In this document: positions 1 through 64,000 of the stretch, one piece after another
How the letters are laid out: each line of letters starts with the position of its first letter
How positions within the stretch are numbered: position 1 is the stretch's first letter
Origin: Thuidium tamariscinum
Taxonomy: Eukaryota > Streptophyta > Bryopsida > Hypnales > Thuidiaceae
Length of the DNA stretch: 64,000 nucleotides
NCBI GenBank assembly: GCA_947034885.2
Contig: OX344750.2
Coordinates: 9,024,553 to 9,088,552, forward strand
Reading direction: 5' to 3'
The notes under the pieces: generated by a model
Told to the model about the DNA's origin: nothing
Database searches by the model: none
What the model saw: only the letters and a program-made list of their open reading frames with translations
Translations under genes and position numbers: made by a program

Positions 1-631
1 GATTCCCCACAAAACGGGAACGCACCATTTGAAATCGTCGTACATATGCCGTAATGTCCTCCGTCGCTCCTCGTTGCAAATTGTTTAATGCCGTAAGGGC
101 TTGTTGCTGGCCAATTTCAGGCCTAAAATAGCGTAGAAAGGTTGCTTGTAATTAGAACCATGTGGTAAAGAATCCAGCGTCATGTGATCGATACCACGAA
201 TAAGCGGTTCCCACCAAGGTGTTGGGAAACCAGATCAAATAGTAGCCATGGTCAAAGACCAGGCTGGAAATAAGGATTTCCTCGAATCTTTCCACGTGGG
301 CGGCTGGGTCATCATCTCGTAAGCCCGAGAATCGAGGTAAATGATGAGGAATGGGTATTTCCCTTAATCCTCGTGGGACCACAATGGGAAGCCCTCTTGG
401 AAGCATCATTGGGTCTATAATTGGCACTGCAGGGTCCTCTGCCCTGTCCCCTTCAGGTGCAGGCGGCCTCGGTGGTTGTACTGGATTAGTATCCATAGTT
501 GGTGTTGTTGGAGATGGTTCTCTTTCCTCTCTTGCTGATGTTGTGGCTTGGTCTTATGATGTAATGTTTGTTGATGTTGTTTGTGATCGTAATACGCGAG
601 TAGATTTAGGTGTAGTGGATTTTGGTGGCAT
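1..631 (-). pseudogene. Ty3/gypsy-type retrotransposon gag, decayed, runs off the left edge
   Basis: The frame reads leftward from an ATG at 631 and leaves the window at base 1. A proline-rich N-terminus is followed by a Retrotrans_gag-like core: LPRFSGLRDDDPAAHVERFE, then an Ala-Tyr-Ser-Trp-Tyr stretch, and, in the leftmost 150 bases, a region with the ATFLRYFRPEIG pattern typical of gag capsid domains. Two in-frame TAA stops (554-556 and 152-154) interrupt an otherwise continuous frame, so the copy is not functional as it stands. Both could derive from CAA. No protease, reverse transcriptase or LTR is inside the window. Family assignment rests on the gag pattern only. Confidence 0.8.
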
Positions 632-750
632 TTAAGACATATGTGAGTCTTGGTTCACACAAATCCAATCCAATCATATATCATAATATGAACATACACG
701 CAAATCCTCGCCAATCCAAGCCAAATACGATAGTATAATAACTGATAGAG

Positions 751-2315
751 CTAGCTGCTAAGCCCTAGTGGTGCTAGAATAACCTTGTCTGCACAGACCA
801 ATGTACTGACTATCTCCGTCGTCGAGGGACAGACCTCAAAGAAGTACGACGCCTGCTCGCTCTCCACGCGATCGATGTCCACCTGATGCTCCTCCCAAGT
901 CTCCTGGCTGTTGAAGAAGGTTGCGTTCTCGATGCGGTCGGTGCGGGTCCTCAAGCTCCGGCTCGGGTATGAGTAGAAAAATGGATGGAACGCCGGTCGG
1001 TGTACGTACTCACCCCCTAGCGCGGTGTACACAGAGACTCGGTAATCCTCTGCGTCCTGACACGCCTCACAAGCTGTACTATACTTTGCAATGTATAGCA
1101 ACTGAGACTCTGGCCCAAGCTCCGTCGGAACTAGTTGAGTAGAGATGCCCCTGCAACAGTCTAGGGTCAGCCTCTCACTTTCACTGTGCTCCCCGTGAAA
1201 TGCCTGGAACTCACGCCGATCGATATAAGGGTTGTCGTGGAACCTGGTTGAGTCAAAGACTGAAGTATCAAACTGAAACTGTTCCTCAACCTCAACTGCG
1301 AAGGGACCTGGATAGCGGATCTCCACGTAAGGGACTGATGGCAATGGACGAAGACTGGTGTAAGCCGGATAGCCGGCCTCCTGACACTCGTGGATGAAGA
1401 CCCTCTCAAACTTCCATGAAGCCAACACAAGCTTCCAATAGAGTAGGAGGCAACGCTGAATCTCCTCCTCGTCTACTCCAAAGCGCCCTGCTGCCAGTGC
1501 CTGAACAATGGATGGTGTATAGGCGTTGGGGTTGTATAAGTACCTGTGAGTCAACTGACTCCAAAACTCATACGAAATCCCAAGCAAGGTCGGTCCCAGC
1601 AACAATGTCTTCGAGGACAGAGACTGGTCCGGTACCGGATCGATACGGGCCTCGGGCGGCTTTGGATAGGTCTTGTGAGGTCGGTCCCGTCTCGTCAGCA
1701 ATCAAATGTCAAAGGGCTTCAAGACCGGTATGGGCTTCGGTGGGATGAAGTCTTGATACTAACAATGTAGTTGAAGTGAGATGCTAGTGAGCTTTTAAGA
1801 AGATAAATTCTTCTCAAGCAATCCTAGTCCTCTTTCTAGTGAAATTCTAAACCTAGATAGTGAGCTAATTCAAAAATTAGTCACTCCCGGCAGACGCACC
1901 AAAAATATGAGCGCTCCTAACTCCACCCTCGAGTTAAGAGTTTTTCACACGGGTCCTGTGTCTAATTGAGTTTTCTTTCTAATTGGGTATTAAAAGAAAG
2001 CCTTCCAAGCAATGAACTCTTTTAGTCACATCTTTTAAGTGTTTTTAATCTAATTTTGTGGTTATAATTCTATCTATTCTATTCTAAAAGTCAACCAAAC
2101 GTTCCTACTCTACTCTATTCTATCAAATGATATTGTGCCTAAATCTAATTCCAAGCATTTGGTAAAAAGAAACTTAACAATAAAACAATGAGAATGAAAA
2201 TCAAATGCGAGCGGTTTACCTCCTCTGCGTAAATCTCCATAGTCCCGTCGTCAAACATCATCATGTGCAAATATTCTCCTACAACCTCGCCATTGAAATC
2301 ATCCCGGCTCTCCAT
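751..2315 (-). pseudogene. Unrecognised two-exon gene upstream of gag, one internal stop
   Basis: Exon 1 is 2315-2220 (32 codons, ATG at 2315, donor GAG|GTAAAC). Exon 2 is 1758-754 (335 codons, acceptor TTAG at 1761-1759) and ends at the stop 751-753. Both junctions are phase 0, so the splice joins one frame of 367 codons. The product starts with an acidic, Met-rich segment, then a proline-rich stretch (FIPPKPIPVLKPFD), then a mixed alpha/beta-looking region rich in aromatic residues. I recognise no domain. A single TGA (1704-1702) breaks the frame and could come from CGA. The gene ends 120 bp upstream of the gag start on the same strand. It may be an extra 5' gene of the retroelement or a host gene next to it; retention of a 461-nt intron argues against it having passed through an RNA intermediate. 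Confidence 0.55.
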
Positions 2316-3984
2316 CTAATCCATAATAATTCTCACGTTGTTGGTCAATTAATTCTATCCTGCTTAAAAAGAAACTAAATGTTATGTAGCGTTAATTCAA
2401 TTGCGTAATTCCTTTAATTCCTAAATCCCCGGTAATTAGGAAATACTGCAATTTAATTAGTCTATCTAGTTTGTTAAGGTTATATTCTAAGGAAATCAAA
2501 GGAAATCTAATGGTTCACTATTTGTTGTTTTTAGTATTTATTTTAGTTCTAAATTGATATTATAAAATTCCAATTGAATTAAATTAATTTGGATGGAAAA
2601 TTTCCTTCAAATCTTTTCAAATCCAATTAATTTTTGAAATTATTTTAATTCTAAATAAATTGGTTGTCAATTTGTTTGTTTCCTTTTTGGCTTATTAGAA
2701 TATTTTAATCCAAAAAACTATCATCAAATCTTTTCAAATCTAATTAATTTTAAATTTGCGTTAGTTTGTAAGGAAATTAGTTGTCAATTTGTTTGTTTCC
2801 CTTTTGGCTTATTAGACCTAATAAAACAAAACCAACAAAATCCAAACCTTCTAAGAATCTAATTAATGACTAACTACCAAAGAACAAAGAACATTCCTAA
2901 AGAACGAGAATCAATTCAATAGTAAGATTCCTAAGAAATTAGTTTTTAAAACAAACAAAGCTCAAAGCAAGGGAATAAGAACCAAATTCAATAGTGATTA
3001 TTCTTCAACAATTAGTTTTTTAATGGATCTTGAGGTTCCAGTGCCTTAATCTCCTAATTCTCCCTTTTCTCTTTCATTCTTGTTTTTGTCATGAGTTGCA
3101 AAGTTGGAAGAGAGAGAGTTGGCTATGGCGGCGGAATGTTGCGGAGAATTTAGTGACCAAGTTTTTGAAATCCCAAAGGTTAGATTTTTAGTGAAGATCA
3201 AAAAATTGTGGGGTTGTGGCTTCCACTGCCAATCCAAAGATTTTCAAGAAAATCAAATTTTTGTGATGTCAAATGTAACTTGGTAGCCCTGGACTCACCG
3301 AGTCTAGCTCCGTATTCAGTCGCTAGACCTCCGCGCCCCGTCGCTGGACCTCCCTGCTCCGACGCCACGTGTCCCGGCGTGAGTGGCCCTGGCTGAGGCT
3401 GTGCCACACCAAGGCTGCCGCACTAGGGGCTAGGTGTTGTCTAATAATTTTTGGTCTTCTAATACTAATAACCTCACCTTGAAGGTTGACTAATTATTGA
3501 GCATGACAATGGAATGAGAAGTGAGATATAAATGGATGAACTAACGTCCCCCAAACTTCAATTACATCCAAAGTTTGACCCCTTTTTCTTTCGAGTTTGA
3601 GGGATCCCTTTAATGTATTATAATATGAAGACCGTTTGGATTTTATCGGTTCCAAGTTCAAAGCTTCGCCGGTTAACCCACTTTCTTGCCAATGGGTTGC
3701 GGTTGGCTATAATCCGTTCCTCTAGTATTTTAGGAATTTTAATCGCAAAAGGAGGTACACATGACAATGTTTAAACCAAACTTTGGCGCTCAATGCTCAA
3801 AATTTCCGTGAATGAGTGGCAAAAGAAGTATTAAGGCTTTACCTTCAAAGTCTATGTGAGAAAGGAAGAGAAAATGAAGGGGCCCTAAGCCTTCAAATCT
3901 TGGAAAAAACTAAACACAAAACAAGACTTGGCCAAGATCTTTGGTCCAAGTGGTGCCCCGACCACGCCGGTAGCACGAAAGAAT
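2316..3984. other. AT-rich spacer with a short GC-rich island, no gene seen
   Basis: About 2.35-3.0 kb is strongly AT-rich with direct near-repeats of a Gly-poor motif (for example a stretch near 2660 reappears near 2780, sharing GTCAATTTGTTTGTTTCC). About 3.29-3.44 kb is GC-rich and contains CACGTGTC, an ABRE-like sequence, near 3366. If the TATA box near 4040 drives minus-strand transcription, this stretch would be leader or intron of the downstream units. I see no coding exon I can defend. Confidence 0.4.
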
Positions 3985-4090
3985 AACAAAGTGTCGGTGC
4001 GAGAAATAAGGGTACTGGCAACCTCGAGGGGGGCCCTTATATACCCGTGGCCGGGCCCCTCTCGGTAATTGCCAGTGAAAACACTTTGTT
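3985..4090 (-). promoter_or_regulatory. Imperfect 106-bp palindrome centred on a TATA box
   Basis: Outer arms AACAAAGTGT (3985-3994) and ACACTTTGTT (4081-4090) are exact inverted repeats. Inside them CTGGCAA pairs with TTGCCAG, and CCTCGAGGGGGGCCC pairs imperfectly with GGGCCCCTCTCGG. The loop holds TATATAAG on the minus strand (plus 4036-4043). Position and strand suit a promoter, perhaps in an LTR, for the minus-strand units at 2315-1. I could not fix LTR ends or a primer-binding site. Confidence 0.5.
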
Positions 4091-5527
4091 ACTTCTTATC
4101 CTAAACTACCCTAATGTAATTCCAAAATATTAGTTGTTTAATGGTGGAAATTTCTAAAAACATCCCCATTTGGCTAACGAAATCTTGGCCAAATCAAATC
4201 CAAGATCTTAACCCAAAATATTTTGGAATTAACCCTAATTTACGTAGATATTTTGCAAATTAACCAAAAGTCATTTTGAAAATTGTCTTTCTTTAGCCCA
4301 AAGATGGCTTTTTACGCAAGAAAGAGATCTTGACCAAATCCAATCTTTGATTTTCCAAGAGATATTTCCAAAATCACTTCTAATTAACCGCAATTAACGA
4401 TTAAAAAGTCAAACTAAGAGCTGACCCTCTCTATCTTTTAGGGAACAACTCGAAACGGAAAACCGTCTGCGCCATTGTCTTCAAAAGACCCCAATTAGCC
4501 TAAAGGACCCCTTACCCCTCACTCCTAGGCCATTTGCGCGCCCAAATTGGAATTACGGTAACTCCAATTAAAAGTCAAAAATTTAACTTTTAGGATTTGC
4601 GCATTTTGATGAATCTGTCAGGCCAGGGTTGTTAGGAATGTCCGTGAGAGTAAGGAATGACTCCTTATTTGCGACAATCGGACATCATTCGCTCCTGATA
4701 CGCCGGTCAACCTGCCGCTAACTTGTAACTTCCAGTGAAATTCGATGTCGATGCCGGTTCTGGTAGTTGGGAATGTCGAAATGTCTTCAAACTTGACCGG
4801 GCGCTTATTAAGCACACAAAAACCTATCTTAATTTTTAGTGAGATTTTATCGCATCATACGTAATTTCTATGAATTTACGAACATTTCTATGTGTGGTTG
4901 ACTTCCCATGGAGTCAACGTGGAATTTCGGAAAAATACGAAATAATTTGGGTAACATCTAGGGCACTCCTAGATTCTTGGTGTAATTCCCACGCAACCTT
5001 GCACCTTTCTAATTTTAGTAATTTGGAATTACTTTGCCCAATTGGACAATTTAATTCCCGATGCCCGGGAATCTTAGACAATTGTTTGATTCTTGTTCGC
5101 TCCTGGCATGCTCCTACCCCTGGAACACCTCTCTGTAGTCTTCAATCTCCAATCCTCCATCTTTTATCTCGTGAAGTTTGAATTCTCCAAATCCATTGTA
5201 GTGGTTTTACTTTTGAATCCAATTTATTCCAAAATTGAACTTAAGCCCTGGTAACTCTTCTAGGCTCGTAGTAGACTCTTTAGCTTAGCCAGTATGTCGT
5301 GTGCATCCTTAAAAGGTTGACTTTGCATGGACAATCACTAGGACTGACTAACTCTTGATTCCTTATTTCTCTCGGAATTACGAAATCTTCACATAAACTT
5401 GCTTTGGAGACTTAGAATGATTCAAACTTCTAGGATTAGGAATTTTCCACCTTCTAAGTTGGTTTTCCACCATTTTGGCATAGACTGTAACCAAAACTCC
5501 CTCAACACTCTTTTTATGTCTTTTTCT
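4091..5527. other. Intergenic, no supported gene
   Basis: The region has short open frames on both strands (for example about 4618-4815 minus and 4870-5181 plus) but none shows a recognisable domain, splice support or composition distinct from its surroundings. It separates the putative retroelement promoter from the 3' end of the resistance-gene relic. Confidence 0.35.
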
Positions 5528-5528
5528 T

Positions 5529-8500
5529 GAATATTTTGGCTAATTTTTGCTATTTAATCGCAAAAAATGGACCCAGAGTCCTGAGTGCCATCTCGAGGGC
5601 TCACAATCCCTTGAAGACCAAATACTTCAAAGCCTTGAGATTCTCAAATGATGCATGCTCCACCCGCAACTTCTTGCAACCTTCAAAGCCAAACCATCGC
5701 AAATATGACATGTTGGCAATGGCTAGCGGAATCTCTTCCAATAGTTCACATCCCTTGAAATCCAATGTAGTAAGTGACGTCAAGGATGCAAGCACCGAAT
5801 CCACAATCTTCAATTGCTTGCAATCATTCAAGTACAGTTCTTTGAGCGATACCACATTCTCCAATCCTCGAGGCAAGGCTTCCAGCACTTCACATCCCTC
5901 AAAGCCTTGAGATTCTCAAATGATGCATGTCCCACCCGCAACTTCTTGCAACCTTCAAAGCCAAGCCATCGCAAACATGACATGTTGGCAATAGCTAGCG
6001 GAATCTCTTCCAATAGTTCACATCCCTTGAAATTCAATTGAGTAAGTGATGTCAAAGACGCAAGCGTGGAATTGATACTCTTCAATTGCTTGCAGTCATT
6101 CAAGTACAGCTCTTCGAGCGATACCACATTCTCCAATCCTTGGGGTAAGGCTTCTAGCACCTCACATCCCTTAAAGCGCAAATTCTTCAAAGCCTTGAGA
6201 TTCTCAAATGATGCATGCCCCACCGGCAACTTCTTGCATCCTTCAAAGCCAAGCCACCGCAAACATGACATGTTGGCAATGGCTAGCGGAATCTCTTCCA
6301 ATAGTTCACATCCCTCGAAATTTAATGTAGTAAGTGTTGTCAAGGATGCAAGCTCGGAATTCACAATTTTCAGTTGCTTGCAATCAATAAAGTCAAGCTT
6401 TTCTAAAGATGGCAATTGATCCAATCCATGGGGGATATTTTTCAATGCCTTACATCCTTTGAAACTTAGCAACTTAAGAGCTTTGAGATTTTTGAATGTT
6501 ACATGAACTTGGGCCAAGTTTTTGCATCTTGGGATGAACAATGATTTCAATGATGTCATGTTTTGAAAACCCTCTAATATGTTTATAAGGTTGTCACAAT
6601 CTTTTAAGCACAATGTCTTCAATGGAATGTGTTCAATTGTTGTATTCGGAAAAATCTTCAACGATGGAAAATTTTGGAGTTCTAATACTGTAAGTTGTCG
6701 AAGTTCTTGGAGTAAGAAGAGGTCTATGAGTTGATTGGTGCAATATAAAGAGATATCTCCACAATCATTATCATTTGTTTTATATGTAATTCAAAGGAAT
6801 TTGAGTTGATGAGTTTTCTTAATCAACTTTGCAACATTGCTCAAATCATTGAATACTTCAATATATAGAAGTAACAATTCTGAGAATTCACCGTTTGCAA
6901 TTGTAGTCAAATCTATTTCTTTGTTCACACCTGTAATGCAAATGCCTCGAGCATTTTGAAACTCCTGAATCACAAAGTTTCATTGTTAAATGGTTACAAG
7001 TTGATGGGCTTTAATGAAATTGACAAGGACATTGATTATCATAAAAACCAAAATTTTCTCAACAAACATGACTACTTTGAGATTTAGAACTAAATCAAGA
7101 TATTTGTAATAAATGAATCATTCAAAACCTTTTTCTATTAAATAAAACATACCTCTTTTGTCAATGTTTCTAGTGAATTGAAAGGTTGCTTCCACTTTCT
7201 TCGACTTCCAAATCCTTGTCCTTGAGATTCTACGTCCCATATCACGTATTGAATCATGCATCTTTATATATCCATTGTCATTGATTTTGATGAGTGACTT
7301 TTCACTTAGGCTTGCAATTATTGTTTTAGTGTTTTCATTCAAATAGTCAACTATTGTGTCTTCTTGAATGTCTTCAAACCATACATCTTTACAAAAGAAA
7401 CACGATATGTCTAAAAACCCATCTTGCTCTTCATTGCTCAGCATATCAAAACTAATCTCCAATCTTCTCCCCACATCCTCATAGGCATCATATTCTCCTC
7501 TCTTCAATCTTTGTAAAGCTCACTCCCATACACGAAGGCGCGTTTGTCCATTTAAACAAGAGCCCATAACTTCTAAGCTTAATGGATGGCCACCACAAGT
7601 GTTAACAATCTCCTTGTTGAATTGTTTCATATGTGGTATCATTGCACTACCATTCTTGAAAGCATATTTCAAGAATATTTCTTCAGATTGGTCACAATTC
7701 AGCCTTGGAACTTCAAATTTGCTATCTTCATTGATTAAGCCTTTCAAGATTTTCCAATCACGGCTGGTAACAATCAATTTGCTACCCTCTATATTGAACA
7801 TTTTTGCTTCCAAAAACACATCCAATTGATGTTCTTCAGTGACATCATCTAAGATGAAGAAGACTTTTTTTTGTTGGAGCACCAATTCCAATATGAGTTT
7901 ACCCTCAACGAGATCTTCTGCTTCTTCTTTTTGTCCCAATTCCTTCAAGATCCAATTCATTTCCATCAAATAATCACTTTTTAGATCACACATGATTGTA
8001 GTCCACTTAGATGAGTCATTAAATAACAATGCCTTCTTCAAGCAATCCTTCAAAGCCTTCACCAATGTTGTTTTTCCAATGCCACTCATTCCAACAACAC
8101 CAACCATAGATTTATTCTGGAGAAACTTTTCTAAGGTCTTGATTTTGAAATCAAGACCATGACATTCCGGAAGTATTGATGCATCAATGATCCCCTGTAC
8201 ACATAACAAGTCACCACAAATCAACAAATTGAGAAATTACAACAATTAACAAAGATTGATGATCTCATTCAAATAACTTCAAAATCAAAAACCAATGATG
8301 CTTCTAAAAGGGGCTTGAATCTATGATGGTAAAAACATATTAAGCTCAAAACATTCTTGAAATAGATTCTTACCTTAGTACGTTCGTCATTCATTTTCGG
8401 AACATCTAATCTCTTTACGTGTTGAAGGATGAATATCCATAAAAAATTCACAATCAATTTCCATACATATGACCACCATTGTCTAATCGTTCCAATAGAA

Positions 8501-8878
8501 GATGAAAGTTGTGTAAATGGATTCAAATGTGAATATGTTTGATCTTCTTTCTTGTTAATACATTGAGTCTTGAAAGCCTTCATCTTTATCTCCATCAAAC
8601 TTGTATATATCTTTTCAAAAGATGGTCTTCCATTTGGATCCACAGACAAACAATCTTCAATTAAAGATTGAAATTCTTGACACAGTGGAATCTTCATTAA
8701 GGCAAATTTTTTTTGCCTTTTTGCAATTTCAAAAGGACTAGATCTAAATTCTAAAGTCTTTAAAGTGCTTTCCAATCAATATGTCACAACAAATTAATCC
8801 AAAACTAAACACATCAATTTTCAATGGATCCAACTTTACATTGGACTTCGCTACTTCAGGAGCTATATATCCAGGAGT
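5529..8878 (-). pseudogene. Protein kinase-NB-ARC-LRR resistance gene relic, 5' truncated
   Basis: Reading leftward: kinase C-lobe (8878-8374) with TPGYIAPE and DVFSFG; intron 8373-8195 (GT..AG, phase 0); NB-ARC (8194-7153) with P-loop GMSGIGKTT, kinase-2 FFILDDV, RNBS-B GSKLIVTSRDW, GLPL-type GGHPLSLE and MHD as KMHDSIRDMG; intron 7152-6965; then LRRs with repeats of about 24 residues (LxxLxxLxFxGCxxLEEIP). Such cytoplasmic proteins normally sense pathogens and switch on nucleotide exchange. Damage is extensive: kinase frameshift near 8770; TGA after Trp-Glu near 7517 where WERAL is expected; one extra A before the second intron; TGA at 6793-6791; a 16-nt deletion near 5910 seen by comparison with the preceding repeat; and an extra T near 5600. 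The kinase N-lobe (glycine loop, HRD, DFG) is missing: the gene stops at the TIR of the large element. Kinase-NB-ARC-LRR fusion is the strongest hint of a bryophyte. Confidence 0.88.
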
Positions 8879-8936
8879 CAACGACGCTAGCGTTCGAGCA
8901 TGGAGCGGTGAGCCTATGAGCTGCAAGCGGGAAAGT
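8879..8936 (+). repeat. Left terminal inverted repeat of the 16-kb element
   Basis: Starts with CAACGACGCTAGC and shares GTGAGCCTATGAGCT and AGCGGGAA with the inverted right end, in the same order and similar spacing. It begins directly after the last intact kinase codon of the flanking pseudogene. Confidence 0.72.
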
Positions 8937-9051
8937 TGTGAACGGTGAGCATGAAGTAGCCTTTTTTTTAGGAATTTCGACTATAATTTTTTTTCAATCA
9001 GTTTTTTTTCCAAAAGTCAACAAAAAATTACTATATATAGTAAATTTTGCT

Positions 9052-9085
9052 ACCTATGACCGTGTCTCGTATAACCGTGGATTTT
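9052..9085 (-). repeat. Left subterminal repeats
   Basis: ACCTATGACCGTG (9052-9064) and CCGTGGATTTT (about 9074-9084) match, in inverted orientation, the motif ACCTATGATCGTGGATTTT read from the right end. Subterminal arrays like this commonly serve as transposase-binding sites. Confidence 0.5.
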
Positions 9086-10907
9086 CATGAAATCTCATAT
9101 TTTTTAACCATTAATAATAGCCTGTATACAAAAAAGTTTAGGGATTTAGGATTTAGGGCTCAATAAAAAAAAGGCCAAACTCTTCAAATACAAAAGGCTC
9201 ATGTGCCTTCTTTCAGGGTTTAGGACTTTTTGTGAGTGGATAAAATAAAAATGGGCAACTTTAAAAACGAGATAGAAAAAAAAAGTTAGAATAATATATA
9301 TATTGCAAAGAAAGTCAATGTTTGGAATTGGATACCATCACTTCTTCATTTCATTTCTAGCGCATGGAGAAGAATACAATATGAATGTACAACACTCCAA
9401 AAACCTAATCATGTCTACTTTGAAATAACGATGATCCCTGCTCGAACTTGGAGTAGCTTCAACTCATTAAAGCTATAACTAGGTGCATGAATGAATTTGT
9501 CATCATGAATATCCATCTTGCAGAAGTACCTATACAAATAATACAAGTGCTTACAATTCACGTATTGTGCTCGGCCTCCCACAGCAGATACTATCATATT
9601 GACAAAGTCAGGGCATGTGCATGTAGGGAATGTACCCATAGTAACTCGATATACGTTTTTGTTGGACTCCACTCTAGTTTGTAGCACCACTATTGCACCA
9701 AGTCTAGGAAGGGGTACGAGGGTCAGTCCTAGAATTTTCCCTTTGATATTTGAAGCACTTTCCTATTTGTTGCGTTGCTCTACGGTTGGAGGATTTGCAA
9801 GTCTTTTGATTGTTCGGTTGTTCCTCACTGTAGGGTGCACATCTGCATTTGGTGGACATGGTTGGGTGAAGAAGATAGGCTCAAAAATCTTAGACATGGC
9901 AAAAAGTTCACGTGGCGATAATGTAGGACGTTCTTGAAGATGGAAGCCTGCATGCTGTAACAGTAAGGTTTCTTCACGATTCAAATTGGTCCCCGTTAGA
10001 ATAGGCCAAATTTCAGGCAGCTCTGGCCTATCAATGACCCACTTCCTCTTTGTACCTTTCACACATCGTTCAATGTCATCCCAACAAAACCAAAAATCCA
10101 CAACCACCGGGCGCTTAGTTCCATACTCTTCTTTCCTACCACGATAAGTAGGAGCAGGGGTTCCTTTTCCACCCTTGGCAATCCTTGAGGTACACTTGCT
10201 GTTTGATGTCTGTTGTTGAGCCCAGCATCTTGCATTTGATTTGTGGCTGATCCTTGCAATGTGCCACTTGGATGTGTCACAATCGGTTTCACATGCTACC
10301 GTCACATAATTGGAGGTATTGACTTCATTGCGATTTCCAATGCCTTCCATTGAATGTTCTACAACCTGGGTAGACCTATTTCGGACCCGCGGTTGCGAAA
10401 AGTTGATTTTGTCTGGTCTATATGAATCTCCAGCATCACCGATAGGTACATCAAGCCTCCTCTTTGTGCTCTCAAAAATTTCTTCTCCTTCTAGATGAGG
10501 TACTCGAGTTCCTACACCATGTGCTTCTGGCAATGTATTCAATGCCTCAGCAATTTTTTTTGGACACCCACTGCGCCTAGCGGCCCTCAACCTCAATTCT
10601 CCCTTTGATGGTCCTGATCCACATGCATGTCCTCTAAGGTATGCTCGGTAGTTTGTCATTTGCATCCAAGCTCGTATACTGTCATCACAAGTGGCGTCGA
10701 ATAAATTGTTTCCTTTTTTCCCCGACATTTGTAGCCACTTGTTATGGATCGTTTCCAATAGATTACAAAAAGGCATGTCTGTCATCTCTTCTAAAGTAAG
10801 ACCCTACAATTCCAACCACAGGCAGGCATGAATCAAAATACAATTCACTCTTATTATACAAATTAAATCTCAAATTACTCTCTATACTTCTAAGAATTTT
10901 AGTATGG

Positions 10908-10928
10908 TTTAGGGTTTAGGGTTTAGGG
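10908..10928 (+). repeat. Interstitial telomere-type repeat (TTTAGGG)3
   Basis: Three exact TTTAGGG units lie in the transposase intron. Looser relatives (GTTTAGGGATTTAGGATTTAGG) occur near 9136. It may be a telo-box-like regulatory element or a scar of DNA repair. Confidence 0.85.
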
Positions 10929-11093
10929 AAGTACAATCACAAAGAAGAAACAAATAGTATTATGGGTTTGCAGAATGCAAATATCTCACTTGAGAAAAAA
11001 AATTGGAAACATAGTAACAACAACTAGTACTTCAATGGCAACCAATTTTGAACCTCCTAACATTATATTTTTCTAAAATTAACTAGGGTTGGA

Positions 11094-11117
11094 AATCCGT
11101 CGGATCCGACAGATTTT
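11094..11117. repeat. GTCGGATCCGAC palindrome, copy 1
   Basis: AAATC-C-GTCGGATCCGAC-A-GATTT: a 24-bp palindrome with one mismatched pair, in the transposase intron. It belongs to a set of six inside the element. Confidence 0.85.
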
Positions 11118-13634
11118 ATATATAATATCACTTTATAGTACAGTAAAAATACTAAATGATTGAAACTTCAAGCAATTACCATTTCCATGAATGCCTTATT
11201 GTAAGATTTATAAAAAATATACTTATAGCCGTTGCATGCAATAAGTGCCTCATTGACTCTCTACCCTACTTCCTTTAATAAATCTTTCAAATTTCTACTA
11301 TAAATTATCTTTAAAAAAATTTGAAATGATTTGTATTTAAATTTTTAATTACAAAGACATTAAAAGTTAAAAGAATCATCTCTTCTATATAATTGAAGTA
11401 AACAATTGTCTTATTAAATAAAAATACAAAATATAATTTTGAAACCAAAATAAGATCCACATACCATTGTCATGAAGCCTCCCCACTGTAAATAACGAAA
11501 ATGCCAAAATGCCAACCAATGCTCCAGGTGATGAAGTGAGTCTTCCGTTATAGCTCCAGATGATAACCACCATGACCGAATTGCAAGATAGTGCACCTCC
11601 ACTTCATCCAAAGTCTTGGATTCTTTGTATTGCTTACATAGTGCAATGTGTTGATGTTGTAATCCTTGCTTGATGTGGTTCCTGGATGTGCTTCTGAAGA
11701 GAATTACTCCAATGTAGTAGGCATGTTCTCTCACGATTCTTCATAATGTCATCTGCTGAACCACTACCATAGACAATGCGAACTGCATTCCAATTGGCCA
11801 TTGCACTATCTGCCATAAATCCTTTAAAATTTGGCTCAGCCACTCTGTGTTTCTCCATTATAGCATTCAGTGACCTCCAGAACTGTACTTGAATCTCTGT
11901 ATCTTCTGATTGCATATCGCACACTGCAATGGTCATGACCTTCTTGTACTGAGAGTCGTACACGGGGCATGCCATGGTGGTCCAGTCCTTCACGCGCTTC
12001 ACGTGGTCGAACATCATGCACGCATTCTATAGATCACCGTTAGGTTGCATGCGCCTTACCAAGTCCATTTCACTTCCAGGCCCTTCAGTGAGCATTTTGA
12101 AGATGTAAACCTTCTCTTTGCCTTGGCCTCGGAAGACACTATCGTGTATGAACTCAAATTTTGATTCCTTCTTCATAGTCATAATGTTGTCAATGACCCC
12201 TCCTTGGTTGTTTGAGCGGAATGAGGAGATAATATTCTGAATACTAGGACTACTTAAAAATTGGAAGCGATCCATGACCTCTTCCATTTCATCTCCTTTC
12301 AATATCTTCTTCTCTCCTTCTTTGTGGTGAAAAAGGTGGTTCGTAAGGAAATCTTTGCTAGCGGATAAAGCTATGGCAGAGTTTGTAGCTGAAGGGGTTT
12401 TGGCAACTTGTTCTGCTATGAGTTCGGTAATTTCTTTTGCAGAATCTCTATACATGCCTTTTGCTACTAGGTGAGAGTGGTTTCCTAGATGAATAGCAGC
12501 CCTAGTCATGTTTGGATTATCACTGTAGTAGTAGTAAATTCTAGCATCACAAGTGCTGAGGCATGTAGGTATTGATTTGCAGACTTTACAAACTAGTATG
12601 CAATCTTTTGGTGGAACGACTCCTACTGCAAAAGGAAGTATTGTAGAACCCATCCATTCTGTTTCATTTTTCCTAGAAGTCCTAGACAAGTACTCGCAGC
12701 TAGGATTTTCACAAATAAGATGGCCAACGCAAGAAGACTTACGGAACTTCAAATTGTCCGAGTTGTGAATGTTTGTTGTCACTAGCTTGCACCACCCATG
12801 TCCGTCGTACCGCTTGTTCGTTCCCTCCAAGTTCTTTGCTGCAGATGAAGAAGAAGAGGCATGGCGTGGCGGTAGTTCAAAGATAGCATCTCCGTTGTAA
12901 GTTGGTGGTAGAAACTCCACTTGGTGGTGCTTCACGATGTTCATATTTTATGCTGACAGTTCATTTCTTAAACGGTGAAGACTAGAAAGTTCCTTCAAGT
13001 ATTTCATTATACTTGATATACTAGGTAGACTAGATTGACAAACTTGTTGTGAGAATATACGTTGTTCAGAAGTGCTAGTGGAGGTGTTTTGTACAGAGTA
13101 CATAAGGTTGGTGTCATTGGATTCTTTCTTTACCAAGGAAGGTTCCATGTCAAGAGTCAAAGAAGGGGATTGGCCTTCTGACTCACTAGAGAGTTCTACA
13201 ATAGTCCCAAACAACTCTACCTTTGTTTCAGCAGACAATTCATTTCGTGCCAATATAGGGAAGCATCCTATAGGGGTAGTAGGATTAGTATTCTCATGTC
13301 CAGAAGGTCTGTTCATTGTAGAATTATCAGACTGGCCACTTGCTATCTCAATGGACGAAGCTAATATAGATAAAGGGAGACCATAAGCCCTATAGTTCCC
13401 TAGACCTAGATACCAACAATGCCCTTCATCAGATAGACATTTTGGAAGCGGGATTGATTGAAGTAATTCACCAAATTTAGAATGGTGCTCTTCTTCAATA
13501 TAGATAGATGACTCTACAAACTTGAAGCGAACATGGAGCAAGTGGCTCAATATAGTAGCATGACCTTCTAGGTCTAAAGGAATGACTAACGGAACCTGAT
13601 GACCATCTACACGAATACTTGCCATGCTACTCAC

Positions 13635-14443
13635 TATCCAATGTAAGATAGAAATAGAGTGAAAATGAATTTACACCCTAAAACCCGGAACCATGTATGG
13701 GTTTATATAGGATTCTCAAGGGTGCACTGATGTGGTAAATGATGGCGGCAAGGATTTTAGGTTTTCAGAGCTAAAATTTCAGTTGACGGCGTTTAGGGTA
13801 ACATGGCTATAAAGCAAAGCAATTATTTCAGAAGTGACCGCCACATTAGAATTAGTGAATATGATGTATGTGGTACAGTCCTATATTATCATTATTGTGG
13901 TGTAGTTAGTTGTAGCGCCTATAATTCTCCATGTACTAATTAGGTTCTTTATTATAGAATTACCTTCTACCTATAGTAGTTTCTAATATTAGATACTCTG
14001 TCATAGGATCTCTACTGTATAGCATGATAATTAGCCTAACGGTTTCTTTGAAACGGTTCTAGAAGATTGCAATGAATGAAGAAATCAGTACTTCTATTGA
14101 CATTGGCGGCGCTGTCTCATCAAATTGCCTTGGGCACTGCCAATTTTCAAATATGTAAAACTGCCGGCGCCGAAATATTGAAGTCATATGACACGCATGA
14201 AGGGCAAAGGCTGCGGGACGCAGAGATGTATATAGGGACCGCCTCCGAGAGATGGATTTAGTGTATTGTCATTCTTCGAGTGCATCTTTTAGTTTCGTAT
14301 GTAGTGGGTTTTGCTCCTTCTTCTATGTATTCATGCTTACAGAACATTCTATTTCACTTTCTATTGTTTCAAAGCAGAATAGAAGTCGTAGGAAACATAG
14401 ATCTTTTCTCTATTCTTCTCGGAAAGCTTTAAGGAAAGCCAAG
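13635..14443. promoter_or_regulatory. Divergent promoter region between the two element gene units
   Basis: A minus-strand TATA box (CTATATAA, plus 13703-13710) lies 80 bp upstream of the transposase ATG at 13625. A plus-strand TATA box (TATATA, 14229-14234) lies about 210 bp upstream of the plus-strand ATG at 14444. The facing arrangement over some 500 bp suggests one shared control region. Confidence 0.6.
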
Positions 14444-16099
14444 ATGACTCGCGCAAAGAAGACTATGTCAAAGAGAGGACGTGGTGGATCAAGTGAGTCT
14501 CAGAGGTCTCATTATACTCAGAGATCTGGAGGTGACCAATTCATGAGTGGTGAAGGCTAGAACGAAGATCCTGTGCAGGAGTACCCAAAGGAAACGCAAG
14601 CCGAGAACGAGGACACGGAGTCGCAAGAAACTTCTAATGTAAGTCTCTTGAATCCATCTGTGAGGTCAATTTCATTCCTTAGAGTTTGAGTTGTTAATAC
14701 AAAATCTATTCAATGCATAGCACATCACTGAAGGCCAACGAAGTGGTCATTGAGAATTTAGTGAGGTAGAGATATTCAACGAGATGCAATAATAGAAACT
14801 AGATAGTGAAGAGCCACTATGGCTGGATGTCCTTTGCTAGGTTTTAGGGTTGGATTGCACATTGTTTCAGTGCCATCTTTGTGAGAAAATCAGGGATATT
14901 TCGTACAAGGAAAAATGGAGAGCAATAGGAATTTAAAATTGTTATTCTTCCAAGGTAGAAGTTGTGAGTGATGCTTTGGTTTCAAGAGAAGTTGAGATAC
15001 TTCGAGATTTTTTACTAAACAAGATCCCATTGTATAGTAAAGTACTTGATTGATTATTGTTTTCTCTAAATTGAGATATTTCACTATCAACACATGGAAA
15101 AGAGTTGTACTTGTCTACGTTTGTAGTTCTAAAGGAAGTTAGAAGCGACGAACCTTTCAAAAAGCTAATACGAATGCACAAAAACAAAAAATACTGTCAT
15201 TATCAATGATTTTTAACCCGGTTCCAGGATCTTCGCGTGTCAGTCTTCACATTCTGGTCATAGTTAGATTAGGTGAAGCTGTAAGTGCTGTTCAAATGAA
15301 AAATAAAACATGAAGAGTGAAACTTGGAACATTTATCAATCAGACTTTAGCAAAATCCTACAAATTCAGAGAAAATGAGCCAAAGTTTGTCTAATTATTT
15401 TATGCTTTGAAGTCGTTCTCCTAGAATTTAGAAATCATTCATCTCACTTGAGATTATTTCTTTGGTTGATCCACCCTCATTGTAGCACTTCAAGATTGAA
15501 ACCAAAATGAGTACTGCTCTATTTTGAGAATCTGGGTAGGGCTCTTATCACACCTGCTTGCAACCGCGCGTCACCAGCACACCTGTCTAGAATCTCGAAG
15601 GTCACTAAAGCGTCAAATACGATAGGTGCCTGACTGCACTAGCTTGTGCCACCATTTGAGCTGCCTAGATTCTTAAAGGTCAACAAAATTGCGGAAAACC
15701 GTAGATGCAGGCAGTTGGCAACTTGCTCGGGGCTACCTGCCCAAATCACTTTTCTGCCTTCATGGCGCTAATCCATGATTACCGATGAGAATTCAGAAAC
15801 GGCGCGCCTTGCACATTTAGTGTACCACTGTGAAACCTGTGGTGCCAATCCGAATGACCGACTTGAAACTCAAACCGCACTATTCATTTTCTCATCTTGC
15901 CTTCGTGAAGCCAACCTTGTGCATTGAGGAGAGTGCAACAAATACCGTTCTGTTGTATCTTTTGAAGTGGGCAAGATTTTGGTGCAGATGGCGAGGATGA
16001 CGCGGAGTAGGGCGAAAGCTCCAGAGGATCCTGACAACACAGAGGCGCAACTTGAGGTACAAAATGCTATGCTGAATTCATGTTTGATTGCAGTAAACA

Positions 16100-16450
16100 A
16101 CTTGAGATTTGGGCCTTGCGGTGGCGCGCGACAGGTCCCCGGACTGATGCTCCCACATGGACGCGCACTGCGCATTATGCTTTGGTTGGGGACGCGCCAC
16201 GCTCGCCACTGGCACTGCATCCAAATCGCGGAGGTTCAACAAGTTTTGAGTCCGCCACGAGGGCTGCAGTCGCGCGCGCCACCTCGCGGGGGCTGCACCA
16301 CACGCGCCACAGTGGCAACACGGTAGCAAATGCGCCGCAGCTTTAGAGTGGCACGACGGTAGCGGACGCGCGCCATGCGCGTGATTGTGAACTATTTCTA
16401 GCTGGCCACCTTCACACAAAGTCATGCCACGCTTTGGGTCGCGCCACGCG
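16100..16450. repeat. GC-rich tract of repeated CGCGCCAC-like words
   Basis: Within the long intron, the words GCGCCAC and CGCGCCACG recur many times in both strands over about 350 bp, sharply GC-richer than its flanks. No convincing open frame accompanies it. Confidence 0.5.
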
Positions 16451-16480
16451 CGACGGACGGGCCCACTGAAATCAGGTAGT

Positions 16481-16928
16481 TGAGAAAAATTTGAGCTCCG
16501 TGGGTACCACGAGGCTCAGCCACTAGAGCAAAACATGGTCTACAAAAACCGTAGTCATTTTTGACTACGGTTCTTTTTGCCACGTTTTTGTGCATGCGAG
16601 CGTAGTGGAGTTTTGCGGGTTTTTGCAATTTCCCACTGAATTTTTTGGAATTTGGGGGCGTGTAATATGTTATTGGAAAGGTATTCAAATTACCTTTCCA
16701 ATAACATATTACAAGCCCCCAAATTCCAAAAAATTCAGTGGGAAATTGCAAAAAACCGCAAAAATCCACTACGCGCGCATGCACAAAAACGTGGCAAAAA
16801 GAACCGTAGTAAAAAATGACTACGGTTTTTTCAGACCATGTTTCGTTATAGTGAGCGCAAAACCAAGTTGGACCCGACTTGGTTTTTCTCTAGGCCTCGT
16901 GGTATTCACGGAGCTCAAATTTTTTTAA
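16481..16928. repeat. Foldback element with nested hairpins
   Basis: The outer arms read TTTGAGCTCCGTGGGTACCACGAGG (left, from about 16490, variants on the right to about 16921). A near-perfect inner foldback spans about 16547-16832 with arms near 140 bp meeting around 16688. The right half also contains AAAACCAAGTTGGACCCGAC, a degenerate copy of the GTCGGATCCGAC palindrome (16859-16886). RNA from it would form a long hairpin. Confidence 0.85.
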
Positions 16929-17428
16929 GTCGTTCACCATGTTCAAAATACCAAGACCGTGTCAGTTGTCCTATTCCATTTTCGGTGAGAATCCACAGTC
17001 ATGGAATCCTAAAAAAGTCTCAAACATCTTCTACGTGAGGGCTTTAGTGTGGAGGATATGAATTAGCTGCCAGTCCAAGTGCAGGTCCAAAACTACCATT
17101 CTGTGATTTCAAATTGTATCGAAAGTGAGAAGCTGATTTTAGTGACTTTGAAGAAATGAGTGAGCCTCATGGGTACCACAAGGCTCACTTTTTTTCTGAA
17201 TCTAAGCATAATGCTCGAGGTCTGCAAGGAGCAAGTCAATTAGAAAGTTCGGATTCAGTTTCAATGTGGAGTTTCGAACACAAACATACTTTCTGAAGCA
17301 GCTCGTGGGGAATGATGCCACGCTTTGGCTGTTGTGTACCTCCGTGATCAAACATTAGCTTTGTGATTATCTAGAGAGGCTAATTTCTCGTTTCATTGCA
17401 AGTACTTGTGAAAATGAGGATTTGTCGT

Positions 17429-17500
17429 GGGTACCACGAGGCACGACGCAAAACCAAGTCGGATCCGACTTGGTTTTACGCTGTGCCTTGTGGCACCCAT
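17429..17500. repeat. Hairpin with perfect 28-bp core palindrome (GTCGGATCCGAC copy 3)
   Basis: The core AAAACCAAGTCGGA plus its complement (17450-17477) is a perfect 28-bp palindrome. Outer arms (TGGGTACCACGAGGCACG / TGTGCCTTGTGGCACCCA) extend the stem to about 36 bp with few mismatches. The left arm starts GGGTACC, as in the neighbouring foldbacks. Confidence 0.9.
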
Positions 17501-17880
17501 GGCACTGACTCTTTTTTTTTTTTTCTTGGAAATTCGTTGTGTTCAATACCTTCATGTTGGACCTCTTCTTGAGTCTTCGTTTACTTCCAGCTTGAAAGAA
17601 TCTTGGTTGAAACTTCAGTTCACTCAAAGTGTGGCCTCAGTGAACTCTCATAGCCAAACCAGGGTCCCCGAGATCCTCAGACGTTGACTCTTTGAGTCCC
17701 TCCGATTTTTCATCTGAAACTCTCAGTACTCGAATTTGAGTCTCTGTGTATCCGAGTAATTCGGCTTTATTTCACATGTGCCCCTGAAAGTATGAAATTT
17801 CAGTGTAAGACAATGAATTTCCTTGGTTGTGGTCTATTATTTTTGGAATTTGTCGATATTTACAGGAAAACATTGATAAG

Positions 17881-17953
17881 TTTGGGTACTACAAGGTGCT
17901 TGGAAAAATTAAGTCGGATCCAACTTGAGTTTCTCATTCACCTTGTAGTACCC
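17881..17953. repeat. Hairpin with core AAGTCGGATCCAACTT (copy 4)
   Basis: Arms GGGTACTACAAGGTG (17884 onward) and CACCTTGTAGTACCC (to 17953) are exact inverted repeats around the core at 17911-17926, which has one substitution in the palindrome. It is a diverged relative of the 17429-17500 hairpin. Confidence 0.85.
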
Positions 17954-18958
17954 AATTATTCTCATCTTTATTGAATTTTTTTATTTGATACTATTCTTGT
18001 ACTCACATTGTTATCTCTTTTTTCAGCCCACTGCTAAAGCTAGAAGCGTTGGAAAGGACAATGATGAATTGAAGCAACAGATTGAATCTCTATCATTGTG
18101 GATAATTATCTTCAAGTAGTGTCTTTATTTGCTAATGATTAACATAAACTGATCCTAAAGACATGATTTAAATGATCAGGAAAATTTATTTTGAATTGAA
18201 ATTAATATTGAGCATTTGGATTAAGGCTTTGTTTCAATTACTTAGAATCATGACTTTGCTATTGAATTTTAAGTTGAAACCTTTGTTTTCCAGGGCGGCC
18301 AAGGACGAGGCAAGCGCCAGAAGGTTTTATTTATAGAGGAAGAGAGTTCTATGAAGCAGACTATCCCTGATATGGACGTTGGTGGACCATCCAAGCCTCA
18401 AAAGTAGCCACAGCCAGGGGTTTCCATTTCACTTGATCAAAGTGATGCAAACCAAAATTTGGTGAGTTTTAAAGACGTCATGAATGCTGCGGAATATGCC
18501 GTTGACGCATTTGAAACGACTGTACTTAGTGGGACTAGGGGCGATGGCTCATGGTTCTCATCTTTTAGCTCTGAGGAGGAGTATCCCTCTGATTTAGAGC
18601 TCTCAAACTTTAGCAGTGTAGAGTTCTTCGATTTGTATACAGGGGAAAGTGTGGTGAACTTGGACTTGTTTCAATCCAATGAAATCATCATCCTCAGCTC
18701 TGAATTTGATGAGGATGATGAAGTTCAAATCATAGACTAGGTGGAGTTTTATTCTCAAAAACACCATATACCAGGCCGGGCTTTATCTTTATTCAAGCTA
18801 CTTTATTTTTGTAGATGTAATTGACCATCCAATTGCAAGTACTATTTTCCACTTCAAGTAAACTATTTTGTTTGTTGTTCCATTTTTTTCATTGCAATTC
18901 ATATTGTTCTTGTTTTCAATGAACATTCCATTTATTAAACTTGGAATTGTTCTTCTAG

Positions 18959-21900
18959 ATGGACATCTCCCCAGCCAAAACCATGGAAGTAGAAATAATA
19001 TTTGAAACGCCATCCTCACAAAACCAGAGACAACCAGAGATTGAAGGAGAAGGAGAAGGAGAGGATAGAGAGGAAGACATGGAGATTGTTATTCAAGACC
19101 GTGAGGAGGAGAAGGTGATGTCAGAGGAAGAACTCCGGCATATTCAAAAAGGTGATGTTGTGAAGCTTTTGGGACAACTTCGGATGAAGCCCGAAGAGGT
19201 ATTTCGAATGCATATACCATTGTACAGACTTATGGCAATGCCAATGGTCAAACCTGCATTGGCATCTGACATCGCAAAGCTTGAACAAGAGTTTGTAGCT
19301 GGAGGGTATCAAGATGGAGCTGTGGTATTCTATGTGTCAGCTACAAACGAAGATGGAAACACTGAAGAGTTCATGCAACAGGAGATGGACAGTTGGGACC
19401 CCATTTGGAAGGAGAAGAATGAAGTCTTCAAACAGAAGTTTGAGTCAAAGCCAGAGCTTCAATTCTTGAAGAACTTGAAGCTCTTCATTTGCGATGGGAA
19501 CCACAGACGAGTTGCTTGGATGAATTACATTTCCAAGCACTCAAAGGAGCACTACAGTGTCGACTCTATCATGTTGGATACGAAAGGGCAGAATGAACTT
19601 GTCATGCAAGTCATGCACGACGTAAACAAGTAAGTTCTTTCTTTCATATTGTTTTTATTTTTCAAAAAAATATTCAATTTGAATGTTGTACTTTCTTGGA
19701 GGTAGTTTAGATCTTCGGCTTATATTGCATTGAATGTCTTTCAGGTCTGTAGAAGACTCCCACTTGAAGATGAACTTGGTACACACCTTGTACCAAATTC
19801 AGAAGTACAGAATGCTACCCATTGCAAAGTTTGCAGCTTTATTGAGGCCTGCAGAGAGGAAGAGGTGCCTTGAGCACAAGGTGACCAAAAAATGGTATTC
19901 AATACAACCCGAGGTCTTCACATCCTTCATCTTCCGAGTAAGCTCTTTCAACTTGTTTTTGATAAATATATTTTTGTTTTAGATAATCATCAATGCTCAT
20001 ATTAACTTCAATTCTATCTAGGTTTCTTGTGCAGCAAGAAATTTCACAAGCTGCAGATGCGGCAGTAAGAAGGTACATGGAGGCCACACAAGAGGCTAAC
20101 AGTATACCACTAGAGGCAGCCGAAGCAATGAGGTTGGGAGCAAGGAAACGAACAAAGGCGGCCATGGTGAAGATGTTCAAATTGCTAGCAGTGGCCAACT
20201 CAGCAAACGGAGTGGACTTCCTTAAAGAGGTACAATTCAATAATTAGTCTCCAACTTCACTTAAATTGTTCAAAGGACAATTCAAATCCATATTGAAAAA
20301 CTAACTGAAATCTTTTTGTAGGTGGAAAAGCATTGGGGCAATTACGAGGTGCCTGAAATGACTTTGGAGAAGCTCTAGTTGGTCGCCACCTGCAAGATGA
20401 CTGCAAAGCACAAGACAAAGATACTTCAATGGTGGAGCTCTTCCATTCTTTCACGCGAATCAAGGAAGTTGCCACCTAAACCGGTCTCCGAAAATCTACT
20501 TCCTCAATTTCTGGTGAAGTGTACTTGGTACGCTGGGGTAAGTGTTCAATATCTTTTCAAGAGTGCTTTTGATATTAGGGGAATTCTAGATCCTCTATGA
20601 TGCCTTTAAAATGGCATCAGTTGGGGTCCTTCATTGAATTTGAAGGTGTACTTGTCAAAGATCCACCCTAATATTTTCCCGTAATTTTCATGTATTTTGA
20701 CACTGCGATTTTTCTGAAGGTACATGATTTTAATTATATAATTGGACTTTAGGTACTACTTGTCATTTGAATTATAGTACCATAATGGGTTTTTCTTGCT
20801 AGCGACAAACAATAAGCAATTAAGTAGTAATGGTTCATGAGTTTCTCAACTTATTAGTGAGAATTTATTTTCTTAAATATTATAGGTACTTTATATTCTA
20901 GAAGTTTGCTCAATCTAATTCCTTTCATTGAATAATAAATCACTTGGTAGTTGTTTTCAATAAAATATTTGGTACTACAAGTGAACTTTTTGACTGTATC
21001 CCATATTTTAGATAGAAGATGCTGTAGTGGAGTTCTTCGACAAAATTGTAAAGGAAGACAACCTTTCCATCGACTACAACACAAAACCAGAACCAAAGCG
21101 ACTATAAGAGTACGTAGAAGGATGGAGGCAGAAGATTTCGGAACATGGCTTCATGAATTACTTCAAGGGCCAGAAGTACTTCAAGAAGGGCCAAACTTTT
21201 TCATCTCACAAAGGCTCTAACGCTGTGGTGCGTAGAGTCCTTTATCGGTATGTCATTTTCTGTACTACTTGGAATTTTGTATCATCATTGTATACTTTGT
21301 AATTATAGAAAATCTATAGCATCTTCTACTTCATTATAAATCTTGAATTTGTATTATCTTGGCTATTTTTCCACCCTTCAATGGATTGTAATTTACAACT
21401 TCCATGTTATATTTTTCTCATACTCTTTCATTTTGAGATTGAACAGTGCTCCATATAACTCATTATGATTGAATTACAGGTACTTCAAGTTAGAGCTTGA
21501 AGCAAAGGGGGCCATTGCAAAACTGGACCTCCCTCAATTCCTTCCACGCTTCCTTGACCGCAACTCGCCTTCATGCATGTTCAGCCCACATCAATTGCGC
21601 ACCTACACTACTGCTCATCTCTCTGGCGCGGGTTGGTACTTTGACTGCACACTGGAGTTCACTCATAATTCGGAGGTTGAGCTCAGGGCATCATTGGAGG
21701 GCAAGGGGATAGTAGATTTGGAGGCTGTTGACGAGTTCATCGGCATGGACAATGATGCTAGAAGGAGGGCCATCAACAAGAGGGGTGCAGTGGACCGAAA
21801 GAAAGAAGTGAAGAATCAACTCATCGTGGAGGCCAAGGAGAAAAAGCAGGCGGAGAAATCAGCAAAGAAGGCGGAGAAAGAGGCCGAGAAGGTGGAGAAA

Positions 21901-24023
21901 GAAGCCGAGAAAGAAAAGGAAGAGAAGACTAAGGCCAAAGGAAAGAAAAAAGAGGAAGAGAAAGGGCAAGTCTTAGCTTCCTCCACTGTGGATCAAACAC
22001 AAGGCGGAGTACCAAGGAAAGTCACCATCTCATAGCTCACTGAAGATGTCATTTCACGAGTCACACAAGCCATGGTCCTCTCCGACGATGATGTGCCAAA
22101 GACTGAGGATTTAATCCTTAATATTTGCATTGAGGACATCGCCATGGATATGGAGGACAAAAGACAGGGGGTCTACAACGAGGTCTTGAAGTACTTGGTT
22201 AAGGTGATCTCTTCAAACATCTTTGCTAAAATTTATTTTACTTATTGTCAATGATATGAATGCTATGTACCAAAGTTTCTATAATGAAACATTGAAGACA
22301 AATTTCTATATGGTCCACAATTACATTTTTTATTTAAGAATTTTTGTATTTGAAAAAATTAATAAGACAACAAGGCAGAATTTATAATTCCGTCGGATCC
22401 GACGGAATCACATAAACCGCTATTTTGTTCTGTATTTCCCTACTCAACATTACCCACATTCATATGGTTTTGTTTTCTCTAGAAATAGTTGAACATATTG
22501 ACATTTGAATGTAATTTCTTTTTCAGCTCAACCTTTTATTAAAATGACTCTAAAATTCCTAATGTTGTACTAAATATTATGAATTTGCTTTGAAAGGTAG
22601 AAAAGTGTGCAATACTAATATATTGAAATTCTATTGAAATATGATTTTGCAGATGGCAGTAAGCAAAGCTCGCATGTTTGAAGGTGCAGCAAATGCAAGG
22701 GCTAGTGTTGATGTCATCTTTATTGACTGTCCAGAGAACTTGTCTATGCCAGGTATTTCTCTTACGTTGAAGGAGGTGCCAAATTGGAATGCGGATTTAG
22801 AAGCTAATGCTTTGCAATCCGCATGCACCTTTGCAGTAGAGCATCTGCACGATGATGGATGCATCATTGTGTTTCACTCCTTCAGCATTGCATCCAGAGA
22901 AGATCTAGCAGGAGTTTGCGAAGCATTTGACTTCAAGAAGAAGAAAGATTGGTTAGGCATGAACCGCATGCATCTCACCTCGCCAATGGACACCACAAAG
23001 ACGGTAATTTCAGTACAGATGCTTAAGTTTTTGTCACCTATTTTCTTTTTAAATTTTATTTATTGATCTCTAATGTTCTTGTGTCATATATGTTACAGAC
23101 ACAGAAGTTTGGAGTCACTCTCCTTGTCAAGGACCTCAAATCAAAAGGTGAATCCAAATTTTCTTTCAAGCGTACTGAGATGATGAAGAAGGCTGGGGTG
23201 GATGTCGAGAATGATGACATGCTGATGAATTACATGCATACAGACGACATCTCCATGAATGGGAAGAAGCCACAGAGAGGCCCACGCGAAAAAGATCCGA
23301 GGTTCTTCACCCTCCTCCTTGAAGCCACAAGCAATGAAGGCGATGTCATTGTGGACTACATGGCATCCACAGGTTTGTCTTCAATTTTAATATTTCATAC
23401 TTCTATGTCATTGTAACAATTTTGTCATCTCTCTAACGCATTTTCATTACATGAATGCCCTAGGTGCTTGCATTTTGGCTTGTAGAGGAACTGGACGCAA
23501 CATTCTAGCTTTTAAGGGGGACAAAGATGTTTTCAATGCCATTTTGAAGCCCATGAAGAAGTCATCAACATCAATGGCAGTGGCTCCAACCCCCGAGACA
23601 ACAGTGGACTTGACAATGGATGTGCAAGACGCGCCTATTGTGCCTTGCAAGTTCGTTTGCAAGGGAAAATCCAGTAAGTAAGTGGAAACTTCTTTCATTC
23701 TTTATTATTTTTCTTCATATCACATTTGCAAAGACTAATATAATGTCTTCAATTTTTGCAGAGGTTGTGGATTGATCTTGAGAGAGGTCATGGAACAAAA
23801 TCAAAGGCTTGCCGTTAGTCCAGAGAAGCCTTTCGAGCTACCACCCTATGCTGAACAGATGGCAAGTGCCTTTGCAAATTTTGGTTGTTCCAAATCAAAA
23901 CAACGCAAAGACACTTACGCCCTCAATGTCTTACAGTTTATAGATGCTTCTGCATCTGAGGGACGGGAGTCCTCAGAGTCCTCTACAGGGTCAGATTCAG
24001 TGACTAAGTCCACAACCACTTAG
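18959..24023 (+). pseudogene. ParB-like / coiled-coil / beta-class DNA-methyltransferase-like protein (three in-frame stops)
   Basis: Ten exons: 18959-19629, 19745-19937, 20035-20229, 20322-20537, 21012-21247, 21480-22203, 22653-23003, 23099-23372, 23464-23677, 23762-24023. All junctions are GT..AG and phases match, giving 1,112 codons including the stop. An acidic N-terminus (20-60) leads into a ParB-like domain with LKLFICDGNHRRVAWM (DGNHRR at 179-184). Helical exons follow; a Lys/Glu coiled coil spans about 608-665. Residues about 746-985 match N6/N4 DNA methylases in beta-class order: motif IV position VDVIFIDCPENL (770-773 DCPE instead of DPPY), then PRFFTLLLEATSNEGD and VDYMASTG (canonical DPFMGSGT), then GTGRNILAFKGDKDVF. 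The catalytic and AdoMet-loop residues are atypical, so activity is doubtful. Stops: TAG 20376-20378, TAA 21105-21107, TAG 22033-22035, all compatible with Gln. It could be a recently silenced gene, or a family with other roles such as DNA binding. Confidence 0.82.
22387..22408. repeat. GTCGGATCCGAC palindrome, copy 5 (perfect 22 bp)
   Basis: ATTCCGTCGGATCCGACGGAAT minus its two end bases is an exact palindrome; the full site spans 22387-22408. It sits in the intron between the coiled-coil and methyltransferase-like exons. Confidence 0.9.
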
Positions 24024-24583
24024 ATTCTTGAGATTGACTAATCTCTTGAATCTTACTATTGTGTATTGGATTTTATTTGGATTGGATTTGTGTGTTTTAT
24101 GGCTACTTCTAGAAGTCTCAGATTTCTCTTTCTATTTATTTGATTTTTGTTTTGAAAACATCTAAGGCAATGGCTCTTGCTAGTTCTCCCAAAACCTACA
24201 CCAAAAATAAATAAATAAATAAATTTTGAGGCAAGAAGGCAACACGTACAACTCTGTCGGATCCGACAAACCCTTACATATTGTCTCCCAATTCTTTCTT
24301 TTCATTATACATCTCAAAATCAATCTTCTTTCAACAACACCTAGATTGACTTATTTAGTGAATGAGTTGCATCAAATTAGAGTATTTCCAATGCCTTTTG
24401 TAATTTCAAGGTTTGGGTATTTATGAGATGTTCTTTGTTGTTTTCATTTTGCCTTCACATTCCTTAATTTATCTCTATATAAAAAAGATTTTATATTCTA
24501 AATTAAAGCTAATTCATAATACAAACCTAAGTGCTTTGATTCTCGCAATTAGACTTTATATCCCTACTCTTGTGTATACAATG
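24024..24583. other. 3' flank of the ParB/methylase gene inside the element
   Basis: AT-rich, with (AAAT/AATA)n near 24206 and the palindrome at 24255. Nothing else is supported. Probable 3' UTR and terminal region of the element. Confidence 0.4.
24255..24268. repeat. GTCGGATCCGAC palindrome, copy 6
   Basis: TGTCGGATCCGACA is a perfect 14-bp palindrome about 230 bp after the stop of the ParB/methylase gene and 590 bp from the right element end. Confidence 0.9.
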
Positions 24584-24756
24584 TCCATGATCATAGGTGT
24601 ATGCAAAGAGAAAATGAAGAAGAAAACAAAAAGTGACTTCTGTAGTCACATCTTTGAAATAGACATCATATCTTCTTCGTCGCCTAAACGTTTAAAGTCC
24701 ATGATCATAGGTACTAAACTCTAATTTTTGTTACCCTAAAATCCACGATCATAGGT
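24584..24756 (+). repeat. Three right subterminal direct repeats with central GATC
   Basis: TCCATGATCATAGGT occurs at 24584-24598 and 24698-24712, and TCCACGATCATAGGT at 24742-24756. Each holds a GATC. They lie within 270 bp of the right end and mirror the left subterminal motif. Likely binding sites for an element-encoded protein (inference). Confidence 0.65.
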
Positions 24757-24785
24757 GGTCAACTCAAATTTTTTTCAAAATAAAC

Positions 24786-24849
24786 TTCCCGCTCACAAGC
24801 TCATAGGCTCACAAGCTCCTGCTCCCCTGCTCGCCTGCTAGCAACCCTG
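24786..24849 (-). repeat. Right terminal inverted repeat of the 16-kb element
   Basis: On the minus strand it starts CAGGGTTGCTAGC. It contains two copies of a GCTCACAAGCTC-like unit around GCTCATAGG, so the TIR has an internal short tandem arrangement that the left TIR lacks in part. Confidence 0.72.
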
Positions 24850-25254
24850 GTGGGATTACTCCTTTCTTGGTCCTTCAAAAAAATCAATCTCAACTTCAAA
24901 TACTTACACTAATACTTTGTAATTCATGAATTTTACATAGCATAATAAGTAAGGTTTGTTATAAGGCCACAACAAATGATAGTTTGTGCAAGTTGTCTCG
25001 CTTTGGATTTAACAAAAAATTATGGAGAATGGGTCCTTGAAAGGCTAATCTCATTGACCTTTGTTGCCTTTAAAGACCTATATAATTCTAGGTTTGTATA
25101 GCATGTACTCCATTTTACCCATTTCATTGATAATATTAATACTATGACAATGTGTGGCATTGGTTTAATTGTGCATTGAGAAGAGGCAACACCCATAACT
25201 GCCAATTTTAGCAATTTCAAAATAATTGGAGCCTTAGAGGCACCTTTTCCTAAC

Positions 25255-25380
25255 ATGAATATTTTCTTAGTATTAGCAATTGAAAATCATGAATTTAAAA
25301 AAATAAAAAATAAAAAAATTGGAGAAGGCATTTAATTTCTATGAATTTTTAAAGTAGGACTTCTTAGGGCACCTAAAACT
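25255..25380 (-). repeat. Partial copy related to the TIR of the element at 35947-37632
   Basis: Shares TATTAGCAATTGAAAATCATGAAT and TTCTATGAATTTT-type blocks with 36020-36120 (diverged). It appears as one isolated end, without a partner arm nearby. Confidence 0.5.
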
Positions 25381-25695
25381 ATACTCTTAGGAAACATACC
25401 TTGATTCTCTCACCGAAATCTAAAAGAATTAGAGCTCACTAATCACAATTAAGCCTGCGAATGGTTTCATGGTACCTTTGGGGACATTTTTAAGGAAACC
25501 CTAGTATCAAACAATAGGTGCTCCTATGTAAAGGTTGCTTTGAAAGCAAATCTTCTGTGAACATAAATTCATAAAGGAACTAACTAATCAAATTGAACCT
25601 TGTGTTTTTTAGCACTTTTGAGTGGGTTATTGGAGAAATTTCTCTTGGTCAATTTTATTTTGTTTTGGCTAGTACATGTAATGTTTTTTACTTCC

Positions 25696-26418
25696 AAAGG
25701 ACCAAACTGCATTTTTTGGCAACAAAGCAATTTTGGGGAGCTCACAACGTATGGAGTTTTGTTTTTTTTAATTTCAAATTTCACACAATGTGTGCCTAAG
25801 GAGTAGCTTTAAGACCCAACAATTTTCATAACTTTTGAGTACATGGTTAAAAAGTTATTGTATGATATGTCATTTTCATTTTATGGCAGGTAGTTTGGGC
25901 AGCCCAAAAAACTTCTTTAAAAAATACTTTTTAAAAAATTTGAAATTTGAAATTGATTCTTTACATTTATATACACATGTTAAGCTTTGAATCATTCCAT
26001 TTGGATTAATTAAGTGAAAGTTATGACGAATTTTAGTTTGCGGATAGGTATATAGTCCTTGAAATCCATACCTACCCACAAACTAAAATTCCTCATAACT
26101 TTCACTTAATTAATCCAAATGGAATGATTCAAAGCTTAACATGTGTATATAAATGTAAAGAATCAATTTCAAATTTCAAATTTCTTAAAAAGTCTTTTTT
26201 AAAGAAGTTTTTTGGGCTGCCCAAACTACCTGCCATAAAATGAAAATGACATATCATGCAATAACTTTTTAACCATATACTCAAAATGTATGAAAATTGT
26301 TGGGTCTTAAAGCTACTCCTGAAGCACACAATTTGTGAAAATTTTAAAGAAAAAAAATTCCATGTGTAGTGAGCTACCCAAAATTGCTATATTGTCAAAA
26401 AACACAGTTTGGTCCTTT
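25696..26418. mobile_element. Foldback element, about 360-bp arms
   Basis: The left arm begins AAAGGACCAAACTG (25696) and the right arm ends CAGTTTGGTCCTTT (26418). The arms match over nearly their full length (for example TAGTTTGGGCAGCCC / GGGCTGCCCAAACTA) and meet around 26057 with a loop under 20 bp. No gene inside. A diverged single arm lies at about 63390-63720. Confidence 0.9.
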
Positions 26419-26982
26419 AGGGTTTAATTGGTTCTAGTGATATAAAATTTCGCCATGTTTGAAACGTATTTTTGATAATATTAGCAATTAAATTGATCAC
26501 TATAAAACCATGAATTTCTTTTATCTTTGAAGACTTTATCTAAACCTTGGAGATGATAGCTCTTGGATTATCATAGAGTAAACATACCATTGATCAGACA
26601 CTTTCAATCACTAGATAGTGAAATAGCTACTGACTGGACAAGAGTTGCTAAGTGAATATCAAATTTATACTACTAATGGGGCAATGAATTTGTACCATTG
26701 CACAATCACTGGTGAAGGGCTACAAACTTTCTTTTGCAAGATTTCAAGCCAACTTCCTTCAAGTTGCAACAAAATTTGCAAGATGAAATTATTTTGCACA
26801 TTTTTTTTCAAAAGTGGATCTTAAAATGGCATTGAATAATCATACCAAGTTTTAGAGCTTGCAAGTTTCTATAATATTGTAGTCGAAAATATGAATTTCA
26901 TTTGTACAGTGATTGACAAGTTTACTATTTTCCTTTTTCGTGTTTGCACCATGTCTTGGAAAGTTGACGGGATACTTTTGGG

Positions 26983-27117
26983 ACAATTTTGGTGGCTAAA
27001 GCAATTTCTCTCACAAAGGAAATTGCAAAGCAGTCGAAGCCTATTGTTGCTCTTGCCAAGGAATCAGTGAAAACCGCTTATGAAATTGAGTTCGTGGAGG
27101 GCATCAAGAGAGGGTAG
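26983..27117 (+). pseudogene. Enoyl-CoA hydratase C-terminal fragment
   Basis: The frame reads TILVAKAISLTKEIAKQSKP, then IVALAKESVKTAYEIEFVEG and stops at TAG 27115-27117. It matches the helical C-terminal part of crotonase-family enoyl-CoA hydratases (pattern A..IA..SKP.V..AKE.V..A.E..L.EG), enzymes of fatty-acid and amino-acid beta-oxidation. No other exon of the gene is seen nearby, so it is a relic or captured exon. Confidence 0.7.
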
Positions 27118-27329
27118 CTCCTATTTTATACTACATTCAAGTTGAAGGTTTGTCACAAAAAGTGACATGATAAATTACATGACAGATAAGCTCTACAACT
27201 TCATGAATAGCCATATTCCAATGGAACCTAAAATACACTAGCAAACCTCAATCAACATTGAAGGAGGATATAAACAATCAAATTAGTGCAATGACTAATC
27301 AACTACAAAAGAATTATATTGAAATGAAG

Positions 27330-27676
27330 GGAGGTTCTGGGTATAGATTTTCACAATGATCATGGTACTTGAATCCACTTGACTAATGTTCATCAACATC
27401 TCGTGTGTAAATCAAGGACAAGGGAAATGTATGATAAGATTCCATCACATCTCTAAAAAACTAACAATGCTTAGGTTTGAAGGGTCCTTCTTTAGCCACA
27501 CTAGGATCACATTTGTGTCTCAAAAGTGATTTGAAGAGTTTGTTGTATTCTTGCCCAATTTGATTGAGATTGAGTGTTGTTTCTATTGGGTCCATGCCAA
27601 ACCAAATCATGGAATCATGAGGTGGATCATGGCAAATGTCAACCACAAGTTTGAGCACATCATATGCAATACTCAA
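27330..27676 (-). pseudogene. Unrecognised coding relic with two Gln-compatible TAG stops
   Basis: The frame reads IAYDVLKLVVDICHDPPHDS, then MIWFGMDPIETTLNLNQIGQ, a KEGPFKPKHC segment, a TAG (27461-27463), then FFRDVMESYHTFPLSLIYTR, another TAG and SSGFKYHDHCENLYPEPP. Amino-acid composition and the frame continuing past the stops suggest a former exon. I recognise no family. It starts next to the foldback at 27693. Confidence 0.45.
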
Positions 27677-27692
27677 TCTAATATAAGGTAAA

Positions 27693-28828
27693 TGAGCCTA
27701 TAATAGGCCAAACGTCTATCAGCTCAACACAAGCAAAATTATTCTAGTGAAGTACAGTCATGTACCATAAACTTACGAATTTTTGCATTCACAGTGAAAA
27801 AAAAGTTCACTGCTGCCCACTTTGACGCCCTCCCGAGGGCTGAAAAATTAATATTCTTCCACGAATTTTTTTTACAAGATCCTCTCTATCCTAATAACAC
27901 ATGTGCCAAATTTCAAGTCCAAATTATTTGTACAAAAAAAGATATTCAAACATGTACCAACATGTGTAGTTCAAAAAAAATTTCACTACTACCAACTTTG
28001 ACACCCTCCCAAAAATCGAAAAAAAAGTTTTGGCCATGAAATTTTTGGTGGTAGATCACCTTAGTGTTACTAACTAATGTGCCAAATTTCAAGTTGAAAA
28101 GAATTTTCCATAGAGAGTAGTTCAGATTCTACCAACTGACAAGTGTAGCCATGAGAAACAATTTCACTATGGCCCAACTTTGACACCCTCCCAAGGGCAA
28201 AAAAATTGTTTATTTACCATGAAATTTTTGGCACCAGATCATTTCTATGTTGATAATATGTGTGTCAAATTTCAAGGCCAAAAGATTTACTTAAAAAAAG
28301 ATATATTCAAAATCTATCAACATGTGTTGTTATGGAAAAAAAATCCATAACTACACATGTTGGTAAAAGTTGAACTACTCTTTGTGAGAAAAAATTTTGA
28401 ACTTGAAATTTGGCACATTAGTTAGTAACACTAAGGTGATCTTACACCAAAAATTTCAAGGCCAAAACTTTTTTTTTCAATTTTTGGGAGGGTGTCAAAG
28501 TTGGTAGTAGTGAAATTTTTTTTTGAACTACACATGTTGGTACATGTTTGAATATCTTTTTTTGTATAAATCATTTGGACTTGAAATTTGGCACATATGT
28601 TATTAGCATAGAGAGGATCTTCTAAAAAACATTTCGTGGAAAAATATTAATTTTTCAGCCCACGGGAGGGCATCAAAGTGGGTAGCAGTGAACTGTTTTT
28701 TTCACTATGAATGCAAAAATTCGTAAGTTTACGGTACCTGACTGTACATTTCAAATTTGGGTATGTAAACTATTAGCACAATTTTGTCCATGATGAGCTG
28801 GATGGCAGTTGACCTATCATAGGCAGAC
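27693..28828. mobile_element. Foldback element with internal tandem units of about 180 bp
   Basis: Outer arms (GAGCCTATAATAGGCC left; GACCTATCATAGGC right) and a long inner match (TGCATTCA.AGTGAAAAAA / TTTTTTTCACTATGAATGCA) define an inverted repeat centred near 28260. Within the arms a unit carrying TTTGACRCCCTCCC recurs at about 27820, 28000 and 28181, with inverted versions near 28487 and 28664. No gene inside. Confidence 0.88.
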
Positions 28829-29111
28829 TTTACGTTAATTAGTGACAAAATAGTGCTCACCTAATATGAACAAGTGTGCTCTAGATTGAATCCAATAAGG
28901 GCAGCGTAAATGAGAGCCTGCCATATATGGCCCTACGACCAGCGTTGGCTATAACACACTGGGCTTTTGAGTCTTAAAACACATGCCACATGATTGTGCC
29001 TTTGTTCACTTCTCAAGTTGCCTAATCTCGGCTCTGCATGACAGTAGACGTTTCTGACTCTCACATTCGTTGTCCTTGGGTGCGGAAAGAGGAAAGGATG
29101 CCAACCCAACT

Positions 29112-29441
29112 CTACTCTGAAACAATGTTTCGCGGCTCAGTTTTCGAGATTTCTGGGGTGAGAGTCGAGCCCACCTCTAATCTCCCTTTGTTGGTGACGA
29201 TCTCAGTGCAAACTCCAGGCAAACCCCACGAAATGTTTCGGTAGAGCACGCTTGCATCAGCGACCAAAACCTGTGCAGCAGTGCTCATGGCCCGTAGACA
29301 CGATTTCGTTCGATCTGCTCGCAGTACTATGCTCTGTTCTGCGGCTCCGGTGAGGGCTGATGCTTCCATTACGTCCACTGTACTCACAAATTCCCCGGCT
29401 ATGAGGAGCCTCACCACCGACTGATCGCATTGCGATATCAC
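29112..29441 (-). CDS. Open frame, 109 residues, unrecognised
   Basis: GC-richer than its flanks and open through 110 codons, reading MISQCDQSVVRLLIAGEFVS at the start. The frame is also open 5' of this ATG toward 29470. I considered a vesicle-tethering (VPS54-like) exon because of the LLIAGEFVSTVD motif but cannot support it. It may be a gene relic or chance. Confidence 0.2.
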   Translation of the reverse strand: MISQCDQSVVRLLIAGEFVSTVDVMEASALTGAAEQSIVLRADRTKSCLRAMSTAAQVLVADASVLYRNISWGLPGVCTEIVTNKGRLEVGSTLTPEISKTEPRNIVSE

Positions 29442-30776
29442 CAGGAGCTTCAGAACAAGAACCCTAATTTAGGAAACCTCACCTCAATGATGCGGCAATT
29501 GAGGCAGGTAGAGCTCGAATTTGAAGAGATGGTGTTGGAAGTTGAATCCAGCTAATTCCGATGCAAATTGCGAGTGATTACTCATAGTCAAAACTTTATG
29601 GGACTATAGACATCGATTTTGACTACCTGGCTTCATCGAGAATCAACAAATGAAACAGGAACAGAGAGCAATTTGAGCAAAGCAGTTCAGGAAGATGAAA
29701 AACATACCCCAAAATCACTCTGGATCTGAACAGGAATGGAGAACTGCGAGAGAGGAGACTGTCACAGAACGTGGAGAACATCTGAAAGTCAACATAGCAA
29801 TTCATGTAATCCAACCCTCATTGCACCAGAAAATATCACTCGTGAACATCAGCATTTTCAGTCTGAATTGTGGTTTTCATTCCGCTTCTTGTCCATTCAC
29901 CCCTGACCCATATTTACTACAATTAAGTGATATCAGAAGCTGTTACAGTGTAATGTGAGAGTCAAAATTAGCAATTCTTTAGCGTTTAAGGTTTGAGGCG
30001 AGAGAGGAGACTGTCACGCGCCTGCTCAGCCACCGTAGTGAACTCCTTGGAGATGCTGCTTCCGTAGCTCTCCTTTTTGCGCCAGGAGAATAGTCGCCTG
30101 ATCGGGAAGCCCCTTGCGCGCAATGGAGGCGAATCTCCGAAGCTTGGTGTTCATCCGTCAATGTGGTTAGTTTTGTAACGGTTATTGCAGCCGTTTCACG
30201 ACAACTGGAGGGAGTGACATTGGCTTGATTTGTTGGATTGTCGAATTCTGCGATAAATTAAAAATCTGCATGACCGATTCGCAGCTGTCAATTGTGCTTC
30301 GAATTAGCCAGGGAGTCGAAAATGACCTCCAAACGCCCTCCTAAATTACGTCGGCAAAGAGGTCATCCTGAACATGTGACTTTGTACTGCAGTTCCAAAG
30401 TCATTTACGGAATCCAAAGTCTCAACAAAATAACGGCAGAGCAATCGCTCAGCTGGAAATCAAGCAGCAAACGAAAACCTCACGCAATTGCACACAGTTA
30501 AAGAGAACCTGCTGTTCTTTATTCAGTTACTCAAAGTACTTTTTACGTACACGCAAATTAAGCGAACTCCTGTTTGATGACTACTCTCTATACACGGGTG
30601 CTATAGCCGGTGCTTGTAACGTATGCTGTCTTCTCGAGATGAACCAAATTTGCTGCGCCATGAGCGTCCACCGAGCCAGAAATTAAACTTAAGCTGAATT
30701 TCCAGTACAAGCTCAAAAAGCACTCTAAACCCTACAACAGGCCTCCAAAACTCTATAATTCAACTGCTCAACACGA
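29442..30776. other. Spacer 3' of HSP20 with a possible small relic
   Basis: On the minus strand near 30146-30000 an ATG frame starts MNTKLRRFASIARKGLP, resembling a mitochondrial presequence. After a one-base frame change it continues RRLFSWRKKESYGSSISKEF and ends at TAA near 29989. It could be a small broken gene. The rest shows no supported feature. Confidence 0.25.
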
Positions 30777-31289
30777 TCATGCTGCAGTTTTCTCCGCGGG
30801 CTTGACCTCCAAGGCCGCCTGCTGGCCATCGTGGCCACCGACCTCAATGCTGCGCGTCTTCGGTAGCTTCTTCTCCTCTTTCGGCACCACCACCGTCAGC
30901 ACTCCGTTCTCCACCTTCGCCGTGATGTGATCCAGCTTCGCGTTCTCCGGGAGCCTGAACTTGCGCATGAATTGCCCGGCGCTCCGTTCCACGCGATGCC
31001 ATGTATCCGTCTTCTGCACCTCCTCCTTCTTGCGCTGCCCACTGATGCTCAACGTCCTTTCGTCCTCCACCTGCACTTGCACTTCCTCCTTCTTCAGCCC
31101 TGGCAGGTCGGCCTTGAACACGTGCTCCGTGGGGGTCTCCTTCCAATCCACATTGGTGCTCGCCACGGCGTGCGCGTCGCGAGCAAACGAGCTGGCCGGG
31201 GTATTGTCGAACACGGACACCACCAAATCAAACGGGTCAGGGGCGTCCCAGAAGTTGTTGCGGCGCCCGAAGAACGGTGAGAGAGCCAT
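30777..31289 (-). CDS. Small heat-shock protein, HSP20 family (cytosolic class I-like)
   Basis: Intact, intronless, 170 residues, start [12 protein letters not shown] typical of plant class I small HSPs (an in-frame TTG lies just upstream and is not used). The alpha-crystallin domain spans about 47-139, with [20 protein letters not shown], the [10 protein letters not shown] block and GVLTVVVPK (GVL at 129-131). A C-terminal IEV motif (148-150) provides the IxI/V anchor for oligomer assembly. It acts as an ATP-independent chaperone that holds unfolding proteins. Codon use is much GC-richer than the surrounding DNA. The promoter carries a TATA box and heat-shock elements. No defect seen. Confidence 0.97.
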
Positions 31290-31477
31290 TCTCAACGACG
31301 AAAGCTAAGTCGCCACTACACAACCGAGCTCACAATGCTGAATACTACGCACGATTGAGCGATCAATAGCAAGAATTTTAGAGCAAGAGTTCGATGTGAA
31401 AGTATTCACTGCTGAAATCTCAAGAGTATGTTGCAAATCTGCGATTCTCATGACAAATCCCAATGCCCACGGTGTTC

Positions 31478-31655
31478 TTTATATGAGACGCCACGCTGGT
31501 TTGAGTGGTTTCTAGAGGAGACAGGAAGGGAAACGAAGGCTCTAGAACCTTCGCCGACCTTCGGTCGGTGTCGCGGACCTTCTGGATGATGTCTTCCGTC
31601 CGGCGGTCAGTAGGCTCCAGAAGCTTACAGAAGGGCCTGGAAGTTTTAAATTGAT
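31478..31655 (-). promoter_or_regulatory. Heat-shock promoter of the HSP20 gene
   Basis: On the minus strand a TATA box (ATATAAAG, plus 31478-31485) lies about 190 bp before the ATG. Upstream are GAA/TTC modules: AGAACCTTCG (about 31546-31555, a perfect GAAnnTTC), GACCTTCGG, GGACCTTCTGG, and CCAGAAGCTTACAGAAGG to TGGAAG near 31616-31645. This clustering is what heat-shock factors bind. Confidence 0.75.
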
Positions 31656-32211
31656 GCGTGAACAGTGAGGATCACCATGGATGGTTTGAAGTACATAAAC
31701 CCAATTCCGTTCATGTACCCCACTGTTGCACTGAAGACTCTCCATTAATTTGCCAGTTTCTAGCTAAATCTCTGTATGCATGATCATTCAACCTCTCAAT
31801 ACTTGCATAATGTACCATTGATTTGACACCAATTAAGCTCCAACTAATCTTAGGTCGACCATGAAAATAATCTCGTACTTACAGAATTACTCTGTGCGTA
31901 CAAATGGCCGGGAAGGAGATTTTGGAGTGCGGAATCTCTGGCATACGTATCCACACCAAGGCCCAAAAGAGCTTGACTAAACTTGAAAAGAGTAAGACAA
32001 AACGATCAAATTATTCACCGGCTGAACTGACAGCATTCAACAGTAATGTATTGAGAAGTGACTTAGCCTTATCATTAGTACCGAACCATTTCTTCAGATT
32101 AAAAGGACACGGAATCTCAAGATAAACTATTCATTAGTTGGTGATCATTTTCTATTGACATGAAGCAATGTAGTACAACGGGCAAAAGCCCAATTTAAAC
32201 AGGAGCGTAAA

Positions 32212-35200
32212 TTATCCTAATTGCAGTGATTGCAGGGCAACCTTGGCTGCTACAGATGCCCGACTTTGCTCAGCGTACTCCTTGGCATTGTTAAGCCGGA
32301 CTTCCGTGTCCAAAGTAATCATGGCTTTCAGCCTTTCTTGCAGCAGCTTATGCAACTCCCCAGGACTTGCCCCTTCAATGCCCAAACTCAAAGAATGAGT
32401 AAAAAGAAACAATGCATGCACCAAATGAACCAATAACAATAATTCGTCACACTTGTAAAGTGACGAATTCAAGAAATTGACACAATTCCAGACGCCCCTC
32501 TGAAGCCTCAGATCTGTAGCAATCCTAGTTATTAGAGCTCCATGCATTTGGAATGTCGCAATTTCGCTCTGAAGCGAATATGACCAAAATAGTCTTGACT
32601 TGCAAAACGACACGCAGATTGTACTTGCAAAAGTACCAAATCAACTGCTTGAATGAGTAAGACTAAATCAAGGGTTACCTGCAATTGGTTGCAGAGCTGC
32701 GAATGAAAGTCGCTCTTCCCGATTGGGCACAAATCTTTCAACAACGGAATCCGACTCTCCTTTCTCCGCCCACTGTAGAGCTTTCTCTAGGGGTGTCAGC
32801 AGGGGTACTTCTTTTGAAGTCTGATACAAATAAGCAACAACAACCCAACGTAGGATCCATAAATAACTAGGCAGGATAACTCGGAACCTCAATATCCACT
32901 TCACAGTTTCGGAAACATGGATCATTCAGTCAATCACTAGTAAATAAACTCAGGGAGAATTTAGATACAATATCCCCATTTGAACAGAAGCTTTTGGCAA
33001 TACAGATCACACTCGCACCTCTTCAGTGAGACCTTCTCCAAAGAAAGTCATTCTAGTATATCCTGCACCTATTATCGACAATAGAACACTTGCCATATTG
33101 TAGGTTTGTGGTTCTTCTGCAGAATTTGATGCTTATTTTTGTTAGAGTGAATATTCCTTTTGGTGAATATTCACTCTATGTCATAGTTACTTCTTTGTGA
33201 CCACAGCCAGGCAGATTAACAGGACAGGGTGTACCTGATTCAAGAGCACCCAAATAAGTTATTGAACTTCAAACTGATAAAACACAAAATACCTTGATTT
33301 TTATTTGTAATTGTTGAACCTCTGCTAGTGTTTTCTTAAGACCGTCGATCTTCGTTGGTAAGGACTCCCTCTCCTCGGGGTACTCATCTCGCACTGGCAT
33401 AACTGTACTTTTTATAAACGGCTCCATCTGTCATCAACTTCCACATCCACAGGATTGAAAATCTACTAGACAATTAGAATACAAGATTACATGTCACCCT
33501 CACACGTCTCAAATCACTTCAAAATATTCTATGTCCAGTCATTTCCTCCCTTAAAGTCAGGCGGTTCAAACATAAGCTCAACCTCCCTTAAAACACTGCC
33601 TCGGAGGCCAAATGGGCTTCTATATGCACTAACAAGTGATCACAACTTTTGGAGTGTCAGATATCCTACACAATACGATAAATTCTCAGGGCATGTGGGG
33701 TATGTGCAATTACAGAAAGTGACATTAGAGAGGGTTGGGTACATTAACCCAGTGGGTTCACACCAATATCATCACAGTTCAGATAAATATGAGCGCCAAA
33801 ATGTTCAATGCAGTCAGAGAAGCCTCTAGGAAGAAGCAGTACGTTCATATGAAGAAAACAAGCCTACCTGTGTTAGGCTGACCATTTTGATACGACCAAG
33901 CCCGCGAATAGTGACCAGAGCTCCTATTTCAAGCTGCTTAACCTGCCTAGCCATGGACATCAACAACCGCACGTTTCTACGTCAGTTTCTTGCAGTATAC
34001 CGGTATACAGTCCCGCACGTCTTTGGACAGAATAAGATAAGAAGATTGAAATCCGGTCACTAACAAATATGTTCACAATATTGGGAAGATAATCGGATGC
34101 ATTATTTTTTAAGAAAACAAAGCAATCTGTAACATTCCCTAGACTTTAGAAAACCAGTGGTTGTATACCTCAGCTGCTTACACTTTCAATGCGAGCCAGA
34201 CAGCCGTAAGTGGCAACAAAGGAGGCCACTCCAACTTCATCTCCCTTCACTGGCTCAATCACAATGTGTGCGAGTAGATTATTGCCTTTCGACATCACCT
34301 GCCACGCCGCACACATATAGCTGATGAACACGGCACCAAAGTTTAGGTGAAAGCAGGGCAACTGAGCAAGACAGGATGAAAGAAGCTCCAAATATTACCT
34401 CCTCTAAGAGTGACAGAAACCTAGCTTCGTATAGATGTAATGTCTTCGAGGCAGACGGAATGAAAACCTGCAGTAATTACGCTGGTCAGAGGTGTACTAA
34501 CAAGAATGAACTTGTTAATACAGTTATCTAAAAAGCATTAGAGGAGATTCTATAGTCGTTTAGCCCCTAGCACTCTTAGTTTCACGTATTCAATGTTGCA
34601 CAACCCTTGGAGAACTTCGGTTTTGCATGTCAACAGGAGTAACTTCATGACTAAAACACCTTGCTCGCATTGAGGGAATCTTGATCAATGTATGCCTTTT
34701 AGACACATGGATGGTCAACAACATAAGACTTGAATGGAACTCTCATGGACCAAAATGCAAAGTTTTTCTTGTAATGACACATTCAAAAATAAGATTCTCA
34801 TTAAAATTAGACCGTTTCAAGAACATCAAACAACATCGGAAAAAAAACATTCCCATGATTCTTTCTTGAAGACGTCTCCCTATGGCCACAGTCATCATTC
34901 AGAGGACCTCATGCAATTTTCCATAAAACTCAAAGGAAGGTACATTCAGTAGGATTTGAAAGCGGAGTTGAATCAATCTCTAAAATCTTAGCTGATTTGA
35001 AAATAAGGGAGGAATACCTCAGCTGGAGAGAAGGGCAAACACGGCAGCTCCAAAATAGTTGCTTCTGCACACCACCCAAAATCAATCCCAATCCACGCAA
35101 CCATTTACGTTCAATTTCAATTCACACAAACACAGTCTCCACCACTATGCCGAATTGAATCAGTACACATCCATAATTTCCCTCCCCACAAAAATTCTCG

Positions 35201-35552
35201 AACAAGTAAGAGACGATTACTCTGTTTCGATACAATCCAATCACCAATCACCTCCGAAATCGACCACAGAATCACAGCCAAAATTATGCTTACCATCTAA
35301 GGTAGAAATTTCAGCGAAGATCCTCGAAGCTCCATTCCTCGAACGTCGACACCCCAATCCTCCAAAAGCGTCCCTCCGTCGCGGTAAGCGGAGGGAACTT
35401 CCCACGGGAATCACAACCAGTGACCTCCTGGTAGAAATGTGCACAGAGCGAGACGCTGTAACTCTCGGGGAGGAAGAAGAAGAAGGGGAAGTGGAACATG
35501 CACAGGAAGACGAGAAGGGTGGCAATGCGGCAAGACCCGCCATAGCCATCAT
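32212..35552 (-). CDS. LON N-terminal-domain protein, probably plastid-targeted
   Basis: Eight exons, all with GT..AG and matching phase: 35552-35294, 35064-35018, 34467-34399, 34298-34182, 33942-33868, 33427-33293, 32820-32679, 32372-32212 (stop 32214-32212). Product 334 residues. Residues 1-70 are Ser/Arg/Pro-rich and acid-poor, like a plastid transit peptide. The LON substrate-binding fold follows: LPCLPFSPAEVFIPSASKTL, HLYEARFLSLLEE, the MSKGNNLLAHIV strand and GCLARIES, ALVTIRGLGRIKMVS. A helical C-terminus ends KVALQSLQLG, as in the stand-alone LON proteins of plants, which lack the AAA and protease parts. Their role is unsettled. An in-frame ATG 32 codons upstream (35648) would add a hydrophobic segment; I prefer 35552. 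Confidence 0.92.
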
Positions 35553-35946
35553 GTTTGTGTGCAAATCGCAGCCACACCACACAAGGAACGCTACAAAGGC
35601 AATCACCACGCCGAGGCACGCAAGTCTGAAATGTCTGAACAACGACATTGGAGTTTGGGGATGACTCGGGATGTCATCTCTGTTTCATCCACTTCTCATC
35701 TGCTTCTCATCCGCTTCTCATCCCGGATTTTGTTTCTTAATTTAATTTCTCAATTTATTTCTGTCATGCGTAGGGTACACATCCGTCTTATTCTCAAGAG
35801 TATCCCATCTAGTGCCTAATTTGGGTTTTCTCAACCCCAAATCAAAAAATCCATCTTAGAATCTAAGAAAAAGAGGCATCTTTTTTAGGATATATGGAAT
35901 GGGTGTATAAGTGTAAGTGAAAACAACTATTAAATGGACTAGCTAT
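35553..35946. other. 5' flank of the LON gene with (GCTTCTCATC)n tandem repeat
   Basis: About 35691-35722 has three units of CTTCTCATCYG. Otherwise AT-rich. Probable promoter and 5' UTR of the minus-strand LON gene. Confidence 0.45.
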
Positions 35947-37632
35947 AGTGGAAACACCCAAAATCGTGCAAATAAGGAATTCAGCATAGTTGGAGGCAAT
36001 GTTTTCTAAAAATGACATTTTTCTAGTATTAGCGAGTGAAAATCATGAATATTCAAAAAAAAAAAAATTTCAGATATAGTATGTAATTTCTACAAATTTT
36101 CAAAGTGTTGGCTCCCTAGACCTGTGAAACCGTCCAATAGGCACCCAAAAAACTGAACCCTGCGAAAATCAGCATTCAGCCAACCAGATTCTCCTATGTG
36201 TCTTCCAACTGTGTCAGCTAATTATAATTACACATGTGGCAAACACATTAAGGAAAGTCTACTGACACAATTGGGTGAATCTATGGTCCATCCTAAGAAA
36301 CATGCACGGGAATGGGTGTTTTGCCCTTAGTACACCCCTGAGTACACCCCTCTTTTCAAATTCTGAGATGATAAGTATCTCTTTTAGAATAGTTAGGGTG
36401 GATATAAAAGTTAAATTTAAAGTAATTGTGATCTCAACAAGTCCCATCTCCTTGTTTCAAATCTTTGGAAGAATATTTCTTACATAATAATTGAAGTATG
36501 TATACTAATCTATGTATAGTATATGTATTAATCTCTTAGTGTTTAATTTGATGATATTATTTGAAATTTGAAATTTTCATAGTAAATTTTTTGAAAACCC
36601 ATCTAACACAACTATATCATTAATTCAAATAAATATTATTTTTTCTTTTCATTCTTATATTATATGATTTTTTTTAAAACCTCTTCAATGAATACTAATT
36701 GGATGAAGTTTACTTCACACAAACATTCATTATCTACCATCATTGGATAGTACAGCGTTAAGCCTTAAATGTTCCAATGTCCACATTGAAGATGGTGAAT
36801 AGAGGTCTTGTGGGTACTATTTCATCCAATTAACTTCTCATTCTTGCAATGTAATACTTGAATGTTGAAGAAAAAACCTCCTTCAATTGCAATGACCAAT
36901 TTCACGAAATTCTGGTAAATAATATTTCTATATGGAAAAATAAACAAAAATGTGCAAAAATTCAAAAAAGGATTAAAGTATTTGAAGGTTAATCGTATCT
37001 ATGAGAATCAACCCTTTTTGGAGGACTATGGTATCAGATTGCACCATTTCAAAATAAAATTTACTTTTGACTAGATAAAATTAATCTTTTTTTGCCAAAA
37101 AATTTCCATTTCTATTCAAAATATAGATGGAATTGCCAAATTTGGATTTAACAATTTACAAGTATAATTGTAAAGTGTTCTTTTTTGTCTTAAAAGATGG
37201 ATGTAGAAATGCAATGCTTCACCAAATTTTAAGTAACCACCATCGAAGTTAGAAACATCCATTTCCATCCTTGTAACCATTCCTAAATCCTAGAGTATGA
37301 CTAAATGTATCCATAAGCATTAATTAAAGTGTACTACAAATGTTTAATTCTAATTTGCTAACGCAGTTGTAAGATGCACATATAATTTTCATTCACTAAC
37401 AACTGATGTTAGTAGAGATCAGTTCAAGGTACACCTATAGGATGGTTCCAGTGATCTAGGGAGCCAACACTTTAAAAATTTATAGAAATTACATACTACA
37501 TCCGAAAATTTTAATTTTTTGGGGGAATATTCATGATTTTTATTTTCTAACACTATGAAAATATCATTTTTACAAGAAAATACCTCCAACTATGCTGAAT
37601 TGCTTAAACTGACGGTTTAGGGTGTTTCCACT
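35947..37632. mobile_element. TIR element of about 1.7 kb, no coding capacity
   Basis: Ends AGTGGAAACACCC (35947-35959) and GGGTGTTTCCACT (37620-37632) are exact inverted repeats. Homology continues inward for about 200 bp (GTTGGCTCCCTAGA near 36107 pairs with TCTAGGGAGCCAAC near 37456). The interior is AT-rich without a supported gene. A non-autonomous DNA transposon is likely; a target duplication is not evident. Confidence 0.8.
36775..37005 (+). repeat. Dispersed repeat, second copy at 51565-51778
   Basis: Shared blocks in the same order include GATGGTGAATAGAGGTCTT versus GACGATGAATAGAGGGCTT, TATTTCATCCAATTAACYTC, TGTAATACTT and AATGTGCAAAAATTC. The homology is diverged but collinear over about 215 bp. 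Confidence 0.75.
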
Positions 37633-39110
37633 GTACATAAAAAATGGGCTGATGAGAACCCTGAAAATGGCCTCGTCCCCTCCTCACCGACTTGAAGAAA
37701 CTCCCGACCAACGGTAGTAGGAATACCCCATCGGATGTGGCTAAAACTATCTTCCCGACCACCGGACGCCGCAAGTCCCCCAGCCCCACCGCCGACTAGA
37801 AGGGACAAAAGCAAAGCCGAAGCCAAGCCAAACTGGTCATGCACACCTCTTCTTGAATCGATCCCCAGAGACCGAATTCTCGCACTCGGAGATGATCGGA
37901 GCGTCAATTGCTTTTCCTTCGAATGCAATTTCATTCCGCAACGTCAATGTTGGTCAAAGAAATGGGAGGAGGTTGGCACCTTTCTTCTGTTGTCTTCAGT
38001 TTTCTTCTAGTTTTCTGCGCATTTCTGTTTCTCGATTCCGCCAATTTTGTATGTTTGCGAAGAGAAGACACATATTCTGAATGTTTTGCGCATTAGAATG
38101 GGGTAGGAGTTTGAATTTGGGGTTGCTGTGAAATTTCTGGTGTTTTAGGAGTCTGCGAACCTTTGGTATACGGAGTTGCTTGGGCGTCACGTCTCAAGGT
38201 TTCTGTCGGTGGACACTGCTTGTCGGGGTTTGCAATTGGAGAAACTTACATTCCTTAGTTTCTTTTTTAATTTTTCTCTTTGATTTTGCAATATGGTTGG
38301 TGATCGATATACAGAGTGGAATCGTGTGTGAGGGCGGGTTCCAACAATTGCAGCAATTGAGCACAATTTTGGTGGCTCATTGAGTATTTGAGTTGCAATT
38401 GTGTTTCATTTTATTGATGTAGAGTTTTGGATTGGTGTTGAGTTGTTATCTCTTAGTACAATGTAAGAAAACTGTCTTTCTCTACTTTGAACAACATATA
38501 GGCTGTTTATCGTTTTGTGGATAGTGTTCAATTTAAGGGAATTTTTATCTTTTATGTTTGTTGTATGCTGAAGAATGTCATTCAAAGAAAGATGGTGATG
38601 GTAATGATCCGTTGTAATCATGTGTAGCATGTCGATGATGTTCTGGTTTAGAGTTTTGGCAAATTTTTAGTTTGATTTTTGTGAGCGTGCGAACTTGTTT
38701 TGCATTCTGCGGCACCTGTAGTAGGAACGTGTTAATCGTTTTAGGGTCCAGGGGGATTGGCCGTTTTAGGGTCCAGGGGAAGGCATATCTGGAACTTCTT
38801 CTGGATTGGTTGCTTTCGTATACATTCTGGATGCATCTACATGCTAATTCAGAAGCCTGTGAAACGATCTCGACCTAGTATGTGCATTGTAAAGAATAAG
38901 ATGATTCAAGTGGATGAGCATGTTCTTCTGAAGAGATTTTTACATCTAGAGAAGTTCAATAGATCAATCTGTGTCTATGACGCCCCCCACACACACACAC
39001 ACCCCACCCCCAACACACACACACACGCCCTTTTGCTTTGAGGGAGAGAGGTTTCTTTTGAATGTGTGATCTAACCCTAAACTGATTGTTCTGATTGTTT
39101 GATGTTGCAG
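37633..39110 (+). other. Promoter, 5' UTR and first intron region of the GTPase-like gene
   Basis: About 37.67-37.95 kb is GC-richer and may be the promoter or first exon; 38.0-39.1 kb is T-rich and intron-like, ending in TTGATGTTGCAG|. Short open frames at 37735-38010 have no recognised domain. Confidence 0.35.
38986..39026 (+). repeat. (CA)n simple repeat
   Basis: Two CA runs separated by CCCCACCCCCA, just upstream of the first recognised exon of the GTPase-like gene. Confidence 0.9.
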
Positions 39111-42100
39111 CCGATGCAAGTGACGGAGAATGGGTAAAGCCCGAAATGAATGACCAATGGATGGGCATGACAGACGACGAAGGTGAATCTTCAAAATCAG
39201 AGAACGGTGATGTCGAGGACGGAAGCCTGGGTGATAACCCTGCCCCCGCCGATTTGCCTGCAGATTTTGAGAGGATGGACCCCGTGCAGGCTGACTTGAG
39301 GGCGAGGATTGTGAATCAGAGAGCCTCTCTGAAGAAGCGTGTTTCACACATTGCAGACACGCGGCAGAAACTACAGAGGTGCTTTGGAACTTCAAGTTCC
39401 ACTTTGTTATGGTTGACCTTGTCTGCCCAGTTTTGCCTCATGCTTTGCGTTCGCTATAATATTTTATCAGAGGAGTTGAGCTGATCATAACATTCTATAA
39501 AACCCTTTGCTGAGCCACCTTTGAATCGGCATTAAAAGGAATCCCTGACACCTTGTTTTGGAAAAGTTGAGCTCAATTTTAGAATAAGAGCAAGGTACTC
39601 AAGCAAAATGAATCATTGTCTCCACATGAGAGAGTATGTCTAAGCTGTAGTGTCGATCCATTTGCTCTAAATAGCTTATAGTTGACACTGTTCTCGAAGT
39701 GTGCCTTGCCACTCCTACTTAGGAATATTAGGAAGGAATGGATGGATGTAAGATTAACTTGCGGGGAATACTTCTCTTTCTTTTCCAGGTATGTGCCAGG
39801 ACAATGGCTGGTGGAAGCAGGAGGCATGAAAGCTGGTGACTTTAAAATTCCTGAGACGACCACCCTGTTGCTGGTAGGTGCAATGGGCGCAGGGAAAAGC
39901 ACACTTATTAACAACCTGATTCGCGTTCTCAACAACAAGACCCGAGACTTCGATAGAGCTCAAGTTTGCGGTCAATCCTCCTGACCTTAAACTCTCTTAC
40001 TACACCAATTCTATGTTTGTGTCTTGTACGATTTCAAGTCATTTTATTCGCACTTTTTAGTAGTCTTTGGTGTTTGCCTAATAACGCGACATTGACATGA
40101 CAGTGTCATAAGAATTATCATGCCGCTGTTATTACTATGTAGAATAGTGTCTATTATGACTTTTACGGTGGTTTCACTTTTGGGGGGCTAAGAACCTGGA
40201 GTTGGAGAGGTCTTTGAAAGATATTTGTGTGTGCTTCTGTTCAAACAGGGGACCCAGGAGAGAATGGCACTTACTTCTTGAACGAGTACATGCTTTGTGA
40301 GAGCAAGAACAACATCTGCGTGTTCGACAGTCGGGGTATGCCCGAGGTGAAAATAGCCGACGGTTTGGAAGTGCTTGAAAAGTGGATGGTGGACGGTGTT
40401 CGGCACGGTCAGATGGTCATCAGGTAGTTTCACTTGCCTATTTCTGTTTTATTCCCCTATTTTCAAATATTTGATTGACATAACATCCTTAGCAGTTGTG
40501 AGAACTCTTTTTCTCCTCTGTAGATGCCAATTAATAAAGTCACAAGCTTATGATATTCACTGTAAAGTGCATGCATTTTCAGTGAGTGACCAACTGACCG
40601 AGGCCTCGCTTCTATCTTCACCTTTTGGTACAATCCACTGAGATGAGCTCAAGATTGTGTAAAAAAGAACTTGTATTACTTATTCAAGAATTTTGAGGCA
40701 GCTGTGAGTGCTCTGCGTCTGTGTTCTTCTTGTAGCTCTTGCCACCTCCCAGATCAAGATTGTACACAATTAAATCTGGATTCCTTTTCCAATCTTGTTG
40801 AGGCAGGCTCCTCAAGAATGTTATGTATTTGCAGGAATTCTGATAGTAGCCGTGTCAAGGAGGCGGTGGAGAAGAAAGGGCGACAGGGTCATCACAAGCT
40901 GAGCATCAAAAGGCATGTCAACTTCGTCGTCGTAGTGATCAATGCTGTGGCTGTCAACAAGATACGACAGAGCAGTGACAACTTGAGTCGTCCAAATTTT
41001 GTGCGCATTTTCAAGTTCCCGTTCATCACCTTTAAAGGTCAGTTATTCACATGAGAGCAGTTTTGTCCCGGCATTTTGCATTTATAGAGTTTCACTACAA
41101 TATAGATAATACTCGGAGTTGTTATCTTTAGCTCATTTGCTTCCATGATCTTCGTTGTCTTTCACTTTTGGTTCATGTGGTGTGAATGCGAATTGCAGAT
41201 GATAGGCCTGTGGTTGTGATGACACATGGGGATGAGTTGAGCGAGGATGATCGGCTAGAGGCACGCATCTACTTGGGAAACATGCTCGGAGTATCTCCTG
41301 TAGACCACATCTTTGACATCGCAGGTTCGTGTTTTCACATTACGATGGGAGTAAGATGAGGGACATGCTATTGGAGAACCTTTAGTATTGATTTTGGAGC
41401 CATACTCATAAGTGCAATACTAGAAATGAGAGCCTCTCCAGGGTGCACAGGTCGAAGCATTAAATAGAAGAATAAGGTATCCAGAAATCTTAGACCTTGA
41501 TTGGTCTATATCAACTTTGCTCTAGTAAAAGCAACATGAAGAAGTGGTGCTAGAAATACTTTAGATAACAAGTTTTCAAGCTACTTCTTTGAGGTAAGTT
41601 GAACACTTGCTACCTCAAAAGCATCATAAGGTGTCATAAATGGACTAGATTTTTTTAAACCTTGTTGTCTCACCCCTAGCTGTACATTATGTGTCAAATG
41701 ACAAGCTTGTTGCTTGGACACGTGCAATCTAATGTGCCCCTAACATCTTCAGGCAACTTTTTGTTGTTGTTCCAGGATTCACAGGGCGTGTCGTGGAAGA
41801 CGGAGCACAGTGCGCAGAAAACGACTTATTGCTGTTAGATATGTTGGAGTACGCTCTGCAGCGAGCTGATCGGAATTTAACCTATAAAACACGCTTCTTG
41901 GATTACTTCGTTAAGGTTGGCAGCACACTTAATTGGTCCAAAGTTGTGATTTGCAAATATAACCTCAATGGAGCCTATTTCGGTAGAAGTGGCAACCAAG
42001 CATTGGATATAGATTCAGGGCTTATCTCATAATCTTATCTTTCTTAGCGTTGTTGTCCTCCTTAGACGCTTCTCTTTTTTCCTTGATTGATCTTGATTGA

Positions 42101-42428
42101 GCATGATCGAGCAGAAAATGTCCGGTAAATGTGAATGTAGAGCCTTGTTATGGAAATAATGTCCCCGCCAAAATCTCATGTGTTGGAATTTTATTCCTCA
42201 TAACGAGGCTGTACTTCAATTCAGCTAGTTCATATTTCCTTTTCCATTACCTGACTACTTAAGGAGTGTGACCCCTGTTTGTTATTACAGATGGAGGAGA
42301 TTTTGGTAAATGGGTTCAACGACCTCGATTCCACACGGCAGATGGCTCTTGCTGTCCTAGCGTCCTGTTGGGTGATACTGCTTGGGCTGCTTCTTGCAGC
42401 CTACGCTTCACTTTCAGGGCGTGCCTGA
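39111..42428 (+). CDS. P-loop GTPase-like protein with C-terminal membrane anchor
   Basis: Seven exons with matching phases: 39111-39378 (ATG at 39146), 39789-39970, 40249-40423, 40835-41037, 41199-41324, 41776-41915, 42291-42428. Product 398 residues from that ATG. An acidic N-terminus is followed by the P-loop GAMGAGKST (108-116), a switch region RAQVCGDPGENGTYFLNEYM, a DxxG motif as DSRG (165-168), and THGDE (273-277) where GTPases carry NKxD. The last exon encodes a single hydrophobic helix (about 371-394) near the C-terminus, so it is probably tail-anchored. It resembles an uncharacterised plant P-loop NTPase family with GDGTYFLxEYM and VRHGxxV. The 5' end is uncertain: exon 1 begins at an acceptor in phase 1, so a further coding exon may lie upstream, or the acceptor follows a UTR intron. 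It has no defect. Confidence 0.87.
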
Positions 42429-44928
42429 AACACTGGCGATGCTGTGGAGTATTGTACATATCCTGGTGGAAGAATCTTGGGTCATCACTAGGTGGTTTGT
42501 ATCTTTGGGGGCTTACTTGAGACCCGGTTTTTCTTTTTGAGCCATTGCATTTTGTGAAGGTAGGATGAAGTGTGGGGACATCTCTCCTTGATCAAAACGT
42601 GCTCTTGCCTTGGTTACATTAGGTAAAATTTTAAGTGATTGACTTAGTTTCATTGAAAGTCGGTTGGTTTACTCAATGGAAACGGTTTGATTTTGGAAAG
42701 TAGTGTAGATGTTGTGTGTAGGAGTCATTTGGTGCAGCTCTCTTTGTGTAGGTGGTCATTACTAAATGACCTCAAACTTGAACTTAAATATAATGCTGTT
42801 CGGGCTAAATTTGTGCATTAACTTCTAGTCTTTCATTCATTCATCTATCTTGCCCTTACTGCTTTTTTTAATCACTTAAATTCGGTTGAGTTCATGCAAG
42901 CAACTACGGATCAGTTTTCTTCCTTGCCTCGTGTATTGCCCTCGAGTGATGGGCACCTATTGCACCCTTTAAGTTTCTGACCTGTTTGGGAGGGGGCGAC
43001 AATATAGCAAGAATCTTTCGAACATGGTGGAATTGTGAAGTTTGCTGAGTGCTGACGGAAAATGTAACTGTACAGAACGGATGCTTATGATTTACCATTG
43101 AAATTGGGAGAAAATAGAGAAGGAAGTCGGTGGACAGTAAGTTAGAGTGTGCACAGGACAGGACAAGGAATGTTGAAATACTCAGCTATAGCTAGTGTAA
43201 ATGGCAATGACATAGTGAGATAGACAAGCTTTGAACTCAAAAAGATGCACTTGAAGTAACTAGGATGCTGAAAATAACATGAAAATATCACGTCTGATAA
43301 TATTCACATATAGAATCTTTTTCTTCCACTATACATAAAGTTGTAGGTGTTGCATTTTTCATTGATTGGAGTGCACAAGTAGTGTTTATAGAGGTTTTTC
43401 TAATGGAGTTTTGCTATGACTTTGATTGCTTTGGAAATTAACTTTATTTGTTTAGAACTATAATGCCAATTTGGATATGGGTGATTGGAAGAAATAAGGT
43501 AGGAGGTCCATAAAGCGACAGTCTAAGTGCTGAAGTTGAATTTGGGGGAGGGAAAACATCTTCAAATATTTTTCAATAAATTTTATTTGAAAGACAAGAG
43601 GAAATGACATCCAACTTAAGTTGTTTCATATTTTTGGAGCTTTGTGGAATTAGTTATGAAATTTTGAAGTTAAAAGCCATAAGGCTTTGAAAGCAACCAC
43701 CACGTAGAATGTACACATTTTATACATTTTGGAATATTGCAGAAAGTGAAATGTACTTCTGAGACATGTTTGGTTCTAAATGCCCTGTCGGAGTTTGAGC
43801 CTCCTACCTTCATGTTTTTGGCTTAGAAATATAGTTTTAGGCCACAAGACTAGCAGTACTATGTGATACTATTAGTACCATGTGTCAAAATGTGCGTGCA
43901 AATTTAAACCTTCAGTTCAAGGTGCTTGTAGATTTGAACCATCAATTTAGTATTATACAATATTATAGACTATTACGAAGTAATACAGAGGCCAGTGATA
44001 GCAGAAAATAGCAAAAAAGGAATTTGTGGACCTTTTCATTTTTAGTAATTCAAAAGAAATTCAAAAAATTATTTTTAAGAAAAATTCATTTTTCTAAACA
44101 ACATTAGAATGAAGAAAAAAGGAAATTTTTCCCTCTTTGTAGCCAGTACACAAAGGAAGGTCACTTTGCCCCCATGTACACAACAAAGATGTTGTTATTT
44201 TCATAAAATTCATAGTCAATCCATGTTAGTAGACCTCCAATTTGTCCGATTTGTAGCTTCAAATTTGGATTTTCAAGTCAAAAATAGGACTAAAACCTCC
44301 AAAATGGCTGAAGTAGATATCCAATTGGAGGCAAGTTAAAAAATAGTAGACTAATTTGAAATTAAAAAACAAAACAAAAACTCCTTAACATTTGAAACTT
44401 TTGCATGTACCTTCATTCCAAATTTCAAGACAAAAGAACAAAAGATGAAAAAGTTATGAGCAAAAAACTACCTATTAGAGGTCAAGGGGACAAAAAAAGG
44501 ATAAGTGTTTCTTGCAATCATCTACATGCAATATTTCTTTGTGGCACTTTTTTCTTTGAAAGATTGTATGCCATCATGACCATCTTTTTGCCCCATCCCT
44601 CCTAAATGTACTTAGCACCAAATGTTGCAGGTTACCTAATGTTTATGCATTAGGAGATGGTAACACATACCTCTTTTTTTCACATCTTTCCAAGTATTGC
44701 ATTATATAGTAACAATCTAATATGGTCTTATAGGTTTGCCCTTATCTCTAACATATAAGTGTATTATCTAGATTTAACTATAATTCCTCATTAAAAACAT
44801 CATTGAATTCTATTACTGATTTCATATCAATATTCCTTCAAATTGCCAAATTTGTGTGATTTACTAGTGTTAGAAACTACTTTCTCATCACTTGGAACAT
44901 AACCCTAGAAGGACATTGTAGGCAATTT
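42429..44928. other. Intergenic, AT-rich, no gene seen
   Basis: The first few hundred bases are likely 3' UTR of the GTPase-like gene. The rest is AT-rich with only short, domain-free frames. Confidence 0.5.
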
Positions 44929-45417
44929 CACTACAAGGGAAAGGGGTGTTTTAAGTATAGTCCTAGAGATAACATTTTAAGTAATGACCTTTTTAGGAGA
45001 CTTTAAGTAAGAAATAAGTGTCTTTCTAGTAAAATTTTACTAGAAAGACATTAGAGGAGATTCGAGGGCAATAGGAGACTGTGAAAGCCCTGTTCCCCGA
45101 ATTGTTCCCGATCAATAATTAATTTTTTTTTTTTTTTCAAAAAAAAAAAAGTTCGTCCTGAAATGCAAAAAGAAGTCCAAAAAAAAATTTTGCAAAAAAA
45201 ATCGGTGACGTGGCACACTCTCAACCACGTCAGCAGAGGACAGTTCCGCATTCTAGCAACAAATTCCTGCGTTCACAGCTTCGGGAACTCACAGTCTCCC
45301 GTTGCCCTCGAATCTCCTCTAATGCACTTATTTCTTACTTAAAGTCTCCTAAAAAGGTCATTACCTTAAAATGTTATCTCTGGGACTATACTTAAAACAC
45401 CCCTTCTTCTTGTAGTG
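44929..45417. mobile_element. CACTA-type MITE, 489 bp, TTT target duplication
   Basis: The left end CACTACAAGGGAAAGGGGTG and right end read inward CACTACAAGAAGAAGGGGTG are TIRs of the CACTA (En/Spm) class. TTT flanks both sides (44926-44928 and 45418-45420). Arms of about 150 bp continue inverted (for example GTCTCCTAAAAAGGTCATTA on the right). There is no transposase, so it is non-autonomous. Confidence 0.9.
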
Positions 45418-48400
45418 TTTGTATTGTAGAGATGGTCAACTTGCCTTCATGTATATTGAAGAATGGATGATTTTCATCCAATTTTTGGATGCGCAATTCA
45501 AAGGGACAATATAGTAATCATTGTATTTCAAGAATTTGAATTTTTTTCCAACAAGATTGATTTTGACATTCCAAAACAATTTTTTTGTTTATAAGTAAAA
45601 ATAACAAAATGAAGCATCTAAACTATAGTTTCTACTCTATTTGAAAACCTTGAAAAATTTCTAAATGAAGTTTGAAATTGAAAACCTATAACCACATTTC
45701 TAAGTATGAAGTGACATGGAATTTTTGTTAGAACACAATATTCTACACTATAATTTACTTCTATTCTAAAAACTTTTACTTTGAAATACAATTTCTATTT
45801 TCTATGCATTTTTTTCTTCTAATCTTTGAAATTTTCCCAAAAAAATTTGAAAATTTCATGACAAGTATTGCATGAAATTCATTTGTAAAAAACAAAAACA
45901 AAAATATTCACTCATAAATACCAAAAGAAATGGAAGACACAAAGAGAGTGATTTCGAAGTTTGACTACATGGTCATAGACTCCATCCTTTAAAGGTTAAA
46001 GGATTAAACATTTGAATGAGTATGGATGGAGTGTCAAATGTCCAATAGAGTCTTCACTATTCATGCTCAAAATTTTTACTAGTAGAGTCTTTACCACAAT
46101 TTTTTATTTACTCATAGATGCATTTTTCTTAAAATTTAAAGTTAGAAATATTTCTATTAGTTTATTAAAATATTAGAATTCAAACATATGTACAATATTA
46201 GATATGATGAATGCATGCAACTTTTGACATGTCATAAATATCTTCATTTTATTGATTCATAAAAAAAAACATTAAAAACTTTAGATTTTAACATTTTAAT
46301 ATATTTTAGTTGGCTTACTTTTAAAAATTGATGAAAAATATTTAATTTCATTTCTTATATAATCATTATAAATGAAAATTCAAGGTTGTTTTAAACAATA
46401 TATTATACCCATTTCTAAAGAGAGTACTGACATACTTGTAATTCCTAATGTGAAAATATATACATATTATTTTTTATTTTCAAAATCAAAATCTATAATT
46501 AATCTTACTTGTCTTATGAAAATTGTGTCATATGATTAAGAAAAGAATAACAACGTAGATTTACAATCCCAATAGGAATTGCATCTAGGTGATTATTGAT
46601 TGGGTGAATACTTTCTTTAATTGAATGTTTAGTTTTGTTCAAAACACTCAATCTTTTATGAATTAAGGTAGTTACACCTAAAATTTGTTACTTTCCAAAT
46701 AAGATCATGCATTTTAACCCTAGAGTGCTTCTTAGTAGAACAATCTCAATTGTTGATTGCTATAAAGAATGGAAAGTATTTCTTGCAATGACTCTAGTAT
46801 AAAGCAAAAGTATATTATTGGCATAATGTATGATCCATGTTTTTGTTGGCTTCAATATTTTGTCCCAAAATAATCACTCTACTGCACTTGTGACATTGCT
46901 TACGACAATTTGTTTAATTTGGCTTTCTATTGCTATCTAGGACCAACAAAACAACTCCAAGTAGTAGTTCTCCCTCCAATTCATGCAATCATCAATTAAA
47001 AAACAAATGAAAGGATTTGAATGTTTGTTCTTATTTATTGCATCTCTTTGAGTATTTTCCAACTGAAGGAGATGAGTTTGAGGAGGCAAAATAGTGTTCC
47101 ACACATTGTCATTGGCTTGTACAAAATGCCCATAAAATGACAACCTCACACTGAACAATTAAATGTCTAATGGTACTCTTTGGAAATGTCCAATTAAATT
47201 CCACTTTTTTATACTTCCAAATTATACTTTGAAAAGAGATCCAAAAGAACAAGTTTTTAGGACACTAAAAGTGCACCAAACTCTACTAGTAGCTCAAAAT
47301 CAATCTTTAAAATGTTATATTTAGCCATAATCTAAAACATTTTGTCCAACAAGGTCATTTGAAGAATAAAGTAGTGATAAATAGTAAATCATGAACAAAA
47401 AACTTTAAAGAATTGGTCATTTGTGAAGACTTGATGGTGGTCAAATTTATTTGAAAAATGAAGTTGATACCACCTTCAATATTTAGATGTACTTGTAGAT
47501 GGTCCTATTTGCATAGACCTAGAGGATATTAAAAAAATTATTTTTAGATGCCTTTTGGTAGGCTTATGCTCACTTAGTGTGAGAATAAATAACTAGCATT
47601 TCAACTCCAAATCATTCAATTTGAATAAACCAAACATAGTGGAAACCCCTAAACTTCAAAGTATGACAAATTACAGATATTCAATTTTAATTTCTCAAAA
47701 AAATAAAATAAATAAATAAAGGATATCAATACCATCAAGTTAGATAGGTCTTCTAATTATTTCATATTCTTAGGACTTAGAGTTCAAAATTATAGCAAAA
47801 AACGTTAGAGGATTTTTGAGGTGCATAAAAGGCCCCCAAAGATTGACAAACACTCCTATTTAATGAAGAGCAAAACTAGTAGCACAAGTACCTACTTACT
47901 TGTTGCTATCTTGTGTGAAGTACAAGTAAAGACTACAATAGATGACAAACCAACAAGGTATTGTTACCAATTATTAAATTTGGATAGTATAATATTATAT
48001 TGATGGTTGTCAAAGAAGAATCCATTAGAGGAATGGATGTACAATACTATATTATTATCTTAATGGTTGTACAATATAATGTTCATGGTTGGATAGTACT
48101 TGTGTCATCCTCATATCCTAAACCCAAATTTTAAGTGACAAAGCTTCATTATGGTCTCCGTGACCCACCCAATCGAAGCTATTGTCCCGCAAAAGTACAT
48201 CAATATTTTTCTTTCTTCCAATGAGCGGGTATAGGGGAATAATCTTCCTCAAGGACAGTATTTAAATACAAAAACACCCTTCCAACCACCCCTCTTAGAG
48301 GCCCTCTTTAGAGCTCAAAAATCCTCTAGTGCAATGTCACTCCAATTGTAATAGTAAATGGGACATATGTCTCTTGCAATGACCCATCAAGCATTTGAAG

Positions 48401-49092
48401 TCCCCCTTTGCACACTTGAACTATAGATTATAAGGTTTGATTTAGGAATTAGGGAAGGAAATAGAAGACTCTACCTTACTCTTAAATTAATTGGCCATTT
48501 GCAACAATCATTGTGTATGAAAATATCCATTAGTGGAATGAATATGAGCATTCTTCAATTAAATTCTCTAAAAACATTAAAAGTGGTATATCAAACTCTT
48601 TCTATACTAGGTAGCCTTATAAGGTTCATTTTAGATAGAGGAGTAGTCAATTACTAACATTGACAATTGAAAATTATCAAATTCTTTGATGCCAATAGGT
48701 GCATTCTTTGTTTCTAAACTAACCTTTCATGTCATTCATTAGACACATTTAAGGTAGAATCACGCATACTTTAGTACTTAAACAATTTAGGAATACATCA
48801 TGAGGAATATGAGGCTATGCAAATTTTTCCCATCTAGCAAGATAGGAAAAATAGTGATTGTAAATTTTTCATAATTATATTCCCCAAATTGAAATTACTA
48901 TAATTTTTGGAAGCCAAAAAGTGCTTTGAACCCATAGCCAATGTCTAGACTCTTCTAATTTCAATCATTCAAGAGACTATTTAATTTCTTGATTGGTACT
49001 TCTAGTACACTTTATGACACTTTGGGACATGTGTCATAACATCATTAGTTCCAACCTTGAAAATGAGAAAAAAATAAGGTAGCCAATTGATT
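45418..49092. other. AT-rich intergenic region
   Basis: No gene supported. A minus-strand frame at about 47158-46937 (containing CFLIDDCMNW) has a faint resemblance to decayed retroelement sequence but is not assignable. Confidence 0.4.
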
Positions 49093-49465
49093 TCCGATCA
49101 CCTACCTATTTTCAATCTATAGATTGCTTCCTTTCCATAAAATTGTGGTGTAACTCCTCGAGCAATTGTGGCACATTAGGATTAATCATAAGGCTTTCAT
49201 TAATGCAATCATCCCTTGATGGATTTTGCAATCAGCCTATGGTCAGAAATAATAAGGTCTATATTACCATTACAAGTCAAGAAGAATCTTCTACTAAAAA
49301 ATTCATAGTAATTACGCTTTGTGTAATAAAATTCTAGAAAAATATTCTATCCTTCCAAACTCTATTTCTATACATGGGAAAAAATTTGCAATAGAAAAAA
49401 CTGCACTCTAATTATGTGTAATTGCTTAAGTGATTGGAAATAGGTTGGCTACCTTACATCTAAAG
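49093..49465 (+). repeat. Direct repeat of about 370 bp, second copy at 50255-50614
   Basis: Collinear blocks include CTTCTACTAAAAAATTCATA, CAATCAGCCTATGGT versus CAATTAGCCTATAGT, and GGTTGGCTACCTTA versus GGTTTGGCTACCTTA. The copies are diverged, lie about 1.16 kb apart and share orientation. Confidence 0.8.
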
Positions 49466-50254
49466 CTTTGGAAATCTCTTCTAGCCTTGGTTGTAAATAG
49501 GTTCATCCTACAAGTTGGGTATGGGGCTTTGGTGAAGAATAGGTGGTTCTACCTTAGTCATTATAGCATTTGAGGGTTAGTCCTTACAAGGCTATAGAGA
49601 TTCATATTTAAGGTACAAATATTAATTCTTAGAATATAAAGTTAATTGTACTAAAATTTGGCAAGACATAGACCATTGGATTGACAATTCAAAAATTAGC
49701 ATGATTTATTTGGATGTCATTTAAACAATGATTCAAATTGTAACTGTACAAATTCAAACTAGCCACATCTTAGAGATATAAACTACACAGAGGAAAAGAA
49801 AACACAAATAAATATCACTTTTAGATTGAAAGATTATAAAGATTATTGTAACAGTGATAAAATTGCACAAATAATAATTTTTTCATCTTTTTTTCACATG
49901 TCAAATAAAAAAATTGGTCACCAAAAAACTAGAGGTCAAAGGGACTAGTATGCATAACCCAAAACAATTTATGGATTCTCAAGATTTACTCTACAATTTT
50001 CTTAAATGAATTTCTAATGTGATTTTTTTTCTCCAAGATCTAGTGTATTTGAGGTTCATTTCCAAAAGCCCTCAATACTATTGAAAGTCAAGATTACCTT
50101 GTACAAAATCTTAAATAGGAAAACTATAATCAATAATTTTCAAAATCAAATTCTTGATGCAAAAATTAGACTTCAAAAAGAATATTTTTAAGATACAAGC
50201 TACTAAAAATAGAAAATTGATTAGGTTTTAACGTAGCTAACTCATTTCTAATCA

Positions 50255-50614
50255 CTCCTTCCATTCCAATCTGCAGGCTACTTCTTTCTATAAAATTGGG
50301 GTGCAATTTCTAGTCAACACAATTGTAGCACATTATAATTGATTGCAAGGCTCTCAATATTGCAACCAACCCTTAGTCAATTTTGCAATTAGCCTATAGT
50401 TACAAATAGAAAGGTCTATATCACCATTATAGGTCAAAGCAAATCTTCTACTAAAAAATTCATAATAATTTCATTTTGTATAGTATAGTTTTTGAAAAAT
50501 ATACAATCCTCCTATTAAACTCTATTTTTGTATATGGAAAAAAAATTGCATTCAAAAAACCTATTCTCCAAGTACGCATAATTTCTAGGTGGTTTGAAAT
50601 GGTTTGGCTACCTT
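50255..50614 (+). repeat. Second copy of the 370-bp direct repeat
   Basis: Partner of 49093-49465. It could be part of two decayed copies of one retroelement. Confidence 0.8.
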
Positions 50615-51564
50615 ATTAAACCCATAAATGACATAGAGGCCATTTTCTGGTTGATGAACAAGAGAGAATCTCTTTATGTAGGATATAAATGCAACTATTC
50701 ATCCTTAGAATTAAGGGTAGAAAGGGAAGATCTTCTATAGTGCTTTGATTTACAATGAGTGATTTTGGATTTTTTTTTTTAACCATTGATTCCCACAATA
50801 TCAAAATTCATGATTTTCACAGCCACTAGCTCATTATTGAAGGGTTAACTTCAAAGTAAGGTAGAGGTACCTATAACCAATAAATGACATGACAAAGGCT
50901 AGTGTGAGGCAAAACAAATATTTTTATGGGTGTATTGACAAAAATGATGGGACTTGCAAAAAATTTGGTAATTTTATCTCTTGAATTGAAATTACTATGA
51001 ATTTTGAAAGGCAAAAGTTGGAGACAACCTATGACCAACACCTAAAGTCATCCAATTTTGTTCATTCGAGATCTACTTTTCCACTCATTGCTTTTTACTA
51101 TTGTACTTGCTTATGCATCATTAATGTATAGGTTGAAACCTTGAAAAACTACAAAGACATACATTTTGGCGTGACGTTAAATTAGTCCCATGAAGTCCCT
51201 GAGTTTATCATAGGGTAAAGGCTGAATTTTTTAATTTTTTGCATAAATTTTTTTTTTCAAATTTTGAGTTCATATTTGGCATTAGAGACCCCGAAGTAGT
51301 CTAAGGAGGGTCAAATACAACCAAAAAACCCCAAAAAACCCTAAACCCCAAACCTCAATCAACCCCTAGTAAAATGAGTTTTACCCCACCGGAGCCACGT
51401 TCTATCCCTTTGTTGTGCCTATGTGGGACTGATTTAATGTCTTGCTACATTTTGAAGTGAAAATGGAAATCTATTCCAATCTTGGTTGGCAATAGGGTAC
51501 CCTATTTATTGTTAACGGGCCCGGTTAGTAATGGGTATCCCAACCTTAACCCTAAAGCGCGCCA

Positions 51565-51778
51565 ACGTCCATATTTTGGACGATGAATAGAGGGCTTCAA
51601 GGCCCTATTTCATCCAATTAACCTCTCATTTGTCAAATGTAATACTTAAATCTAGAAAAGACAATCTTCTTTAATGATCAAATTCATTAAATTCTGAAAA
51701 ATGATATATCTGTACAAAGTTCTAAGTGAAAATGTGCAAAAATTCGAAAAAGGATTGAGACGCTTAAGGGTTAATGTC
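51565..51778 (+). repeat. Dispersed repeat, partner of 36775-37005
   Basis: Collinear with the interior of the TIR element at 35947-37632. Here it stands without recognisable element ends. Telomere-like CCCTAAACCCCAAACC lies shortly before it, near 51340. Confidence 0.7.
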
Positions 51779-53171
51779 AACACCTAAATTTGGTGCCTCG
51801 GGCTGACTTAGGGTTTAAGACCCACCCAAATCTCCAAACCCTTGCCCATGGATAAGTTCTTTCACCTCCGTCTCCCATTTCAGTGTCACTTTGTGTGGCT
51901 TCAAAACCCTCACCGAGAGAGGCAGTCAGCAGGGCCAAGACAAGTGGCAAGTCCATTCTCATCATGCCCATCACCCCACTACAATCCCACCTGGCACTTG
52001 CCATCTGGCATCCCTCACCCTAGAAGACCCCACGTGGCGCCCTCCCATCCCCCTTCGCACTCCCTGCCAATTGCAATGAGAAACCAGGGGAGAGTGACCG
52101 ACTCCCTCAGTAAACCACGACGCTGCCTTCCAAACACTCGGAAAACAGAAAACGTGAATCACCGGATTGGCTAAGCCCTTGTGTAACTTAGGAGAGGCTG
52201 CAGTTGGGTTTCGCTACTTCGAATAGATTTCCTTGATTAATTAGGTCGTATGATTCCGGCATCCCAGTGCTGTTGTTCTCAATTGGGTGAACGCAAATTT
52301 GTTGCCACAATTGTGACGTCTTCGCTGTATAGCAGCAATCTAGGCAAGTGACGATGCGATATCAATTTTGATGGTTTTGTTACAGACGAGGATCTCCATT
52401 GCGAGCAGCAAACAGTTTCCTGGTTTGGGATTCCTGGTTTGATCGAACGAGTAATTCCTGTGGTAAGCAATTCGCAAATTTTGACAATTTGTAGACATTG
52501 CAGAATTTGCAGAGTGTACGAAATTGGGACAGTATGGAGAATTTGCAGAGTTTTGAAGTGGAGGTGTTTTGTGGGTGGAATTTCGTTTGATTATTTGGGA
52601 GAGGTTTGTAAGTGAGGGTGAAATTGGGTTTTAGGTCGGCGTCATTATTAAGAGGTTTTCTGGAACCGTAATGGCTTTGCAATTGACCTGTAAGTATTGA
52701 ATTATAGCGACTGGGGGGTGAGTCAAATTTTCGCATACGTAATACATCTTATCTTTTGATATTTCTTTTAATTTGGGGGAAATTAAGCTTTAAGTCGTCC
52801 CTCATGATTGTTTAGCTAGGGCATTTGGAGAGCTTCTTTTTATAATATTATACTCCGTATCAATTTTGTGTTCTATATGTGCAATGTTCTTCACTGACAT
52901 CAAAATTTCGTTCCCATTTGACGACTGGTGGGTGATTCAAAGCTTCGCATGCATTTTGTGTTGAGGAAATTCAGCTCTGAAGGACCTGAGTTGCACCTCA
53001 TGATTGTTTAGCTAGGTCATTTGGAGAGCTTCAGTTGTTTTTGTTAGTTTATGAATTTTGATATCATCATACGTTCAATGTTCTTCACTGATTTCAAATT
53101 TCGTCTCCATTTGAATTTGTGGATTCTCACAATCGTTTCACAACCATGAATTCGTGGTCCAGGAGGCGATA
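51779..53171 (+). promoter_or_regulatory. Promoter and leader region of the 53172 gene
   Basis: About 51.78-52.2 kb is GC-richer with a CACGTG G-box at 52031-52036; 52.4-53.1 kb is T-rich and looks like a leader intron. Two near-copies of a CATTTGGAGAGCTTC segment (near 52823 and 53018) sit in it. Confidence 0.4.
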
Positions 53172-56100
53172 ATGGAAGACACGGAGTCTCTCGAAGGAAG
53201 AAGAGGCGTCGTCCATGGCAAGAAGAAGCTGAACCAAACACAACGGAATGTCATCCTGGGTGTCGCAACAGTGGCCGGATTCGGTGTCGTGGGCAAGCTT
53301 CTTTCGGTGCTACAAAAGGAGAAACCGACGCTGCAGAAAGACGAGGACGTCGAGACTCTTGAATCAGTAACCAGGGAAGGGAAAACCCGCAATCTGCCAT
53401 TGCAAGCCCAAGTCCAACGGACCAAGCTCGCCAACCTCGACAACGATGAACCTGATCACGAGATCGTGAACCGCAAACGCAACCCAAACCGCTCAAAATA
53501 CGCGGACTCTTTCTCCGAGATCATCTCCGAAGACGAAATCACGAAAGAAGGCGAGATTTATGTGAGCCAGGATCCAGTGGGACACAGGGATCACAGCTTA
53601 AATCCTAATCCAAAAGAGACTCGCCATGATTCAGGTTCCTTGAAGTCTCGGAAAGGGAAGAAGCAGTTGTCAGTGAGCGAAGGGGGTGGGTTTGTCAACA
53701 TTAAGGGGATGTCACATTCCAAAGCTGCTGAGAATGGAGGCAAGGACCACGAGGATGAGGATGAAGATGAGGATCACCAAGAGCGCGCATCGAATTCTTC
53801 GACAAACCGTGCAAGGTAAGTGCGTGGCCTTGAATTTTTATACGTCACTGTTTGCATGACAGATTTTCAATCGACAGTTGTGTAATCATCGCAGGCTCTT
53901 TCAGAACATTCTAGAGAATTAGTCTTTGAAAAATCGCATGAGAAGGAATCCCTTGACATCTTGCCTCGCAAAGTTGAGCTCAATTTGAATAAGTGAGCTC
54001 CTCGAGGCAATGAACCATTGACTTCACATTTGAGTATGTTGTAGTTCAATTTAGCTTTGATTGGCATGACTTTGACCTAGATGACGCGTAGTTGACATTG
54101 TTCTCGAAAGGTGACATGACACTATTACTCAAGAATGTTACTGTGCGTTGCGTTTAGATACGTTTCACTCTATGTGTTGGACAGAGTTTCTCGTTTGCTG
54201 TGGTTACACAAATGGAGAAAAATGAACTTTTTGTGGTCGGATTGAGGAGAACGAATTGGGCTTTATGGTTTCTTGAGTAGATCGTATGAAGACTTTCTTT
54301 TGCCCAGTTTCATTTATTCTGTGACCAACACACGCAATGTTCTTCACTGATTCTAATCATATAAATTTTGGACCCGTCTGGACTACACTTGTCATAAGAT
54401 GATCAATTGAGTCGGTCATGAATTTTTCAGTCCAAACGGGTTAAACATTTCAAATGCGTGAGTTAACCCGTTTGCAAAAGTTTGATATCCTCGAACGGGT
54501 TAACTCATGCGTTTGAAGATGTCAAACTTGTGCAATGGTGACAACAAGTCATGTCCAACCATAGTTCGTCCCTGTTATAGTGGCATCTGGTTACCTTCAT
54601 CTCGCATTCTGGAGTTCTACATTACTTAGTGGGCACTGGTTCTTAGCTGATGCCTTCTTGCCACTTGGAATCTTTCCATTAAATTTCCATTGACTGCATC
54701 ATTGGTGACGATCGTTAGTTCTGATTTTGCTGCACCAAAACGTATCCTTAGTGACCGTTCCATTGCATTGTTTTGCACCTTCACAGGGGCTAGTATGTTT
54801 TGTGTTGGAGTTGCGCAATGACACTAGTGCCAATGGTCCTCAACGCCATCGATTTCAGAATTTTACTTCAGATAAACATTTTTTTGTTTAAGGTGGCCCA
54901 CTCATTCGTTTTGTTCATTTGATGTCTCTGTACAACTGCTTCTCGACCTGTTTGACATTAAATTTTGCCTTTCTCATTATATCGCGCTTCAGATTTGTAC
55001 ATTTTGCTATTTTCAGGGGTTAAGTAGACGTACCTAATATGGATGAGGCTCTCCAAGTTCGCAGATGATCTATTGTTCACCATAAAGAAGAGCCTGATAC
55101 TTACTACCTGTACAGTAAGGAGTTTGCTAAAAAGGAGTCGGCGAATACAAGCGCCTCTTCGGAGAAATTATATTCGACGCAGGTAAACGAAACCCTAAAT
55201 TATACTCTTCCTACTATTTGTGTGGACTCCCATTTGCTCCTCTACTTCTTTTCCGTGTTATATTATTTCTGCAGCCTTGGAAGCCCTCACCTCATCTTTT
55301 CTATGAGTCTCTTTCCTTGGAGATTGAAAAAATTGAATGCTGAAGACTCCCACCAACTTCACTACAGCAATTAGTGGAATAACTCCTAACGGAATACGAG
55401 GCCGAAAGGTGGTCTCATGCTTGATAATGCGGTTTTGAGTAGGTCATCTAAGGACTCTATTTTGTTCAGTTTTATTTATGTTTTCACCAACATGTGCTGT
55501 GTGTTTCAATGATTGAGCCCCACCTTAATTACATTTTCCACAAAATGATTTTCCAGTCGTGAATTCGTGGTCCTTTAGGGTAAAGCATTGTTTCATAAAA
55601 CTTGTCATGCCTTAGATGTACTAACAGTTTCAGGACATGAAAAGTGCAGAAGAAGCATCGAAGAGCGACGTCCGGAGAGTCGAAAAAGGGGCGCAAGACC
55701 AAGGCAGGTGGAGAGGAGAAAGCTGAAAAGAAGTCAAAAGCCCACGCAGATGTGGGTGCTGACAAAGGAGTTATTTTCGATGAATCAAGTCGTTGGGAGT
55801 CTGTGAATGATTACAAGGTTCTGAAAGCTACAACTTCAAAGCTTCCAACTTCTTCCGAGGCGAGACACAAGTGGGAAGCAGATGGCTCCAACGGCAGTGA
55901 CCATCAAATGAAAGAGTTGAAAAGGGAGAGAGCCGAAACCGAAAAGGCTCAAAGCATATGGGATGGGAAAGTCCGTACAAGGAAGAGGATTACGGAAGGT
56001 TCAGAAGCCTATCTGCAGATAAAATCGTCTGTGGTTTCCTCGGTGTCCGACGCCGAAGAAACTCCAGAGGGGGTCAAAGTGCGTGAGGTTGTGAAGAGGT

Positions 56101-56411
56101 CAACTCTTCTTCCTATTCCTTCAGGTGATGAAAGTGAAGTGCATTCCTCTGTTTACAACGTCCGGGAAACAGAAGAAGGGCTCACAGTCGAAGAAGTGGT
56201 GACAAGAACAAAATTGCTGCCTGCCGAAGGGAATTTCGCATTTTCGGATCAGCAGTTGTTGAAGGGGAATTACAGGAAAAAACTATCACGCCAGCATATG
56301 TTGCGCTTTCTGCCTCTGTTGCTTCAGATTGTTGCAGTTTTGGCAACACTATTCAGCGTCCTTTTCATCCTTTACTCACGGAAAAGGATACCTCTCCCCT
56401 TTTTCTATTAG
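53172..56411 (+). CDS. Charged protein with N-terminal and C-terminal membrane segments, unrecognised
   Basis: Exon 1 is 53172-53815 (ATG 53172, donor GCAAG|GTAAGT, phase 2). It encodes a hydrophobic stretch NVILGVATVAGFGVVGKLL (residues about 27-45) and then a long polar, Asp/Glu/Lys-rich region. The last exon begins at about 55650 after GTGCAG (KKHRRATSGESKKGRKTKAG), contains two related VREVVKRSTLLP / VEEVVTRTKLLP units and ends in a hydrophobic helix (LPLLLQIVAVLATLFSVLFI) plus a basic tail. A likely middle exon ends CAG|GTAAAC at 55182 in phase 0 with the last exon (HHKEEPDTYYLYSKEFAKKE), but the obvious acceptor at 55064 would read a TGA at 55066-55068. So the middle is either mis-modelled or damaged. 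I recognise no family; a membrane-anchored or coiled scaffold is a guess. Confidence 0.6.
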
Positions 56412-58406
56412 ATCTGAAGCCCTTTGTAAAAACACGAGTGCAAAAGCATCTCTGTTTTCACCGGTGCTGCTTTATAATCCTCCATTAGTTTGGGTGTAGA
56501 TCTCAGATTCTGTCATACAAAATTCTGTGAGATTCCTACGACGCTTGAAATTTTATTTCTGGACACTATGAATTTGGTCAACTTCTTACTTTCTCACTCG
56601 GTTTTTGTAACCACAAGAGATTCCTTCTTTCCATGCCACCGGTGAATTTTAGAAATTCTTTAGTTTGACACTAAGATCTCAACATGATCTGGAAAAGAAT
56701 GTCAATCCTTTCTACTGAACCAAATATGTCGTACTTTTCGGTCGATCCCAAGGGATTAGATTGACGAGAACGATTATGATTGTAGTCCTCTTTCTAACTA
56801 GCCAATGGATGATCCTGACACAACTGCCTTGGCATCATTAGTGCAGACACTAGTGCAAACATCCTATATAATCTGAAAACTTCATATTAAAATAAGTGAA
56901 ACGTTGCCAGGGATCTTTCAACCTCCCGGATCTATGGAAAACAGAATCCCAAAGTTTTGTTAAATTTTGAGGATTTGCTCGAGTGGAAGGATTCTTTTCT
57001 ACAGAGATTAACAAGTAGTTTAAAAAGCTGGGCCTTTTCTCTATTGAAGCGCCTCAGTAGATATCCTCACGGACTTCAGTGACTGTAGCTTACTTAACCC
57101 AGAGAGTACAAGTTCCTCGGTTCCGGCACCGAATGATTCGCCCCAATTGGTTCCCCAAATGTTTTAGTATTGCGTGAAGGGGTGTCTCGGTAACCCCATC
57201 GGTGTACGAACTTTACAAGCCCAACAGGTCAACAGGCAAAGGCATCCATTGATTATTGTTCTGTGCCACCACATGCAGCACTGTGAGCGTGAGCTAGTGT
57301 GCGTACTTGCGGGGCTGTTGAAGTGCACCCAGATGGACCAAGCAAGCCCCAGGCCAGATAAAAATTGGTTCGAAGGGCGTGCCGTGACCTCGGGAATCGA
57401 ATGGAAGGGCCTGCGGCTACATTCTGTTTCAGACTAACTTCGTTACGTTAAAATGCTGCTTTCTTGTTTCATGCAGGAGAGTAAGACAACACACAATCCA
57501 ACATCCGAAAGTTACTTTTGACACAGATCGATCCCTGGAATCCAAATAATCTGCAAAGATATGGTATAGCTTTTCATGTATCAACTATAAAATATTTCCA
57601 TGCTGGAGCTTTTAACTGGGAGAGGAATTGAAGGCTTGCCAGCAAGAAGTCGTACTCCTTGCACACCTCTCGAAGCTGCCGGAAAAGCTTTATTCCACGA
57701 GAGAGTACTGCCGGTGACTTGGGCCAGACGCAGTTCAATTCTCTCGACCCCACAATCATCCATGATGTTGCACGTTTCTGCACAGCAGACGAGCCCTCGA
57801 ATTGTACTGAGTTGATCATGGCAATCATCACTGTTGAAGCTCAATATCTGGGTTTAGGGTAAAACCAGAAGATCACATAGATATCCAGCTCTTCATGGCA
57901 GGGATCTCACAACTTTTATTCCCCTTTGAATATTACTCCTGACCTCTCTAAACCCAATTGCAATCCCAACCCTATTATTGCATCCAACTTCATTTCACAA
58001 CCCTAAATCTAAATCGAGAGTTGTCTATCTTCTCGTATTCATGTGGCACTTAAAATCTCGTAAGACAAGAACGACTGTCCTAGATTTAACATCTGAAACA
58101 AAGAAAAGGGTGTACGCAATGAGGTCGGGGTCGCAATTAGCCCGTGTAATTACGTTAATCAGAGAACCTCCTAACTTCACCTCCCTGGGGACTGTTCACA
58201 AAACATCACTATCACATAGTCTGAACATAATTATAACAAAGCGTGCTAGTGAATGATAGTGTGACAAGTGTATGCAGGACATTCAATCCAGAATGTCATT
58301 TTATTAGAGGTTATATTACAGTACAAGGCCTGAGTATAGTTAAATCATTCCTTCACCGATTCAAGATTTGCATATTCAAGTTGTAAGTACGGAGAGCAAT
58401 TCATAT
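56412..58406. other. Moderate-GC spacer without recognised gene
   Basis: Stretches at about 57.1-57.45 kb and 57.57-57.85 kb are GC-richer, and the second is open in several frames on both strands. None shows a domain, a start context or splicing I can support. Confidence 0.35.
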
Positions 58407-58437
58407 ACTCCTTGTCGATTCTTTATCGACAAGGAGT
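58407..58437. repeat. Perfect 13-bp stem, 5-base loop hairpin
   Basis: ACTCCTTGTCGAT (58407-58419), loop TCTTT, ATCGACAAGGAGT (58425-58437). Function unknown; too short and isolated for a precursor miRNA call. Confidence 0.85.
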
Positions 58438-58579
58438 TATATATAATGAGTTTTAAAATTTCAAGAAACAGTCCTTTTCCAGGTCCCTCAGATCTCCCTT
58501 TGTTTTACGGCTTGAAAGTCTCTGTTTTTGACACGTTGATGGTCGCATTTATTAGAGTAGTACTATGTAAGGGCAAGAG

Positions 58580-59460
58580 GTAGCCAGCGGGAAGGACATG
58601 TAAGTATACGATCGATCCAGGCTCCGAGTCAAATGTTGTAACTTAGCCAAGAAAACTGCCGAAGTGCCGAGATTCGTAACTCTCCAAATTCCAAAGGGAC
58701 GTGACGTGACCCCCTGTTTCTTGAGTGATCCATTTTTCTATCTGTAATTAAGTCAAGGAGTAAGTTAACTAACTAGTATCAACAGGACCCACACCCGGCC
58801 AGCTCCAAACATAATGCTCCTCGATCACTGGTCTTTCGTTTGAACATCATGCCTGTGTACGCACCGCTAGTGGACCCTGGCGCCATGCCACTGTAAACCC
58901 ATTGCAATGTGCCGCATAGAACCGATTCCAGAGATCGAGCAACTACGGAATTTCACAACTTGAATGAGACACGTTTTGTGAGATTCCTTAGTGGCAAGTG
59001 CTTTGGAATGGCGTCGAGTCGGACGGACTAGCTAGTGCTCCGCATCATCTGATTCTCGGGTGGAAGCTAGGGATTGAAAGCTTTGACTTAGTAAGTCCCG
59101 AACGACCTTGAAAGCTGGTCCGGCCCTGAATTGAAGGTAAAGGAGCTCGACAATCATTGATCAATGCGTTTGTCTGTCTGAGGCTCTCGATCACTGGAGC
59201 CTGGCTGATGAGGGAAGCTCAGATCGAGAGAATTCCATTTGTGAATGGACATTTATCTGCACGGCACTTGGGCCGACTGATGGGGAAGAATCTACGACCG
59301 TAGCTAGTAAGAGATCTGATGTGGGTAACCAAGGACTTCAACATCCGAAGCGAGCCTCAGCGGTACTAGAGCAGTAACAATGATGTGCTTTCATCCCCTC
59401 CGTGTTAGCAACCCTGAGTCGAAGCGGCCAAGTTTTGGCTGCATCTGATTATGTTGTTTT
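58580..59460. other. GC-richer, ORF-poor block of unknown origin
   Basis: About 880 bp of near-balanced base composition inside an AT-rich region, with almost no open frames of 60 codons and many short self-complementary words. This is unlike the AT-rich repeats and unlike the genes. A transferred organellar segment or structural RNA remnant is possible, but I cannot match it to one. Confidence 0.3.
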
Positions 59461-62226
59461 TTGGAAGGTGGGTACCCCCCAAACCGCCACTTTTTGCTTC
59501 TGTGCCTAGTTACTATTATTAGACTAGTCAAATTTCATTGATTTTCTTGTTGGCAAGTGAAATCTGGAGGTTCCAATATGCCAAAGACTAGAGAACATTT
59601 GGATACCATATGTCAAGGTTAGGAAGGGTCAAATTAAATGCACTTTGGTCGAGGTTCTAAAATTGTTTCCCCAACATATTCCACTTATATATTGATGAAA
59701 TCACAGATGTAATGATAGTGGTTTCAAGGTAGGGTGTGATTTTGTATGTATTCACCTTGTTCAATGACAAAGAAGGTGCATCGTTTGAAGTACATAATAG
59801 TGACAAAAGTTTGTGATCATGTTGAATTGAATCTAATGTAGAGAGGTGGCACTTCTAATTTGAATCAATATTGTCCCTCTAGGATGTTTAAGAAGCTTCA
59901 AAGTAGTTGCATATTAGTAGGCATCAAACTTCAAGTTGCATAAGGTGGTTTTGAAAACCTATAGCTAGCCTTCTTTCAAGAATAAGAAGGTATCTTGAAA
60001 ATAAATTTCCAAAATAGCCCAAAGTTCCAATTAATTGCCAAAATTTATCCCCTTGAAGTTGGTTTGGAAAAATGATTGGATCATTAGGGAATCAATTTTT
60101 TAAGATGTAGCCTTGTCTTTTTGAAAAAAGTGTAGCTTTACGGTATTGCAGATGTATAGTATTGTATTTAAGCATGGTGAAATGTTATAATGACAACAGA
60201 ATTGAATGATGCTAGTGTTGAATTACAAATCCAATTGTATTTGTCTTCATATATTTTAGGTCGTAATTGGACAATTGGTGTACAAGGAGTTGAATACAAA
60301 ACCATATATATTGTTCAATAGACCTTCAAAGTTTAATCTTTTAAATGTCTTGGTTTTAAGAGGATGTTCACAATTTATCCGACAATTCATCATTTGAAAC
60401 AATATTTAACTATACGTATTAACTTCTTAATATCAATCTCTTCACCTTCAAGAAATACACTAGCATGTTAAGTTTGGGATTTTGATTCAAAATTTGAATG
60501 TATACAACTCTTGAATTGACAAATTGGTAAAGGTGAATGGAAGAAACACTTGTACTATTTGGCATCACACTTTGAGTGATAGAGTTGTCATGTACTATAA
60601 CTTTTGAAGCATTTATTTTTTGAACTTGAAATTTTTATTGGAGATGGATAACTTGATAGTTATCAGAACGCTTATTTTTCAAAAAAATTCAAAAATAATA
60701 ATTTTTATTTTATTTTAATTTAGCTCATTTGTCACACTTTGTGGTTTAGGGGGTTTTAGTACTAGGGAGTACTTAAAATTAATGATTTAAAGCTGAGATT
60801 TCTAGAGTCTATTGCCACACTAGGCAAGCATGTTTATACTGAAGGAAATTTTTTAAATCATTATTTTCTTTCCTCCACATGTATGTTCAATTGCTCATAT
60901 GCCTCCCTTGCACGCACACTTTTTAACAATCAAGATGGTTTTGAGATCATTATTATGGTGAAATCTCTTCACCATGAAGTCTTCCCAAATGTCCAATTTT
61001 TTATTTTAAAAAAAAATTATTTTCCTATTTTTTACAAATTAAAATTTAAAAAACTAGTGAAAGTTACAATTTTCATGAAATTTTGCACTTTTCTAGTTTT
61101 TCTACTTAGAGAATTTTTCTATGCTTTTCCTTCCTAGAGTACCTTATTCTTAAAGGTATATACATCAAACATATTTTTCACTTTTCAAGAAAATTGATTT
61201 ACTAATTATACAATACTCCCAAAGAAAAAAATGAGTATTGTACAAAACGCTAAGCTTTTTGGCAGGTCTTTCTTGCAATGACCCATAATAAAGTACATTT
61301 CAAAAAAAAATAGATTGTCTATCAAGAACTACGTGTACATATGATTTAAATTTCAGCTCTAGGATAGTATTAGGTTTCAAATAGACAACTAGAAATTTAT
61401 GTAAACACTTAAAAATTCCAATTTTTAATGTTTGAAAGTCACATTTTGTCAAACTTGAATATGTCAAATAACAATGTGACAATGTGACAAAAAGTGGCGT
61501 ACCACCCAGGTCAATTAATTAGCTCCCCCTCCTCTCTCAAAAAATTTACAAGCCATTGATTTTTTTTAAAACAAAAAAACTTACCTTTGTAATCACTATG
61601 GATTTCTCAAAAATTTCCAAGATATGGTCCAGATACAAATATAGATACAAATACAAATACAAATACAAGATCACTTGTCCTATAATGTTTGTCAATTAGT
61701 TGGTTTCAAAAAAATACAAGAGGAAAGGGGGGGGGGGGGGGGGAAGGAAATGAAGATTTAAAAATTTAAAATCTTTTTGGATGCACAGTGATCGTGCACC
61801 CAAAAAAGTTTTAATTTTTAAATATTAAATTCTTTGGCCTGTAAGAACATGCCAAGTGTACTAAACCCAAATTAAAATTAATTTTTTTTAGAATTGGCAG
61901 TTACTACCACTGTTTGGTACATTGTTCATACAATGTACCCAAAAGTGGCAATAACTGCCAACTCCAACTCCAATTATAGGACCATTGATGTAGGCTCAAG
62001 ATTACAAGATGAAAAATGGAAGTTGCTTTCTAGTCTTTATTAGCAATGAAATTCTATTTCATTTGTTTAAGGAAAAAAAGTTTCTTTTTGGACCATGTAT
62101 TTTCTAAATTACATTTAGAGAGTTTTCTATTTTGATGTGCAAAATTCATTTGGTTTTGAACAATAGAAAAAGTAAAGTACTTTGGATGTTTGTCCAGAAC
62201 TAAATCTATTTTTGTCAAACAAGAAT
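59461..62226. other. AT-rich intergenic region
   Basis: No gene supported. It contains an (ATACAA)n tandem repeat at 61631-61674 and a run of 17 G at 61727-61743. Confidence 0.5.
61631..61743 (+). repeat. (ATACAA)n repeat and 17-G homopolymer
   Basis: AGATACAAATATAGATACAA is followed by further ATACAA units to 61674, then a G17 run at 61727-61743. The G run is unusual in this AT-rich setting. Confidence 0.9.
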
Positions 62227-62390
62227 CACTAGAAGAAATTTGCGTTTGCCTCGACAAAATCTACTTGATGTGTTTGTTGAGGCAAACACAAAATCTGTGT
62301 TTTTTTGCATTCTTCAACGCAGTTTTTGCATTTGCTTCAACAAACTCATCAAGTAGATTTTGTTGAGGCAAACACAAATTTCTTCTAGTG
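62227..62390. mobile_element. CACTA-type MITE, 164 bp, AAT target duplication
   Basis: CACTAGAAGAAATTTG at the left pairs with CAAATTTCTTCTAGTG at the right. AAT flanks both sides (62224-62226 and 62391-62393). The arms continue inward (GTTTGCCTC.ACAAAATCTA). No coding capacity. Confidence 0.93.
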
Positions 62391-62840
62391 AATGGTGTGA
62401 CCACAAAGCTCTATCCTAGGTAAGGAACAATATTAGTTTATTGATAGTAGATATTAAAGAAGTCAATCAAGGATAATGTTGAATTAGTGATATACAAGAG
62501 TTTTAAAAAAAATCAGATCTTCCATCTAACCAATCTAATAGGTAGAGGGGGTCCAATTAGTTGACTCCTTCCTCCAACCAAATCCTACCCTATTGTATAG
62601 TGTGAATGGAATTGTAGATAGGAATTGAAAACTTCATATTTAGAAATAATAGTTGATGTGAGAGTAGATTAGTTGATGTAAAAGTGAATGCCATAGTCTT
62701 TGTCCAAAAAATAGAGCTAGTCAAAAATTGAAATTGTCACAATCAAATGCATTGAATATAAATTCATTTGTAGATCTAAGGTTATGCATAAGATTCATTT
62801 ATAACATTATGACCCCCTAAGAGACCAAGTGCTAAAAAAT

Positions 62841-62943
62841 ACTTGTTTTTTTCACTTTAAATATAGATATTTTGCAATCTATTGACTAGTATGACAATAT
62901 AGATTGCAAGATATCTACATTTAAAGTGAAAAAAACAAATTTT
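62841..62943. repeat. Inverted repeat with about 45-bp arms
   Basis: TTTTTTTCACTTTAAATATAG on the left (from 62847) pairs with CATTTAAAGTGAAAAAAA on the right; TTTTGCAATCTAT pairs with ATAGATTGCAAGA. MITE-like or structural. Confidence 0.8.
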
Positions 62944-63134
62944 TTTGGTACATTGTGAGACTAGATTTTTTGACTTTGAACGTTCTTGACCTAAATTTGT
63001 TGCACTACAAAGTTTTGACCTTTAAATCTTTATAGTGGGAAATTTAGTTGAAAATCTAGGAAAAAAGATGAAATCAAAAAATTTAATTTTCATTCTTAAA
63101 ATAATTGTTGAATAGAACTAGTAGATATCAAATA

Positions 63135-63224
63135 CTCCCTCTGTCCTACTAAAAGATTCCCAAATGCTTCTTACAAAGACTATAAATCAGCCTAATTAGG
63201 AAGCTTTTAGTGTGACAAAGGGAG
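63135..63224. mobile_element. Stowaway-type MITE, 90 bp, TA duplication
   Basis: CTCCCTCTGTCCTACTAAAAG at the left and, inverted, CTCCCTTTGTCACACTAAAAG at the right are classic Stowaway (Tc1/mariner) ends. TA flanks both sides (63133-63134, 63225-63226). Confidence 0.95.
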
Positions 63225-63389
63225 TAAAGAAAAAGTTTAAATTATTAGTATCTTTAAGATGAAATTAAAATGTAATAATTCCAATGGTGAGATTGTTTTA
63301 GCAAGCAAATAGAAATATGTTGAACTTTTTATTCTTAAATTATTAATTGCATTAACCCCTAAACCCCTAAACAGTGTTTTTTGAGATTA

Positions 63390-63720
63390 TAGATTTTTTG
63401 GGCAGCTCACTACAGATGGAGTTTTTGTTTTTTTCTTTGAAATTTTGATACAATGTGTGTCCAAGGAGTAGCTTTAAGGCCCAACAATTTTTATAACTTT
63501 TGACTTTGTAGATAAAAAGTTATGGCAGGATATGTCACTTTGTTTGCTCGGCGGGCAGACTGGGCAGCTGAAAAAACTTTTTCAAAAAAACTTTCTTTTG
63601 AAAAATGAAATTTCAAATTGGTTCTTTAGGTTTATACAGACATGTGAAGCTTTGAATCAATCCATTCCGATCAATGAGTCAAAAGTTATGAAGATTTTGA
63701 GTTTGGGGTAGTTTGCGGCC
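63390..63720 (+). repeat. Diverged single arm of the 25696-26418 foldback family
   Basis: Shares AAGGAGTAGCTTTAAG.CCCAACAATTTT, the GGGCAGAC/CAGCTG region and GAAGCTTTGAATCAATCCATT with the left arm of the 25.7-kb foldback. The second arm is absent or diverged. Confidence 0.75.
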
Positions 63721-64000
63721 AGTTACAGAATCTCCACAGTACAAAAAAAGTTTGAAATTCTTCATTTAATTCAATTTTTCATATTTTTTGAAAAGAATAA
63801 AAACAAAAGGTGTAGATTGTTTATTTCAACATTTGAACCATTGGGATTGAAAATTTTCAATTCCATGAATAAAATGTTCACAATTTAGTATTTTGGCTCA
63901 TTTTTTACTTCTTTCTACTTACTTATTTTTTCCTATATGTTGTACAATTCCAAATGGTTTGAAATTTTTTGAGAATGTATACAACTTGCATTGAAGTATG

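Follow-up and report, generated by a model that had tools for sequence, protein, structure and literature searches.

An accessory gene with a methylase-like half in a multi-copy moss transposon family, and candidate palindromic target sites in the same elements

The gene at 18959-24023 of the window (the whole 64,000-nucleotide stretch of Thuidium tamariscinum DNA analysed here) belongs, as an integral accessory gene, to a large, multi-copy transposon family with terminal inverted repeats (TIRs). It encodes a protein of about 1112 residues whose C-terminal half is assigned, by sequence comparison, to a divergent beta-class amino-methyltransferase fold. Elements of the family also carry an array of palindromes, candidate sites at which the protein may recognise its own element; we infer their partner to be this protein and not the transposase or a product of the small third gene, a tentative reading to which we give a probability of roughly 0.4.

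The transposon and its accessory gene

A sequence-only reading of the window had proposed that the gene is transposon cargo, and this is borne out by conserved element ends, target duplications in other copies and tight linkage to a transposase-like gene (Table 1). Matches to the ParB-like exon and to the transposase each number at least 150 in the genome, and for 106 among the 150 ParB-like-exon matches listed a listed transposase match lies on the opposite strand within 25 kb upstream, at a distance of 8.2-10 kb in 79 of these 106; the other gene/transposase arrangements occur 0, 1 and 5 times among the matches listed, with a mean of 2.1 and a maximum of 6 under random placement. The element ends are of the Mutator-like (MULE) type, TIR-like with 9-11-bp target duplications, within the 8-11-bp MULE criterion. 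Such duplications are found in seven of eight two-ended copies, and the window copy has no matching target duplication at its ends. The transposase-like gene, with one intron near 10.8-11.5 kb, gives no Pfam match to a MULE transposase domain at E <= 1 and only a weak SWIM match (E 0.06-0.12, under the Pfam cut-off), its D...C-x2-H pattern having been recognised by eye; in the window it is broken by a frame change near 11.7 kb and by two stops, one at 12948-12950 and the other at 12027-12029. The short accessory gene, for which exon boundaries are approximate and the middle exons uncertain, has a last exon found at 70-81% identity in nine of ten related copies fetched from the genome, and also in divergent copies.

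Table 1. Features of the window copy of the transposon (window coordinates)
Feature	Position	Strand	Remarks
Whole transposon copy, ~16.0 kb	8879..24849	.	ends coincide with homology ends in other genomic copies
Left TIR, begins CAACGACGCTAGCG	8879..8945	+	42-nt aligned core 8896-8937; inner limit by eye
Transposase-like gene	9418..13626	-	long 5' part with DDE-like core and C-x2-H; C-terminal SWIM-like zinc finger
Solitary palindrome GTCGGATCCGAC	11099..11110	.	within transposase intron
Short accessory gene, several small exons	14443..18739	+	first exon MTRAKKT..., last exon ending EIIILSSEFDEDDEVQIID
Large palindrome 1	16485..16924	.	interrupted by 333-bp foldback insert 16521-16853; core decayed
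Large palindrome 2	17426..17495	.	centre GTCGGATCCGAC at 17458-17469
Large palindrome 3	17882..17955	.	decayed core GTCGGATCCAAC
Exon 1, ParB-like/methylase-like gene	18959..19629	+	motif FICDGNHRR ends at 19510; DGNHRR 19493-19510
Exon 2	19745..19937	+	
Exon 3	20035..20229	+	
Exon 4	20322..20537	+	in-frame TAG, 20376-20378, codon 372 (window copy)
Exon 5	21012..21247	+	in-frame TAA, 21105-21107, codon 457 (window copy)
Exon 6	21480..22203	+	Lys/Glu-rich coiled-coil-like stretch; in-frame TAG, 22033-22035, codon 689 (window copy)
Solitary palindrome GTCGGATCCGAC	22392..22403	.	within gene intron 6
Exon 7	22653..23003	+	methylase motif IV region, DCPEN 22725-22739
Exon 8	23099..23372	+	motif I start, 23354-23372; DYMASTG in window, DCTASTG in most relatives
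Exon 9	23464..23677	+	remaining part of motif I and acidic SAM residue; window copy AFKGD, most relatives AFEGD
Exon 10 and stop	23762..24023	+	
Solitary palindrome GTCGGATCCGAC	24256..24267	.	immediately 3' of gene
Right TIR, inward CAGGGTTGCTAGCAGGCGAGC	24783..24849	-	42-nt aligned core 24783-24824; inner limit by eye

The ten-exon model with matching phases described earlier is real, with GT-AG joins throughout; three in-frame stops in the window copy had been overlooked. None of these stops is found in nine copies alignable across the whole gene, and the window copy further departs from most relatives in motif I and in the region of the SAM acidic residue, so a gene whose frame is open in other copies has decayed here, and the window copy is a dead member of the family. 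An alternative genetic code, with TAG and TAA read as Gln, was set aside by inference from the same nine copies. Among the ten copies fetched, seven keep all 18 splice dinucleotides, C1:48.0M has lost one and C4:10.1M two, and in C4:16.6M homology is confined to the last 3.3 kb. The 1112-codon frame is fully open in two of the ten and broken in the other eight. Across five diverged pairs of gene copies, a sample in which some copies carry stops, dN/dS is 0.12-0.24 for the whole gene, 0.12-0.27 for the methylase part and 0.04-0.09 for the N-terminal domain, which is the most constrained region of the protein. The two open copies, together with purifying selection between diverged copies, argue that the gene is not a chance frame, and the near-identity of family copies suggests that they are probably young.

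The two halves of the protein

The N-terminal part is ParB-like by motif only. The DGNHRR motif and the Lys/Glu-rich coiled-coil-like stretch are present, as the sequence-only reading had noted, but wider comparison lent the ParB label no support. A search of the gene product with the ParBc profile (PF02195) gave no match; no ParB match to the N-terminal part was found in Pfam, in PHROGs (including a search with the alignment), in NCBIfam (exon-1 part), among PDB sequences or by tblastn against phages. Alignment with hhalign to eight phage ParB domains gave probabilities below 1%, with shuffled and reversed controls outscoring the real alignment, and in an HMM ranking against 2000 shuffles the best plant sequence came 559th, behind mostly shuffled sequences. 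Such profile matches as the N-terminal part has are weak and fall in unrelated or unknown families (e.g., RNA_pol_Rpc4, 0.011; an arsenate reductase model, 0.017; monellin, 0.27), and AlphaFold2, run on window exon 1 only as a single sequence, returned a pLDDT of 41, too poor for a fold to be read. With a plant alignment this shallow (Neff 1.3), these failures do not prove the domain absent.

For the C-terminal half, the motif order IV then I noted earlier is present and is colinear with phage adenine methylases. The methylase part matches PHROGs at E 3.7e-6 and the PDB sequence 5hfj at E 2e-4, and it reaches 20.6 bits (E 4.7e-4) against Pfam N6_N4_Mtase (PF01555), below the cut-off of 26.7; four of five family members match this profile at E <= 1, and the profile run exon by exon across the moss's own genome gave no match at E <= 0.001. 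The earlier description as DNA-methylase-like thus stands for fold and family relation and is not supported for an active enzyme: the catalytic DPPY is replaced in all 34 copies read, none of which has (D/S/N)PP(Y/W/F) at motif IV. The 30 close copies have DCPEN (26), DCPKN (2), DCLEN (1) or DCTEN (1), and the four divergent ones (L053-L055 and L057) have DCPEN, YCPEN, DCLEN and DCQEN. The motif I glycines are altered as well, and the acidic SAM residue is retained in 28 of the 30 close copies. Methylase activity is therefore doubtful.

The palindrome array and what it may be for

The palindrome GTCGGATCCGAC, whose centre is GGATCC, occurs 655 times genome-wide, against once for a reversed control. 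Each element read has three to six (42 in nine elements); there is none in the 48 kb of the window outside the element, and the 10-bp core is missing from 13.9 kb of element flanks. Of 50 sites listed on C1, 41 are no more than 16 kb from a listed element match (0.6 at random, maximum 4) and nine lie away from any listed match, though sites and element matches may both outnumber those listed. Clusters of sites stand 0.96-2.7 kb upstream of exon 1 in all eight ParB-like genes examined along the stretch of C1 that the site list spans, and many sites upstream of the gene are the centres of palindromes of about 70 bp with an outer box at a fixed distance and with arms that vary but remain self-complementary. 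No exact core occurs in what was read of L053-L055, three loci of 7 kb from a 55-60% subfamily that were covered to roughly 1.3 kb upstream of exon 1; L054 has a one-mismatch core inside a near-palindrome upstream of exon 1. Conservation of the solitary sites is modest for two and absent for one, by the count of non-coding 12-mers that do as well (279 of 2717 for the site at 24256, 111 of 1204 for 11099 and 1842 of 2717 for 22392), and is thus not main evidence. Palindromic arms can persist through arm-to-arm conversion without function.

In the reading that we prefer, the protein would reach these palindromes through its N-terminal part, its methylase fold or both. GATC, which forms part of the GGATCC centre, is a known target of related adenine methylases. 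The protein would be a pseudo-methylase that binds SAM and DNA, or a methylase with altered chemistry, since DPPY has given way to other residues in all copies read and the fold is kept under selection. Loaded on the array, it might mark or organise the element DNA for expression or transposition; alternatively, loading might shield that DNA from silencing. A more ambitious version – a eukaryotic transposon with partition- or marking-like self-recognition, in which a ParB-like/pseudo-methylase protein and its cognate palindromes would serve in finding, pairing, marking or shielding copies of the element – we consider unlikely, if worth stating.

About as unlikely, in our judgement, is that the palindromes are internal binding sites of the transposase, the ParB-like/methylase-like protein having another job such as chromatin binding or blocking host methylation. 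Large plant transposons do have internal sites for their transposases, there is a palindrome in the intron of the transposase gene, and transposase and palindromes occur together in each of the nine full elements read; the densest cluster, however, lies upstream of the methylase-like gene, and the core is missing from the 75 terminal bases of each element end.

Slightly less credible is a proposal that explains the large palindromes as hairpins, of RNA or DNA, with no special relation to the encoded protein, kept by arm-to-arm gene conversion or serving splicing or small-RNA production. It fits the strong RNA folding of the two large window palindromes (z -9.6 and -9.0), the position of the sites in introns or in stretches without a recognised exon, and the spacer arms, which vary and yet stay self-complementary (327 of 400 pairs, compared with 224 after shuffling, over 25 sites of which some come from near-identical copies). 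It does not fit the solitary sites, in which the 12-bp core persists although long arms are lacking, the 37 of 68 core-like sites without an outer box in the sequences read, or the fixed box-core spacing of 16 in 85 of 85 matched arms, although conservation of core and box is partly by construction, sites having been picked by both.

That the protein works as a DNA methylase, of the N6-adenine or N4-cytosine kind, and marks its own palindromes at GATC or GGATCC, we think improbable. Its family relation to adenine methylases, the GGATCC at the site centre and the retained acidic SAM residue would suit such a role. A self-mark has moreover already been proposed for algal accessory proteins, in the portion of that account at hand (PMC12477816). 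Set against this are the missing DPPY, the changed motif I glycines and the fact that DCPEN-type motifs fall outside the set given for active classes (DPPY, SPPY, NPPY, DPPY/F and DPPW) in the accessible part of the source (PMC8885841). Lastly, a host gene or domesticated copy sitting by chance in a transposon-rich region would explain the purifying selection, but it is excluded for the transposon family by copy number, the constant transposase layout, the common element ends and the target duplications, and most fetched copies are broken in the gene.

Significance and relation to known systems

Methylase-type accessory genes of transposons are a puzzle that recurs in several algal lineages, where, in the part of the report available, their role in giant transposons is only proposed (PMC12477816). 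To these the moss family adds a plant-like case, present in many copies and with a protein under selection. In none of the copies read is the catalytic motif unchanged, which speaks against plain self-methylation, and the candidate target sites turn a vague proposal into a direct test of binding and methylation.

The sequence-only reading had suggested capture from a bacterial, phage or large-virus source; scans of viral and prokaryotic contigs yielded matches to the pattern, with no relative among them at tblastn E <= 1e-3. The fusions of Streptococcus phage Javan117 and Lactobacillus phage T280 resemble the moss protein in having a ParB-like N-terminus followed by a beta-class methylase; they differ in their DPPY and glycine-rich motif I, in their length of 388-392 residues and in standing in no eukaryotic transposon, and their ParB domain, unlike the N-terminal part of the moss protein, is detected by tblastn with a ParB consensus. 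PDB 5hfj (named DpnA) and CcrM likewise have motif IV before motif I, with a colinear match across both halves; among beta-class adenine methylases, the phage members compared have DPPY, whereas the moss protein has DCPEN and DCTASTG. Plasmid ParB/KorB offers a ParB-type protein with several dispersed palindromic sites on its own replicon, and the moss element may work in a like manner, an analogy only, in which the moss protein is ParB-like by motif and the candidate sites come from sequence.

The N4CMT of bdelloid rotifers, as described in the part of the source available, is also a bacterial-type amino-methylase active in a eukaryote and in a transposon context, but it is a host gene with a chromodomain and an intact SPPY that marks transposons for silencing (PMC8885841), whereas the moss gene is the transposon's own and has lost the catalytic motif. 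Proteins of the present kind are already known, ParB-like/methylase accessory proteins having been reported from transposons of brown, green and red algae in the available portion of that work (PMC12477816); what was consulted of PMC3627910, PMC5512222, PMC8885841 and PMC12695648 describes no such transposon protein. Ectocarpus Sola1-1_Ec32 is, in the same portion, a large DNA transposon whose accessory gene lies opposite in strand to the transposase and encodes a protein with ParB-like and N4C/N6A-methylase parts; compared by size and layout, that protein of 1104 residues is much like the 1112-residue one described here (PMC12477816). The algal element is a Sola, the moss one a Mutator-like element of a plant-like genome with 9-11-bp target duplications, and where the available part of the algal account is silent on palindromes and on motif IV (PMC12477816), the moss family has a replaced catalytic motif and a palindrome array.

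Ends, genes and genomic linkage of the element

Ten related copies, named here by contig and position, were taken from the genome of the window, with a selection that favoured few stops; this genome (363 Mb, 19 contigs) and the genes near the element are in keeping with a land plant. Homology between copies stops sharply at window positions 8879 and 24849, and the element ends form an imperfect terminal inverted repeat (TIR), alignable over a 42-nt core and reaching the ends by eye (CAACGACGCTAGCG... and CAGGGTTGCTAGCAGG...). Among the eight two-ended fetched copies, target duplications of 9-11 bp are exact in six and carry one mismatch in one; C6:11.9M, also one of the eight, has a truncated right end. 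The flanks of the window copy hold no matching target duplication, and the kinase-like fragment adjoining its left end has no continuation seen in the right flank, which may point to a rearrangement of this copy or of the DNA around it. Given the duplication length the element looks Mutator-like, and the Pfam SWIM profile reaches the transposase-like C-terminus at E 0.06-0.12, under the cut-off. Because a Pfam search of the transposase-like gene matched no MULE profile, we do not file the element as a MULE.

Features of the element and its surroundings (window positions)
Feature	Position	Strand	Description
Repeat-rich, leucine-rich region and NB-ARC-like ORF	5619-6450 and 7520-8236	minus	by eye; near kinase-like fragment
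Kinase-like fragment	8699-8878	minus	TPGYIAPEVAKSNVKLDPLKIDVFSFG; named by eye
Transposase-like gene	left part of element	minus	DDE-like stretch then C-x2-H; C-terminal SWIM-like finger
Small gene	14443-18739	plus	between transposase-like and ParB-like/methylase-like genes
Foldback element	16521-16853		333 bp; 163-nt arms, 94%; inside one large palindrome
ParB-like/methylase-like gene	18959-24023	plus	ten exons
Second large foldback element	25762-26357		290-nt arms, 94%; relative at 75-78% near 63.4 kb

The leucine-rich region and NB-ARC-like ORF suggest a disease-resistance-type gene beside the insertion. In nine of ten copies the last exon of the small gene shares 70-81% identity with that of the window. 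The product begins with a basic MTRAKKT stretch in the window, C7:28.4M and C1:48.0M and ends in an acidic EIIILSSDEDED-type tail, which we take to resemble a SUMO-interacting motif; weak matches (E 0.03-3.3) in C1:48.0M may reflect repeated short exons of the MTRSR type.

The ParB-like exon has at least 150 matches in the genome (617 candidates) at identities from 100% down to 56%, and the transposase C-terminus likewise at least 150 (882 candidates); the ParB-like matches listed fall into several subfamilies, many without a stop. An opposite-strand transposase match lies within 25 kb upstream of 106 of the 150 ParB-like matches listed—at 8.2-10 kb in 79 of these 106—against a mean of 2.1 and a maximum of 6 in 200 random placements, and the other arrangements among the matches listed number 0 (same strand upstream), 1 (same strand downstream) and 5 (opposite strand downstream). 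The figure of 106 is probably an underestimate, as both match sets are lower bounds. The proposal of the sequence-only reading that the gene is transposon cargo is thus supported, and the linkage rules out the alternative that would have refuted it, a host gene with no connection to TIRs. One 17.5-Mb contig, C11, makes up 4.8% of the genome yet holds 51 of the 150 ParB-like-exon matches listed (binomial P 2e-29, assuming independence of the matches), a pattern that would suit a sex chromosome or another element-rich chromosome.

The encoded protein: decay, constraint and the two halves

The ten exons proposed earlier, with GT-AG introns and matching phases, hold up as an 1111-codon frame; the window frame itself is not intact and carries three in-frame stops. 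These we read as decay because none was seen in nine whole-gene copies, and in the gene region C>T or G>A substitutions make up 99 of the 207 changes specific to the window copy, a share that would be expected from methylated-cytosine decay. All 18 splice dinucleotides are retained in seven of the ten fetched copies, one being lost in C1:48.0M and two in C4:10.1M, and the homology of C4:16.6M is confined to the last 3.3 kb. A fully open frame of 1112 codons is present in C2:43.2M and C11:5.67M, whose transposase genes each contain at least one stop; the other eight copies are damaged in the gene by stops, frameshifts, insertions or absent parts.

Five pairs of diverged copies, chosen without the window, put dN/dS at 0.12-0.24 over the whole protein; the ratio falls to 0.04-0.09 in residues 80-290 and lies at 0.12-0.27 in the methylase part, with a looser coil and C-terminal tail (up to 0.51 and 0.62). 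A single near-identical pair gives 0.45, and three pairs that include the decayed window copy give 0.24-0.29; because several of all the compared copies carry stops, the ratios are raised, not lowered. The protein, its non-canonical motif IV included, is retained in the copies that spread.

Within the N-terminal half, FICDGNHRR is invariant across eight close aligned copies, gives way to CNENHRR and CDENHRR in a pair of divergent copies, and resembles the ParB-type G-x-x-R motif; the domain order is common to phage ParB-methylase fusions. Profile searches of Pfam, PHROGs and PDB sequences did not support ParB, hhalign against eight phage ParB domains gave probabilities below 1%, lower than shuffled and reversed controls, an HMM of the same eight domains did not rank the plant sequences above shuffled ones, and a single-sequence structure model of this part (pLDDT 41) was useless for the fold. 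With profile, hhalign and HMM tests giving no support, we call this half ParB-like by motif, and the ParB assignment made from the sequence is unproven.

For the other half, the suggested relation to methylase families stands, while the canonical catalytic motif does not. Matches to PHROG DNA methylases go down to 3.7e-6, four of five members matching the best family, and a plant profile finds the DpnA-named adenine methylase 5hfj/5hek in the PDB with both halves colinear (whole-sequence E 2e-4; single stretches weak on their own, at 0.33 and 9.5). Single-sequence searches agree, Pfam N6_N4_Mtase matches under its curated cut-off (E 4.7e-4), and at a tblastn threshold of E 10 416 phage records match, the annotated ones among the best 20 of these 416 naming a methylase under the match (best E 2e-3). 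Alignment with two phage methylases (22-25% identity) sets DCPEN against their DPPYN at motif IV and DCTASTG against their DPFMGSG or DCFMGSG at motif I. Across 30 close copies, including the window and those aligned earlier, motif IV is DCPEN in 26, DCPKN in two, DCLEN in one and DCTEN in one, and the divergent copies read DCPEN (L053), YCPEN (L054), DCLEN (L055) and DCQEN (L057); DPPY occurs in none of these 34. The acidic SAM-site residue is present in 28 of the 30 close copies and is Lys in two, the window among them.

A palindrome array within the element

One 12-bp palindrome alone, GTCGGATCCGAC, recurs within an element: nine full elements hold 42 copies (3-6 each), whereas the 48 kb of window beyond the element limits hold none and 13.9 kb of flanks lack even the 10-bp core. 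It occurs 655 times genome-wide, and its reversed control, likewise palindromic and equal in composition but without CpG, once. The 50 sites listed all come from C1, as far as 34.7 Mb. For 41 of them a listed element match is no more than 16 kb away (random mean 0.6, maximum 4), and five of the remaining nine are spaced as in an element cluster next to them. Ten ParB-like genes were examined for sites, two of which lie beyond the sites listed; the other eight, which represent several subfamilies, all have clustered sites at 0.96-2.7 kb upstream of exon 1, with a further site 7.2-8.8 kb upstream in six.

Allowing up to two mismatches, the sequences examined hold 68 core sites, 31 with an outer box and 37 with none. 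The boxed sites give 25 distinct palindromes of ~70 bp: the window and the fetched copies contribute 21, some of them near-identical, and two divergent copies the other four. Conservation is seen in the core (0.92-1.0 per base) and in the outer box, GGGTAC(C/T)ACGAGG, partly because these motifs served to pick the sites, and the 16-bp spacer is variable, its commonest base falling to 0.34. Its arms still pair, at 327 of 400 positions versus a shuffled mean of 224 and maximum of 258 (2000 shuffles), and box-core spacing, searched from 14 to 24 bp, is exactly 16 in 85 of 85 matched arms (reversed control 0). The two large window palindromes fold strongly as RNA (z -9.6 and -9.0), so the large palindromes may act as hairpins. 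The solitary sites, which lie in the transposase intron, in intron 6 and 3' of the gene, lack long arms yet retain the core; their position-wise conservation is modest or unremarkable.

Recognition of element DNA and known systems

In our view, the protein most likely recognises the DNA of its own element via the palindrome array and would mark or organise it, the methylase fold serving to bind SAM and DNA instead of carrying out standard methylation. The gene, its linkage, the selection on it, the loss of the motif and the array are shown by the data above; the link between protein and sites, and its outcome, we infer. Motifs given for amino-methylases, in the part of the source available, are SPPY, DPPY, NPPY, DPPY/F and DPPW (PMC8885841), and a Bacillus cereus fusion of a ParB domain and an adenine methylase is reported, in the portion consulted, as a nicking enzyme (PMC5512222). 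In the available text on transposon ParB-like/methylase accessory genes we have not seen catalytic-motif loss or a palindrome array described. Such genes are themselves already known from algal transposons, e.g., Sola1-1_Ec32 of Ectocarpus (PMC12477816, as far as its accessible part goes), to which the moss family adds another host group and another element type.
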